Positions 1 to 64,000 of a stretch of DNA of 64,000 nt are shown here, piece after piece. How positions within the stretch are numbered: position 1 is the first letter of the stretch; every line of letters begins with the position of its first letter. The DNA is from Odontesthes bonariensis (Eukaryota > Chordata > Actinopteri > Atheriniformes > Atherinopsidae), in contig NC_134515.1 of assembly GCF_027942865.1 (NCBI RefSeq), positions 9,043,339 through 9,107,338 on the forward strand, in the 5' to 3' direction. The notes beneath the pieces are model-generated. The model was not told where the DNA came from. It saw nothing but the letters and a program-made list of their open reading frames with translations, and searched no databases. A program made the translations under genes and the position numbers.

Positions 1-348
1 CTTATGTTGCTGTGTATCAAACTATAAATTACCTATGAACATACAGTTTGATACTCAACATCTGAGCCGTTTCCCAAAACACACCGATGAGTCTGAGAGG
101 TCTCTGTCGAGGCTGAGAGTTTAGATACGTACAGTGGACACAGATTCTTGATAAAAGACTTTTAATGTTGTGGTCAGCAAAAAGCTGAAAGCCCAAACGG
201 CTCACATGTCTTAAACACTTAAAGGATTCCTCAGTGGAGCAGCTCGTTTGTCACTCCTATGCAAGAAGACACCAAATGAATGTAACCTGAGTAACACAGT
301 AAAGTGAGTCACACAGCAACGTTGCATTAATGAAACAAGCATAAAAAT
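1..348. other. Left-edge non-coding sequence
   Basis: No exon, RNA gene or repeat boundary could be recognised here. It lies downstream of the SRCR receptor gene. Confidence 0.4.
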
Positions 349-435
349 TAGGGCTGGGCACGTTAACTCGTTAATTATTTAAGGCCGATAAATATTTTAT
401 CGTGCATTAATGCATGTTTTATTTTACTTTATTTA

Positions 436-468
<33 letters not shown>

Positions 469-813
469 TATTTTTTGGTGCTTTTGTGCCTTTAATGGAT
501 AGGAAAGTTCAGAGAGACAGGAAGCAGGGGGCACAGAGAGAAGGGGAACGACACGCAGCACAGGGCCGTCCGATGCGGGACTCGAACTACTAAAACTACA
601 TAAAAATGCTGATGTTAACAGTGTGTTTGCACAACAAATGTTATGGCACTTTCATTCATATGGCAGCACATTTAAAATAAAACTAAATGCTAAAAGTTAT
701 ACACTACTTTTGAATTCATTTGTGGATTTTGCGTACAAATGCGATTAATCGTGATTAATCAGGGAAATCATGTGATTAATTAGATTAAACATTTTAATCG
801 TTGCCCAGCCCTA
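349..813. mobile_element. hAT-type MITE with 8-bp target duplication
   Basis: Terminal inverted repeats TAGGGCTGGGCA and TGCCCAGCCCTA are flanked by exact 8-bp direct repeats ATAAAAAT (341-348 and 814-821), the hAT signature. The interior has no transposase. It contains an A/T run and a G/A-rich stretch (about 480-585) that looks like a second repeat inserted inside. Confidence 0.85.
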
Positions 814-821
814 ATAAAAAT

Positions 822-2283
822 GCATAACACAACTTCTAAAGGACATCAAAAAAAGAAAGCTTTATCAAATAACTGTATTTTTTGGCCTGCAGGGTAAATC
901 TAACAGCTGCATGTTCAATTTAGATATTTTTTTCTTTAAAACAATACATACGACTATCGTAGCAAACCAAAAACAGTACATAGGCGATATGTTACTATAA
1001 AACAGTGCATTTACAACACAAATTAAATGTTTAGTGTGCTAACTCTCTTTCTTACTACGACATGAAGACAGATAACACATCCCATGCTAAATAAAGCTTG
1101 CTTTGTCACTACCCATTGTGAGTTGCCACTTGACGCAGAGAGATGTGTAGTTGCAGTGAACACTAGCTGCAAAAGGAGCATCTCGGTTTGTTAATCTGTG
1201 CGAGATGACTGACCTAGAGACAGTTGGTCTTATCTGAGCATCTCACATTGGGTAGAGACTCACATCAGGCAGTAACAAGCGTCATCAGCTAGTTAGCTTA
1301 GCTTAGCTTAGCATACACTCCTGAGATAAAGAAGCTGCTAGCCTGGCTCTTTCTGACTGTTCATCCAAAAGGCAGGCTTATCATCTCCCCAGTACACAGA
1401 ATATGAAAGTACATCACAGCCGGTTGAATAACGGGACAAAAGCAGCATCTTTTGGGGAATCTGCAACTAACTGCATCTGCCAAAGTTGTTCCCCGATTAG
1501 CTTGCGTTTAATTAGGCTAAAATAAATGGTCAAATTTGGTGGAAAGAGGAAATACGGAGGTATAAAAGAACCTTACAGCGAGAAACTGGATCATGCTGCC
1601 AAGGACCAACATTAAACGACATAAATCAAGATGCCGCTCAGCTGTCTGTTTAGGTTCCTGCACAGTAACAACATTTAATAAAGTAAATGAATTACAGAAG
1701 TTTCAGATACATTCAGCTGTGTTTTAATGATATGCAGTCATTGTCAGTGGTTGCTTTAAGTCACTATATCACTATATTAAAAATGTCCTGTAATTTATTC
1801 TTTTAACCTGTCAGATTCATTATCTCCGAGCTACTTCTGTTAAGTAAAAATGGACTTGTACATACATATATAAGTATTACAATACTTCAAATTCTCCATA
1901 AGGCTAAGCTAACTAACTGCAAACCATAGCTGCACATTTGCTGAAAAGGGGTTCTGGTATTTAACTGTAAAATTAAAAGTTTTTTGTTTTTAGATCTGGA
2001 GATTACATACAAGGTTGTACTGACTTCAGTATGGAAGTGCCTTAAACCTGCATTCTGTTTAATAGCCAGTAGGGGGCGATGTGGAAATGACCTCAGAAGA
2101 GTTTTCCTTATAAGTTTATGGTTTAAACAGTTTCTTCAGGACAGTTAATTTAGAAAATCATTGTCAAATTTACACACAGGCAGCCACATCCTTTGATATA
2201 CAGTCTGTAAAAAAAGCAATAATCTTACAGCATTATGTTGATGTCACACACGTGCTCTGACATGAAGTTTGATTTGTGTAACA
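822..2283. other. Non-coding stretch beyond the SRCR gene 3' end
   Basis: No supported gene. Around 1280-1320 there is a GTTAGCTTAGCTTAGCTTAG motif of the sort that recurs in fish interspersed repeats. The remainder is A/T-rich single-copy-looking sequence. Confidence 0.4.
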
Positions 2284-2289
2284 TTTATT
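2284..2289 (-). terminator. Candidate polyadenylation signal of the SRCR gene
   Basis: AATAAA on the minus strand, about 475 nt beyond the stop codon. It is the nearest perfect hexamer I saw downstream. Nearby A/T-rich sequence makes chance occurrence easy. Confidence 0.3.
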
Positions 2290-2762
2290 TTTGCAGTAAC
2301 TGTGCTGCATGGAGTTTAATTTATCTTTTGTTTTGATGGATCACACTTGATTGATTGCTCCAAATCTTTAATCACACTCGTAAAAACGTAGAAGAAAGCC
2401 TATCTGCTGTATTTACATCATTTTTTTTTTTAACACTAAAAAGTCGTGTGATACAGAACATTCTGTGGATGTCTTAAAACTCAAAAAAAAAAAAAGAAAA
2501 AAGGTGAAAGCTATATAATTGAAACTGCAATTCAATAAGAGATTAAGTTCTTTCTAACGGAAAAGTTCACATATGAGCAAAATATACTCATTATATTCTC
2601 TCTGCATATCAGGTGGGATTTAAAACATTTGTTCAGTTTTCTGTCGGACTGGAATATTCTTTGTCTGTTTAGTTTTTTTTCCATCAGGGTGAATGGAAGT
2701 AGGAGGTCATCCACTTTGCTCGACTGAATTTGGTTTGAGTTTGAGTTCCACCCAAATGTGGC

Positions 2763-2941
2763 TCACCCATCCTGACCTGGAACAAGGTAATCTTCATCTC
2801 TCTTCTCTGAGCCTTCAGGTCCTGCTGGATCGATCTCAGGTGTGGATTTCTGCCCGTCGTGGACTTCAGCTTCGGTTTCAGGGCAGGTGTCAATGTCGTC
2901 GTAATTGTCTTGTGCGTCCTCCACTTCGTACATCACTCCAT
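2763..2941 (-). CDS. Exon 19: tail end with YDDI, and stop
   Basis: Encodes GVMYEVEDAQDNYDDI, an acidic linker, then DEDYLVPGQDG and TGA at 2763-2765. A possible donor (CCAG|GTCAGG) lies four codons before the stop and would also be phase 1. An alternative last exon further left therefore cannot be excluded. Confidence 0.75.
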
Positions 2942-5900
2942 CTGTTAAAGAGAAAAGCGGGTAAACTTCAGCCAGTCTGGTTGCTGCAGATGTTGGCAGT
3001 TAGTATTTCAGTGTGAAAAAGACTGATTGAAATTGGTTCAAAACTTTCCATCACTTTGGTTAAGGACTCCTCCGCTCGTGTTGTTTTTTCTTGGGCCGGC
3101 AACAACGAAGCCGGGACGGGTCAGGGGCAGAACCTCATTCTCTTGGTCAACATCATCGTAATTAAAAGAGGAGCTGCCACGTATTTCTCTTTCCTTTATG
3201 AATTCAGATTCTGATCTGAATCCTGCGTAAACATCAACAACAAAACAGTTTTTTTGTTGGTCCTACATTAGAAATCAGTACCAAAGAGTCTTAAAGGGAT
3301 AGTTCGCCTCTTTTGATACGAAGCTGTATGACATCCCATATTAGCAACATCATTTATGAACATTTTCTTACCCCCTGCTGCGTCCTGTGAGCCGAGTTCC
3401 AGCCTCGTTTTGGTGTTGACGAAGGTAGTCCGGCTAGTTGGCTGGGGCCACAAAAATAAAGCGTTTTGCTTCTCAAAACAATATGCGTTCAAAAGAGTAA
3501 TACATTTGCATCACAAAATCGTTCTCCAGGAAAAAGTCAGCCCTCACAATCGCTTGGCGCTATTTTTGCCTCCCTTCATATCACTGCGTGCTGCGGCCTG
3601 CCGACAGCTGCACCTGTTACGGTGTTTGCTGCTCGGAAGCAGGGGAGTGCTCGGTCTGCACGGTTTACACAGCAGGCAGTGATACGAAGGGAGAGAAAAT
3701 AGGGCCAAGCGATTGTGAGGTCTGACTTTTTCTGGATGAACGATTTTGTAATGCAAATGTATTACTCTGTTGAACGCATATTGTTTTGAGAAGCAAAACG
3801 CTTTATTTTTTAAACCCCAGCCAACTACCTTCATCAACGCCAAAACGAGGCTGGAACTCGGCTCACAGGACGCAGCAGGGAGTAAGAAAATGTTCATAAA
3901 TGATATTGCTAATAGGGGATGTCACACAGCTTCATGTCAAAAGAGGCGAACTATCCCTTTAAAACTACCGACCTCGCAATGACAGTAACATTGATAATGC
4001 ACAACTAGGGAATAACATTAATAAATTAACAAGCTCTGAAACTTACTGCCACGGCTGAAGTCTTCCATTTCGTTTGATTTGTTCATGATATCTTCATAGT
4101 TTCCACTTTCAAACTCATCCTCTGTCCCTGGCAGCATTCTCGCTACATTAAGATGACATCAGAAATTTACCTGCACAGTTTATGACGACAACAGTCTTGC
4201 AGTACACTGATGTTGGCCTGATGGTTGGCGGAACTGATCCACTGATGTACTGGTTGTTTCTAAGCAGTGATGGACTTATTTTTTAAAGAATCATGATCAG
4301 CATAAAGCAGTCTGAATTGAGGCAGCATGCAGAAAGATTGCCCTCTTGTGGCAAAAAAAGAGAAAAGCCTCTCCATACCCTTCATTCTTAAAACATATAT
4401 CATAAGGATGAACGATAGACGATTTTATGCTTGGAGTAAGTGGGAAAAGTAGTTTTCCAGTGCAATTAATTAAAAGTGAAACAAGCTATTGGTCTAAATT
4501 TATATTGCAGCTGTTTAAATAAATGTACTCACTTGGCAGTCTGCCTTCCCCTGCTCTTCTAAAGTAGGATCGCACAAATACAGCAACCACTATCAACACT
4601 ATGAGAACAGTTCCTACTCCAATGATAATAAGGGCCCAACGAGGTGATGTTTTTTTTCCTGGTGGTGGTGTTGGTTTTTTGTAGCCTGAAAACCAATACA
4701 TTGTATTGAGAACATGATTAGATAAATCTGGTTTATCCATGCAATCAATGAAATCAAATAAGGTCATAATTACAAAATACAAAAAGCCATTTCCTGTGCA
4801 AAACAAGAAAGTAACATTTTGGGGGAGTATTTTTGGGTTTGGTTACCTTTGCAGTAGATGGCAGCTGGAGACTCTGGACTGTTACAGGACTGTTCTTTGA
4901 CACAGTATCTGACATCATTACCATCAAGGGGGCATATCAGGCTTGATTGTAAGACCTTAATGAAATTGAAACATATTAAATACACAGTTTTTCATGCAAC
5001 CACACAAAACAACAGAGAAATCCGACTGATACTGAAAAATGAGGGCTGACTAAAGGAAACATTTGTTGTACGGAAATCAAGAGTCATGCTGTTCTGATAA
5101 CTATTTCAGCAGTTATTTTTGCAACATAGCCTCCAGAGAAAGCTTTGCCAGCTAATGTCCTATATCTATTATGTTGGATCAAAGCTGAGACATTTCCATA
5201 ACTTATTTTAAAGTGAATGTGCTAAAGCACAGCACCTGAAAAGTTTCCCAAATGCTTAAAGGGACATGAAAAAATGTGGATATAAAGGTGTACCTCCTTG
5301 GGACCTGACAGGGTTTGAAGTTCCTCGTTCTTCCTTGAAGAACAACCAATCATTTCACAGATTTGGTCCTTTGCTTTGTTGGAAAGATTGATGTTCGAGG
5401 AGCACACTTTTTCCCATTTATTTCGATACTTGACTTTAATTGCACCGCCACACTTTTCTGTAGTGTTAAATTGGACATTTTCTGTGAAAATAGTGAAACA
5501 TTTAGAGAAAACTGTATTAAAAATCAGACATTTCAGGAAACATACAAAGCAGGAGGCTGTTAGCTTCAGAAGATATAGGAAACAGCTAACACACATTATG
5601 TGTACATGTCATTTTCCTTTAACTATTCATGAATAATCCAAATACTTATTATTATGGAGTTTGGTGGAGCTGGTGAGTCAGTTTTTAAACTTTGGCTAGT
5701 CTGCTTGGCTTGTTGGTTCACCAGTTTTTATGCTAAGCTAAGTTAGCTTAAGCCCATCCAGTCAAATTCTATCCTCCTTTGAGAAAAAAAAATCCTCAAT
5801 AATTGACTTTAAGTTCTCATATATTTATTGTTTAAAATTTAAATTGCATTTATACAGATTTCTTTTCTCCTTATTTCAGATCAACGTGAATCAAAGCCAA

Positions 5901-8900
5901 CGGTTACTACTTCCGGTACTTTTTAAACGGCTCTGCGTAAAACCAGAGAGTCTCTGGGTAAAACGTAATGCGCTGTTAATTATTCGTTTCAACCAATAAC
6001 AATCTTTGTTGAGTTAACGTCCTAAGACGTGTGCTGCTATTGGCTGTTATGAAAAGCGTTACTAGTGTATTTCCGGACGACCAAGCGACGCACTAACATC
6101 TTTATATTTTAATATGCGATAGTTCGTCAATGTTGCTCCAGTTTACAGGTTGCTGGGAGTGTAAAGTATTTGATATTGTCAAAAAATGTAAATTGCCGGG
6201 TTTTTCCCAAGAGACTAAAGTGGAGGAGCCGACACGCGCTTATCCTCAGCTGACCCAGGACTCACACCTGTTAATGGCATTGCTGCCAAGAGCTTCACCT
6301 CCCAAAACCGTCCTATCTTCTCGTCTTCAAGTTATTATAATGACTTTACATGGATTACAAACAGCACAGCGACGGATGACAGTGTATTTGTTCAAATTTT
6401 GCGAACAAACTCCGGTTTTCTCACGGAACATTGATTCGTAAGAGATGGAAAGGGTTGCAGATGAGGCCACTGACCAAAGGGAACTAAGTGGAAACATTCA
6501 AGCTGATTTCGAACTTTGTTCAAAAAGAGGAAAATGAGCCGCAGTTGCTTCCATGCAACGCCACACCGGAGAATCCTGTCTGCTAACGGGATGTTCCTTA
6601 AAGAGAGTCCTGGAAATCCTGGAGCCGCTGGAGTTGGACCCACCTGTGTGAGGGGGATTTCTGTGCAGGTTCTTCTGAAGCAAAGGTAGGACTCAAATGG
6701 TTTAGTTTAGCTGAAGTGGAATAGTCCGGCTGCTGAGTGCCCTGCTGTGAGGTTCTGAATGTTTCATGTGTGTTGAAACATGTTGGAAAAGTTTGGGTCA
6801 ATGTTGTTGACGCTGGTGCTGTTGTGTTCACAGCTTCTGGTTTATGTGAATGTGTCTTTTTGTCTTATTTGAGGGGAGTCTTTGTTTTGTTTTTTTGGTT
6901 GTACTTTCCTTGGCTAAATATCTGAGCTAAATAACCGTGCCAACCTATTTGGGTCCATCTTGGCCGTGTTGAAGTTTAATTTCGGAACTTTAAGGTGTCT
7001 TTGAACTGCAGATTGATAAAACATGGTCTGTCTCTGTAAATCTTCTATCATGGCATTGTTTTTCAGTCCCAGCTTCTACACACCTGGCTCAAATGAATGG
7101 GTCACCATTTGTGCACAACTTGTTCACAGGCTGCTGATGAGACCCAGTTATTTGAATCAGGTGTGTTGGAGCAGAGAAACTTCTGAACCGGAGGAATAGG
7201 AAATGGAAATCCTGTTTCTATGAAGTGCTTGTTCATACTTTGACTGTAGTTTTTTTGATGGAGTAACTGTGGATTTGTTCATTTATTTATTTAGAAGTGT
7301 TACTGGACACAAAAAAACCTAAATGTAGAACATTTTTAAGTATTATGCTATCATTTCTTCCCTGGTTTCACCACTTCTCCCAGCGAGAGTTGACAAGAGT
7401 GACATCAATTTTATGATCAAAATGTTGTCAAATCAAATCTGTGTAGCACAAAGTGCTATACATGTTTAAAAGCAGCCCCCCACCCTGCCCCACCCCAGCA
7501 CATACACACAAACAGACATCTGCACACACACATTTAAAAAAATATATATATTTATAAAAAAATAAAATAAACTTCGAAACGTGTGTCAACAACTAGCAGG
7601 ACACAGCAAAACGTCCAAGTTGAAGGGAATTACAGTGAATTCACAATTTTTTTATTTTTTTTATTTTCAGGAAACTGAAATAATTGTTAACTTTTAATAG
7701 TGATTTAAAACCAATTCAGACCAATTTTCTTGACTATTTCAAAGAAAAAGGAGTTCCTTAAACACGCAGGAGGATTGGCTGGAGAGAAGGATGCAAACAT
7801 ACTCACCAATACAGGAGATGGACACCGAACCTTTGGCACAGGGTCCTTTAACTCTCTCGCATTGACCCAGTTTGTAATGGTGGTCATCGCACCTAACATG
7901 GTACATCTCTTCACTCCTAGTTGGTGGACTTTGCAAGAGCTCAACTATGGCGTTGCTGCAGTTCTTTTCTTGGCAAACCATGTGTGCATACTCGATGTTC
8001 CAGTGGTCAGCGCACACTTTAACATCATTTATTTTCACTTCTCCTTGACAGTTTCCTGTAAGAGAGACACGGGGGCGATCTAGGAAGGAAAGCATCGCAG
8101 TGGAAAGATTAAATATTGAGGGAAAGAAAAAAGAAATGGTTCTTTTTTTGTTTGTTTTGTACTTTCTGTAAAACTCCAAACTTTGGAAATTATTTTGTTA
8201 CTTCTGTCGTAGTTTCAGTCAATAACTAATTGTCAGTCAGTTGTTATCTGGCAAGATTTTGAGATGGAAAATGTTTGTTTAGCTAATCTAAAGCAGATAA
8301 ACTAGCTCAAGGTTTCATATGTTTGATAACAATATATAACATGTTCATCAAATTCTGATCATGTCAGCAAGTCTGCATGTTTATGTGAATATGTAAAAGC
8401 CTTCTAATGACCAAGAAATGATTAGTTTTGATTTGGTTGTGCTAATGTAATCATTTGAGGCTAATCTGTCAGAGAAGAATCTTACCTTCACATTCAATTG
8501 TGAGCGTCTGATTCCTTGAATGTGTGGTTGGCGTTTTACTTTCACAGTCCCAGATGCTTGTTGCTCTGGCCTTACAGCTGAAATCATTGTTCCAGAGAGG
8601 TGGATCTTCATTTTCTCTCCACTGATTTCCACTTATTGACACGAAGTTGCCACAGTCGATGTCCTGACAAAGCCTCGTCCCCTCTTTTTCTGTCCAGCCT
8701 TGCTTGGAGATGGCGCTTACTTTTTCCTTGGAGTGAACAACCACTCTTCCTTTACAGACGCTTTCCAACGCCATCTTTCTCAAATCTAAGACGAGCAGGG
8801 ACAAATGAGTGCGTTAGTAAATTAAAACTCTTTAAACGTTATCAAAGTGAGCTCAGGGATGTAGAGTATGTGTTGTGTGCATAATACCAATAATTAGCAC

Positions 8901-11900
8901 GTTTTTAAACGCTTTTTTGTTTTTAATTTTTACAGAGCTAGATAAGAAAATACCTAATTTAATATTAGATACTTGGATATAGCCAGTGCCCGTTAGCTTG
9001 GCACAAAAACTGTGTCAACAACTTGTACTTTGAATGTAATTCTGCAACCTCTCTTCAAAGGTGCTTTTCAGTTGCTTGTCTACATGTTAAAGCATGTTGC
9101 TTCCACAGTCTCACAGTCTGAGGTGTGGGTTGCCCTTGGTTGTGTCGGCAATGTTGTTGGTCTTTAGCTTTGCCCTGCTTTAGGAAAGTAAAGTGGACAA
9201 AGATCTGCTTTATTATAGTAAAAATAACTATACTCTTTTGGGTGCTTCATCTTTCATGTGATTAAATTAGTTGTGGGACCCTCCCAGATTGAGCTAACTT
9301 TCAATTAATCAGCAGTCAACCTATGCATAATGTCATGTCTGAAGGTTATACCCTGGGAGGTTTATGAAGGACCGCACAAAAGCCTGTCTGTTTATTTTTT
9401 ATTTATTTATTTTTAAATGACCAAAGTTATTTACTGGGGACAGTGAAAGTGACGCAGGCAGATATCTTTGTGCAGTCATAATCGGGGCCCTTCAGTTAGA
9501 GGCGCTGGTGTCATGCCACATATTTCTGGCTGCATATGGTGCATGTTAAGTTAAACCAGGTAAAAATGACAATTTAACTGAAATGGTACAAAACTCTATA
9601 ACCTTTGATGTGCCTTGACATGAGATGCATAGAAATTTGACATTTGTTTTTATGTGGAAATGGTTGTTATGGAGTTCAAGTAAGGAGGTAGTTTGCTTGT
9701 AGGACCCAGAATCTGAAGGCACCGTTAGCAGACACGTTGTTGCTGGTGTCGATCCCAATCCTCTGACCAATATCAAAATAAAGGATTTTTTTTTTTTTTT
9801 TAATTGGAATCTCCTATTCTATAGTGGTTTTGAATATTCGAATAAATACATTTTGTTCTGATTAATCTTGCCATCTAGAACCATTACTTTTGCTTGGTGG
9901 TGCAGGGACAATTTAAGAAAACATTTAGACATAATTAGTTTGAGACGAAGTGATTTCACAGACCGGAGCATTGGAGGCCTATTAAAGCGCTGGTTTGCGT
10001 TTGGCTCCTCTGAACGTCAACGTTACAAGCTGCTAATGAAGCGGCATCTTCAGAACAAGTTAGTTCTGTGACTTCTTTCACTGTCGATGGAGGTCCAACG
10101 TAGTCCAGAGTCTTGATGGCGTTTCCACATTTCAGCTCCTTACAGGTGGTGTTTTGACTTTTACCGTCTTTGATTTGCACGGGGATCCACTCGCCCTCAT
10201 ATTCTACCTCAACAATTCCAGAACATTTGTCTCGGGAAACCTTAAATCTGGGCTTGACACTAGCTGCAACAAAACAGACAAACAAACAAGAAACAAACGT
10301 GAGGCGCAGGAGTTGAATGAATATTAACAAACTCAATTTCTGGACATGAGCGTACACCAATGCTCGGATTATTATCAGCCAATTTATACACACATTTGGT
10401 TTCACTCATTCATAAAAACAAAAAAAGAGGAAAAATATAAACGTAATCAAATAGTTGAAATCTTTATGAATTTGGAAACAATGGAAATTAATAAGGAAAA
10501 ATACAGCAGCCACCAACTCTTTTTATTACTAGACTCTCGACCAGCTCAGCCTGTGATTGGCCAATATTTTACGTATTTTGTAGTCAGTAAATGCCTCGTA
10601 TGCAAAGCACTGAGAAATCTTTTATTCCTTTGCAGCGACAGCAGACGCCTGCTGTCTGCAGTTGTTCATAACAACCTAAAGGTACCAAGTCTTCCGTTTT
10701 CATTGTTCCCTACACTTTAATTTCAAGGCTTGTTTTGGATACACCTTTAAAAGGATGAAGGACCTCTTAAGGGGTTTATACAGTAACAGATATCTACTTG
10801 GAGGGCTTTACTTTTTGGATTTCTAGCGAGAGAAAACCCTGCAGCCCTGGGGTCTGTTTCACAAAGCAGGTTCAACAAACTCTGAGTTGATCTACTCTGA
10901 GATAGAAAACTCTGAGTTTTCGGTTCCAGAAACGCTCATTTGAGGGAGTTTAGTGCTAAAACATCTATGTAGATGCAGTCTGATAACCATCTCCTTACGA
11001 ATATTTAATTCTCTGTGCAATAATGCTGCACCTTCATAAAAGGATGAAGGACCTCATCTGGTTAATTAAGGGGTTCATCCACGGGATCGTTGTCAAAAGG
11101 ACATGCCATATTTAAAAAAAAAAAAAAGTCGCCTCCTACTGTTCCTAATGGACTTCTAGTAGAAGAACTCGCTCTGCTGACTGAATGAATGAGGAAATCA
11201 GATGGCGTGTGTGGCTGAAAGAGGGCAGAGACGGAGAGAAACTTGAGGTTTCTTGAGTAAAATTTGGTCCCGACCAGGTTAGGTTCAGAGAGTCTGTTAC
11301 TACGGTAACCGACCGAGAGGTTAAGTTACCTCTCTTTGTGAAACAGGCTAGACTAACTTACCCCTCTTTCTCGGGGTTGAGTTACCTCCCTTTGTGAAAC
11401 GGAAAACTCAGTTTCCCTCATTTCAGGGTTAACAAACTCAGTTTTCACCAAACCTGCTTTGTGAAACGGACCTCTGGTGCACTGTTGGAGAAAATGTTTT
11501 CCAGTTGAATGTTCAATTAAAATAGAAACTAAACAAGAAAAATACAAAAATGACCTTGTGTATGGTTGCTTGTAGTTCTTACAGTACTGGCCAAGCTGAG
11601 ACAACAGAAACATATTGGCTGTGTTCGAAACCGCATACTTCTCCTACTACTCATACTGACTTTTTTCCCGGATGCATACTAGATTCGCCGAAATGTTGGG
11701 TATGCATCATGAGGTTACTACTCGTACTCAAACTACCCAAGATGCAATGTAATGTGACATCACCGATCATCATTTCCTGTCAAAACGGCAGTTTCAAGCT
11801 AGCTACAACGAGGGTAGATTCACTTCCTGCTTTCAAAACAAAAGCACTAATTGTATCGTAATGCCTTTCCCTATGATAAAAGGCAACGGGTATTTTATTT

Positions 11901-14900
11901 TATGAAAATAACCGGAAGTGCGTTGCTCACTGCGGCTAGCTTTAGCAGCGCCGTATTCGTGGGAACAAAATTGTAAACAGCCGGTATTTTGTTAGGTTTT
12001 CAACACGTTGGGGATCTAAACGACTACTTTCACACCTGAAAATGTTTCAAATGTTGCTAAAGTTTACAGAGTTTAGAGCTTAAGTGAAAACAGCTTCAGG
12101 CCGGCTGATTTTGGCACGGGCAGGAGCGAAATGCATTGTGGGTAAACGTCTGCATACTGTCTGATCGATGAGTATGTGGTTTCGAACACAGCCCTTGTTT
12201 TTGGAATAAATAGATAGAAAAATCAGTCCATTACCTGCACACACAACATATGCTGGACTACACGTGTTGTCCCCGTCCTCGTTCTTCACCAGGTTGCACT
12301 GGCTCAGGTCAGTCGTATGGTCGGTGGAGTGTAAACTCTTGAATGCAATATTATATGGACCTTTTGGACTTTTGTAGGCCGGCAGGGCTTTATCTCCACA
12401 GCCCAGGCTTTTGCACAGCATTGAAGACTTCTTAGTCGTCCACGTGTCTGCGCACACATGTCCACACTGTCCATCTGTGCAGATCTTCACCGTTCCCCAG
12501 CATTTTTTGGTGAGCGTTATGTTGACTTTTCCTGTTTGGCCGTCCAAAAATCAAACGGTTAAAAGAACAAGGAACTTAATTCGAGCATCGCATCAGCAGA
12601 ATAGTGATGAACTTGTCTCACATTACCTGAACACGTCACATGGGCAACAGTGTGGTTTGATGGCCGTGGTATTTTTTTGCAGTCGAACAAAGACTTTGTG
12701 GTAGATGAGCATTCATAAGATTCCTTCCAAATCTTTTTCTTCCCGTCAGTATTGTTTACATTGTTATAATTGAGGACATTCCCACAGTGCATCTGCTGAC
12801 ACACTGTGTTTGCAGACTCATTGTTCCACGTTTTGTTGGACCCAGAGAGCCAATAGGTTGTGCCGTTTCTCTCTATCCCCACGGGCCCAGAACAGAATCC
12901 ATCCAGAAAAACCACTTTGTGCTCTGCATGGAAAAAAAAGAAAGAGGTGTGCAGTAGGTGTTAGGATTGTGGTAGACCAGCAGCTTCATTCAGACTGAAT
13001 TTTATTTAAAGGAGAAGTTAGTTTTTTTTTTTTTTTTTTTAAACCTGGACCTTATTTCTGGCATAAAATACCTTCATCTGCTCACCGATAACAGTTTGGT
13101 GAAAGTCTGCGTCCTTCGGAAGATATTTAGATCACTGGAGATCAGTGTATATCCATATAACGGGAGAGAACACGGCAGATAGGGGTGGGCGATATGGGCA
13201 AAAAAAATCTCTATTTTTTTAGGATTTTCACGATAAAGATATTTTGACGATATTTAACAAAAAAATTAAAACTTGCGTTAAGATCACAATAAAATGAACA
13301 CAAGCATGCAAGTCTAAGCACACACGGCCGGTACAGTGAAACTGAATGGCTCATTAAATCAGTTATGGTTCCTTTGATCGCTCTACCGTTATTTGGATGA
13401 CTGGTGCAATTCTAGAGCTAATACATGCAAAACGAGCGCTGACCTTCGGGGATGCGTGCATTTATGAGACCCAAAACCCATGCGGGTGCCTCTCGGGTTG
13501 CCCCGGCCGCTTTGGTGACTAGATAACCTCGAGCCATTTCTCAGGCTACTTCTCCCTCCGGAGAGGGAGCCTGAGAAACGGCTACCACATCCAAGGAAGG
13601 CAGCAGGCGCGCAAATTACCCACTCCCGACTCGGGGAGGTAGTGACGAAAAACAACAATACAGGACTCTTTAAAGCTGCGGTCGGCAACTTTTTTTTAGT
13701 CATATTAGCTTGAACTGTCATGGGATTCTGGAAGTAGAATATTAAATAGGCTGTTTAGGAAAAATAACGAAATCTGTAGCTCCCTCTGAAGCCTGTAATC
13801 ATGCTTGCAAAAATCGAGCGCTCCCGGCTGTTTTTAACCAATCAAGTTAGGCTGGAGGAATCCTACCTGTCAATCACAGCTTGTGCACACGCTGCTGAGC
13901 GTGAGTCTGCCCCAGCTTGCGTGCGCTCACACTGGTGTGAACTCACGTGCACAACCTCGTCCACAGAGGGGGAGGGGTTTGGGGGGCGATTCGGGGCTTG
14001 GTAGAGGTTGGGGGAGGGACCTGAAAGTTGTACTCTCGGCGCCGTGGTAAGGACAGAGGACTACTGGCGCCGCATATTGCAAAATTACTCATCGTCAAAA
14101 CAACATTCACAATAATTTCACAAACGATACATATCGCCCACCCCTAACGGCAGAGCCTATAAATAAGGCGTTATCTGTCTTTATTTCACCAATACTTTAA
14201 GACGAATTAATGAATAAATGAATGAATGAAAGTGTACTATTGCACTGTTAGCTCAGAGCTGCCGTGTTGTTGTTATCGGGGGCTTTCTACACACGTCTAC
14301 CGGGATGACGTCATCAACGCGCGCCGCTGCAGCACAGCTCATTCGCTCTGTGCTCTGTGACAGTCGGCTAACTTCACACAGAAGTGCTACTGCTAGCTTT
14401 GTGCAACATGGCCGAATATTTATCAGACTTTGACGACGTGGACGGCGACTTTGAGGACGATGGATAACTGTTATCGGTGAGTAGATGAACATATTTTATG
14501 CCAGGGGAAAAAAAAAAAAAACTTCCCCTTTTAACATGTTCTCCCCATATTTATAACCGTCTGCTAAATCATTAAAGCTTTTGGTTTAGCTCATCTTCTG
14601 CTGAGATATCCTGTGAGAAGTAAAGAAAACCCCAATAAGGAAACCAGAAGCAAAACCATTTCATTTGTATTGTTTAAGTTATTTTTGTCCTGAGCTCAAA
14701 GATGCATCAAGAAAACTCTCCACTGTTAATAATTCACTTCAAAAAGTGCAGAACTCTTAAGCTCATTGTGGGCAGATGTAGTTTTGCAACTTAAAATTGT
14801 GGATGCTGTTCTGCTGGATAGTATGAATTAACGTTAAGTTCCTGGAATATTTATCAGGACACATTTGATCTAGATGTTTACTTTTAGTTTAAGGATTCAA

Positions 14901-17900
14901 CTGTGGGTGGAGTGCAACAGTTGAGCCTCCACCGGAGAACTTTGAGCTGGGTTTAGATTCAGTTTCGTGCATCTCTAATGAGCTACAACAACTCAAGCGT
15001 TGTCTTATTTGCTCTTCTGTCTTTACCGTAACCGTCGGTGTATATCTGGCAATGTCGAACGATAAAGAAAAATGGGTCAAATGGCAAAACAGAACTCACT
15101 CTTGCAGATTATGCCCACAGCTTTAACGTCCCCTTGTGGTCTGTTTTGGTCTATATTAAAGCACTCGGATATGTTTTTCGAGTTTAGATTGCAGTCCATG
15201 GTCAGGAAATCTCCAGAACCCTGAGTAAATTCCTCATTATCTGCTGCTATGCTGTCGCTGCCGCACTCCAGATGTTTGCAGATGGCATCTCCGTACTCTT
15301 TTTTCCAGTTGTTATTTTGGACTCTTCTCCACTGGCCTTGATAGTTGACGGCCAATCTCCCAGCACATTTTCCAGGACCATCCACCAGTTTCACATCGAC
15401 GCTGCCTGAACAACCAGAGATGAGTCAAGTGTTGGAAGCTCTGACTGAAAATATATGGGCTGAAAAGCTGGTGACCGCTGCCATATCTCACCTGAACACA
15501 TTACATAAGGACTGTCCGAACATTGTAATCCTTTGTCATGCTTAGCCAGACAGTGCCACAGTGAGCTCTCCTGGCCTGTGCATCTTACATGGTCCATTAT
15601 CCCTGGTTTCACCTTTGACCTCTTGGAACTGATAATCACCTAGAGGAAAACAATACTTTGAATATGTTATTGACAAATAAGAATGTTGACTGGCTAAAAA
15701 CACACAAGTGAAATGTAGATTAAAAAAGAAATATCTTAAAGGAATAATTTGGTGTAATGTCTTTTATATTTTTTCTAAGGTTGACACCACATCACACACG
15801 GGGGTTAGTAAATACTTAGTAAGGCTACCTGGCAGCCAGTTAGCTTAGAATAAGCACTGGAACAGTGATAAAAATGCCATAATTAAGTACAATATGTAAA
15901 AGTGGAAGGTATTACTCAACTAAACTTATTTGACAGCTTTAATCATTCATCAATAGTCTTTCATAAAAAACATTTGAAGAGCACCAACATGTGGCGCTGC
16001 CATAACATGATGTAGAGGTGATAATTTACAGCTGTTGGTCAAACAAAACTGACTTTTTATAGACTAAACGGTTAAGTGATTAATGCAGCAAATAATCAGG
16101 AAATCATTCCTCATTCGATTAAATTAACGAAAATGCTGTTTATACCTTAATGCATTAATGATAACATTAATAGCAAATTTAACCATCTATTCTAAAGCAA
16201 TGGTCCCCAAACTACGGGGCCGTGGGCCGGATACGGACCGCCACATAATTTTTTATGGCCCCCCAAAATATGTCCGTAATGTATTCCAACCCTCCCGCGG
16301 CGGACTTAAACACCGTCCATCTTATTTCTCCCGGTTCATTCTCTATGGCGACTCATAACAAGTACATATGTAATTCCCTTTTTGGCCACTGGTAGGTTTT
16401 GGCGCTGTTGTGCAGCCTTTTCATGGTACTGCACTAATCTCAAGGGAAATAATACTTTTATGTCTTCTGGTGGCTTTTTTTTTTTTTTTTTTTAAAGATT
16501 TTATTAAAACATACATTACAAAATATTTGAATGCATTGTGTTGTCAAATAAGCTGAGTAATAGTAAATTAGTCTCATTTTTTGCAAAATAAGTTTTGCAA
16601 TATGTAGGCCTTACATTTATTGATTAACAATGTAAACAAAATTTGTTAGCCTACCTGTTGGAATGCAAAATGAGTTCTGTAATAGGTGTTTCATGGATAA
16701 ACAATTCTAAGCCATGGTTTTATATGGCATTAAATTGTTCTTAATTGTTGTTCACACTGGGAAGTTTTGTTATGCCAAATAGAATTGTGAATTCACAAAT
16801 GTTGGAATAAAATATGATTTTTAGAAATGCTTAAACAGGCTTTTATCTAACATTATTAATGTTATTATTTTTGTGATTTCAGCTTTTTCCATTCTGCTAT
16901 ATCATTTTAACATGATAGTAGCCTAATATGAATAATAACAAAAGCCTACATTGAATGGGCTAAAATTCAGCTAAGATGGATCTGATTTATACAGTAGGCA
17001 TATTTACTGTAATTTACATGGAAAATCTCCAGCCCTCTCAAAGAGCCATGCAGAGCGAGCCGGCCCTCTTTAGAAAAAGTTTGGGGACCACTGATCTAAA
17101 GGTCTTTTTTTTTTTTTTCTGCATTATTATCATTTTGACTTTTTACACTGGAGCTTTATAAATGTAATATATAAGTACATTGATACAAACCAACATCTAG
17201 GGCTGTAACTTTATCTTTGAAACTAAAAATGGTAAAATTTTGTAAGGGACTGAAGTATTTTGCCTTGTGATCCACCAGAGGGCGCTGTAGTATCAGCTTG
17301 ATCTAATAATGCATGTCCTGTACGATCTCATTAGAATGAGATATTATCTTTGCTTCATTGCTGTGAAAATGGAGCAAAGTGGTTAATAAAAGGACAACTA
17401 CAACACCAAATACTTAGAAAAGTATTTTGGATGAAAATCTACAGATAAAGCCATTTGTTGACTTTATAGTAGCTGTCTTACTCTATAGCAGTAATTAATC
17501 TAGAGGCTCTTTCCAGCTTGCAAACCAGATGAGTTGGCAGAGATACCACATTCAAGCTAAACTTTGGGTGGTCAATGTTGTCTGAATGCCTGCTATTCGG
17601 CACAGTCGGCTACAGCAGGCCAGCAAGATTTTTAAGCAAAGGTATTGGTGTTGTTCCAGGGGAACTTATTGGCTCGGGAACTCTAGAATATAAAAGCTGT
17701 CCATTTAATGTAGCCACAAACTGTTAGTTCAGAGTTTCATAAAGTGAGTCCTGTTTCTAGATGTTATGCTTCGCTAATCATCCCTTAGTCAGAGGAAGAA
17801 GTGTATTTACCAATCAAATGTGAAGGGAAAACTTATCATTCCTCCTGTAAGTCAAAAGTTAAATACCGCCACTACTGATAATGATGATGATGTAGCGTTC

Positions 17901-20900
17901 TATGATCACGGAAGCTTGAAAACTCACTGTCCCGCAGTTTAACTCTTTGCAGACCATCTCAGCTTCCTTGTTAGTCCAGGTGGAGGCGCACACAGACTCA
18001 TTTCTACCATTCACGTTCACCACGACTTCACCGTGGCAGTTCTCCGTCAGAACAATTTTAACTTGGTCTGTGGGCAAAAGCAGGAAAACGATGGAGTTCT
18101 TGATTTAAATTTTCTGCACGAGACTAAACAAACTAAGATTGAATATGAGTGGGCGGGATTACCTGTGCACGTCAGCTGTGCTGTGGTCACCCCTCTGGGG
18201 CTCGTCGGGGCGCCGCAGTTCATTTGCTGGCACGATGCGTTGGTGTCGTTGCTTAAAACACTTGTCCAGGTGCCATTTATTTCCTTCTGCAGCTCCCCAG
18301 AACAAACATTTGCCCGGTTTCCGCTGAGCTGGATTCTCTCATGAGCTGTTTAAAAGAAGCATTTTGTTCATTTACTTATCTATCTATTTATTTATTTATT
18401 TTTATTTATTTTTCCTTATGTAACGTAGCTATACGTCTCTGTTTAATTATATTTAGCCAACAACTACAACATGGAATGAATAATCGATTGATGAGTTGTG
18501 GAAGAAGCATTTAGATCCTAAAGTAGCAAAAATGGCATTAACTGCCAATTATCTGCCAACTAAAGTAGGTAGTAAGAGTCGGCCTATAAAATCTAATATA
18601 AATCAAACTTGACTTTACACAGGATGTCCACATCACACCTGCATAACATCTCTGATCAAAATGATTAATTCAATAATGTGAATACAAAGTTTTTATTTGT
18701 TTGTTTTGTTGCACTTTGAGGTAAGAAAGAATGTGCGTTACCTTCACATATGACAGAAGCAGGGTTTGAGCATTTCTCTTCTTTAGTTACACACCGCCAC
18801 AAATTGTCGGGATTAACGATGCCTGCACAGTTTATCAACATGTTCTTCGAACTTGGGAAATCTTTCAAAGCCATCCATCCAGCTTCTGGAGTCTCTTTGA
18901 CTCCCCCACAGCCGAGGCTCTGACATAACCGCTGGGCTTCGTTGTTTCCTAAATGTTTGAGAAATGTAATTTTGAGGCTTTAACCGTCATTATCGCAGTG
19001 AATCAGTTCTGTGAAATAAGTGTGGCGAGGCTGTCAGATGAGGTGAATGAACTGACCTTAAATGTATCACAAGTGAAGCAGCTTGGAGCTTTTTCTAGTG
19101 TTTGTGTTAATTTAATATCATCGGGGAAAAAAAGGAGAAAAAAAACTTGGAATAGAAAATAAAAATGTGTAAAAAATAAATGAATGAATAAAAAAATATA
19201 TAAATAATTCAGCCTCAAACAATTATTTCAGTTTTCTGTACTTTGGCTGCATCGACATGCAGTTGCCCAGTTTCCGCCTCCTCTCCAAACTTTCAGACAT
19301 TAGACCCTCCTGCAGTATTTATTAAAAACAATAAAACTCTGAAAGTGACTTAAATGCAACACCTTCACATGTGGAAAAAGTGTGAAATCACGTCTCTTTT
19401 TTTTTTTTTTTTTTTTTTTAGAGGAAACATTGATAGAGATTTAGAGCATGTTTCAGGTTATTTTTCCTTTAAATTTTTCATTTAGCATCTTAAGATCTCT
19501 TATGACCCGTTGTGGCCGTTAGTCGCACGTTTTCTTCAATCAACGGTCTCTGTTATTGTCTGTGCGGTCACCCGTCTGCAGTGCTGAACACATATGATGT
19601 CGTTTAGCCGTCCTTAGACGGGTCATAAATCAGCTTGAAATGGTATCGTTTGACAGGAATAGTCTTTAGTTTTCTGGCTGCAGCTTCATCAGTCGTAGTA
19701 TTTATTCCCCCACGACGGTGTGGGGCTTTTTACCACCAGGCAGCTCTGTTGGAGGTAAAATGGTGTCGTAACAGCTTTAATTCTGTGATCATTTACATCT
19801 AATTTATCTGATTTTTTTTATTTTTATTTTTTCCAAAGCAACACACAACTGTCACATTTAGGAAATTGTGATGACTATTAATCTCTTCATTTTTGGCGCC
19901 TATGATACTAAACGCCTTGTAATGGTTTGATCATTCACCAAACCTTCAGAAAGACTAACGGTTTCTTGAATACATGCGAATATATAATATATTTCAAAGC
20001 TAAAGCTGCACGTGGGGGAAGTTTCAGAGGCGTTCAGAGTGAAAAAAGCCTTAAATGTGCCTGTCGGCTCTGTTGAGTCGTGGAAATCTAACGTTTTTGT
20101 CACTTTCTCTCCTTGGGTCCCATTTCTCTCCCGCATTAAGATGCAGTGTGTGATGTTTATTCACAACATGTCATTTTGAGTGCGTGATGCATGTGCAGCC
20201 AACAGAATGTTTAGTAATAATAACAATAAGCTCAATTCATCTGTGATGTGAGGCATTTCTATTCAATAAAAGCTGTGCATTGGTGGTTTTGAGGGGACCT
20301 GCACGTCTCAGTGGGCCTGTGATGGCGATTGGTCTGATTTTGGGGTCGTCTGCTTTTCTGAATCGAGGTTGGACTGATGGCTGCAGCCTGAGTTTCCTCC
20401 GTCGCCGTCTACCATCTGAGACCTCGCCGTTTATGTCGCCCATTTAATTGTCAGGGAAGGCGTAACCCTCTCGCGTTATTTTTAAATTCCATTCATTTGG
20501 TATGCGGCTGTAAATTTGGGATTTTACTCCAGATTTCTCTTGTGAATTCGCACAAAGAAAGAATTATGAGAAACAGGACTGTGTTCTTACCCCAGTTGTC
20601 GCTGCAAATGTAACCTGAAGGTGTTTCCCCGTTTGTGGAGTACTGGACGGCTCCCGCACAACGACCCGCTCCATTTAGGCTCATTTTGATTTGATCTAGA
20701 AGCGCAAAATCAAATAACATGTAAATGTACTTTATTTATACAGCCCTTTACAGACAATCCTTACGCTGTACCAAAGTGCTTTACAGCAGGTAATAAATAG
20801 AGAAGAATCAGTAAAAACAATAAAAGAACAGTGAAAGCAATAAAATACAATAAAATAAGATAAGTGTCATCATACTACTGGGTATTAAAAGCAATCCTAA

Positions 20901-23576
20901 ATAAGTAGGTTTTTAGCCTAGATGTGAAGAGGCCCAGGTCAGAAATAAGACTCAGCTGGACGGGGAGCTTATTCCAGAGCCTGGGGGCAGCTTTGGGAAA
21001 AGGCTCGCTCACCCCAGGGTTTGTATTCTGACCTGGGCACTTCCAGCAGAAACTGATCTGTTGACCTCAGAGCTCTACCAGGACTGTTAAAAGCTCAGAT
21101 AAATATGATGGGGCGAGGCCGTTAAGAGCTTTAAAAACAAACATTAAAAGTTTAAAATCAGTTCTATAAAGGAGAGGAAGCCACTGGAGGGAGTTAAGAA
21201 CAGGAGTGATGTGCACACGTCTGTTGGTGTTGGTTAAAAGACGGGCAACCACAGCGGACTTCATGATTGTCTGCTCACTTTTAATACCGTGACTTACTTT
21301 GCATGAGAACACCCAAATGGAATAAAAGCAGAAAGACCTACTTGAACATTTGATCTTTTTCACTGTTTGCTTTTGGTAAAAGCTGGCGCCTGGACCGGGC
21401 CAGCCGGGACACTCCCACAGGTCCTTTTCCTCCCCGACACACTTGAGTTCGTTGAGCCAGACTTTGTCCATGGTGGGCCTGTAGACGTCCTTGGAGTCGC
21501 CCACCGGCCTCCCGCAGTGAGTGCTCCTGCAGACCACTTCCTCGGTGTCCTTGCTCCAGAATTTATCACCCACGTAGCCCCGTTTGTTGTTGTAGTAAAC
21601 TTCAACATACCCCTCACAGGGGTCGTCTCGACTGCGTAGGATGACCCTTCCTTTATCTGCTTACAGAGTAGTGGGTTTAATTTCTCTCCAAACTATTGAA
21701 TTTATCACAGATCAACGCAAAGTTCTGAAACCAAAACAGTTTGGACACATTTGCTCTCATTTGGATGCTAGGTGTGTTTAAACCTAATTAATGTGTTTCC
21801 ACGTGTGACTAATTCACGCTGTGGTCCAGCTGCGAACAATAATTTCTACCAAAAGATGTCCAAACTCTTCCCCGATACCAATCCAAATAATTTAAGATGA
21901 TCTGTCGCTCCAGAGTCTTTTCCCACCACGAGTTACTGAGGTCCATTAGTTACTGTGAAAGCCGACCGGTGGCTATGCACAGCCTGCACAACGGGTGTTC
22001 TTTGGTTGAATTGGAAATGATTTGACACGTACTGTAACAGCCTTTTTACGTGTTTTAATAAGAGGGAGCTTGACCTTCTTCAGGTGGTTCAGAGCTCTGC
22101 TGCGAGGCTTTTAACTCCCACAGATAAAAGACGGCATCTCTACACTGGCTGCTGGTTAATTGAACGGTTTTGGTGCCTACTTTTAGAGCTTTGCCTGCTC
22201 AAGCTCCTTCTGATATCTCCGATGGGATTCACCTCCGTGCTCCCACCCGTGCTCTGGGGTTGCTAGTGGCTCCAACTGTTAGAAGTGTCACACGGTGAGA
22301 TCAAGTTGGGTTTTTGTCTGGTCTCCATGTTTTGTCATTTCCTGTTTTATTTTGAAGAGTAACTCTCCTCTTGTTTCAGGCCACTTGCCCTTCCTCATGT
22401 GTCACCCGTTGGAGCGTCTTCCCTGATTCCTGATTGTGTCCACCTGTTTCCCATTTGCCCTCATGTGTCTTATAGTCTGCGTCTCCCTTTGTCTTGTGCC
22501 TGAGTGTTTCGTTTTGTCGTTCACCCGAGCCTGCCACAGTCACAGTGAACCTGCTCGTTCGTATACTAAGCCACGATTCCTTGACTCCTTGCGAGTGATT
22601 TTTGTTTGTAAATTTTGTAATCTAGTCTTAAGTTTTCATAGCCATTTTTAGCCTCCTTTAGGAGTGATTTTTTTGTTTTAGATAATGTTTCAAAGATTGT
22701 GTGGAGCCTTCGGTTTTTAGGAGTGCATTTAGTCGTTTTTGTTTCTAGTACGAAGTTGTTTTCCCTCCTTAGGGAGGGATTTTTGGTTTATAGTTCATAG
22801 TTAATTGCCCTCCTCTTAGCAGAGATAGTTTTGGTTGTTTTTTCCTCTTTTATTTATTAAGTTTTATATCATATATAGAATTACATTTTCATAGCTGATT
22901 ATTGGTTGGAATTATCTAATAAAATCTGCCTAATTGGATTCTCTGCATCTGAGTCCTCTTTCAAGCCCAGGTCTGACGAGAAGTTTTTGAGGTTTGGATT
23001 GTTTTAGCTTATAGAAAACATGCTCTCCTCCCGTCTCCCTGAGTTAGCTCAGCGCCCACATCAGAATTTCCTCCCTGCACACACGCATTTCACAGTAGCT
23101 TCAGGACGGCTCTAGTTTTTCCACTGTAAAATATTCACGCACAGCACTGTTGACGAACTCCCCCCTTCAGGGAAGCTGTTTTATGGCGCCACGGACATAA
23201 ATCATCACGCATTGGGCGTTGGGGTATAACCATGATGCAGATCAATCGAAAAAGAAAGTCTTCATCATGATATTCGTACATATTGAGGTTAGTTGAAGAG
23301 AAAGAAGCGCCTTTCATGGTTTATTCCATAAATCGTTTCCTTTAGTGGGTTTAAATGCGTTTAAATAAGTATTCCAGCTACCTGTACCCCTGATTATGAA
23401 TGAATATTTATCTCTGAACATTGTCCTTGTGAAAAGAAATCATAGAAAAATCATCTTTTTTATCAAATTAAAGAATATTATTAAAATATTTATAAATTAA
23501 AATGCAACCAAATGGTTTTACACCATTAAATATGGTGTAAAACCATTTTGAAGTAATATTCAAGTGAACAGAAACG

Positions 23577-23607
<31 letters not shown>

Positions 23608-24001
23608 CAATCTATGATCTTTTTAGGAAACATGTCTGTCTATATCAGGCAGCTCTACCATTAACACTTCCAAAATGTTAAATAGAAACTTGATTTTACC
23701 TTTTTTTTATTTATTTATTTTTTTTTTTATTAATTATTTTTGCTTAATTTAGCAGAGAAATAACGGCTCAGAAATCTTGTTAATTTCTCATTTCCTGTGA
23801 GTTAAAATGGTTTTTCAAACTGAGATCTCGATTTTTATTTAATTATTTTTAATTTAAAAAAAAATTATATTTTTTCCCTTTAAAACCCATTAGAAATGTT
23901 TGCAGCCATCAGCAGTGAAATAAAAAGACAAACTTGCCTTGTAAGCTTGCGGGCTCGATGTGAGCAAAGAAGCTGACGAGCAGGAGGAGGAACCACATCA
24001 T
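2763..24001 (-). CDS. Multi-SRCR transmembrane receptor, CD5/CD6/WC1/CD163-like (19 exons, about 1275 aa)
   Basis: Probable leukocyte surface receptor of the group B SRCR family. I joined 19 exons by eye: 23938-24001, 21342-21656, 20591-20695, 18742-18948, 18163-18345, 17928-18067, 15492-15639, 15100-15405, 12627-12923, 12235-12531, 9964-10263, 8486-8785, 7807-8079, 5294-5481, 4847-4955, 4533-4685, 4047-4142, 3055-3222, 2763-2941. They total 3828 nt with one open frame. Every intron is phase 1 except two phase-0 introns inside domains 4 and 11. Protein layout: signal peptide 1-21, SRCR units at about 22-126, 127-230, 231-291 (short), 292-387, 388-489, 490-588, 589-687, 688-787, 788-887, 888-978 and 979-1077, membrane helix in 1078-1128, tail to 1275. 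The tail has YEDI, YDDV and YDDI. The acidic YDDI-type ending recalls CD6, but eleven units recalls WC1, so I give no symbol. Exon skipping and the exact 3' end cannot be judged from DNA. Confidence 0.85.
3055..3222 (-). CDS. Exon 18: cytoplasmic tail, YDDV motif
   Basis: Phase 1-1 exon of 56 codons with SSSFNYDDVDQENEV, then a Pro/Arg segment. Acceptor TTTACGCAG, donor GTGATG, the latter weak. Confidence 0.75.
3295..3958. mobile_element. TTAA-flanked foldback element in the intron before exon 18
   Basis: Two arms of roughly 310 bp form a large inverted repeat around a GC-rich centre near 3600-3670. Ends read AGGGATAGTTCGCC and GGCGAACTATCCCT, flanked by TTAA on both sides (3291-3294, 3959-3962), as expected for piggyBac-type insertion. 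Open frames on both strands here are products of the mirror symmetry. Confidence 0.8.
4047..4142 (-). CDS. Exon 17: cytoplasmic tail, YEDI motif
   Basis: Phase 1-1 exon of 32 codons encoding LPGTEDEFESGNYEDI followed by a charged stretch. The acidic YxxI motif is a plausible SH2-docking site once phosphorylated. Acceptor TAATGTAG, donor GTAAGT. Confidence 0.8.
4533..4685 (-). CDS. Exon 16: stalk and transmembrane helix
   Basis: Encodes a short Pro/Lys stalk (YKKPTPPPGKKTSPR), a helix of about 22 hydrophobic residues (ALIIIGVGTVLIVLIVVAVF) and the basic stop-transfer RSYFRR. Phase 1-1, donor GTGAGT. Confidence 0.87.
4847..4955 (-). CDS. Exon 15: SRCR unit 11, second part
   Basis: Begins in phase 0 with VLQSSLICPLDGNDVRYC and closes QSCN, IYCKG. 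It completes an eight-cysteine, membrane-proximal domain. Acceptor TCATTAAG, donor GTAACC. Confidence 0.83.
5294..5481 (-). CDS. Exon 14: SRCR unit 11, first part
   Basis: Encodes NVQFNTTEKCGGAIKV, KVCSSN and QICEMIGCSS and runs on to LSGPKE, ending in phase 0 at donor GTACAC. The intron lies further into the domain than in units 2 and 4. Confidence 0.83.
5482..7806. other. 2.3-kb intron of the SRCR gene with nothing recognised
   Basis: Lies between exons 13 and 14. No SRCR-like exon, mobile-element end or RNA gene was recognised on either strand. Short open frames near 6130-6930 have no recognisable motif. Confidence 0.4.
7807..8079 (-). CDS. Exon 13: SRCR unit 10
   Basis: Complete phase 1-1 domain of 91 codons: PRVSLTGNCQGEVKI, VCADHWN, MVCQEKNCSN, VRCDDHHYKLGQC, GPCAKG, SISCIG. 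Eight cysteines. The glycine normally after cysteine 4 is replaced by serine. Confidence 0.86.
8486..8785 (-). CDS. Exon 12: SRCR unit 9
   Basis: Complete phase 1-1 domain: ALESVCKGRVVV, TRLCQDIDCGN, FSCKARATSIWDC, TIECEG. Six cysteines. Donor GTAAGA. Confidence 0.87.
9964..10263 (-). CDS. Exon 11: SRCR unit 8
   Basis: Complete phase 1-1 domain of 100 codons: FKVSRDKCSGIVEVEY, TTCKELKCGN, LTCSEDAASLAAC, GLQCSG. Six cysteines. Donor GTCTGT is weaker than in the other exons. Confidence 0.84.
10851..11472. mobile_element. MITE with TTTCACAAAGCAGGTT-type inverted repeats
   Basis: Ends read GGTCTGTTTCACAAAGCAGG and its near-complement CCTGCTTTGTGAAACGGACC. Further subterminal repeats (AACTCTGAGTT, TTTGTGAAAC) occur inside. 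There is no coding content and the target duplication is not clear. It lies in the intron between exons 10 and 11. Confidence 0.75.
11617..12193. mobile_element. MITE, copy A of a family with a second copy at 59457
   Basis: Begins GGCTGTGTTCGAAACCGCAT and ends with the complement TGTGGTTTCGAACACAGCC. The interior has no transposase. The same sequence, same orientation and about 90% or more identical by eye, recurs at 59457-60075. Copy A sits 41 bp from the donor of exon 10. No convincing target duplication. Confidence 0.85.
12235..12531 (-). CDS. Exon 10: SRCR unit 7, atypical cysteines
   Basis: Complete phase 1-1 domain: VNITLTKKCWGTVKI, GHVCADTW, MLCKSLGCGD, LSQCNLV, VVCAG. The position normally holding cysteine 5 reads SLHSTDHTTDLSQC, so that cysteine is absent, while an extra pair occurs near the start (KICTDGQC). 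A MITE ends 41 bp beyond the donor. Confidence 0.86.
12627..12923 (-). CDS. Exon 9: SRCR unit 6
   Basis: Complete domain in one phase 1-1 exon: VVFLDGFCSGPVGI, TVCQQMHCGN, YECSSTTKSLFDC, HVTCSG. It is rich in N-glycosylation sequons. Acceptor CATGCAG, donor GTAATG. Confidence 0.88.
13180..14146. mobile_element. hAT-type element carrying an 18S rRNA fragment
   Basis: Inverted ends TAGGGGTGGGCGATAT and ATATCGCCCACCCCTA with exact 8-bp target duplications ACGGCAGA (13172-13179, 14147-14154). Inside, in order: an A/T-rich shoulder, an 18S rRNA piece (13302-13671), a G/C-rich unique-looking repeat (13672-14085), and a short A/T shoulder. No transposase is encoded. Confidence 0.85.
13302..13671 (+). 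pseudogene. Partial 18S rRNA sequence, internally deleted
   Basis: Recognisable small-subunit rRNA: AAGTCTAAGCACACACGGCC, CTCATTAAATCAGTTATGG, GAGCTAATACATGC, GATGCGTGCATTTATGAGAC, GAGCCTGAGAAACGGCTACC, GGCAGCAGGCGCGCAAATTA, GAGGTAGTGACGAAAAACAA. It corresponds to roughly the first quarter of 18S from near nucleotide 50. A block between CTCGAGCC and CCGGAGAGGGAGCC is missing and replaced by an imperfect inverted copy of the following 20 nt. Several substitutions show it is not a functional rRNA gene. Confidence 0.9.
15100..15405 (-). CDS. Exon 8: SRCR unit 5
   Basis: Complete domain in one phase 1-1 exon: VKLVDGPGKCAGRLAV, AICKHLECGS, LTMDCNLNSKNISECF, GIICKS. Six cysteines. Donor GTGAGT. 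Confidence 0.88.
15492..15639 (-). CDS. Exon 7: SRCR unit 4, second part
   Basis: Begins in phase 0 with VIISSKRSKVKPG and continues VRCTGQESSLWHC, LQCSD, VMCSG. Units of exons 6 and 7 together have eight cysteines. The intron between them (15640-17927) contains a hAT MITE. Confidence 0.85.
16198..17093. mobile_element. hAT-type MITE (TGGTCCCCAAACT ends) in intron 6
   Basis: Ends CAATGGTCCCCAAACT and AGTTTGGGGACCACTG with 8-bp flanks TTCTAAAG and ATCTAAAG, one mismatch. A poly-T tract is internal and there is no coding content. It lies in the intron between exons 6 and 7. Confidence 0.8.
17928..18067 (-). CDS. Exon 6: SRCR unit 4, first part
   Basis: Encodes QVKIVLTENCHGEV, SVCASTWTN and MVCKELNCGT, then ends in phase 0 at donor GTGAGT directly after the conserved CG motif. 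Confidence 0.84.
18163..18345 (-). CDS. Exon 5: SRCR unit 3, internally shortened
   Basis: A symmetric phase 1-1 exon of only 61 codons, where a full unit needs about 100. It begins like a normal domain (RIQLSGN, VCSGEL, NGTWTSV, SCQQMNCGAP) but jumps almost at once to the usual ending, AQLTCTG. The core that carries cysteines 5-7 in other units is missing, leaving four cysteines. Splice sites are good on both sides and the flanking introns are 396 and 95 bp, with no missing half visible in them. Several N-glycosylation sequons are present. Confidence 0.8.
18742..18948 (-). CDS. Exon 4: SRCR unit 2, second part
   Basis: Continues unit 2 with NNEAQRLCQSLGCGGV, then INCAG, LWRCV, EKCSN and VICEG. 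Together with exon 3 the unit has all eight group B cysteines. Acceptor ACATTTAG, donor GTAACG. Confidence 0.84.
18949..20590. other. SRCR gene intron between exons 3 and 4
   Basis: About 1.6 kb with a poly-T tract near 19398-19420 and nothing else recognised. Confidence 0.4.
20591..20695 (-). CDS. Exon 3: SRCR unit 2, first part
   Basis: Encodes the N-terminal third of an SRCR domain (KMSLNGAGRCAGAVQY, then YICSDNWG) and ends in phase 1 at donor GTAAGA. The rest of the domain is in exon 4, so unit 2 is interrupted before its second helix. Confidence 0.82.
20718..21270 (-). mobile_element. LINE (L2-like) 3' fragment
   Basis: The minus strand shows the C-terminal end of a reverse-transcriptase ORF: ARLLTNTNRRVHITPVLNSL, QWLPLLYRTDFKLLMFVFKA, LNGLAPSYLSELL, then after decay PRLWNKLPVQLSL. 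A 3' tail follows with AAGCACTTTGG... and GGGCTGTATAAATAAAGTAC. The 3' tail matches the plus-strand copy at 43840-44015. Inserted in the intron between exons 2 and 3. Confidence 0.8.
21342..21656 (-). CDS. Exon 2: SRCR unit 1
   Basis: A whole SRCR domain in one phase 1-1 exon of 105 codons. Landmarks are DDPCEGYVEV, VVCRSTHCGRPV, LKCVGEEKDLWECPG and a closing IKCSS, giving six cysteines. The acceptor is TGTAAGCAG and the donor GTAGGT. Confidence 0.88.
22065..22290 (+). mobile_element. Decayed LINE reverse-transcriptase fragment
   Basis: The plus strand reads VQSSAARLLTPTDKRRHL followed by frameshifted YTGCWLIERFW and similar, recalling the conserved QNSAARLLT...HITP region of L2-like LINEs. 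Short and degenerate. In intron 1 of the SRCR gene. Confidence 0.55.
22310..22985. repeat. Probable interspersed repeat, family not identified
   Basis: A C/T-rich stretch with repeated GGAGTGATTTTT / GGAGGGATTTTT motifs, ending near CTGCATCTGAGTCCTC and GTCTGACGAG. Similar terminal phrases occur in fish non-LTR or LTR repeats, but neither ends nor a target duplication are visible. Confidence 0.35.
23510..23548. repeat. Perfect 17-bp stem hairpin in intron 1
   Basis: AAATGGTTTTACACCAT and its exact complement ATGGTGTAAAACCATTT are separated by a 5-nt loop. Confidence 0.8.
23582..23607. repeat. (ATT)n microsatellite
   Basis: About eight consecutive ATT units in intron 1 of the SRCR gene. Confidence 0.8.
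23938..24001 (-). CDS. Exon 1: signal peptide
   Basis: Starts ATG ATG TGG and encodes MMWFLLLLVSFFAHIEPASLQ, a typical hydrophobic signal peptide. It ends in phase 1. The donor reads CAAG|GCAAGT, the consensus of the rare GC-AG intron class. Moving to the nearest GT, 4 nt downstream, changes the phase and runs into a stop at the start of exon 2, so the GC donor fits best. Confidence 0.8.
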
Positions 24002-24050
24002 GTTCTGCTGCTCATAACGACAGAGTGAGCCGGGAGAATCATCTGCCCGC

Positions 24051-24059
24051 CTTTTATGG
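24051..24059 (-). promoter_or_regulatory. TATA-like box of the SRCR receptor gene
   Basis: Read on the minus strand, CATAAAAGG lies about 50 nt upstream of the ATG at 24001, inside a GC-rich stretch with a GGTGGGCG motif further upstream. Initiation about 30 nt downstream would leave a 5' leader of only about 20-25 nt. This is a sequence-only promoter call. Confidence 0.45.
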
Positions 24060-24061
24060 CG

Positions 24062-27000
24062 ACAAGGAGGACGCGCCCACCGCAACTGGAAACGAGCTTC
24101 ACGGGGTCCAGATATTTCTTTTAGAATTCAGGTGTATTTACTGCGAAAATAGGCAGGAAAAAACTAAAAGCAAAGCACAAGAAAAAGAATAACAGTGACT
24201 GTTGGTTCAGGTTGTTCGCTGCACACTTTAAATTGGAGAAATTCACTGTCATGACCGACTGTTTGAAAGAAGAAATGCAGTAAGAGTTAGATTTCAGTGG
24301 ATTCATTAAAATGTAAATAAAATAATATCAATGTGTGTAAAAAGGCTTGTTTGGGCTGTTCTAAGAACGACATGTTTTCCATGTTCATGGTTTAAATCGG
24401 TTCCATTGTCTGATATTTACCTAAATATTTATTTTTTGTTGCATTTGATGCAGAAGTCGGCATTATAACCATTTCTTTCTTTTTTTTTTTTTTTTTTCTT
24501 TTAAAAATAAATTGGAAATCTTTTTTTAATTGGATGGAAAAAATAAAACGCATTCACAACAATTAAACAAAGTAAAACACGGTAATCCTCAAATTTTCAT
24601 TGTCAATAGACGATTTTAATATTTAATGTTGATGTTTTAATCATTTTGTTGAACTTTAGCCTTTAATCGGCAGCATTTCACAGAGCAGACGATGAACATT
24701 TAACCCGGCGCCGTTGGTATGATGTGAAAAACTTTCAAACAATAGCAGAACATTAATAAACTCTTTCCAGTAATGTTGACATTTAAGAGGAGTTTGTCCT
24801 TAAGAGACGAGGAGCGGCACTCATCAAGAGAGCCAAATGTCAGCTTGCATCAGAGAAACTATTAATGTTCATAGAAAGGAAGGATTATATTATTACATCC
24901 TGCATCGTTTTATCAACAGGCATCTAGAAACTATAAAAAGCTTTGATAGATTAAAAAAAAAAAAAAAAAAAAACCTGACTTCCTCATCATATAGATGAAC
25001 ATTTAAGACATTTTTCAACAGGAAGAGGAAAAATATTCTTAATGGTTGCATTTATTTGACTTAGACAAACGAGCATGACAGATTATTTTATTTGGACCTT
25101 TTTAGCCGAGTACATGTGAACAAATAAAAGTAGTAAATGGCTGTTCATGCATACCAGTAAATATCCAGGGATATCCCTTTCATTTCCGTGGATCAGGAAC
25201 CTGCAAGAAGCTCAAACAAACTCGACTCTCTTGACAAGTTGCAGCAAAGTCTTTTTGGTTCTGATTTTATCTGTAAAGGAACCTCATGTCATAACAGCAA
25301 GGTGTAACCTTATCTCCCCGTAACACGGCCGGTAAACCCTTCTCTGTGTTCGGTTACTAATCGCTAATTTCACGATTCCTTAATGTCATTACGTATTTTG
25401 TTTCCTGAATTCTTGTATTTAAGTTCAGTTTTAGGAATCATATGATGAGAATTTCACCAAGTTGGCAGATTATTCTGACCCAAGCATCGGTCTTGACCCC
25501 TTTTATTCACTTTAGTGCGGCTCTGTCCCTGGTGACGAAGCATTTCTGCATCCGTGTGATGCTCAGAAGCTGCAGAGCTCTCCGCTGTTGCAACAGAGTG
25601 AAGGGCGCGTCCTTCTGGAAATGCAATTGTGTAATCAGCGAGCCATGAAACGAACATCTTGACATGCATGTCGACTTGGTCAGATTTTGCCACGTGATTG
25701 CGCCTGGATGTGGACGGTGGTAACAGGTGCCAACTGAAAAATACGACCGAGCTGCGCAGGCCTGTGGTTCTGCGGCTTCAGACTTTCCTAAGCTCTGAAG
25801 TTTAACCAGACTGTGCTGCAAAATGCTAAAAACCAATTGGAAAAACATCTGTTTGGTGCCTTCTGTTGAAGGTTGTGTTCTAAGATGGACACACAGATCA
25901 GATGCGTTTGCTCTGTGAGACGCTCGTGTTTCTGTGGTTGAAGCTGCAACTACTAATTCTACTCCGTGAAACTTCAGTAAATGACCTCGAACACCAGGAT
26001 GATCCCACTAAAGGATGTTTTGAGATGAGATTTATTGTCCTGTAGATCCTGTAGGAAATTACACAAAATTACTCCTCCGCATTTAACCCATGCACTGTGT
26101 CACCTCATCCGGGTTTATCCTCATCATTAAAACTATCTGAATCATTCTGACAGAAGTGCTTAACATTTGTTTCCCCCATTGATTTAGAACAGATGTATTT
26201 AGAAAGATATCTTCCTGAGTTTGTGTTCTTCAAGCTCTGGATATTTTTTTAAACATGTAACTGAAATGAAAAATAAAGCTGCGTTGTATTAAGAGGTTCA
26301 AAAGACACTGAAACGTAATTAATCTGCGTTTGTGTGTGTGTGTTTTAGATCATTGGAAGTCTTCCTCTGGACACCATTCAGAGTAATGACAGAGTAATAC
26401 AAGCTGCTTATTAATGATGCAACAGGAAATGTGAAATGCTACATACTGAGTGTATTCTTTTGTATATGAGCGGATGTTTTAACTCTAAAATGAGACACGA
26501 GGTGGGTTTCCGTTCATGAGCAAAGTGAATCTGTGGCAGCCGTTTGTTTTTTTTTTATTTATTTATTTATTCATTTATTTATTACCGGCTCCACTCACCT
26601 TCTCTTATTCGCTTGTCCTCCAAATGCGAACCAGAAACGGCGACGTAATTCTCCATCAAAACACTTCTCAAACACTTGTAATGATCTCTTATTTTATTCT
26701 TCCCTTGTGCAGTAATTTCTCGTTAAGTAACTAATTTCCCTGTAAATCACTGGTATCCCAGTATAAATGAACGATACAATTTGGGGCATTTAGTGAACAA
26801 ATTAAGTGTATTATGCAATGTGAAGAAGAATATTAAATAATAATATTATGCTGGTATTTGAAGTAGAGATGAGAAAAACTGTTGGACAGAAATCAAGATA
26901 TCTGACAATAAATGAGAATGAGCTTTTTATGAATAGCTTTATCAGGGCTTATTTATAACTTATGTATATGTTTTGGTGTGAAACAGAAGTGTCCCATCCT

Positions 27001-28078
27001 CAAAGCACCGACATGTTAGATTGTGCTAAAGGAAAAAGTTGACATTTGTTTGTCAGATATTTAACTGTGTGTGAAATGAGTTAAATTTCCCACCGTTCGA
27101 ATATTACGGCAGAGCCTTCTGGGCGTTTTGATCTTGCTGCGACTCTCACGCAGAGCTGCCTTGACCACACATGTCACCTTTATCTGTGCAGCGATCAGAG
27201 ATGTTTATAACTGACTCCACCAGCCAGCTTTGCAGAAACCAAGCCACAAACCTTCGGGTTGCGTTTTTGAAACCAGATCTTCCATCTCAGCAGGAAACTG
27301 TGATCTCACTCTTGCTTTTGCCTGAGATGCATTCTCAAGCAACTTGAAAGCATCGACTCCTAACTTTTGTTTATTAGAGGTTATTTTTGAACAAAAAATA
27401 GATGCGCACAGAGCTTTAATTTATCTATAACCTTTGTTTATTTCCATCCATTTGATCAAACTTAAAACGATATTAAAGGGCACATTTCTCTGATCAGACG
27501 CACAGAACGGTGACATTTACACAGGTTACAAACCACCTTAACTTAACATATAAAACAAAGAACTCCTTTATGTGCTTCTTATATTCACTCCTGCTGAATG
27601 GAGGCGGCTGTGACTGATCATTTCTGACGTTACGTCCCCCTTAAAAACAAATTCACTCCGTTTCTCGTCCTCAGCCAACAGAGATGGATTTTCTAGGCGG
27701 ATCCGTCATTATTCAGCCTTCAAGGAATGAGAGGAGCATGAAAAATGTATCCACGTATAAAGGCTGCCCTCGTATAGTATTCTAATAAAACTCGCAGGAA
27801 CAAACAAAATGCCCTTAGTTTAAAGACGGACTATGATGAGAAAATGCCTGAAGTTTGCTCTTCTAACTTCTTTGTTACCTCATTCTAGTCTTATAGACAA
27901 ATGAACTGAGATGTTTCTCAGTAACTCGGCTCCAAAAACGGTCCCAAGGTTTCAAACTGATTTTTTTTATTTTTTTTTTTATTTAATTTAATTTTTTTTA
28001 AAGAAAAGAAAAAAAAAAAGCAGCTTATCTGTGCTTCAACAGTTTATTCATGAAGCCTGCAGAGTGCAGGTTGATTTT

Positions 28079-28121
<43 letters not shown>

Positions 28122-29328
28122 CTGAGCTACAGTACCTCCATCCATATGTGGGCTGCTGTTAAAGACGCATTTCAAAGAATTTTAAGGCAAATGGGTAACA
28201 TTTGAAATTAATAAGAACATCACTTTAATTGGCCATTAAGTGCAGAGTGAAGAGAAAATGTCACATTTATCAGTTTATTAATGAAACATATTGCACCAAG
28301 CAAAGTTATTATTATTATAATATACTATATATATATTTAGAACTTTTTAGAAACATGAGCCACTGAATCTCTTTTTTTTTCTTTTTCTTTTTTCTGTGTC
28401 ATGTGAGTTATTAGTTTAATTTCCTTTTCCCTGATTGATATGTTCCTTTTTTGGAGACCGCAGAGACTTTTTAAGTTGACACGTTATGATTTACACCTGA
28501 ACCCTGAACATGACCCCAGAAATAACATTTTTGCTGATTAGAACTGGGCTTTAGATGTCCCAACAAGGTTAGTGATTATACCAGATGGGTCCTAATAACA
28601 CACAAGGGGGTTGGTGACCAAATTAGTGACTGAATTAAAGAATAATAGAAACATTTTAATACCATATAAAAGCACATTAATACATTTCCACAGTGATCCT
28701 GGTTTACAGTTAATTTATTGCCATTTTTCACTTGGTTTTCTTGGTGGACACCAGCTGTATTTAACATAAAGTCTCACTAATATATTGAATTAAAAATGGA
28801 AAATCACATGAAGCCATAAAAGCTGCGACCTGTAGCAGTCTGTTCATTCAGTTTGATGAAAAGCAAAACAAAAAGGTTTACAACTGTTTCCTGCCTAATG
28901 AAAGACTAGAAAGAAATGCTTGTAATTAACTTTAAAGGCGTTTACGAAGACATCCTGTTTTCAGTCTTTTATAAACCGGATTTTTAACCTTTAACAAAAT
29001 CCACAATGACATTTAAGTGAAGAGCGATTTAACCCAACCAGACCCAGGAAGTGCAGTGACTTTATTAAAATAATTCTACAGATATCAGATAAATGAAGCT
29101 CTAAAGAGCTCCGATTATTTCACTTTCAGTAGGCGTCCGATTTATTAGATTTTTTTGACAGCTTTGTCTGCCTCTGCATGCAGTGTTTTAATGTGTTTTT
29201 GATAAATGCACCTTAGTCTCTGGAGACGTCTTTATTTTTTCTGTTTTTAAAATTGTTTTGCAGGCTAAGAACTAATTGGTGTGAATAATAACTCAGTTGA
29301 AGGTCTTCACTTCATCTTAGGAAGCAAG
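24062..29328. other. Intergenic, no gene recognised
   Basis: More than 5 kb upstream of the SRCR gene. Contents are homopolymer runs (near 24480, 24953, 27961), a TTTA-rich microsatellite near 26558 and a TG tract at 28083-28119. Open frames here are short with no recognisable motif. Confidence 0.5.
28083..28119. repeat. (TG)n microsatellite
   Basis: About 18 uninterrupted TG units. Confidence 0.9.
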
Positions 29329-29355
29329 ATGCCCTCCAAAACAAAATGGTCTGAG

Positions 29356-32300
29356 TCCGTCTTAAATGAGTCCGTCTTAAATGAGTCCGTCTTAAATGAG
29401 TCCGTCTTAAATGAGTCCGTCTTAAATGAGTCCGTCTTAAATGAGTCCGTCTTTACTGAGTCCGTCTTAAATGAGTCCGTCTTTAATGAGTCCGTCTTTA
29501 ATGAGTCCGTCTTTACTGAGTCTGTCTTTAATGAGTCCGTCTTAAATGAGTCCGTCTTTACTGAGTCCGTCTTAAATGAGTCCGTCTTTACTGAGTCCGT
29601 CTTTACTGAGTCCGTCTTTACTGAGTCCGTCTTTACTGAGTCCGTCTTAAATGAGTCCGTCTTAAATGAGTCCGTCTTAAATGAGTCCGTCTTTACTGAG
29701 TCCGTCTTTACTGAGTCCGTCTTTACTGAGTCCGTCTTTAATGAGCCCGTCTTTACTGAGTCCGTCTTAAATGAGTCCGTCTTAAATGAGTCCGTCTTAA
29801 ATGAGTCCGTCTTTACTGAGTCCGTCTTAAATGAGTCCGTCTTAAATGAGTCCGTCTTTAATGAGTCCGTCTTTACTGAGTCCGTCTTTACTGAGTCCGT
29901 CTTTAATGAGCCCGTCTTTACTGAGTCCGTCTTAAATGAGTCCGTCTTTAATGAGTCCGTCTTTAATGAGCCCGTCTTTACTGAGTCCGTCTTAAATGAG
30001 TCCGTCTTAAATGAGTCCGTCTTAAATGAGTCCGTCTTTACTGAGTCCGTCTTTACTGAGTCCGTCTTTACTGAGTCCGTCTTTAATGAGCCCGTCTTTA
30101 CTGAGTCCGTCTTTACTGAGTCCGTCTTAAATGAGTCCGTCTTTACTGAGTCCGTCTTTACTGAGTCCGTCTTTACTGAGTCCGTCTTAAATGAGTCCGT
30201 CTTTACTGAGTCCGTCTTTACTGAGCCCGTCTTAAATGAGTCCGTCTTAAATGAGTCCGTCTTAAATGAGTCCGTCTTAAATGAGTCCGTCTTTACTGAG
30301 TCCGTCTTTACTGAGTCCGTCTTTACTGAGTCCGTCTTTACTGAGTCCGTCTTTACTGAGTCCGTCTTTACTGAGTCCGTCTTTACTGAGTCCGTCTTTA
30401 CTGAGTCCGTCTTTAATGAGCCCGTCTTTACTGAGTCCGTCTTAAATGAGTCCGTCTTAAATGAGTCCGTCTTTACTGAGTCCGTCTTTACTGAGTCCGT
30501 CTTTACTGAGCCCGTCTTTACTGAGTCCGTCTTTACTGAGTCCGTCTTTACTGAGCCCGTCTTTACTGAGTCCGTCTTTACTGAGTCCGTCTTTACTGAG
30601 TCCGTCTTTACTGAGCCCGTCTTTACTGAGTCCGTCTTAAATGAGTCCGTCTTTACTGAGTCCGTCTTTACTGAGTCCGTCTTTACTGAGTCCGTCTTTA
30701 CTGAGTCCGTCTTTACTGAGTCCGTCTTTACTGAGTCCGTCTTTACTGAGTCCGTCTTAAATGAGTCCGTCTTTACTGAGTCCGTCTTTACTGAGTCCGT
30801 CTTAAATGAGTCCGTCTTTACTGAGTCCGTCTTTACTGAGTCCGTCTTTACTGAGTCCGTCTTAAATGAGTCCGTCTTTAATGAGTCCGTCTTTACTGAG
30901 TCCGTCTTTACTGAGTCCGTCTTAAATGAGTCCGTCTTAAATGAGTCCGTCTTAAATGAGTCCGTCTTTACTGAGTCCGTCTTTACTGAGTCCGTCTTTA
31001 CTGAGTCCGTCTTAAATGAGTCCGTCTTTACTGAGTCCGTCTTAAATGAGTCCGTCTTAAATGAGTCCGTCTTTACTGAGTCCGTCTTTAGTGAGTCCGT
31101 CTTTACTGAGTCCGTCTTTACTGAGTCCGTCTTTACTGAGTCCGTCTTAAATGAGTCCGTCTTTACTGAGTCCGTCTTTACTGAGTCCGTCTTAAATGAG
31201 TCCGTCTTAAATGAGTCCGTCTTAAATGAGTCCGTCTTAAATGAGTCCGTCTTTAATGAGTCCGTCTTTACTGAGTCCGTCTTTACTGAGTCCGTCTTTA
31301 ATGAGCCCGTCTTTACTGAGTCCGTCTTAAATGAGTCCGTCTTAAATGAGTCCGTCTTTAATGAGTCCGTCTTTACTGAGTCCGTCTTAAATGAGTCCGT
31401 CTTAAATGAGTCCGTCTTAAATGAGTCCGTCTTAAATGAGTCCGTCTTTACTGAGTCCGTCTTTACTGAGTCCGTCTTTAATGAGCCCGTCTTAAATGAG
31501 TCCGTCTTAAATGAGTCCGTCTTTACTGAGTCCGTCTTTACTGAGTCCGTCTTTACTGAGTCCGTCTTAAATGAGTCCGTCTTAAATGAGTCCGTCTTTA
31601 CTGAGTCCGTCTTTAATGAGTCCGTCTTAAATGAGTCCGTCTTTACTGAGTCCGTCTTTACTGAGTCCGTCTTTACTGAGTCCGTCTTAAATGAGTCCGT
31701 CTTAAATGAGTCCGTCTTTACTGAGTCCGTCTTTAATGAGTCCGTCTTAAATGAGTCCGTCTTTAATGAGTCCGTCTTTAATGAGCCCGTCTTTACTGAG
31801 TCCATCTTAAATGAGTCCGTCTTAAATGAGTCCGTCTTAAATGAGTCCGTCTTAAATGAGTCCGTCTTTACTGAGTCCGTCTTTACTGAGTCCGTCTTTA
31901 ATGAGCCCGTCTTTACTGAGTCTGTCTTAAATGAGTCCGTCTTTAATGAGCCCGTCTTAAATGAGTCCGTCTTAAATGAGTCCGTCTTAAATGAGTCCGT
32001 CTTTACTGAGTCCGTCTTTACTGAGTCCGTCTTTACTGAGTCCGTCTTAAATGAGTCCGTCTTAAATGAGTCCGTCTTTACTGAGTCCGTCTTTAATGAG
32101 TCCGTCTTAAATGAGTCCGTCTTTAATGAGTCCGTCTTTAATGAGCCCGTCTTTACTGAGTCCATCTTAAATGAGTCCGTCTTAAATGAGTCCGTCTTAA
32201 ATGAGTCCGTCTTAAATGAGTCCGTCTTTACTGAGTCCGTCTTTACTGAGTCCGTCTTTACTGAGTCCGTCTTTAATGAGCCCGTCTTTACTGAGTCTGT

Positions 32301-32922
32301 CTTAAATGAGTCCGTCTTAAATGAGTCCGTCTTAAATGAGTCCGTCTTAAATGAGTCCGTCTTAAATGAGTCCGTCTTTACTGAGTCCGTCTTTACTGAG
32401 TCCGTCTTTACTGAGTCCGTCTTAAATGAGTCCGTCTTTACTGAGTCCGTCTTTACTGAGTCCGTCTTAAATGAGTCCGTCTTTACTGAGTCCGTCTTTA
32501 CTGAGTCCGTCTTTACTGAGTCCGTCTTAAATGAGTCCGTCTTTACTGAGTCCGTCTTTACTGAGTCCGTCTTAAATGAGTCCGTCTTTACTGAGTCCGT
32601 CTTAAATGAGTCCGTCTTTACTGAGTCCGTCTTTACTGAGTCCGTCTTTACTGAGTCCGTCTTTACTGAGTCCGTCTTTACTGAGTCCGTCTTTACTGAG
32701 TCCGTCTTTACTGAGTCCGTCTTAAATGAGTCCGTCTTAAATGAGTCCGTCTTAAATGAGTCCGTCTTTAATGAGTCCGTCTTTACTGAGTCCGTCTTTA
32801 CTGAGTCCGTCTTAAATGAGTCCGTCTTTACTGAGTCCGTCTTTACTGAGCCCGTCTTTACTGAGCCCGTCTTTACTGAGCCCGTCTTTACTGAGTCCGT
32901 CTTTACTGAGCCCGTCTTAAAG
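29356..32922. repeat. 15-bp minisatellite array, about 237 units
   Basis: Tandem units of TCCGTCTTWAMTGAG, all exactly 15 bp, with variation almost confined to three sites: T/C at position 1, T/A at position 9 and A/C at position 11. The three main forms encode SVLNE, SVFTE and SVFNE on the plus strand. The minus strand reads KTDSF/KTDSV/KTDSL. Because 15 is a multiple of 3 and no unit contains a stop in those frames, both strands stay open: plus from ATG 29329 to stop 32965-32967, minus for 952 codons. I treat it as non-coding satellite: no promoter, splice signal or non-repeat domain is visible. A block near 31621-31890 is duplicated exactly 360 bp later. Confidence 0.95.
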
Positions 32923-33462
32923 ATTTTTGAAAACTCCGTTTATGCAGCTGCGTGTAGACAGAGATAACCGGAGTTTTGCGTTTTCGAACGTCACAATATG
33001 CGCCAAAACAACAACAAATCTGCTTTAAAGTCTAAAGTGCGACCTTTGTTTACTGAAGAAGCATGGATGGATGTCTTGAGAACTGTTGTAGTTATTATTG
33101 TGCAGGCGCTGTTTACTGCCTTGATTTTACACGCCCAAGTCGTACTCCCAGAGGAATGGCGTGACAATTTCGCATGTCCCGGTCCTCACTCCTGTCGCTG
33201 TCGGAATTATTACGTCCTCATATCGAGGGGCAGTCCACTGTCATGCGATCACCTGTCAGTGTGCTCAAAAAACTTGCGTGCACACTTTATTATTTAGCTG
33301 ACGAGGGCAGATTGCGCAAAACAGCAAATGCATTTGGGTTGTCAAGACGCAGATGTTCGGTTATGTGTGGAAGGTGTTTTTTTTCGAAAACGAGGTAATG
33401 TGGATACAAATTATTTTTATAAACGGAGGGGGGGAAACATTCGGTTTTAAAAATACCCGGCT
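32919..33462 (+). mobile_element. Decayed PIF/Harbinger transposon
   Basis: Left end ATTTTTGAAAACTCCG and right end GGTTTTAAAAATACCCGGCT are approximate inverted repeats, and the subterminal TTTTCGAAAAC-type motifs fit fish Harbinger elements. Coding remnants: VRPLFTEEAWMDV, LPEEWRDNF, then after a one-base frameshift RMSRSSLLSLSELLRPHIEG and SVLKKLACTLYYLADEGRLR, KTANAFGLSR. This is the N-terminal region of the HARBI1-like transposase, without the nuclease domain. Exact ends and target duplication are uncertain. Confidence 0.7.
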
Positions 33463-33478
33463 ACGTGTGTACATAGCT

Positions 33479-33492
33479 TGAGTCCGTCTTTT
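33479..33492. repeat. Single stray copy of the 15-bp array unit
   Basis: GAGTCCGTCTTTT lies just beyond the Harbinger element and matches the minisatellite unit, suggesting the transposon sits inside or at the very edge of the array. Confidence 0.6.
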
Positions 33493-35298
33493 GCACAGTA
33501 ACTGAATTGATAAATGATGATTGCAGTGAAAATAAAGGCAAGTTAAAGGAGTATTTGGGTGCAAGAGATCCATGAAAGCACCAAGTTCTCGTGCCATTTA
33601 GCAGGTCTGAAAGTAAGTAGGAAGCCCCCACGTCCTTAAACTTGTCAAGATATTTATCACAACATATTTCCTATCAATAAGAACGCAGGGGGTAGGGCTA
33701 CTTCCTTCTTCTAAGCACTTCCGCTCCTCTAATTCAGAGGGCAGCAGAAGTAGGAGCGTTATATCTGCAACACTAACATTGAACCGAACAGAAAGGTTTG
33801 AATTAAAGCACTCGGTTAAGATTTGAAAAAGCAGTCCTGATCTCAGCTGCAAAGCGGCCAAAGTAAACGACTAAAACGTTCTGAAGACGAGATGCTCTGA
33901 GAGGTTCGTGTCTCCTTATCTGACCACACTTATCAAACCGGAGGAAGTTACTTTTACTTCAACCTAATCAAAGCTGTGAATTACAGGTAAAGAGTAAACT
34001 GCACCTCATAGTTCCAACGCCTCGACCCTCATTTTAGTAAAGATTCACGTTCATCCCGTTTGGGTAAAGAAAAACTTTCGATTATTTGCCCCAAAAATTA
34101 AAGTCAAAAAATTAAAAATGAACCTTTTAGAAACTTTAGAGTATTGTGATTAAAGTATATATTTATATGAAATAAGCTGGTATCCTTACTGCTTTTTTGG
34201 GCTCTGGTTGTTAGAAAACCGATGTAACTAAAGGGACATTTCAAACTTAAAATTATTTTTCTACTAAAAAAATACTAAGAGTATTTTTCTTTATTATTAT
34301 TACGTGAGAACAACGGGCTCTAACTGGTCCACAAGGTTTAAACACAGCCGGTTGGCAGGATGGTTGCAAAGCATCATGGGTAGCCCGAGGAGGGCTTGAA
34401 ACATAGTTTTAACTGAGTTAACGTGGTGGCGAGTTTAGATTCACATTGGTTTCATGTGAAGGCCGCTGATTTAAAACAAACCGTACTAAAGTAGCTGCTG
34501 CTAGTGAACATATAAGAGTTGTTAGGGTTGACTTTCCACAGGTGTTGGTAATGATGCTCGTAGAGTTTTAAGCTGCAGTGTGATTCAGAACTGTTTTTAC
34601 TTTCTCATGTTGAGCTGTTGTGCTGCATCTCGTTATAATCTGCTGGAATCGGATCTTTGAAGTGCTTTGTAGATAAATAAAACTGAATTGATTTTTTAAA
34701 ATGTAACACTTAGTCTTAATTGCAGGAAGTAATTTAAGATATTATTTAGAATAATTAACTAGTGCACATATGATTGCTGTACTCTTTGTGGTAATTACCC
34801 TTAACATAAGTCCAGAAAATGCTGCTCGTCAGGCTTTTCTGCCAGATTATAGCTGTAACTGAAATTATTCTGCTTACCCGTTGGGCTGTTGCACAAATAG
34901 CAGCTATAAATGCAAACTTAACTCTTTTAATTAGAGGTAAAGATTTTATTTTAAATTAAAAAAAAAAAAAAAAAGTAACTTTTTGTTTTAAATATATTTT
35001 TGCACTTTTTTTAAATTATTATTTTTTAAAATATGGTTTTTTTTTTTAACCTTTTTTTTTTTAAAGCCTTAAATAAATTTTAGCACTTTTTAAATATTTT
35101 TTTTTATTTACCCTTGAAAGAAGCTGTGACTAAAGGCTGTGTGGACATTTCAATTAATTTTGTAACTGTAAACTTTAAAAAAATGCCTCTTTTTGTCTCA
35201 GTTGAAATAAATGTCAGCTGCTAGACTGACTGACACAGACTGATGTGCATTGTTTATGGGAACGACATTCATTCTAGAAGTGTATGATTCAACTTGTT
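33493..35298. other. Intergenic, mostly unrecognised
   Basis: No gene supported. Near 34640-34690 a short AAGTGCTTTGTAGATAAATAAA tail looks like the 3' end of an L2-type LINE on the plus strand. Poly-A and poly-T tracts occur at 34957-35110. Confidence 0.45.
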
Positions 35299-35427
35299 TT
35301 TTTTTTTTTTAAGGAGGAAGAAAATTGCAATTACTGATTATATCGAATCGCAATACTTGGAGAATCGCAATTATCAAGAATCGTGATACAATCGAATCAT
35401 GACCAAAGCATATCGTCCCACCCCTAC
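35299..35427. mobile_element. hAT-like MITE right-end fragment
   Basis: Contains repeated AATCG motifs and ends CATATCGTCCCACCCCTA, the mirror of the usual TAGGGGTGGGACGATATG end. The matching left end was not found, so it is probably truncated. Confidence 0.45.
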
Positions 35428-35570
35428 TTTGTCGTGTCAAACGGGGGCGGTTGAGGGAACATTGTTGGTGCTTGTTACTCTGAGGAACAGGCTCTGATTG
35501 GTTGATTTGTTTGATTTCTCACCACAAAGCATCATGGATGGTGGACAGCTGATGGTGGCAAACACATCTG

Positions 35571-35960
35571 CTATAATGTAGAATAATAGATGAAGATGTC
35601 TGGCTCTGATGCTGGTGCAGACACAGTCCAGTCTGCTGTCTGGGTGAAAAGCTCCACCTCCTCTCCCATGGTGAGAATGGTGTTTAGTTTATTTCTCCCT
35701 GGACTCATCACTGATACACCCAACAGCTGCAGAGTCATCAGAGTGTTTCTGGAGATGACACGACTCTGAGTTAAGTTGGAAGTCTGAGGTGTAGAGTGAA
35801 GAGAAAGGGTGAGAGTACAGACCCCTGTGGTGCTCCTGTGCTGCCGCCCACCCTCTGAGACACCCTTCAGTCTCACACACTGCCTGGTTGTTCTGTAGCT
35901 TCTTCTATAAAAACCATTTAAAACTTTAATGTTGAGCCCTGTGACAATCCAACGAATTAA
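35571..35960 (-). mobile_element. LINE reverse-transcriptase fragment
   Basis: The minus strand encodes STGAPQGSVLSPFLFTLYTS, CHLQKHSDDSAAVGCISDES, which is the RT palm with the catalytic box altered to HSDD in place of (F/Y)xDD. It switches between two frames, so it is dead. Confidence 0.75.
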
Positions 35961-35970
35961 GCTCAATTAA

Positions 35971-37044
35971 AGGGATACAAGGTAGTTTAGCGGCAGTATA
36001 GCGATCTCTATTGGTCAAACTGAAATTCTACACTGTCGTAAAAATCCCCACCTGTACACACCCACTAACTAAACATCGTGGCGAATGCTGCCGTTGTGTT
36101 ATTTAGTCAGTGCAGTTAGGTCATCTGATTTACAAGTGTAGACTGCCCACGTAAGATACTATAATCAGAGATTTTCTGAAGAGCGAACTCAAGATAATAT
36201 GCTATAATCCTGTTGCTGGAGGAAGTGGCCGGGGACAGCTCGTCTGGGTTTCTCTGCTCAGGCTGCTGTCCCCGCGACCCGATCCCCGGACAAGCGGAAG
36301 ATGATGGATGTATGGATGTATGGATGGACTGTTGCTGATCTTGAATGGGATTCTTCCTTCATCATGGTGTATTCGTGGAGTGATTCCTTTGTATTAGCAG
36401 ACACTTACAAAAGTTACATCTTAGACAGATGCGCGCAGGCACTACCAACACACGCCGCAATAAACGCAGACTAGCTCTACACTATTCTGATTACAATCAC
36501 AAATTAATCCATTTTCATTTGTAGATAACAATTCTTGTTCGGATCAAAACGCTATTCTTATACTAATCAGGTCAGTCCGTGTATTTCTGAAGCTAGGCTA
36601 CGTCTCGAACTCAGGAGGAATTAGAGCACCGTCATCACCTGTCTCTTCACGATCTAAAACGCAGATCACTATGGTAGATGAACAAGATCACGCTTTGAGA
36701 AATTTCACAAAGATGGGAAGTGCCAACATCGAACGTTTCATATTCAGTCTGTGAAAGGAAATAGGAAACGCTTGGTGTTGGCTCTTCAACGCAAGCGAAC
36801 ACATAGCCTACAACTACAGCTAGCATACAGTACCTAGCTAAGTGCCGTAAACACGAACGACTCTTCTCGTGCATTGCAAGACTTCAGAAGCGGGTCGCTC
36901 CTGCCGAAGTTACATATGGGATTTTCAGCATACAGACCCCTGTTGGGAGCGAGACAGGCTTCATTCGCTTACTATTGACTTGTTTAACCTTTGTTAAACT
37001 CCTGAAGGCTATAATTTTAGGTGAAAATGCTACCTAGTGCCCCT
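35971..37044. mobile_element. TTAA-flanked element with AGGG ends
   Basis: Ends AGGGATACAAGGTAG and CTACCTAGTGCCCCT are imperfect inverted repeats, with TTAA at 35967-35970 and 37045-37048. The interior carries a nested LINE-type tail (36226-36329). No transposase recognised. Confidence 0.65.
36226..36329 (+). mobile_element. LINE 3' tail with (ATGG)n-like end
   Basis: CGACCCGATCCCCGGACAAG, CGGAAGATGATGGATG and then repeated TATGGATG is the familiar 3' end of a fish LINE, inserted in the TTAA element. Confidence 0.6.
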
Positions 37045-37048
37045 TTAA

Positions 37049-39480
37049 TGCAAAGCTGGACCAATGATAAATATCCCAGCTTCTCTTTTTTTAAAGCCGA
37101 CGCCTCACTGACCCAGTATGTGGCGCTGGACATCTGTTAGCTCAGTGTAATGGTGCAGATTTTTACATCCGTGTCCTCTGGAGATTCCCAGAACAAGAGG
37201 TGAGGATGATGTGACCATTTAAAGGTTGCAGTAAGATTTTATGCAGATTGTACTTGAAATCATCAGGGATGCTTATGGTTCTGTCTGGTTCTGGAATCAG
37301 TTTGGTTGTTTGGATTCACAAAGCATTACGCTGAGTGAAATTTTGTGGAATTAGAATTAAATACATGTTCTTATATACACCTGTAATGATTAAGCATTAT
37401 GCAGTTCTTCACAGTTAATAATACTTTATTAATCTTCTGTGAGTTCTTATTATTGAGGAAAAATGAACAGGATGAAATGGAAAATAAGTGGGATGAAGTT
37501 GACAAACTGTAAGAAAGTTGAATTATCGCAGAGAGATGTCTTCAATGGAGTGGTGTGTCGGTTGTTTATTAAATACAGCTTTGAGAATTGCACATGTGAA
37601 GTTTAACATTTATCTGAAAGTGGAGAAAAACTTATTATTCCCACTTAAACAAAAGTTAAAATAAATATGAGACTGTATGTACACCAGCGAGGACTTTATT
37701 ATGAATTGATATAATGATATGCTGCAGTAAACAGGGATATTAGTCTGTGACACACTTTGGCCCAAACGTCATCCTTAATGTCGTCTTATTATAACCTGAT
37801 GCCTCAGGCAGTTCTACACTTAACCATGAGGGTGGATTATGATTCGATGGCTGCTTAAACACACGCACACACTCCGTCAGAAACTTGATCGGATGGCGTT
37901 GTATTTGCGTTACTTTACCACTAGGAGGCAGAAGCAGACAGCTGCACGAAACTGAGGCGCCGAGCTGCTGATTTCAGTCTAAAACACTAAATAATAAATC
38001 CAGGAAAAGTACAAGTGTTGATGTGTTATTTACAATGTAAGGACCACATGCCTGTGAAGCTATTTTCACCACCATATAAGGGAAATGTACATAATATAAT
38101 ATGAATAAGTCTCATTTGTTGCCTTTAAACAGTTGTTCCTTGTTTAATTTCCACGGCCCTTATCTCAGCTGAGGCAAAAAAATGAATGAATGAATAAATA
38201 AATAAATCCTGGAAGCCAAAGGTAATTGGAGTTAAAATTAAGGGCATCGAACGCCATCCACCCTGAATGGAGGTGGGAGCTCAGCCTTTGCTCGCTGATT
38301 CTATAAATGAGCAGCCTCGCTCTGTGGGGCTCCTTTATTAGTCATCTTCGTGCTTCGTGCTTAAAACTTACTACACACATCCACACCTCAAAGCCAAAAC
38401 TCTCTGTGTGTGTCATGTTTTACAACATTTTTTTCACGGCACCTGCAGGGTTCAAGACGATGTCGTCTGTGCTCTCCAGATTTGGTGCTCCGGGTTGACG
38501 GGGGTGGGAGCAGCTGCAGTGAGACAAACGCTGCACTCTGCTGTACCTGCATCCTGTTTGTGATGTGCCCCGCAGACCTCCACATGAAGCTTTTTCAGCT
38601 CCATGATACGTTTAATTCGCCCAGTAACCAAAAAAGGACTGTCGGTTTGATTAAAAAAAGAAAAATCAACAGTGATTTGGTTGTTGTTGTAATGATTTGT
38701 GCATATATGCTGTGTCTAAGATGGTCAAAATGGATATCTGGGGACATTAAAGTCACATTTATTGACCAAATGTAAGAATAAGTAGGTAGGCTGGCTGACT
38801 TGGCAGACCCTCGTACTTCAAGGTGAGCGTTTTATGGAAACTTGGTCACAGTGTGACAGTCACAGTATCCCTCGAGTCCAAAATCAACTGTCTTTATGCC
38901 AAACCGAGTGCACGCCTGTCCTCTGCCATGACAAAAAAGGGTCAACTTACACATAACTTTAACTCAAACATTGTTGAAGAAGTTAAACTAAATATCTGAA
39001 GAACAACAACTAATTATAAGAGTTTTTCAGACTGGAAACAGCTTCCATACCACCTTATGTGCACGAAGTCTTCTGTGAAACAGACGAAAGTCATCTCAAA
39101 CTAGCACTGAAGTATTTTTCTTTCTGATTTAATTTATTTATTCATTTTTACAGTTTCCTGCCACTTGTTCTTGCTCAGATTTTTAAAAACACATAAAAAA
39201 ACAACAATGGAAACCTGGCTTGTGTCCCAACATGTCAAGACATTTTTAATGGCCCCTGTTTTTGCTACTTAAGAACTATAAAACCTTCAATATGCAGCTT
39301 GAACAGGAGAGTTTTTATAGATTAAAACATTTACGTTGGTTAACACTATGTAACACTATTCTATAGTGGCCTAATTTAAACTCAGATTGACACAGCATTT
39401 ACTCCAGCTCCATATGATTAAACTGCATTTGTAATTACACAAATATAAAGACAGAGTTTTCCAGTTATTTTAATAAAAAG
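37049..39480. other. Intergenic, nothing recognised
   Basis: No gene, transposon end or RNA gene supported. Short open frames at 38307-38775 overlap one another and have no recognisable motif. Confidence 0.45.
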
Positions 39481-39488
39481 GCAAATAA

Positions 39489-40180
39489 ATGAAGTTTGAC
39501 CTAAAATCTTTAATGGATGGGTTCACCTTCCAGCCAGACGAGAAAGAGCTATCAATCTGTCAATCCTTTCCGTGCCCGGGTGAGGTGATGACTCGCCATC
39601 ACTCGCCACAAAAAATGAAGTCGCTTATAACTCCCACATGCATTATCCAATCTGTTCCAAACTCCATACGGTGAACGCTGGACCCAGCCTGAACGCGTAC
39701 ATATTATCATAGTGACATAGTCCTATAGCGCTACCTGCTGGTGGTTGGAAACGTCTTGTTTTTTTCCACACCTCGCATTTGAACAAACTCCTCCTACAGA
39801 TTTAAAGGTAACAGCTCCAAACTTGGCCAGGTTACTCTTAAGCAATGGGGGAAAGAATCATGGAGAAACTTTTCCAAACTCTGAACGGTGTGGCCAGGCG
39901 TTGAAAATCGTGTTTGATGGCTTTTTAGATTTGAAAGCCTTATCATCATCGCACGAAACTTCATGAAACTTGGCACACACGTCCACCCTGTCGACCTCGT
40001 ACATATGTAAAGGGTATCGTGTGTGGGCGGAGATAAATGGCCCAGTGGCGCCCCCTAGAAATTTTCAAAAACCCCTCCTTATTGGGGTTATTATGTGCTC
40101 GTACGTATGCAGAGGGTATCGTGCTTGTGGGCAGAGCTGCTCGACTACGGCGTGCATACAAGGCTGCTTGCAGCTTTAAT
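39489..40180. repeat. Probable interspersed repeat
   Basis: Phrases such as GGTAACAGCTCCAAACTTGG, GGTTATTATGTGCTCGTACG and a closing GGCTGCTTGCAGCTTTAATT followed by ATT/TTG microsatellites are typical of a fish dispersed repeat. A diverged internal duplication is visible (GGGTATCGTGTGTGGGC and GGGTATCGTGCTTGTGGGC). Family not assigned. Confidence 0.4.
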
Positions 40181-41140
40181 TATTATTATTGTTGTTGTTG
40201 TTGTTGTCGTCGTCATCTCCTATACAATCATTGTAAATATTTTTATAACTTTTTGAGTTTTTTTTTTTTTTTTTTTTGTTAGATTAAGTCCAATTAATAT
40301 ACAACAAAAGCTGGTAAAGATTTAACGTTTATCTTATACATGTTCTGTTCGTAATACAATCTCTAAGATATCAATTAGTATGAACGATTAAAATGAACCT
40401 TGATCCTCGCAGGGGAAATCAGTCTGTGGTTAAAATGTACATAAAAATCAAACTGATGGCCAACTATTTTATGTGAGGGTTTAGGATGTATTCGCTTTAT
40501 GTTGATTAATGCAAGATACTGAATGAATGCACCTTTGCCGTGTGTCTGGTCCTATGTGCTGGTTTTCTGCTGATGGGAGTAAAAATAAGCATAGCAGCCT
40601 GGCTTTGTACCAATGAGATGTCACAAATGGCTTCTGATGCTGTGGGTTGCAGGGGAAGAATAACGGGGTGTTTTGGATGAAAGAGTTTCATGCTCTGCTG
40701 ACATGTTCCATCACACCCAGAGATGTAATTTCCTGGTATCTATGTTTTTTTTTTTTTTTTTTGTTCTGTCTAGTGAAAATAAGTCTGCAGAATCAATATG
40801 GCTGCCAGAGTCGGTGTTTGTCCCATGAGACAGAAACTTAATTAATCTTGTTCACGAGCTTGGAATAAATGTAACCCAGACGAGATATGAGTGATGTTTG
40901 AACTGACATTATCAAGCCTGAACTTGTATCCTGCTCGAGTTACACCTTGTTTTGCTGCATTATTTATCTTCGGTCTCCTACTGGGATCTAAATAAGGATC
41001 CGACGTCCAACACATGACATCATCTGAAAAACAGTGATTATGTATCTGTGCAGTGCCAGACTCCAGAGAAGGGGTGAGTGAGAGCTGAGATGGCATGCTC
41101 GTTAATCTTTGATGATAAATTAGCACGACTGATTTCTGTA

Positions 41141-41822
41141 CAGTGGAAACCGCTTATAGTGATCACGTTGGTCCAGAGCCAATTTGAACACTACAAGCGG
41201 TTGATTACTAAAACCAAGTTTGTATTTTATTTTTTACTCCCTTGATTCCTTTCTGGACGTCTGCTTCTGCCCTATGCTTCTGCCTCGCTAGCTAATGTAA
41301 CGAGTTGACACCGGGCAGCAAGCCGAGATGCTGCGGCGAAGCTTGGCATTCCTCAGGCTACCTTGTGTAGTCTAATTAAGCAACGAGAGACAGTCATGAA
41401 TGCTAACGACGGAGAAAGAAAACGACTGCGCCCGGGAAAAGCACCTGAGGAATGCCAAGCTTCGCCGCAGCATCTCGTTGGCTCGTTTTTGGTAATTTGT
41501 CGAGGAGACTACGTTTTTCAATCAGAGAAAATGGCTTCCTTTTTCCAGCCATGACTCGTTACGTTAGCTAGCGAGGCAGAAGCAGACGTCCAGAAAGGAA
41601 TCAAGGGAGTAAAAAATAAAATAGCTACACGTAGTTTTAAAACTATTTTTGCACGTTTACATTCATAAAATGGCCAAAAATGAACATTATAAGCGGATTT
41701 CTTGATTACTATAAACAAATTATTTAAACAGCATTTGTATAGAAATGATTCTGTCCCAAGCTTTTTGATCTATATAAGCAGTTGATTACTATATCCGTGA
41801 CCACTATAAGCGGTTTCCACTG
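41141..41822 (+). mobile_element. Tigger/pogo-type MITE, foldback, with HTH coding remnant
   Basis: Ends CAGTGGAAACCGCTTATAGT and ACTATAAGCGGTTTCCACTG with TA on both sides (41139-41140, 41823-41824), as expected for Tc1/mariner-superfamily Tigger elements. The plus strand at about 41318-41420 reads DAAAKLGIPQATLCSLIKQR followed by a basic stretch, the CENP-B-type helix-turn-helix of pogo transposases. The catalytic domain is absent, and parts of the HTH region recur inverted at 41442-41615. Confidence 0.82.
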
Positions 41823-42273
41823 TACTTGTCACTGTACACCCAAATGTTAGCATCTGACTGAGGCTAATGTGAGGCTGAAAAAAAGCAGCTCTGCAGATAT
41901 TTGCTCTTAATTTTCAGTGCATCAGACATGCCAGCTCAAAGAAGGTGAGTGCGGGGCTCGTGGGTTTAATTGCAGTTCCCCTGAAGTCAGTTTAGGGACT
42001 CCCTCTGCACGAGGGCCACAAAGTAGTCACAAACAAGCTCCAGGCCTTCAGTCTGCAGAGGGCGAGTTGCATCGAGCACGGTGTTCACCTAATAATGCAC
42101 CTCTGGTTGGGAGGTCTGTTCCAGGTGGTCCAGATGTGGGTGTTGACAGTGTTGGAAGAGTTCTAGAAAATGGCGCCGTTGTGAGTGGCTGGCCGTCTAC
42201 CTCTGCTACCTTTTTTTGTGTATTGTCATGTTTTTATCGTTTTCATCACTACTGATGTATGATCGCCTGAGTC

Positions 42274-43373
42274 TAGGGATGCAAATTATCGATTAATTCA
42301 TTAATCATTAGTTGATTGACCTTATCGATCGATTAACTGATAAGCGGCTTTTTTTCCTGAGAATGTAAATTTCTCACGGTATCAATAGTGTCTTTAACAT
42401 AAAAAGCAAAAAATTGCTTATTTACTGAATAAAAATGCATGTTATTTTGCACAATTGATGTTTTATTGTACCAGTTAGGATACAGTGCAGATAATGGCAT
42501 TTATGTAGTTTAACAAAATAAATTATGCACTGAAAATTAAAATACAATTGTGCACTGGCTCACCTGTTGCATGTGAAACATTACGCAAAATAAAATAAAT
42601 TTTAAATAGAAATCTAAACAATATGGGTAGGCCTAGCCTACACAATATTAAGCCTACACATAATAATCTTGTAAACTACATATGTAAAACTTGAAACATT
42701 AGCTCTCCATAAGGACTCCCGACTTTACCTGCCAGTCGTTTTCAATGTAGTGGCAAGTAATCGTGATGTAGCTTTCTGTTGTCAGTGCTGTCCAACAATC
42801 CGTTGTCAGAGCCACATTAGCCGCGGACAAACATGTTTTTAGCTTAGCCTTCTTGTTTTCGTAGCGTGCTTCCAAGTGGGAAGTTACAGTCGCTCGCGAA
42901 GGGATATTATATCCTGGCTCCATGAATTGTATTAGCTCCCGAAATCCCTCTCATCTCAATCATCTCTCTTTCAATCATCCTGCAAATTCTCTGAGTAATG
43001 CCCTCTGGTTTCTTTTGGTCGCATACTCGCCTTCCCACCACAGCAGCGATTGTAGGTTGTGAAGGCTTAATGAACTTGTAGAGCTGTTGAATTTCAATGT
43101 AGCACCGCAGAGTTTGCATTGTACGTCTTTTTCATCGTTAATTCATCTGAAATGCTCCCACACTCCGTTTTGACCGCCTCATGTTTGTTTTTGTTTTTTT
43201 GCCGTCTCAAGTTTGTGTCAGGTCTAGCTCTCGCGGCTCTCGAGAATCTCGGGTCACGTTCAAGTACGTCCTGTGGGAAACGGTCTTTGATCACAATGTT
43301 CAATTAGTCGACAATTAATTTAATTTAGTCGAGTAAATTCTTACAGATAGTCGATTAACCGTTTACATCCCTA
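42274..43373 (-). mobile_element. hAT element with transposase remnants
   Basis: Ends TAGGGATGCAAATTATCGAT and the counterpart GTTTACATCCCTA with exact 8-bp target duplications CCTGAGTC (42266-42273, 43374-43381). The minus strand carries broken ORFs: VALTTDCWTALTTESYITIT, CHYIENDWQVKSGVL (hAT/ZBED-type catalytic start) and upstream frames at 42907-43303 separated by stops. The C-terminal dimerisation region is missing. Confidence 0.85.
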
Positions 43374-43383
43374 CCTGAGTCTC

Positions 43384-44015
43384 TTGAAAATCAGAGATTC
43401 TGTGGACATAATACTGATCCAGGACAACGATCAGACTAAGCCACCGCCACCTGTTTTGGCGTCTGTACCCTCTTACCTATGCCATCTACCTGGTCGGTTG
43501 CCACACAACAGCCGTGGCAGAAGACGTGGAAAGAGAGGTGGAGTAATAAGCCGGCTGAAAGCCCACCTGGCTTCGCAATCCACGAACAACACTCGCCATC
43601 TGCTGTCTGTTCTCTCCGGTGATTGCGCCGGCTACGACATCCGAGGCTCCGTGGATCGCTCCTACCGATGGCTGCTGCCGGTCGTACCGAGGCCGGGTGC
43701 CCATCTCCCTGCCGGAGATGGAGAATCTCCGACCCGTTAACCGGGCCTCCCAACAGACAGATCGGCGTTTTGTGCGCATGGCTCTCATCAACACCAGATC
43801 CGTCACAAATAAGACTTTTATCCTAATACCCAGTAGTATGACGACACTTTTATCTTATTCGATTTTGTTGTATTTTATTGCTTTCACTGTTCTTTTATTG
43901 GTTTTATTTGGTTTTACTTATTCTTCTCTTTATTTATTACCTGCTGTAAAGCACTTTGGTACATCGTAATAATTGTTTGTAAAGGGCTGTATAAATAAAA
44001 TACATTTACATTTGT
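43384..44015 (+). mobile_element. Internally deleted LINE (L2-like)
   Basis: The plus strand shows the 5' part up to the start of the endonuclease (FVRMALINTRSVTNKTFILI), then jumps directly to the 3' tail (GCTGTAAAGCACTTTGGTAC, GGGCTGTATAAATAAAATAC). Most of the endonuclease and all of the reverse transcriptase are gone. The 3' tail is nearly the same as the minus-strand copy at 20718. Confidence 0.75.
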
Positions 44016-44927
44016 AGTGAATTACATAATGTTCTGGTCCTTTACTTCATGTTGCAATCGGTCAAAAGGATTTTTCCAGCTTTGTAAAAGAGAATCGGAC
44101 CACGTTCCCCGAGAAGAAAATGTGCATTGTGAAAGTTTTAGTTTCTGTGTTTAGCTGCAGCCAGGCTTCAGCCTCTACAGCAGCGATGCTCCCCTTATTG
44201 ACTGTGCAGCCAATTAGGTGCTGCTTAACAGGCCGAAGTGCCTTTCTAATGGTGCGAGGAACACTGCATTATGTTTCTTATTGCACCATAGTGTTAACGG
44301 CTGTTTCCCGAGGACCGCAGGTGGTATTTAATATGACGCATATTGGACGTGACAGGCGGTGTCCTCTGAGAGTTTGAAGAAGAGGGAGATTAATTTGGAG
44401 AAGCAGCTGACCGTAGAGTCACACATCCAGTCGCTCCCGCTGTGGAAGAAAGAAATGCTCTTCACTTTTTTTTTTTTTCCCCTCGCCCTCAAAAGCCGTG
44501 CTCCATCCACACGCTGCGTTTGAAGTGGGTTTTGATGTCGGCTTCATCTATTATAAATCGGGTGACATTTCTCCTACGACAGCCCACAATGCACCTCTTC
44601 AGAAACAGGAACGTAAAATACCCAAACGCTATTATCTCTTTTCCCCCAAGAGAGGAGCTAGAGTTTGACAGAGTGGGGGGAGAAAAAGCTCCGCGGGACA
44701 TATGGAATCAGACGGCAAGTCAAAATAGTTTATTAGAGAACAGGATTCATAGTCGAGGCACAACCTCACATTTAGTATAGGCACTGAACTACTGCACTGG
44801 AGTCACAGTCATGACTCGGCCTGAAAACCAAAGCCTGCCAGCCACACCGTGCAGCACGCCATCGCCAAATCAGCCGTGAATGAGGGCCGGGCTGGGGAAA
44901 AAAAACTTGTGTGGTCCATGGTAAACG

Positions 44928-45470
44928 CCAGAATGGGACCAAGTCACACATGTGCAAGTCCCAAGTCTTAGCTTTCAAGTCTCAAGTAAGTCCCAAGTCT
45001 TAGCTTTCAAGTCCCAAGTAATTTTTTCTTGGGCAAGTGAAGTCCTGTAATAGGTCAGGTCAAGTCAAAGTCAAGTGACTTTATTATTGGAATTTTACCT
45101 GCAGAATCTGATCTTAATAAAGTGAAAAGACAAGATATAAGTAACTGTCAGTAAACATCATTGGCCAATGTGTCCAACCTGTCCACCCCGTATTATATCA
45201 AGCTAACGTTAGCTAACTACCGACTAGGTAGTTACTTACTGGTCAGAATGGATCTTCAAATGACGAACAAAGGTCGAAGTTATGCTAGATGCTTAACACT
45301 CAAGTCATTCAAGTCATTGTGTCTCAAGTCAAGTCAAGTGCCGAGTCTTTAACTTCCAAGTCCGAGTCGAGTCTCAAGTCTTTTATTTTTTTGTCAAGTC
45401 ACAAGTCATCAAAACAGCAACTCGAGTCGACTTGAGTCCAAGTCACAGTGACTTGAGTCCCCATCTCTGG
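44928..45470. mobile_element. MITE rich in AAGTC/ACTTG motifs
   Basis: Ends CCAGAATGGGACCAAGTCA and TGACTTGAGTCCCCATCTCTGG are imperfect inverted repeats. The inside is packed with CAAGTCCCAAGTC-type repeats. Flanks TAAACG and TATACG may be a target duplication. Confidence 0.6.
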
Positions 45471-45492
45471 TATACGCTGTACCGTGGTCTAA

Positions 45493-46166
45493 GGCTGGGT
45501 GATGTGGCAAAGAATATTATCCCAACATTATCTGTATTGATCATCTTTATCATGATAGTTTGTTTAAGTAAACTCTAATAATGACCGCAGCGTAAAACGG
45601 ATATAGTTCAACCTTAAAACAGCGTTTATTAACCAAAGTTAAGTGACACCATGTAAACACTCATCTGTGCAAACACACTGGGGAACAGTACAGGTTTCCT
45701 CCTCTTGTAATTAAATAAAACCAAAATCTGTAACTTTAATCACAAATTCCAAATAAAAGTCTGGAATACAAGACATTTAAATCCTGTCTCTTGCTATGAA
45801 ATATGAAACTACCGCTGTAATCTCTTTTCATACCGTGAGGCAGCCACAGATGATGCTTTTCTGTGTGAGATGAAACCTTTTTAGGTGATTAAACTAATTA
45901 ATTTGTTTCCTGTTTGGCCTTAACCAGCTGACGACTCTGCACGTTGTTTTAATCTGTTCAAAGACCAGATGGTCGGTCTCGGTCTCGCTCCTCCTGCATT
46001 TCTGCTCGATTTCCCTCTTCTGTCCGCTGGTAGGTCATTAAATATTACCACCAACCAGTGAACTGGTGTTCTGAGGGATACTCAGCTGGTTCTGCAGATG
46101 GATCGCCTGAAAATGTCTCGCGTTGATCTCAGAGATCGATGTAAATTTAATCGTTTTCGCCCAGCC
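45493..46166. mobile_element. Possible hAT-like MITE
   Basis: Begins GGCTGGGTGATGTGGC and ends ATCGTTTTCGCCCAGCC, mirror-like for 10 bp. The interior is non-coding and no target duplication is visible. Confidence 0.4.
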
Positions 46167-46987
46167 CCACCTCCAAAATACAAACCGTTTTCACATGAAA
46201 TGTGAGTACTGAGCTTGTTTTGGTCTTTTTCGTTGGCAAACGATTACAAAAGAAGTGCTTCTACATATTTGAGACACTTTGGTTCCCCTTTATTCCTCCA
46301 CAGCAGCAGCTCCATTGGTTATTTTCAGCTTTCTTATGCTGATGATTAGCTAAACTAGCCGTTACTTTGAGACCTCGGGGTCCAAGAGTTGCACGAAGCC
46401 AGATATAAATAAGCACACAGTTTTAGACCGATCTACTCCATGAGATGCCCTGCTCTGCGTTGGCGTCTCGTGTAGATTTTATTAACTATTTTTATTTTTT
46501 ATCCTCTAGTCTTTATTTCTCTGACAGTAATGGAGCCACATTAGTGGAAAAGCAATGAGATAAATCAGTTTCTTTTCTTTTATCTTTAATTAAGGGATGA
46601 AGTCTGATTGTCAAGAATAGATTTGACATTTCGAGAATAAAGTTGAAAGTGGGAAACTGTTTTGGGATTAAAGTCGAAATGTCCAGAAAACACCAAAGTT
46701 GAATGATTAAATCGAAGCGTCGAATGTTCTTCAGATTAGGTTTTAACTTGGTGTGATTAAATATCAGTTCTGTCCTGTTTGTTCTGGGAGAGAAAGCACA
46801 TAAAAGAACTAGAAATGTTCATCTGTGCGCACCTGCGTACAAACGGGGTACGTTGTGTTATTACATACGGATTCTTATAAGATGAAGCTAGACAGCCCTA
46901 CTATCAATCACAGTTTTGCCACTTTATAAGCTCAAAGTGTTTATTGGCAACATTTTGACTCATTTCAGCTTAATTTTTTAAAATTTC

Positions 46988-47020
<33 letters not shown>

Positions 47021-47040
47021 CCGGTCATTATTACTCTTAA

Positions 47041-47960
47041 AGGGGAACTCCGGGGCATTTGAAGCGTGTTTCTATTGCTAGAGGTTGTCAAATAATGATA
47101 GTAGGACACAGAGAGGTGCACATCTGCGCTCCCTGTGTGGAGATCGCTCTGTCCGCACAGCATGTCATGCGAGGCTAATACGTGGTGGCTAAGGGGCAAG
47201 CGCTAACCCTTCCACGTAAAACAACAACTTGCACACTGCAGAAACGTCACACCACTTTATAAACCATCCGACAATAAAGTCACAAGCCTTACCATCAAAA
47301 CCATATGCATGGTTCTCACATTACTGGCATGGGGACGTTACAAAACAACTTTATAAACAGCATGTCACTCACCGGCTGGTTGTAGGCTCGCGCATGTGAA
47401 AGCCCAAAAGAGTCGATGGAGAATAATCCCATATACAAAACAATTATCTTCTCTAGAAAAACTGCGTTCAAGTATTTAAAACATTACAACAATACATGCC
47501 CAGTAATATTCTTGTAATGTTTTAAATACTTGAACGCAGTTTTTCTAGAGAATATAATTGTTTTGTATATGGGATTATTCTCCATCGACTCTTTTGGGCT
47601 TTCACATGCGCGAGCCTACAACCAGCCGGTGAGTGACATGCTGTTTATAAAGTTGTTTTGTAATGTCCCCATGCCAGTAATGTAAGAACCATGCATATGG
47701 TTTTGATGGTAAGGCTTGTGACTTTATTGTCGGATGGGTTATAAAGTGGTGTGACGTTTCTGCAGTGTGCAAGTTGTTGTTTTACGTGGAAGGGTTAGCG
47801 CTTGCCCCTTAGCCACCACGTATTAGCCTCGCATGACATGCTGTGCGGACAGAGCGATCTCCACACAGGGAGCGCAGATACGCACCTCTCTGTGTCCTAC
47901 TATCACTATTTGACAACCCCTAGCAATGGAAACACGCTTCAAATGCCCCGGAGTTCCCCT
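47041..47960. mobile_element. TTAA-flanked 920-bp near-perfect foldback
   Basis: Arms 47041-47489 and 47512-47960 are nearly exact reverse complements (a handful of mismatches by eye) around a loop of about 22 nt. Ends AGGGGAACTCCGGGGC and its complement, with TTAA at 47037-47040 and 47961-47964. The mirrored open frames at 46978-47199 and 47802-48044 are symmetry products. No transposase. A poly-T run of about 30 lies just outside at 46990-47020. Confidence 0.88.
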
Positions 47961-49105
47961 TTAAACCCCTTTAAATCTGTTAAACGCTCCTCAGACACAC
48001 GAGATAAGAGAAAGCTGTGTGACAAGTTGCCATTTAATCCTTAAAGTTTAAATTAATTTCATATCCAGCGTGTTTAAGTGAACCCTGCAGATACAACCAT
48101 TTACATCCATTTTCTTAATGAAATTCATGGCGATGGTTTCTTAACCAGCCTCTGTTTTGTCTGTTTGTGAATGCTTGCTCTAATTAGGCTTGTACGCAAG
48201 TTCTCATTATCGGACTTTTAACTGAACTCCTGTAGCGGTTAATGAGTTCTAACCCAGCGAGCCTGGCAGGCTTTGGTGAGGGGAGGCAGCCTTTCCCTGT
48301 GTACATCACATATCCTACCACACACACACAACTAATGCAGTCTTTTCTTAATACAATCTCACACATTTTGAACAGTTTAAACACACACTGCAGTGTCACG
48401 TGCATCTTTTACAGTGACCGCTGCAACCCCAACTATTCTGTTGTTCTGCTGTTATTACATCAGGATTCATAATAACAGCTGTCGTATCCATGTCTGTGTG
48501 AGCGGGGGAACGGAAGGAAACCCTCCTGCAAACAGGCCTAATGTGGTTTGTTCCTGGAGGAATTAACGAGTCGGATCGTAATAACTTTATACGAGTGCAG
48601 TGCACAATGAGCACCTCTCATTAGCTTAATTACTGCAACACAATGTGCTGCTAAGTGATGCTTAACCCTCAAGTGACCAGCTGGAATCATATCTAACAAC
48701 AAAGCCAGAACAAGCTGATGTTGGCTGTATTTGACCCGTTTCCTCTGTAATGGGATGAGGTTACAGGATGTGTCCGAAAGGATCAACCTCGTCTCTATGC
48801 TAATCTAAACGAATTCTTCAGTTTGGGCTCGTAAATATTGGACAAGTCAGTGGTCACAATAATTGTGATTAAGGACTTTTTTTTGTTGTTGTTGTTTTTA
48901 ACGGCCAAAACCAAAAAGTATTTTCCATGTGAAGTTTGTTTCAGAAGGTCTAAAAGACAAATATGCCACTAACCCAGCAGAAGACGTGGGCACTGAGAGA
49001 TGATGTCAAAGGGTGAAAAAACTATGCAGACACGTTCAATATTATCCAAATAATGTCACCAATACGTTTATTGTTATTTATGAAAGGCCTCGTTACGTCA
49101 CTGAT

Positions 49106-49250
49106 TAGGGCTGCCCGATTCTGGGGAAAAATGTGAATCCCGATTTATTTTTGCTTGGAATTGAGATCACAATTCTCTGGCACGATTTTTTTTTGTTGTT
49201 GTTATTGTTGTGATACAAATTTAACACCGTTAAATATTTTTTTCTTGTGA
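49106..49250. mobile_element. hAT-like left end fragment
   Basis: TTAGGGCTGCCCGATTCTGG begins an A/T-rich stretch resembling a hAT 5' end. No matching right end was seen, and the next element begins at 49283. Confidence 0.35.
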
Positions 49251-49282
49251 CTTTATAAAGGAGCTCGCCTATTGCCAGAAGG

Positions 49283-49753
49283 CAGAGGTCTTCAACAAGG
49301 GGTCCGCGGAGGTACTGCAGGGGGGTCGCGAAATCTTTGGTTGATTAGACGATTTTTTTTTTTTTTTAAACAGTTTTTTCTCACAAATTGTGTGCAAACG
49401 TGTGCCATCTGAGGATTCATTGTCCCATCTACATGCATGTTTAAAGTTCAAATCTGTGGATTATTTGAATAGCTCAGTGTTGTATGCAAGATGTTTGTTT
49501 ATAAATGGCAGTGGCACGGCCACCTTGTACCTTGCACATGTTTAAAATAAAAACATGAATATATTAACCTGTGTATTATTTGAATAGCTTAGTATTGAAT
49601 GTACAATAACAGAGTAGCTATGTTTATACACGGCACTAGGCCCCGTTAAATATAAAACACAATTGTATGCCATATAAATAGTTAGGGGGGGTCCCTGCCC
49701 CAACTCTCCATCAGTTTGGGGGTCCCTGGCCTGAAAAACGTTGAAGACCCCTG
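49283..49753. mobile_element. hAT-type MITE (CAGAGGTCTTCAAC ends)
   Basis: Ends CAGAGGTCTTCAACAAGGGG and CGTTGAAGACCCCTG with 8-bp flanks CCAGAAGG and CCAGAGGG, one mismatch. Non-coding. Confidence 0.78.
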
Positions 49754-49984
49754 CCAGAGGGAGTCTTTGGCCAAAACATTGCAGCCTGGTGCAGTCATTG
49801 AGGGAGATGGCCTTGACTATGTTTTGCCCGTTGTCTGTTGTGATGCAGGTCAGTTTCTCCTCTTTCAGACTCCGGGATGAGAGGGCATCCTTTAATCCCT
49901 GAGCTCGGGTTATTGTACTGCTTATTGTTCGGTGTTTATTGGGGCCATATCTTTGGCCAGGTGATATGAGATAGCTGCTGTGAT

Positions 49985-50190
49985 CTCCTTATGTCTCCTT
50001 ATCTTTCTTTTTCCCCTATTCTTTGATTGCTTTTAACTGTGTTTTTAATTTTTATTCTATTTTTTTTTTCTCTTTAAATTGCTCCTTTATGCTGTTCTTT
50101 TAAATGCCTTGTCTTTATGTAAAGCACATTGAGTTGCCTGTGGTATGAAATGCGCTGTATAAATAAAGATGCCTTGCCTTGCCTATGTCT
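49985..50190 (+). mobile_element. L2-type LINE 3' end
   Basis: AAGCACATTGAGTTGCCTGT, GGTATGAAATGCGCTGTATA and AATAAAGATGCCTTGCCTTG give the classic L2 3' tail with a short TTGCC repeat. Confidence 0.7.
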
Positions 50191-53100
50191 CCTGGAGTTT
50201 GGTGGGTTATTGACGTCTCTTTGTTTCTTACTTTGTATGCTTTCATGCTGTACTTCGTGGTGTTGCAACCAGGGCAAAACACACTTTTTGTTTTAGCTTC
50301 CTCTGTTTTTATAGACCAACTCTGAGTCTTTTATTCTGCGTCAGCAAAAGGAAAACTTGAGAAACCTGAAATTAAAAACCTTGCACTGTTTGTCATCCTC
50401 TGGTTTAAAAGCAAAATACTTCCGCGAGCCTTTTTTGTGCGAGAGTTCGGTTCGCTTTGCTTTGGTGGGTGACTCTCGCCACTACCAACTGGGTTTTAAC
50501 CCGCCTCAGCGCACACTTTCCGCCGCTCTGACTCGTAAAGACCCGTTTAACTCGGGTGGAGTTGGTTTAACTTGAATATAGTCTCCGCCCGAGCCTTCAT
50601 CCACGATAAATCCCGTTCTGCTTTTTGCATTTCTTGACCCCATGGTGTAGGATGTCCTCGTGTGTTTTTAGTGTTTTATTGTTGACATTCTGCCCGCACA
50701 CAGTTTGACAGTTAATGTGAAGCCCTGCACAGACTCATGGCTGCTTCACATGGATTTGGGGGGTTTCGTTCATACAAAAGTGAGAGTAATTAATTCCTTT
50801 CTTGCAAATTCTTGCTAGTTTGATTCTTTTTTTTGCGTTTGCTTCACTAAACCGGATTTCTTCTTGAGGAAACAGTTCGTCATTTTCCTGAAATGAAATA
50901 ATCGATGATTTGCAAAGTTGAACGTTTAAAGTCGCCTCCCCAGTGCTGGCATGTTGCTATAAAAGAGGGATAAAATAAGAATTTAAAATTTCCACTAAAG
51001 TGTCAAAATAATTTGCTGAATTCTGATCGTGTCCTCTGTGAATCTTAGTTGGAAATGGCGTGCTTGGATGTATGTGTTGTGATTTTATTTCTTTTAAATG
51101 TAAATCACTTAAAAGGGATTTAAGAGAGTTCACTATGTGACGCAGCAGGAAAGAAAGAAGTAAACGATAGCTTTGTAAAGGTGTTTGAGCTTCGTGGATA
51201 AAGACGAAGGCGATGACGGGGGGACGTGTTTCCGTGTTTTGTAGTTTCTGTTCTAACAAAGTTATTGGACTGGATAATACACCTCTGCAATATGTTTTGT
51301 ATTTCCAGGTGGCTGAGAAAAGAAATGTAAAATGAGAGATTTTATTGAGTTGAAGTGTTTCTGGGTTTGAATTTAAGACTCGAAGATGAGCTCCTAAAAT
51401 GCATCTCCTGTGTATTATTTGAATAGACCCCGATGACATCAACGGACCCATGACTGTTGTCATGGACCCATGAGCTAATCTCCACGTGTAAAACGGGTGA
51501 AATGTACCTTTTTAAATATTGGAATCAGCGCTCTAAAGATATTACCCAGACTGTCACTCATCAGGATGATAAACTGATTCTCAGTGGAGTTTAATTAATA
51601 AACAACATGGCGCATATATGAATTAACTCAAACACGAATTGTCATCATATCTTAATCCAGCTGTTGTTTGTGTCATTTGAGGGTGAAGCCAGCTGTGTGT
51701 GTCGGTGCAGTTTCTGAGAGCTGTTTCTCGGGGTTAAAATAACTGTGTTACGCAGTTTAACATGAGGAAATTTCCACTTATGTTACACCTCCCCACACAC
51801 CCTCCGAGTGAGTGGAGAGCTTCCAGATCCCTCCTTTTATCTTTTCCCTCATTTATCACAATCGGCACATTTTGTAAAGTACATTTTCACACAGAATACA
51901 TGGCAATACTGATCTACTGAGACCACAAAGCAGTTCTACCGTGTCAGTCACTGTGGGGAAACGGCACGGCACAGCAAGAGAGATAAAAACAGGAGGGATA
52001 CTCTGGGTTTGTGGGTCCCAAAATGTCAGTGCAAACCAGGTTATACTTGATAGACTCCACTGATGGCCGGTGGCTCTAAAGCTGAGAAGGGTCCTGCTTC
52101 AGTCACAGAATTAGAGAAGTATAATGTGTTGAAATGAACTCGTTGAAAACCACTCAAAAGCTGGATCTACAAATAAAATACACCAGCTTCTTTGTTCCAA
52201 ATATACCTTTCTTATATTATCATAAATATCACCATTTTTCTACTTGATTACACACATTATATCCTCCCTAAAAGTTATGTACAGCCTGTGCTTCCACACA
52301 CCTGATCAGACAAAAACAGTGAAAATAAACTTTTCTTTTTTTTAAACCGTTATACATCTATTAAAAATAGATTTTCTGCTTATGCAAAGCACTGCAAAAA
52401 ACACACACACACAAACACTTTGGGGGGGAACCCAGCTCAGATCTGGACAACACCACAACACATCTGTCACCTCACGACCTCAATCCACAACACAAAACAG
52501 CTGGAGGGCAAAATGATGAGCAAACACCAACAATAAACAACAAAAACAGCACTGGATCCAATCTCGACGGCCTATTCGATCATATTCAAGGAGATGTTTG
52601 CTGTGTTTTTCAAATCCAAACCAACATAAACCCACAGACACAGAATGCTAATGTAAGAGGAACACATTTATGCTACCAGCGGGTGTTGACACTGTTCCCT
52701 GTTGCCCAGGAAACTGTCCTCAAGTTGCCCGTACGCAAAACCTAAAAAAAAAAAGGACAGACTCTCGAAAATGAGACACAGTAATGTGTTGGATAAATAA
52801 ATGTGAAAATGGTGTAAATGCAACATCCTGGACCCCCTGTTGTTTAGACAGAACCTGAGTCTGTGGGCCTCATCTTTGGGAATCAAGGCACAGAGCGAGC
52901 CGACACCCAAACGGGGCCCTGAAGGGTCTGCACTCTGTCTGCAAATCTGAGGGGAAACGAGACGCAAGGCAACTTTCTGTGGGGGGGTGATCAGAGTCTG
53001 CTCCGTGCTTATGAGCTTTGTATATCTGTTGCCACCCAGCAGTGCTCTATATTTAAGAGCATGCGTTTTGTGGGATAATTTCAGGGCACTTGTTTGTGAA

Positions 53101-53825
53101 ATTGGCATTTGTTCCTCAGGTTCTGCAGACTTCCCGAGCTGGTGAAACATTTCACCCCGTTAAAGCAGGTGCACCCACACGCGAAACGTTTTGGCTTTCG
53201 ACTGGAGTTGTAAGAGAACGTTTCCATTGGCCCGTGCGTCCTCCGCTCGTGGCCTGCCGGAGAAAGTACAGCATGTAATTACTGAAGCATCCTGATCTTT
53301 TTGTTCTGCTTCTGAACCCGTCGTCGGAGATTTCAAACTGCCCGACACCTGCGTCACACCAGGAGCTCCAGAAGCCCGTAAGGGATCTTTTCAAGTGGGG
53401 AAAAAAAAACTCTAGATTTATGGGAAACGTAATCATAATGCAGCATTTTGACACCGGCAGCATCAGAGGGGGAGAGAAAAAGGATTTTAAAGAACCGAGG
53501 CATCCACATGAGAGAACCACCTCTGACAAAGTCCCAGGAGTTGGTGGGTACTGCAGGGTGACATTTAAACTGGATGGGAGGCTGTGCGCACAGATACATG
53601 GAAACGTAAATGTAACAACAGTCGGGACACAATGACACCGACGCACAAAACATAGGAATGCAGACGAGTAGAGGGAGCGACTTTAAGCAGAGAATGGGAT
53701 GTTTCTGATTCTGTTTTCAGCTCATTACTGAAGCTGCACAGCCTGAAGGGCTAAAACAGACTGTGTGATGAGGACATTTAAAGCTAAATGTCACCCGTCC
53801 TCATAACTGAAGTGCAGTAGATGAT
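50191..53825. other. Intergenic, no gene recognised
   Basis: Open frames of 160-168 codons at 50957-51463, 52668-53150 and 53152-53646 on the minus strand show no signal peptide, domain or motif, and no flanking splice pattern. I see nothing else supportable. Confidence 0.45.
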
Positions 53826-54000
53826 AATAATAATAATAATATATTTTATTTATAAAGCACTTTACATCAATTTAATGACCTCAGAGTGCTACATTTTAAA
53901 ACTAGCAAAAAAACAGTAAAATAATATTAAGATAATTCAGGCAAACTAAAGGCTTTTCTAAAAAGGTGAGTTTTTGAGATGTTTGGTTAAAATCGGGTTA
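53826..54000 (-). mobile_element. Short LINE 3' end
   Basis: TATTTTATTTATAAAGCACT on the plus strand, after an ATA microsatellite, is the reverse of a LINE tail like that at 20718. The rest is degenerate. Confidence 0.4.
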
Positions 54001-55032
54001 CTTTTCATAAGAAGCAGCATCGTAATGTCACCGATGACTTTTTAATGGCAGTGATCCTGTGATCGAATCGGTTCTATTTAAACGTAACGTTACTCAGTAC
54101 CAGAGATTTAAAAAACAAACAAACAAAAGGGGGATTTTACCCGTTATGTGTGCTCAGTACATGGGATGAACATTAAAATTAATATTTGATCCGTATAGTT
54201 TGAGTTTGGCAGCTGGACTGTATTTATACAGCGCTTTTCTTATCTAATACAGTTTTTCACATTAAAACGATGGAAGCATCCGTATTAAATGTATTAAACT
54301 AGTTTGTTTTCTTTTTATTTGGCCTCCAGGTGACTTTTACGGCCAAACGGCGCTACATAAACGCACTGAACTGTCTCAGAAAGGACTTTTTTTTAACTGC
54401 ACATGAATTTGAATGGAAAGAAATGGAAAACAATAAATGATTTGCTGCAGCTTTATAGGATCAGAGTGTTGTATTCTTTTAGCTGTTGTCATTAGGGTGC
54501 ATAGTTACCTTTCAACTATGAATTGTTGTTTCCTGTAACTGCTTTTGAAGCAGATTGTGCTCTGAGCAGCTTTGCCATGTTGTGCAGCCGTGCTTTGATG
54601 CTCGTCTGCTCTGATCATCACAACACTCGTTATGAATCAGAACACACAAAGATATAATTACATCAGTATGGTCAACGGCTGGATTCTGAGTTTAACATCC
54701 TATTTGTGTCAGATCTGGAGCGAAACCTGCACCCGAGTCGAGGCAGATTCTGCGTCACTAACCCGAGATAAAGACACAAATATTAAAGAGTTTTTCAGTG
54801 ACGCTGAAGCTTCATTTGCCACCAATGGATTTCCAACCTTAGAATGCGGCTGATGGTGATGGCTTTGGTGACGTGATGCTGTTCACACATTAGAGCTGCA
54901 GTAAAGCACGTTACAGTAGTTCTGTCAAACGCGTGCCAAGGCAAGAATGAAGTCTAACAGAAACAGAATGCATTCAGTAGGTCTTTCATAGATGTTCTGG
55001 AAGAGATTTTAGTTTTAATTTATAATATTAAA

Positions 55033-55710
55033 TACGGAAGCCCAGAGCGGCCGTGGTACGTATAAACTTTGTTTTGATGGTTTTCTCGAGATAACGAGTT
55101 AATTTACCGATGGTTTTTGAGGCCACTTTTCCTCCCCAGTCCGCCCCTGTTTATATGTGTTTATATGTATTTCTGGTAAAGCTGTACCCATTTTACCCCC
55201 CTTTCATTGAAAACTGAATAAAGTAGCCTATGAATCAAACATGGAATGTGGAGCGTTTATGAAAATGCCCAAAGCAAATCCCGCTGGTGTGACAAGCATT
55301 TTGTTTTCTCCAGATAACGAGTTATTTATCTCGTTATCTCGAGAAAACGATAACGGCACCTCTCGTGCATCATTCGGTAACCATGGAGACGGCCTGGTCC
55401 CCTCAGCCGGTCACTGATGAAGTTGACTATATCAGCAGGATCACTGAGGTGTAAACGCCTGTTGAGCTGCAGTCGAGCCGGCCATCTGCTTAAATGAAGC
55501 GGGCTGATATGAAAGTTATCTCTACAAGACAAACAAACACATAAACATAAACAGGGGCGGACTGGGGAGAAAAAGTGGCCTCGAAAACCATCGCTAAATT
55601 AACTCGAGATAACAAGATAATTATGTTATTATATTATTACCAACATAATTATCTCGAGAAAACCATCAGATAAAAGTTTATACGTACCACGTCCGCTCTG
55701 GGCTTCCGTA
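55033..55710. mobile_element. Foldback element with TACGGAAGCCCAGAGC ends
   Basis: Terminal inverted repeats (TACGGAAGCCCAGAGCGGC and GCTCTGGGCTTCCGTA) continue inward through the TATAAACTTT and TCTCGAGATAAC regions, and a second inverted pair surrounds CAGTCCGCCCCTG. Repeated TCTCGAGA/ATAACGAG motifs fill the arms. Non-coding. Confidence 0.75.
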
Positions 55711-57355
55711 GTTAAAGACTCTGAAAGAAACGTTTACCCTGTCAGACTCAATGAAATTGAATCAAACCAAAATGTTCAGAATCGCATCGTATCCCTCACG
55801 TCTTTGTGCAGGTAAACTGGCAATAATGGCTATAAAGTGTCCTTTTCCCGTTTTTACATCAAGGTGATGCTTATAAATGCTCATAAATCCTTTATATCTG
55901 CACTTATAAATATTTCCTAAAAGAAAACGATTTGAAATTTTAGATTGAATGAAATGTTGGCTGTTCCTGCAGAGATGGTGTTAATTGCTTCTCAGGTCAC
56001 GCACCTGCTGCATGTTTATCTCTTTTTCTTTCTGCCCCTGAGGCATCTAACGCATGTTTTAAAATCTTTTTCTTGATTTAAATCTAAAGTCGGTTAAAGT
56101 CTATAGTTGCCACCCAGATTTTGTGATATTATGCATGATTAAATAATCACATTACCCTGACCTGACTGCGGTTCCCCGTCAGCTCTACCAGGGACTTCTT
56201 TCATCTTCTTGTCCTTCTGCTGTTTTCAGATCAAAAGTGATCGCCCCGCTGCTCTCTGCCTGCCCTGCATCCACCAGCAGACAGAAACAATTTGCAGCAT
56301 TTATGCACTAAAGAGTTGCATTTTCCTCTGGAATACGAGGAAGTTGGGAGAAACATGACTGCAAATGAGCTGGAATGTTGCTTCATATCCTCTGGATGTG
56401 AAAATGGGCACATGAGCTTTGTTTCCAACTTGATGCAGCTGCCCCCAGATAAATCTGCCTCGAGGAGCATTACAGGTCAGCCTAAATTAAAGTTAGTGTG
56501 GCATCACAGCATTGGAAAAAAGAAGTCCCCTGTAGCTACGTAAAGATATTCAAACAGAGCCAGTCTCTGTTTTTTTACATAATCTTCTTTCATCCATGAA
56601 ATGTTATGTTTGAATAAATCTATGTGTCCATGGCATACATCCAGAGATATGGAAGCCTGCAAGCATCAATCCAGGTTTCCTGTCTCTGAACAGGAAGTAT
56701 TGTGTGTGTGTGTGTGTGTGTGTGCGTATAAATGTGAGTTTGTGGCTTGTACCCAATTAGGTGCAGCACAAAGCGGCACCAGAAATAAACCGTCTGGCGT
56801 CTAATCGGAGCGCTCGCACAGCTCTAGATGTCTCTGTTAACGAGGCCTGCCGTATGTAGGAATAAAGATTAAAAACCAAAGGAAAAAACAGAAGTAGGGC
56901 AAGATGATGTGTGTTAGTGAGACTCTTTACCTGCACCTTTTCTGGGTCTGTTAGTCATGTTGTTTTTCAGCCGTGCGCCTCCATTATTTCCAAATGTTTG
57001 GATGTTGGAGATGAATAATTCCCGTCGGGCCCGTTCTGTGCAGCCACCATCTCACCACGTCTAACGAGTCGAATGAAACTTGTTGGTATGAACGTAACCT
57101 CAGCTATGACTCCGCAGTTAAAGCCCTTCAAATTAAAATCACCTGCTTAAGACTACGTGCTTTACATCCAGTCAGCTCAGCTGCCACTTTTGGAGCTTGT
57201 GTATTTCAGCTCTAGCCGTCCTACATGGCGTGCAGTTAGTTTTTGTTCTATAAAAGGACTCTGAATAGCAGCCGGCTGCGCAATACGCTACAACCAAGTG
57301 CTCATTGTCCAGGCTGTGCACTGTCCACACCAGAAACCTTACCGGTAAATCTGGG

Positions 57356-57387
<32 letters not shown>

Positions 57388-59456
57388 TGTTTAAATTTGA
57401 TTTAAGAGCTTTATTTTAGTGAAAGGTTTGGTGAGCCTGTTTAAAAGAAAATCTGTGAAAGTTAAAATATTAAAACAATAGTTTTATATGACTAAAGTGC
57501 AGTTGTATTTGGGTTGAACATGCCTAAAGAAAATAAAACGTGTTTAATTGTAAGATCTGTGATGGCCTTGATTAGTACTCGTATCGCCTACTTGTACTCG
57601 GTTTAAAAAAAAAAAAAAAAAAGTGGTACCGGTGCATCCCGAGTGCTAATGTGGTCTCTAAAGTTATCAAACTTACGTAATAATAAGATTTATCCTAAAA
57701 AGCAGTAACTTCTATTCAAAAAGTGTCAGATTCTCCTTTTGTCTCATCAGTTTTGGGGCCCGGGTTCATCTGGATGGTGCAGAACATTATCACTTAACTG
57801 ATGTGGTGCGGACGCCTTTCAGCAACAAAAACCTTTGAGTTTGACTCGCCATGAATGCATTAAGTGAAACCGGTTTGCCTTCCATAGGAGCTTCGCACTT
57901 CTTCACAGCCCTTCAGAGTAAACTAAAGCTGTAGTTTCAGCTCTGGGAATCCTGGACTCATGAAAGACGTGAGGTCGATGGTGTCCTGATGTTTGGATGC
58001 AGAGCTGCCAACTAAAGGGCCGAAGAAGCGTGAGGCTCTGTGTTGGTGCAGACTTCATACAACCCTCGCAACGGTTTTATTTCTAGTTGTTCTATGTAAT
58101 CAGGACGTAAGAGTTTGGCTGTAATTTAAAGGGAACTTAAAGCTACTGCAGCTCTAATGGAAACGTTAATATTTTTTAAGTTTAGCAGCAAATCGTCTGA
58201 AGGAGTTGGACTGAAACCCAGAATTCTTCATTCTTTGCTGCACCACAAACCAGTGAATCTGTGACTGTTACAGAGGAGCTGCTGACCGGGTCTTTGTGTG
58301 ATATTTCAAAAATACTCCCAGTGATGGAGGGAAAGGGCTGCCGGAGCCGGTCAGAAACACCTGCCGGGTCACACAAAGCTTCTCCTCAGCACAGTTTAAC
58401 CTCTGCAGCAGAAGTCTCTCCTCCGAGTATCAAATGCTCAGGAAAAGATTTATAGGAGCTGTTAGCAAAGTGAAACACCGTCCTGCACGTATATAACGCT
58501 GTCAAAGCACTCCGAGCGCAGAACTGTCTTACCAATGATCTATAGAGCCATCTTCACTTTAGCTGGCTTTGTTAAAAATCAAACTTCTCCAGCATCACAG
58601 TAAAATGTCTCATATTAATCATACTAGTCAGAGTAATTTACCAGAGTTTTTGGCCTTTCTGCGACCAGTGGATGGGATTTCTGTGAGGTTGTCAGCGCTT
58701 AGTGTCTTTTTTTGGTCTTTGTTAGAGGGTGTGCAGCCCCCTCACCACGAGGCTGAAGCTTCACCGACACACCGAGCCGTTGTTGTTGGCTCGTGTTTGC
58801 GTTCCTTTTCCTTAAAATACTGCAACGCAGAAAAGAGACTCTGCAAGGATCGGCAGATCTATGACATCAGTAAAACTGCATGTGACCACAGTGACCAAAC
58901 GTGTTTACAATCTATGACTCGGTTTAGTTTCACAGGAGCAGACGAGCCGCAGTCGTAGCTGTGAAGCGTAGTTACATTTCTGAGGTGCGTGAGGACACTG
59001 CAGACCTCTGAGAACTGTTGAGATGATTTAAGCTGCTAAATCAAGCCTCATTTTCTACTGTTTTCTGCATATGGTACAGCCCATGTGTTGTGTGGGTGAA
59101 GGATTAGACGTAAGTAACAGCTTGTAACACCTGTTACATGACCCATAGTGTTTAATAGATTAGAAAAATCATTGAAAAACTTCACTATCCCGGAACTCAT
59201 CTGACACATCTGTGGTGTGTCAGATGAGATGTGTCAGAATTAGCATGTTAAGGGTCTGAAAAGACTAAAAGCTAACAAACATAACTCTAAGGGCTTGTTT
59301 TATGACATCCTGGAGCAGGGAACCCACCGTCTCCTTTTAAGGCAACAGCTATGAATGTTTAAAACTCAAATTTCCACATTTGTTTGGTTTGTTTTTGGGT
59401 GGGAGGGTTTCCTGAACATCTCTAACATATATCCAGGTAGGCAGAAACCACACTAT
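55711..59456. other. Intergenic, no gene recognised
   Basis: Holds a TG microsatellite (56700-56724), an ATT microsatellite (57358-57387) and a perfect 13-bp hairpin near 59197-59229. No supported coding region. Confidence 0.45.
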
Positions 59457-60075
59457 GGCTGTGTTCGAAACTGCATACTTCTCCTACTACTCCTACTAAC
59501 TTTTTGAGTTGGTATGCCAGTTTGAGTAAGAAGTTCCCGGATGCATACTAGATTCGCTGAAATGTTGGGTATGCATCATGAGGTTACTACTCATACTCAA
59601 ACTACCCAAGATGCCACGTAACGTGACGTCGCCGATCGTCATTTCCTGTCAAATCGGCAGTTTCAAGCTAGCTACAACGAGGGTAGGTTCACTTCCTGTT
59701 TTCAAAACAAAAGCACCAATTGTACCGTAATGGCTTTCTCTATGATAAAAGGCAACGGATATTTTATTTTTGTGAAAATAACCGGAAGTGCGTTGCTCAC
59801 TGCGGCTAGCTTTAGTAGCGCCGAATTCGTGGGAACAAAATTGTAAATAGCCGGTATTTTGTCAGATTTTCAACACGTTGGGGATCTAAACGACTACTTT
59901 CTCACCAGAAAATGTTTCAAACGTTGCTAAAGTTTACAGAGTTTAGAGCTTAAGCGAAATCGGCTTCAGGCCGGCTGATTCCGGCTCGGGCAGGAGCAAA
60001 ATGCATTGTGGGTAAACACTCTGCATACTGTCTGATCGATGAGTATGCGTGCGGTATGTGGTTTCGAACACAGCC
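59457..60075. mobile_element. MITE, copy B of the family at 11617
   Basis: Begins GGCTGTGTTCGAAACTGCAT and ends TGTGGTTTCGAACACAGCC. It is collinear with copy A, with about 30 extra bases near the left end (TTTTTGAGTTGGTATGCCAG...) and about 10 near the right. Confidence 0.85.
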
Positions 60076-60327
60076 TTCGAGTTTTGTAGCTGCGCTGGAA
60101 CCAAGAACCAAGTTGTAGTCTTAAAATAATTAAAAGAGAGATAAACGGTGCGTTGATTTCTAGTTAAAAATCTATTGATTTCTGTAACGTTTAGCTCTCA
60201 TGTGGCTGGAATGAAGTTGGAGTTGGTGTACTGTCAGAATAAACAGTCATGTGACAGGAAGCTGATCCGTCTGGACGCTTCAGTGCAGCTCGTTACTCTG
60301 CATTCACTCCACGGGCACGAGTCATCG

Positions 60328-60359
60328 CCGCGCTGCAGCGGCTGACAGCTGCAGCGCGG
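60328..60359. repeat. GC-rich hairpin
   Basis: CCGCGCTGCAG and CTGCAGCGCGG form an 11-bp perfect stem around a 10-nt loop. It lies downstream of the klhdc8b-like gene. Confidence 0.6.
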
Positions 60360-60680
60360 TGATGGATCGCTGTGGTGCACAGATGGCGAGTTACTGCTGA
60401 CATGTTGGACCACAGTGACTGTGGTGTGAATGCATGTTAAGGACCACTGCTGTAGACGCTGTGGTTAATGGCTGCTCAGGGTTTGACGTACAACAATGCA
60501 ACAACAGCAACAACAACAAAAAGAAGACTGACAGACATTTATATTCCCAGAACACGGCTGTCTAAAACTCAGTGTTGTTTCTAAGATCATAGAAAAGTGT
60601 CCGAGCGTGCCGCTGCCGCAAAGAAGAGATTCAGATATGGCCCTATGTTCCTTTTTTAATATCCAGAAAAGTACCCTGCT

Positions 60681-60686
60681 TTTATT
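60681..60686 (-). terminator. Candidate polyadenylation signal of the klhdc8b-like gene
   Basis: AATAAA on the minus strand about 350 nt beyond the stop at 61035. Sequence-only call. Confidence 0.35.
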
Positions 60687-61034
60687 CAGAAAAATGCTCA
60701 ACAGTTCGAAGGCGTGTTGTTTCACTTTCCTGTGATCTCCACAGAGTGTAAAAAGAAAAAGAAGCCGTCAGATTCCTCTCCACGTCAGTCACTGCAGTTC
60801 CCTTAAATGCCATTCATCTTGTGTTCATCCAACTTTGGTCACAAACTTTCTCTGCGACTCCCACCTAAAAGTGTTTGTTGAATGTCAGGAAACGGTGTTT
60901 TACATCCCAGCGACCCAGAAGAATCCACCACAGGGACATAGAGGTGAAAGTTTGATCCACAGATCCGATTCATGGGCATGTTTTAGAGTTTTTTGCTCCA
61001 TCATGAATGAAATATCAAGGCAGGTTTGCATGTA

Positions 61035-61231
61035 TCACACAGTTTCCTGGAAGCAGAGGACTTCCACGGCGTTACTGGGTCCCTGGGCAACGCCTCCAAT
61101 CACGTAGAGCATGCTGGTCGTCTGCAGGAGGGCGGAGGAGCAGCGTGCGGTGGGCATGGGCGTGGCGTACTCCCAGCGCCGCTTCACCGGGTTGTAGCTC
61201 TCCACCGAGCCCAGCGGTGACGGCTCGTTAC
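61035..61231 (-). CDS. klhdc8b: Terminal exon of a klhdc8b-like Kelch-repeat gene
   Basis: The last 64 codons plus TGA of a Kelch beta-propeller protein. The frame reads NEPSPLGSVESYNPVKRRWE, then MPTARCSSALLQ, MLYVIGGVAQGPSNAVEVLC and FQETV-stop. The pattern PLGSVES...RRRWE...MPTARC...VIGGVAQGPS.AVE.LC is what I know from the KLHDC8B C-terminus; KLHDC8A is the nearest alternative. The acceptor TTTTGCAG is followed by GT, so the split codon is glycine (phase 1), which agrees with the GN(Q/E)P junction of the family. Kelch landmarks (GG, then W) are present. No earlier exon is visible between here and the right edge, so the gene continues outside the window. The open frames on the opposite strand are shadows. 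Confidence 0.85.
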
Positions 61232-61279
61232 CTGCAAAATGAAGAGAAGCGCGTTAGGGGACAGAAGTTCAGTTGGAAA

Positions 61280-61577
61280 TAGGGATGCATCGGGCCGATA
61301 CTATTCTAATATACTCGTTAAAGTTAACCGATACCAATTTATTGCATAAAGACCGCGATCAGAGGGTGACTGGTCATTTTTGTTGTATTTCTTTAGATTG
61401 GCGACTAGGGGAGATGTCGAGCTAATCAGGAAGAGTGTGGTTAGGCTAGTGAGACCGAAAACTGTCTTCCAATTCATTGCTTTTTTTTGTGGTAGAAGCA
61501 TCGGTACTCGGTATCGGCAAGTACTCAGATCCAAGTATCGTATCGGTTTGAAAAAAAGTGATATCGCTTCATCCCTA
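61280..61577. mobile_element. hAT-type MITE inside the last klhdc8b intron
   Basis: Ends TAGGGATGCATCGGGCCGAT and the counterpart ATCGCTTCATCCCTA with 8-bp flanks GTTGGAAA and GTTTGAAA, one mismatch. It starts about 50 bp upstream of the terminal-exon acceptor. Related GGTGCATCCCGAG sequence near 57640 may be a fragment of a similar element. Confidence 0.75.
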
Positions 61578-62525
61578 GTTTGAAATGCAGAGAAAGGCCT
61601 CGGTCAGTGAGGCCAGATGTGCAGTTTAAAAGCATGTCCCCGTAAAGCTGAAGTAATCGTGTTGGTTTCTCCTGTTTTAACTCCAGAGAAAAACATGAAA
61701 TAGTCCCAAAAAAAACTCGCTCCAATCACCACCTGTAAAATGCGATTAGTCCTTCGTTTGAGGTTGGAGGACAGTTGTGTGACGCCACCCACAACACAAG
61801 TTGTCTTAAATACACACTTTGATAAGAAACTGCATCGGATGTCTGCTGAGTCCCATTCCAAATCCCGTTAAGACACAGGAACACAGGAAGTTTCTCTGGG
61901 CCGATAATTAACGTCTCCGGAGACGGAGCCTTACACAGCCCGACATCAGAAAAGCATACCCACAGAGTTATGTGGAAGGAGAACTTTTAGTGTGGATCAG
62001 GGGGAACATGGTGGATTTATTAATATTTTAAAAGGAGGATATGTGTTTGACATATAGAGCAGTGTAGCTCAGTGATTCCAACCTAAAGCGGTAAATTAAT
62101 GACGATCACAGGACATTAAGCAGGTTATTCAAGGCTCCCCGAGTCCTGAACTTGGACACATTGTGGTTTTGAAGTAGAGCTTTTAAAATATTTAAAATGG
62201 GCCCGAGGGTTTTGCACCTGTTACTGTTGGAATTTGGGATTTTTCAGGTGAGGAAAACCTGTTAGATATGGAGGGTGCGTCGCGTCGGATAAACCGATAA
62301 ACCTCGAGGCGTATTTCCAGGCTGATGCACTTTCTCCATAAATGGAGCCAAAGTCGAAGTGTTTGCAGTCTTATTCAGTGAATTCTTTATTCTGGTGAGG
62401 GATCTGACTTGAATGTCAGCCAGTGTTCAGCTGCTTGTGAGGGAAGGAGCTGTGTGAAGCTGTGCGTCAACTGTTGGTAGCATCATTATTGCAAAGAAGT
62501 GTCCAATCGGACACACGTCACCGGC
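61578..62525. other. Presumed klhdc8b intron, nothing else recognised
   Basis: No Kelch-type exon seen on the minus strand and no repeat boundary. Confidence 0.4.
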
Positions 62526-62529
62526 AGTA

Positions 62530-62705
62530 TGCACTGAAAGCTAACGCGCACCGAAAGCTAACGTGCACCGAAAGCTAACGTGCACCGAAAGCTAACGTGC
62601 ACCGAAAGCTAACGCGCACCGAAAGCTAACGCGCACCGAAAGCTAACGCGCACCGGAAAGCTAACAGGCACCGAAAGCTAACGCGCACGGAAAGCTAACG
62701 CGCAC
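62530..62705. repeat. 17-bp tandem repeat, about 10 units
   Basis: Units of GCACCGAAAGCTAACGY run head to tail. CpG and TpG variants alternate (CGCGCACC against CGTGCACC), and one unit has an inserted G. Confidence 0.9.
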
Positions 62706-64000
62706 AGCAATTTTCATGGATCCCCATGTGTTAACTCCTCCTTGGGGATAAATACGGTTCAACTGCTGTGTAGGAAAGACTTTTAACGATGTAATGTGTA
62801 AATAAAGTTTCCTAAATAAAAACCATAAGAAGTTTTTTATAGTCCCGTTTAAAACTAAATTTTTGTCTCAAGTTAAACTGAAATTTGAATTTTCTCCTTT
62901 TTGTGTCGGGGAACATCAACGACAATAACCAGAAAACTATTTTTGGATGCGTTTCTGTCAGCGTTTCCCGCGGCAGCGGCTGACTGACAGCGTTGCTTGG
63001 AGGTGTTATCAGCTGTCATGTTGCACTGCTGACCGGAGAACATCTTCCAACCTGGATCCCAGGAGATCTGCTACCAGATTTATATTTTAAAAACCTTCTC
63101 TTTGACTTTCAGTATTTCGGAGGCTCGGTCGTGCTTTTGAAAGAGCAATCTGTATATTTAGCCAAGTCACAATGCTTTATTTAAAGAAACACTTCTCTGC
63201 CTTTTCATAATCTGATATAAACTCGGGCATCATCAGCCCTGAGCATGCAGCTGCTTAGTGCTGATTGTAATCTATTCTTTTCTTTCATAAAAACATACTA
63301 GAAATGACTCAAAACGAGTTTATTTTGATCCTCCCTTCTGGGAGTTTAATTTACAGTGCAACTAAACACAAGATGGCCGACCCACTGATAATACAACAAT
63401 GTGTGTTGAACCACTTGCTGCAAACCATGTCCCAACTACCGGGGAGCTAGTTCCGCAATTTTGGGAATATATCTTAGAACATGCTTCACTGTAACTTCAA
63501 ACCAACTTAAAAAATATCTGTTGTGACAGAGTAGAAACAACATCTGTGGTCTCATTCCATCAGGATACAACCTTTAACTATAAAAGCCCAGCGGGAGCAG
63601 CAGTGGTCCTAAACCCCAAAGTGGAGTCTATAGATAAAACAGCCCTACCTATGATGTTTGGATAACTTACTGTACATCAGACGTCTTATACAAAAAGAAC
63701 AAGTTGTACTTTCTTGTTGTTTGTACTGTGTTTCAATGATTGTGCTACATTTTATTTTATGTACCAAAATCAATGTGGTCCAATGATTAATAAAAAAATC
63801 ATGTTTTTTTTTTTTATCTTTAAATTGTTAAAACTATAAAAATCATAAGATTTTCTGGATGTTTCGTGCAGCTGAATGGGAAAAGGTTGAGTTTCAGCTC
63901 TTAAATGGAACTTTTCCTGAAGGTGTCTGGATTTAACAACGAGCAACAGCACACATCCAGAGGGCTCATTTCAGCTTTAATTCCATCTGCAGCTCTCTGC
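62706..64000. other. Right-edge sequence, nothing recognised
   Basis: Presumed intron or flank of the klhdc8b-like gene. A/T-rich, with no exon-like frame or repeat end that I could support. Confidence 0.4.

Follow-up and report, generated by a model that had tools for sequence, protein, structure and literature searches.

Part of the 18S rRNA gene of Odontesthes bonariensis very probably travels inside a hAT-type transposon, non-autonomous and about 945 bp long, which is found in at least 117 places in the genome and was likely spread by a hAT transposase encoded elsewhere. Because this carrier sits in more than 100 places, 18S sequence has likely been scattered over the chromosomes by a borrowed enzyme. 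Nearly all copies that were read had the same ends, the same 18S breakpoints and the same internal scars; their target site duplications (TSDs) were different, and their divergence was low.

The copy that served as the query lies in a stretch of 64,000 nucleotides (the window), and its features are listed in Table 1. The original prediction, made from the letters of the window, described an 18S fragment between intact hAT inverted repeats, bordered by an exact 8-bp target duplication, in an element of 967 bp, and each of these points was borne out. The Rfam model SSU_rRNA_eukarya matched the plus strand at 13299-13647 with 156.5 bits (gathering score, 50; E-value, 5.1e-43), and the two 18S pieces of the window were identical to the native 18S of the same genome at 222/230 and 113/115 aligned bases (gaps not counted). 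The native reference (L068) is the start of an rDNA unit on contig C119, with the ETS and 18S nt 1-907. It appears to hold a few single-base errors as judged against a second rDNA-type unit (L063) and against the usual 18S sequence. The terminal inverted repeat (TIR) was perfect over 16 bp, with an exact match on the plus strand at the left end and on the minus strand at 14131-14146. When up to three mismatches were allowed, two matches were found in 0 of 100 shuffled sequences.

Table 1. Features of the window copy and its host element (positions in the window), and loci of the long copies (positions in the contigs)
Feature	Position	Strand	Basis or remark
Left target site duplication ACGGCAGA	13172..13179	.	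Exact match to 14147-14154
Whole non-autonomous hAT-type element, 967 bp	13180..14146	+	Both TIRs exact, TSD 8/8, copy family
Left terminal inverted repeat TAGGGGTGGGCGATAT	13180..13195	+	Same 16-mer in 43/44 TSD-bearing copies
5' hAT arm, ending at the 18S junction	13180..13304	+	39/40 scored arms adjoin 18S
18S rRNA nt 49-285, first cargo part	13305..13536	+	Native alignment, Rfam, 117 exact junctions
Inverted copy of 18S nt 427-404, replacing nt 286-400	13532..13555	-	Scar in 55/56 copies
18S rRNA nt 401 to about 516	13557..13671	+	113/115 to native; standard copies reach nt 801
Remnant of nested TTAA-target MITE inside the 18S cargo	13669..14032	+	Comparison with L010
3' hAT arm and right TIR	14038..14146	+	Exact 22-bp right end at 141 genome places
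Right target site duplication ACGGCAGA	14147..14154	.	Exact match to left duplication
Older host element, ends TTTAAAGG...CCTTTTAA	13005..14534	.	Inverted arms; not part of the rRNA carrier
Long-copy locus L086	C16:35411990-35415400		
Long-copy locus L087	C17:8715300-8718900		
Long-copy locus L088	C17:8720060-8720300		

The window copy differs from the usual form of the element. Its interior at 13669-14032 is not hAT sequence and consists of the remnant of another MITE. One further copy (L010) shares the insertion point, keeps both 18S halves and holds between them the nested MITE with both of its ends (TTTAAAGCGGCAGTAGGCAA and TTGCCTACTGCAGCTTTAAA). In the window copy, only the first part of this MITE is left, and the second 18S half is gone. 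Comparison of the two sequences suggests that the window copy likely derives from an earlier form of the element: a TTAA-type MITE entered the 18S, and the remaining cargo was then deleted. The 18S piece first recognized in the window was shorter than the usual cargo because this copy had lost the 3' part of the MITE together with the second 18S half.

The hAT element is itself surrounded by an older TTAA-type element with inverted arms at 13005-13096 and 14466-14534. Comparison with an empty site was imperfect: a relative of the host element (L031, C23:25071023-25074528) lacks a hAT at the site of the window copy, yet carries 9 extra bases exactly there. Another copy of the 18S carrier was observed in this relative, at a site different from that in the window. 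Close to the right end of this TTAA-type element, a short frame beginning with ATGGCCGAATATTTATCAGACTTTGACGAC was noted on the plus strand (14408-14467), and its start was found in the L031 relative as well; the frame may represent the beginning of a coding gene that has been lost.

The window's own genome (945 Mb in 187 contigs) was searched with window positions 13000-14000, and 40 of 4009 first-look candidates were scored. Nearly all of the scored candidates matched query positions 181-675, that is, from the left end of the element to one common point in the 18S, at 93-96% identity. Among the 39 places other than the window, 38 matched from query position 164-181 to 675 or 678, and in the remaining one (C12:21631787) the match extended to position 1001. 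The test set comprised the window and 57 other loci, which included these 39 places plus more. Repeat fetches (L002-L005, L007-L009, L048, L049, L053, L059, L060 and L072), a phage contig (L001) and rDNA loci (L061-L064, L066 and L068-L071) were left out. Two of the 58 (L065 and L067), with rDNA-type or other partial 18S, were set aside, leaving 56 transposon copies.

Both ends were present in 50 of the 56 copies, and 44 of these 50 had a TSD that matched at 7 or more of 8 bases (8/8 in 41). The window's left 16-mer was present in 43 and its right 16-mer in 42 of the 44 TSD-bearing copies. The 44 copies had 43 distinct duplications, indicating independent insertions; the sole repeated duplication belonged to two loci (L013 and L073) that also had a flank in common. 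In the other 12 copies, an end pair or a clear duplication was lacking (six with both ends and no TSD; six, including L010, without the end pair). Identical flanks were also observed at three loci on one chromosome (L041, L042 and L043, at C13:28.65, 27.86 and 23.89 Mb). These identical flanks and the flank common to L013 and L073 indicate that some copies spread with their surroundings.

By exact pattern, the 26-bp junction between hAT and 18S occurred at 117 places genome-wide and the 22-bp right end at 141 places, with no match to the reversed pattern in either case. The 100 junctions listed of these 117 were spread over many chromosomes. A hand count on C1-C4 gave 28 right ends and 21 junctions, of which 17 were in common within 1.7 kb. 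Capture-recapture calculation from these numbers yielded about 35 copies on C1-C4 and about 174 (roughly 175) genome-wide, a rough figure because independent decay of the two marks is assumed.

The consensus carrier was 944 bp long (939 bp when built from 39 full copies). Its 129-bp 5' arm is followed by 18S nt 49-285, by nt 427-404 in inverted orientation (24 nt), by nt 401-801, and finally by a 3' arm that is about 190 bp long and contains a variable A/T tract. The usual cargo (18S nt 49-801) is longer than that of the window copy, and its part from nt 401 to 801 is short of about 31 nt near 515-550. The breakpoint at nt 49 was found in 56/56 copies and the 3' breakpoint of the 18S was kept in 50/56, whereas native nt 286-317 and 521-545 were kept in 0/56. 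The inverted scar was present in 55/56 at the threshold used, with the remaining copy (L080) just under the cut. Since breakpoints and scars were common to nearly all copies, the scars likely predate the spread. Carrier lineages were split by smaller differences, namely a lost CTA, three forms of the 31-nt deletion and the base at nt 63 (T or C). Beginning at nt 653, in V4, 148 of 149 bases were identical between the carrier and the native 18S, this genome's own 18S being the one compared.

These data bear on the two alternatives of the original prediction, a passive capture of the 18S piece or a dispersed rRNA-bearing family, whose copies would share their 18S breakpoints and differ in their TSDs. 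Within the window's own genome, the second was borne out: the nt-49 breakpoint was shared by every copy read (56/56), and the TSDs were distinct (43 in 44 copies). The outcomes named against such a family were a piece unique to this locus or boundaries that differ in every copy; instead, the 18S piece was found at many loci and with boundaries in common. Because the breakpoints are shared and the target duplications differ, a dispersed family is preferred to a one-off capture.

The inverted scar was compared with the native sequence base by base. The inverted copy matched nt 427-404 at 22 of 24 bases, and in the window it overlaps the preceding 18S by AGCC(G/A). At the switch point, AGCCG (nt 281-285) is the complement of nt 427-423, a microhomology of 5 bp; two positions picked at random would share 5 or more bases with a probability of about 0.001, as computed post hoc. 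Because AGCCG is shared by both points, copying could jump strands at the scar.

The 18S cargo adjoined each of the 39 scored 5' arms that were examined (40 were scored, including C26:33391887). Among copies with no listed exact match to an 18S 56-mer nearby, 18S was still found in 8/8 picked by the 5' arm and in 5/5 picked by the right end. No cargo-free sibling or parent was found among these 5' arms (39/40) and the 5 right ends checked. In one copy of the right-end set (L082), nothing but the two cargo ends was left, and another copy (L023, 564 bp) was without the second cargo half and had a target duplication, although the loss may postdate the insertion.

The 39 full copies diverged from the consensus by 1.49% on average (range, 0.80-2.71%) and from each other by a pairwise mean of 2.58% (A/T tract left out). 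The closest pair (L027 and L028) was 0.36% apart, and its target duplications differed. The carrier copies are young and their movement is recent, as seen in a sample that is biased: most of the copies read either scored highest against the window query or matched 18S exactly, so that divergence is biased low. At non-CpG sites, the two arms of the 39 copies diverged by 0.95% and 0.84%, and the two 18S parts by 1.12% and 1.51%. At CpG sites, divergence reached 5.2% (20/382) and 3.9% (30/770) for the arms, against 2.1% (23/1119) and 3.2% (69/2150) for the 18S parts.

The idea that the cargo is under selection or evolves in concert was rejected at non-CpG sites, where no sign of it was found; CpG sites diverged less in the cargo. 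Since the non-CpG divergence of the cargo was not below that of the arms, the cargo is no more constrained at these sites, and the similar values, as far as sequence comparison can tell, give no clear sign of homogenization with rDNA. The lower CpG divergence of the cargo could come from lower methylation, although the numbers are small and the copies related; a pure passenger need not show such a pattern.

The explanation that we favor is that the 18S was captured once from the rDNA of the lineage itself (the rDNA of its own genome being the only source compared). Copying of a hAT element would have switched template into the rDNA, and the inverted replacement of nt 286-400 at the 5-bp microhomology may be a trace of such switching. 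The resulting chimera would have retained both ends and been amplified by a helper transposase, with the 18S as a passenger; no function of the 18S piece would be needed. An alternative, which we regard as unlikely, is that the cargo came from 18S RNA, a reverse-transcribed piece having entered a hAT MITE before the composite was amplified. In line with this, the cargo begins inside mature 18S (nt 49) with no spacer, the inverted snap-back could also come from reverse transcription, and an A/T tract is present in the 3' arm, although tens of bases past the end of the 18S. The missing spacer is weak evidence either way because both ends of the cargo are within the 18S, and spacer is expected from neither source. 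Moreover, the consensus has no tail directly at the 3' junction of the 18S, and a retro-type duplication was not noticed at its 18S borders. Just as unlikely is a composite origin, in which two hAT copies around an 18S segment in an rDNA unit moved by their outer ends and an internal deletion followed. The colinear 18S block is indeed flanked by hAT sequence on both sides, but there is a single arm per side, inner terminal repeats are absent from the consensus, and the consensus arms matched only an A/T tract in the four rDNA stretches compared (L068-L071), which are few.

Other readings do not share the premise of a mobile family or of a passive cargo. Identical flanks at L041-L043 on one chromosome and the shared flank of L013 and L073 would fit a single chimera spread by segmental duplication, or an assembly artefact; this reading is contradicted by the distinct TSDs (43 in 44 copies) and by the wide spread of the junctions (117, with the 100 listed on many chromosomes), and we give it almost no credence. 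It is also highly improbable, though less so, that the 18S was kept as a helpful cargo, for example through nucleolar targeting or shielding from small-RNA silencing. The linkage of 5' arm and 18S (39/40), with no cargo-free sibling seen, would agree with such a benefit, as would CpG divergence lower in the 18S than in the arms, which lower methylation could give. A founder effect, however, accounts for the linkage, and non-CpG divergence is not lower in the 18S (1.1-1.5%) than in the arms (0.8-1.0%). Half-cargo copies such as the 564-bp L023 still have a TSD, with the reservation that the loss may postdate insertion. By the same measure, there is very little probability that the cargo lies behind the carrier's success and made it dominant in its hAT family, whether because it could not be silenced without harm to the ribosome or because it is drawn to the nucleolus. 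If that were true, the carrier would evade small-RNA silencing and methylation by wearing 18S.

Two long copies, on C16 and C17 (Table 1), had about 4.7 and 5.9 kb between the junction and the right end. One and the same hAT transposase gene is present in both, oriented like the carrier. Its frame, with DUF4371 and hAT dimerization domains, was open over 724 aa in L087 and incomplete in L086. On C17, the 18S of the long copy stops at element position 476, after which a hAT with other ends starts. From this border, an autonomous 18S-bearing hAT was rejected for now, as the C17 transposase belongs to a different hAT nested in the 18S. No helper transposase with the ends of the carrier was found; the gene of the two long copies is, in C17, that of the nested hAT. 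Calculated by hand from the coordinates, the shared block lies at an offset of about 1260 bp in either long copy, provided that the insertion in C16 was at the same point. Because the offsets are equal under this assumption, the nested composite of C16 and C17 was probably moved or duplicated as one unit.

The carrier was compared with known systems by their marks. An 8-bp TSD was exact in 41 of 50 both-ended copies, and the short TIRs begin with TAGGGGTGG, a start that we take to be of hAT type, and are perfect over 16 bp. Host sequence lies inside the TIRs and has a parental copy elsewhere (the native rDNA, L068), and the same chimera recurs with shared breakpoints and distinct TSDs (43/44). 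The marks of an rRNA-derived SINE or retropseudogene (no TIRs, a poly(A) or simple tail, and variable duplications) did not fit, as TIRs and 8-bp TSDs are present. Dispersed families with rRNA sequence are known among SINEs, such as the 5S-derived SINE3 and the 28S-derived SINEs, which are retroposons without TIRs. The carrier is likewise dispersed and contains rRNA sequence, but it has TIRs and 8-bp TSDs. By the marks tested, the closest known kind is Pack-TIR/Pack-hAT.

According to the main text of Tan et al. (2021; PMC8277862), 208 of 370 animal Pack-TIRs are hAT, and host-sequence-capturing transposons of animals are nearly always single copy. Multicopy cases in reference genomes number 4 (1.4%), including a frog example on three chromosomes, and the fly Ssk-FB4 has four copies (PMC8277862). 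Microhomology template switching is the model published there for multicopy Pack-TIRs, and the word "rRNA" is absent from the main text of that study. The carrier resembles a Pack-TIR/Pack-hAT in having host sequence between hAT TIRs, a parental copy elsewhere and different TSDs. Unlike the animal cases described in that text, it has an 18S rDNA cargo, at least 117 junctions and far more copies, well over 100 against nearly always a single one (PMC8277862). Pokey, a piggyBac transposon of Daphnia, inserts into rDNA (PMC3849761 and PMC4912750). Both are rDNA-linked DNA transposons, whereas the carrier takes rDNA sequence out into the chromosomes.

Among the top-ranked titles in the open-access literature, no 18S-bearing hAT family was found, and PMC4110674, PMC10186657 and PMC7599744, in the sections available, are not about such an element. 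Transposon libraries may hold an unnamed entry for the carrier. The 18S patterns and the MITE pattern had no match in viral and prokaryote collections; a match of the TIR pattern on a phage-like contig (L001) was rejected as chance. When proteins were searched with a frame across the inverted scar, the scar motif was found in 0 of the best 120 of 127 matches, and about 20 matches inspected read as ordinary 18S frames. This search says little because the database holds few fish.

The dispersed copies would likely have practical effects. One 18S 56-mer had 81 exact matches, 69 of them outside the six contigs in which rDNA-type 18S was observed, and all 12 that were read of these 69 were transposon copies. 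Work with 18S in this species (mapping, FISH, barcode primers and rRNA filtering) would therefore likely meet carrier copies. The carrier also offers a natural experiment on capture and its scars, and on sequence exchange between chromosomal 18S and rDNA. Separately, seven rDNA-type units (L061-L066 and L070, on contigs C33, C34, C8 and C122) matched 18S at model positions 42-435 in seven of seven cases; L063 has spacer and 18S to about nt 420 and then jumps to other sequence. These short-18S units are either truncated rDNA units or an rDNA-derived array.

The element in the window lies beside SRCR-domain exons on the minus strand. Six SRCR-domain frames were observed on that strand among ten frames scanned (5222-12960 and 21067-21660), and they likely represent one or more CD163/CD5-like genes. 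For one of these exons, the nearest solved relatives by sequence were CD163, PIT54, CD5L and CD6. Elsewhere in the window, a 15-bp tandem array of about 238 copies (29351-32918) has frames of 1232 and 1210 aa, with both strands open. A 17-bp tandem repeat of about 10 copies was noted at 62531-62705, and a dispersed repeat was present in two copies that are 87% identical (11616-12193 and 59456-60075).
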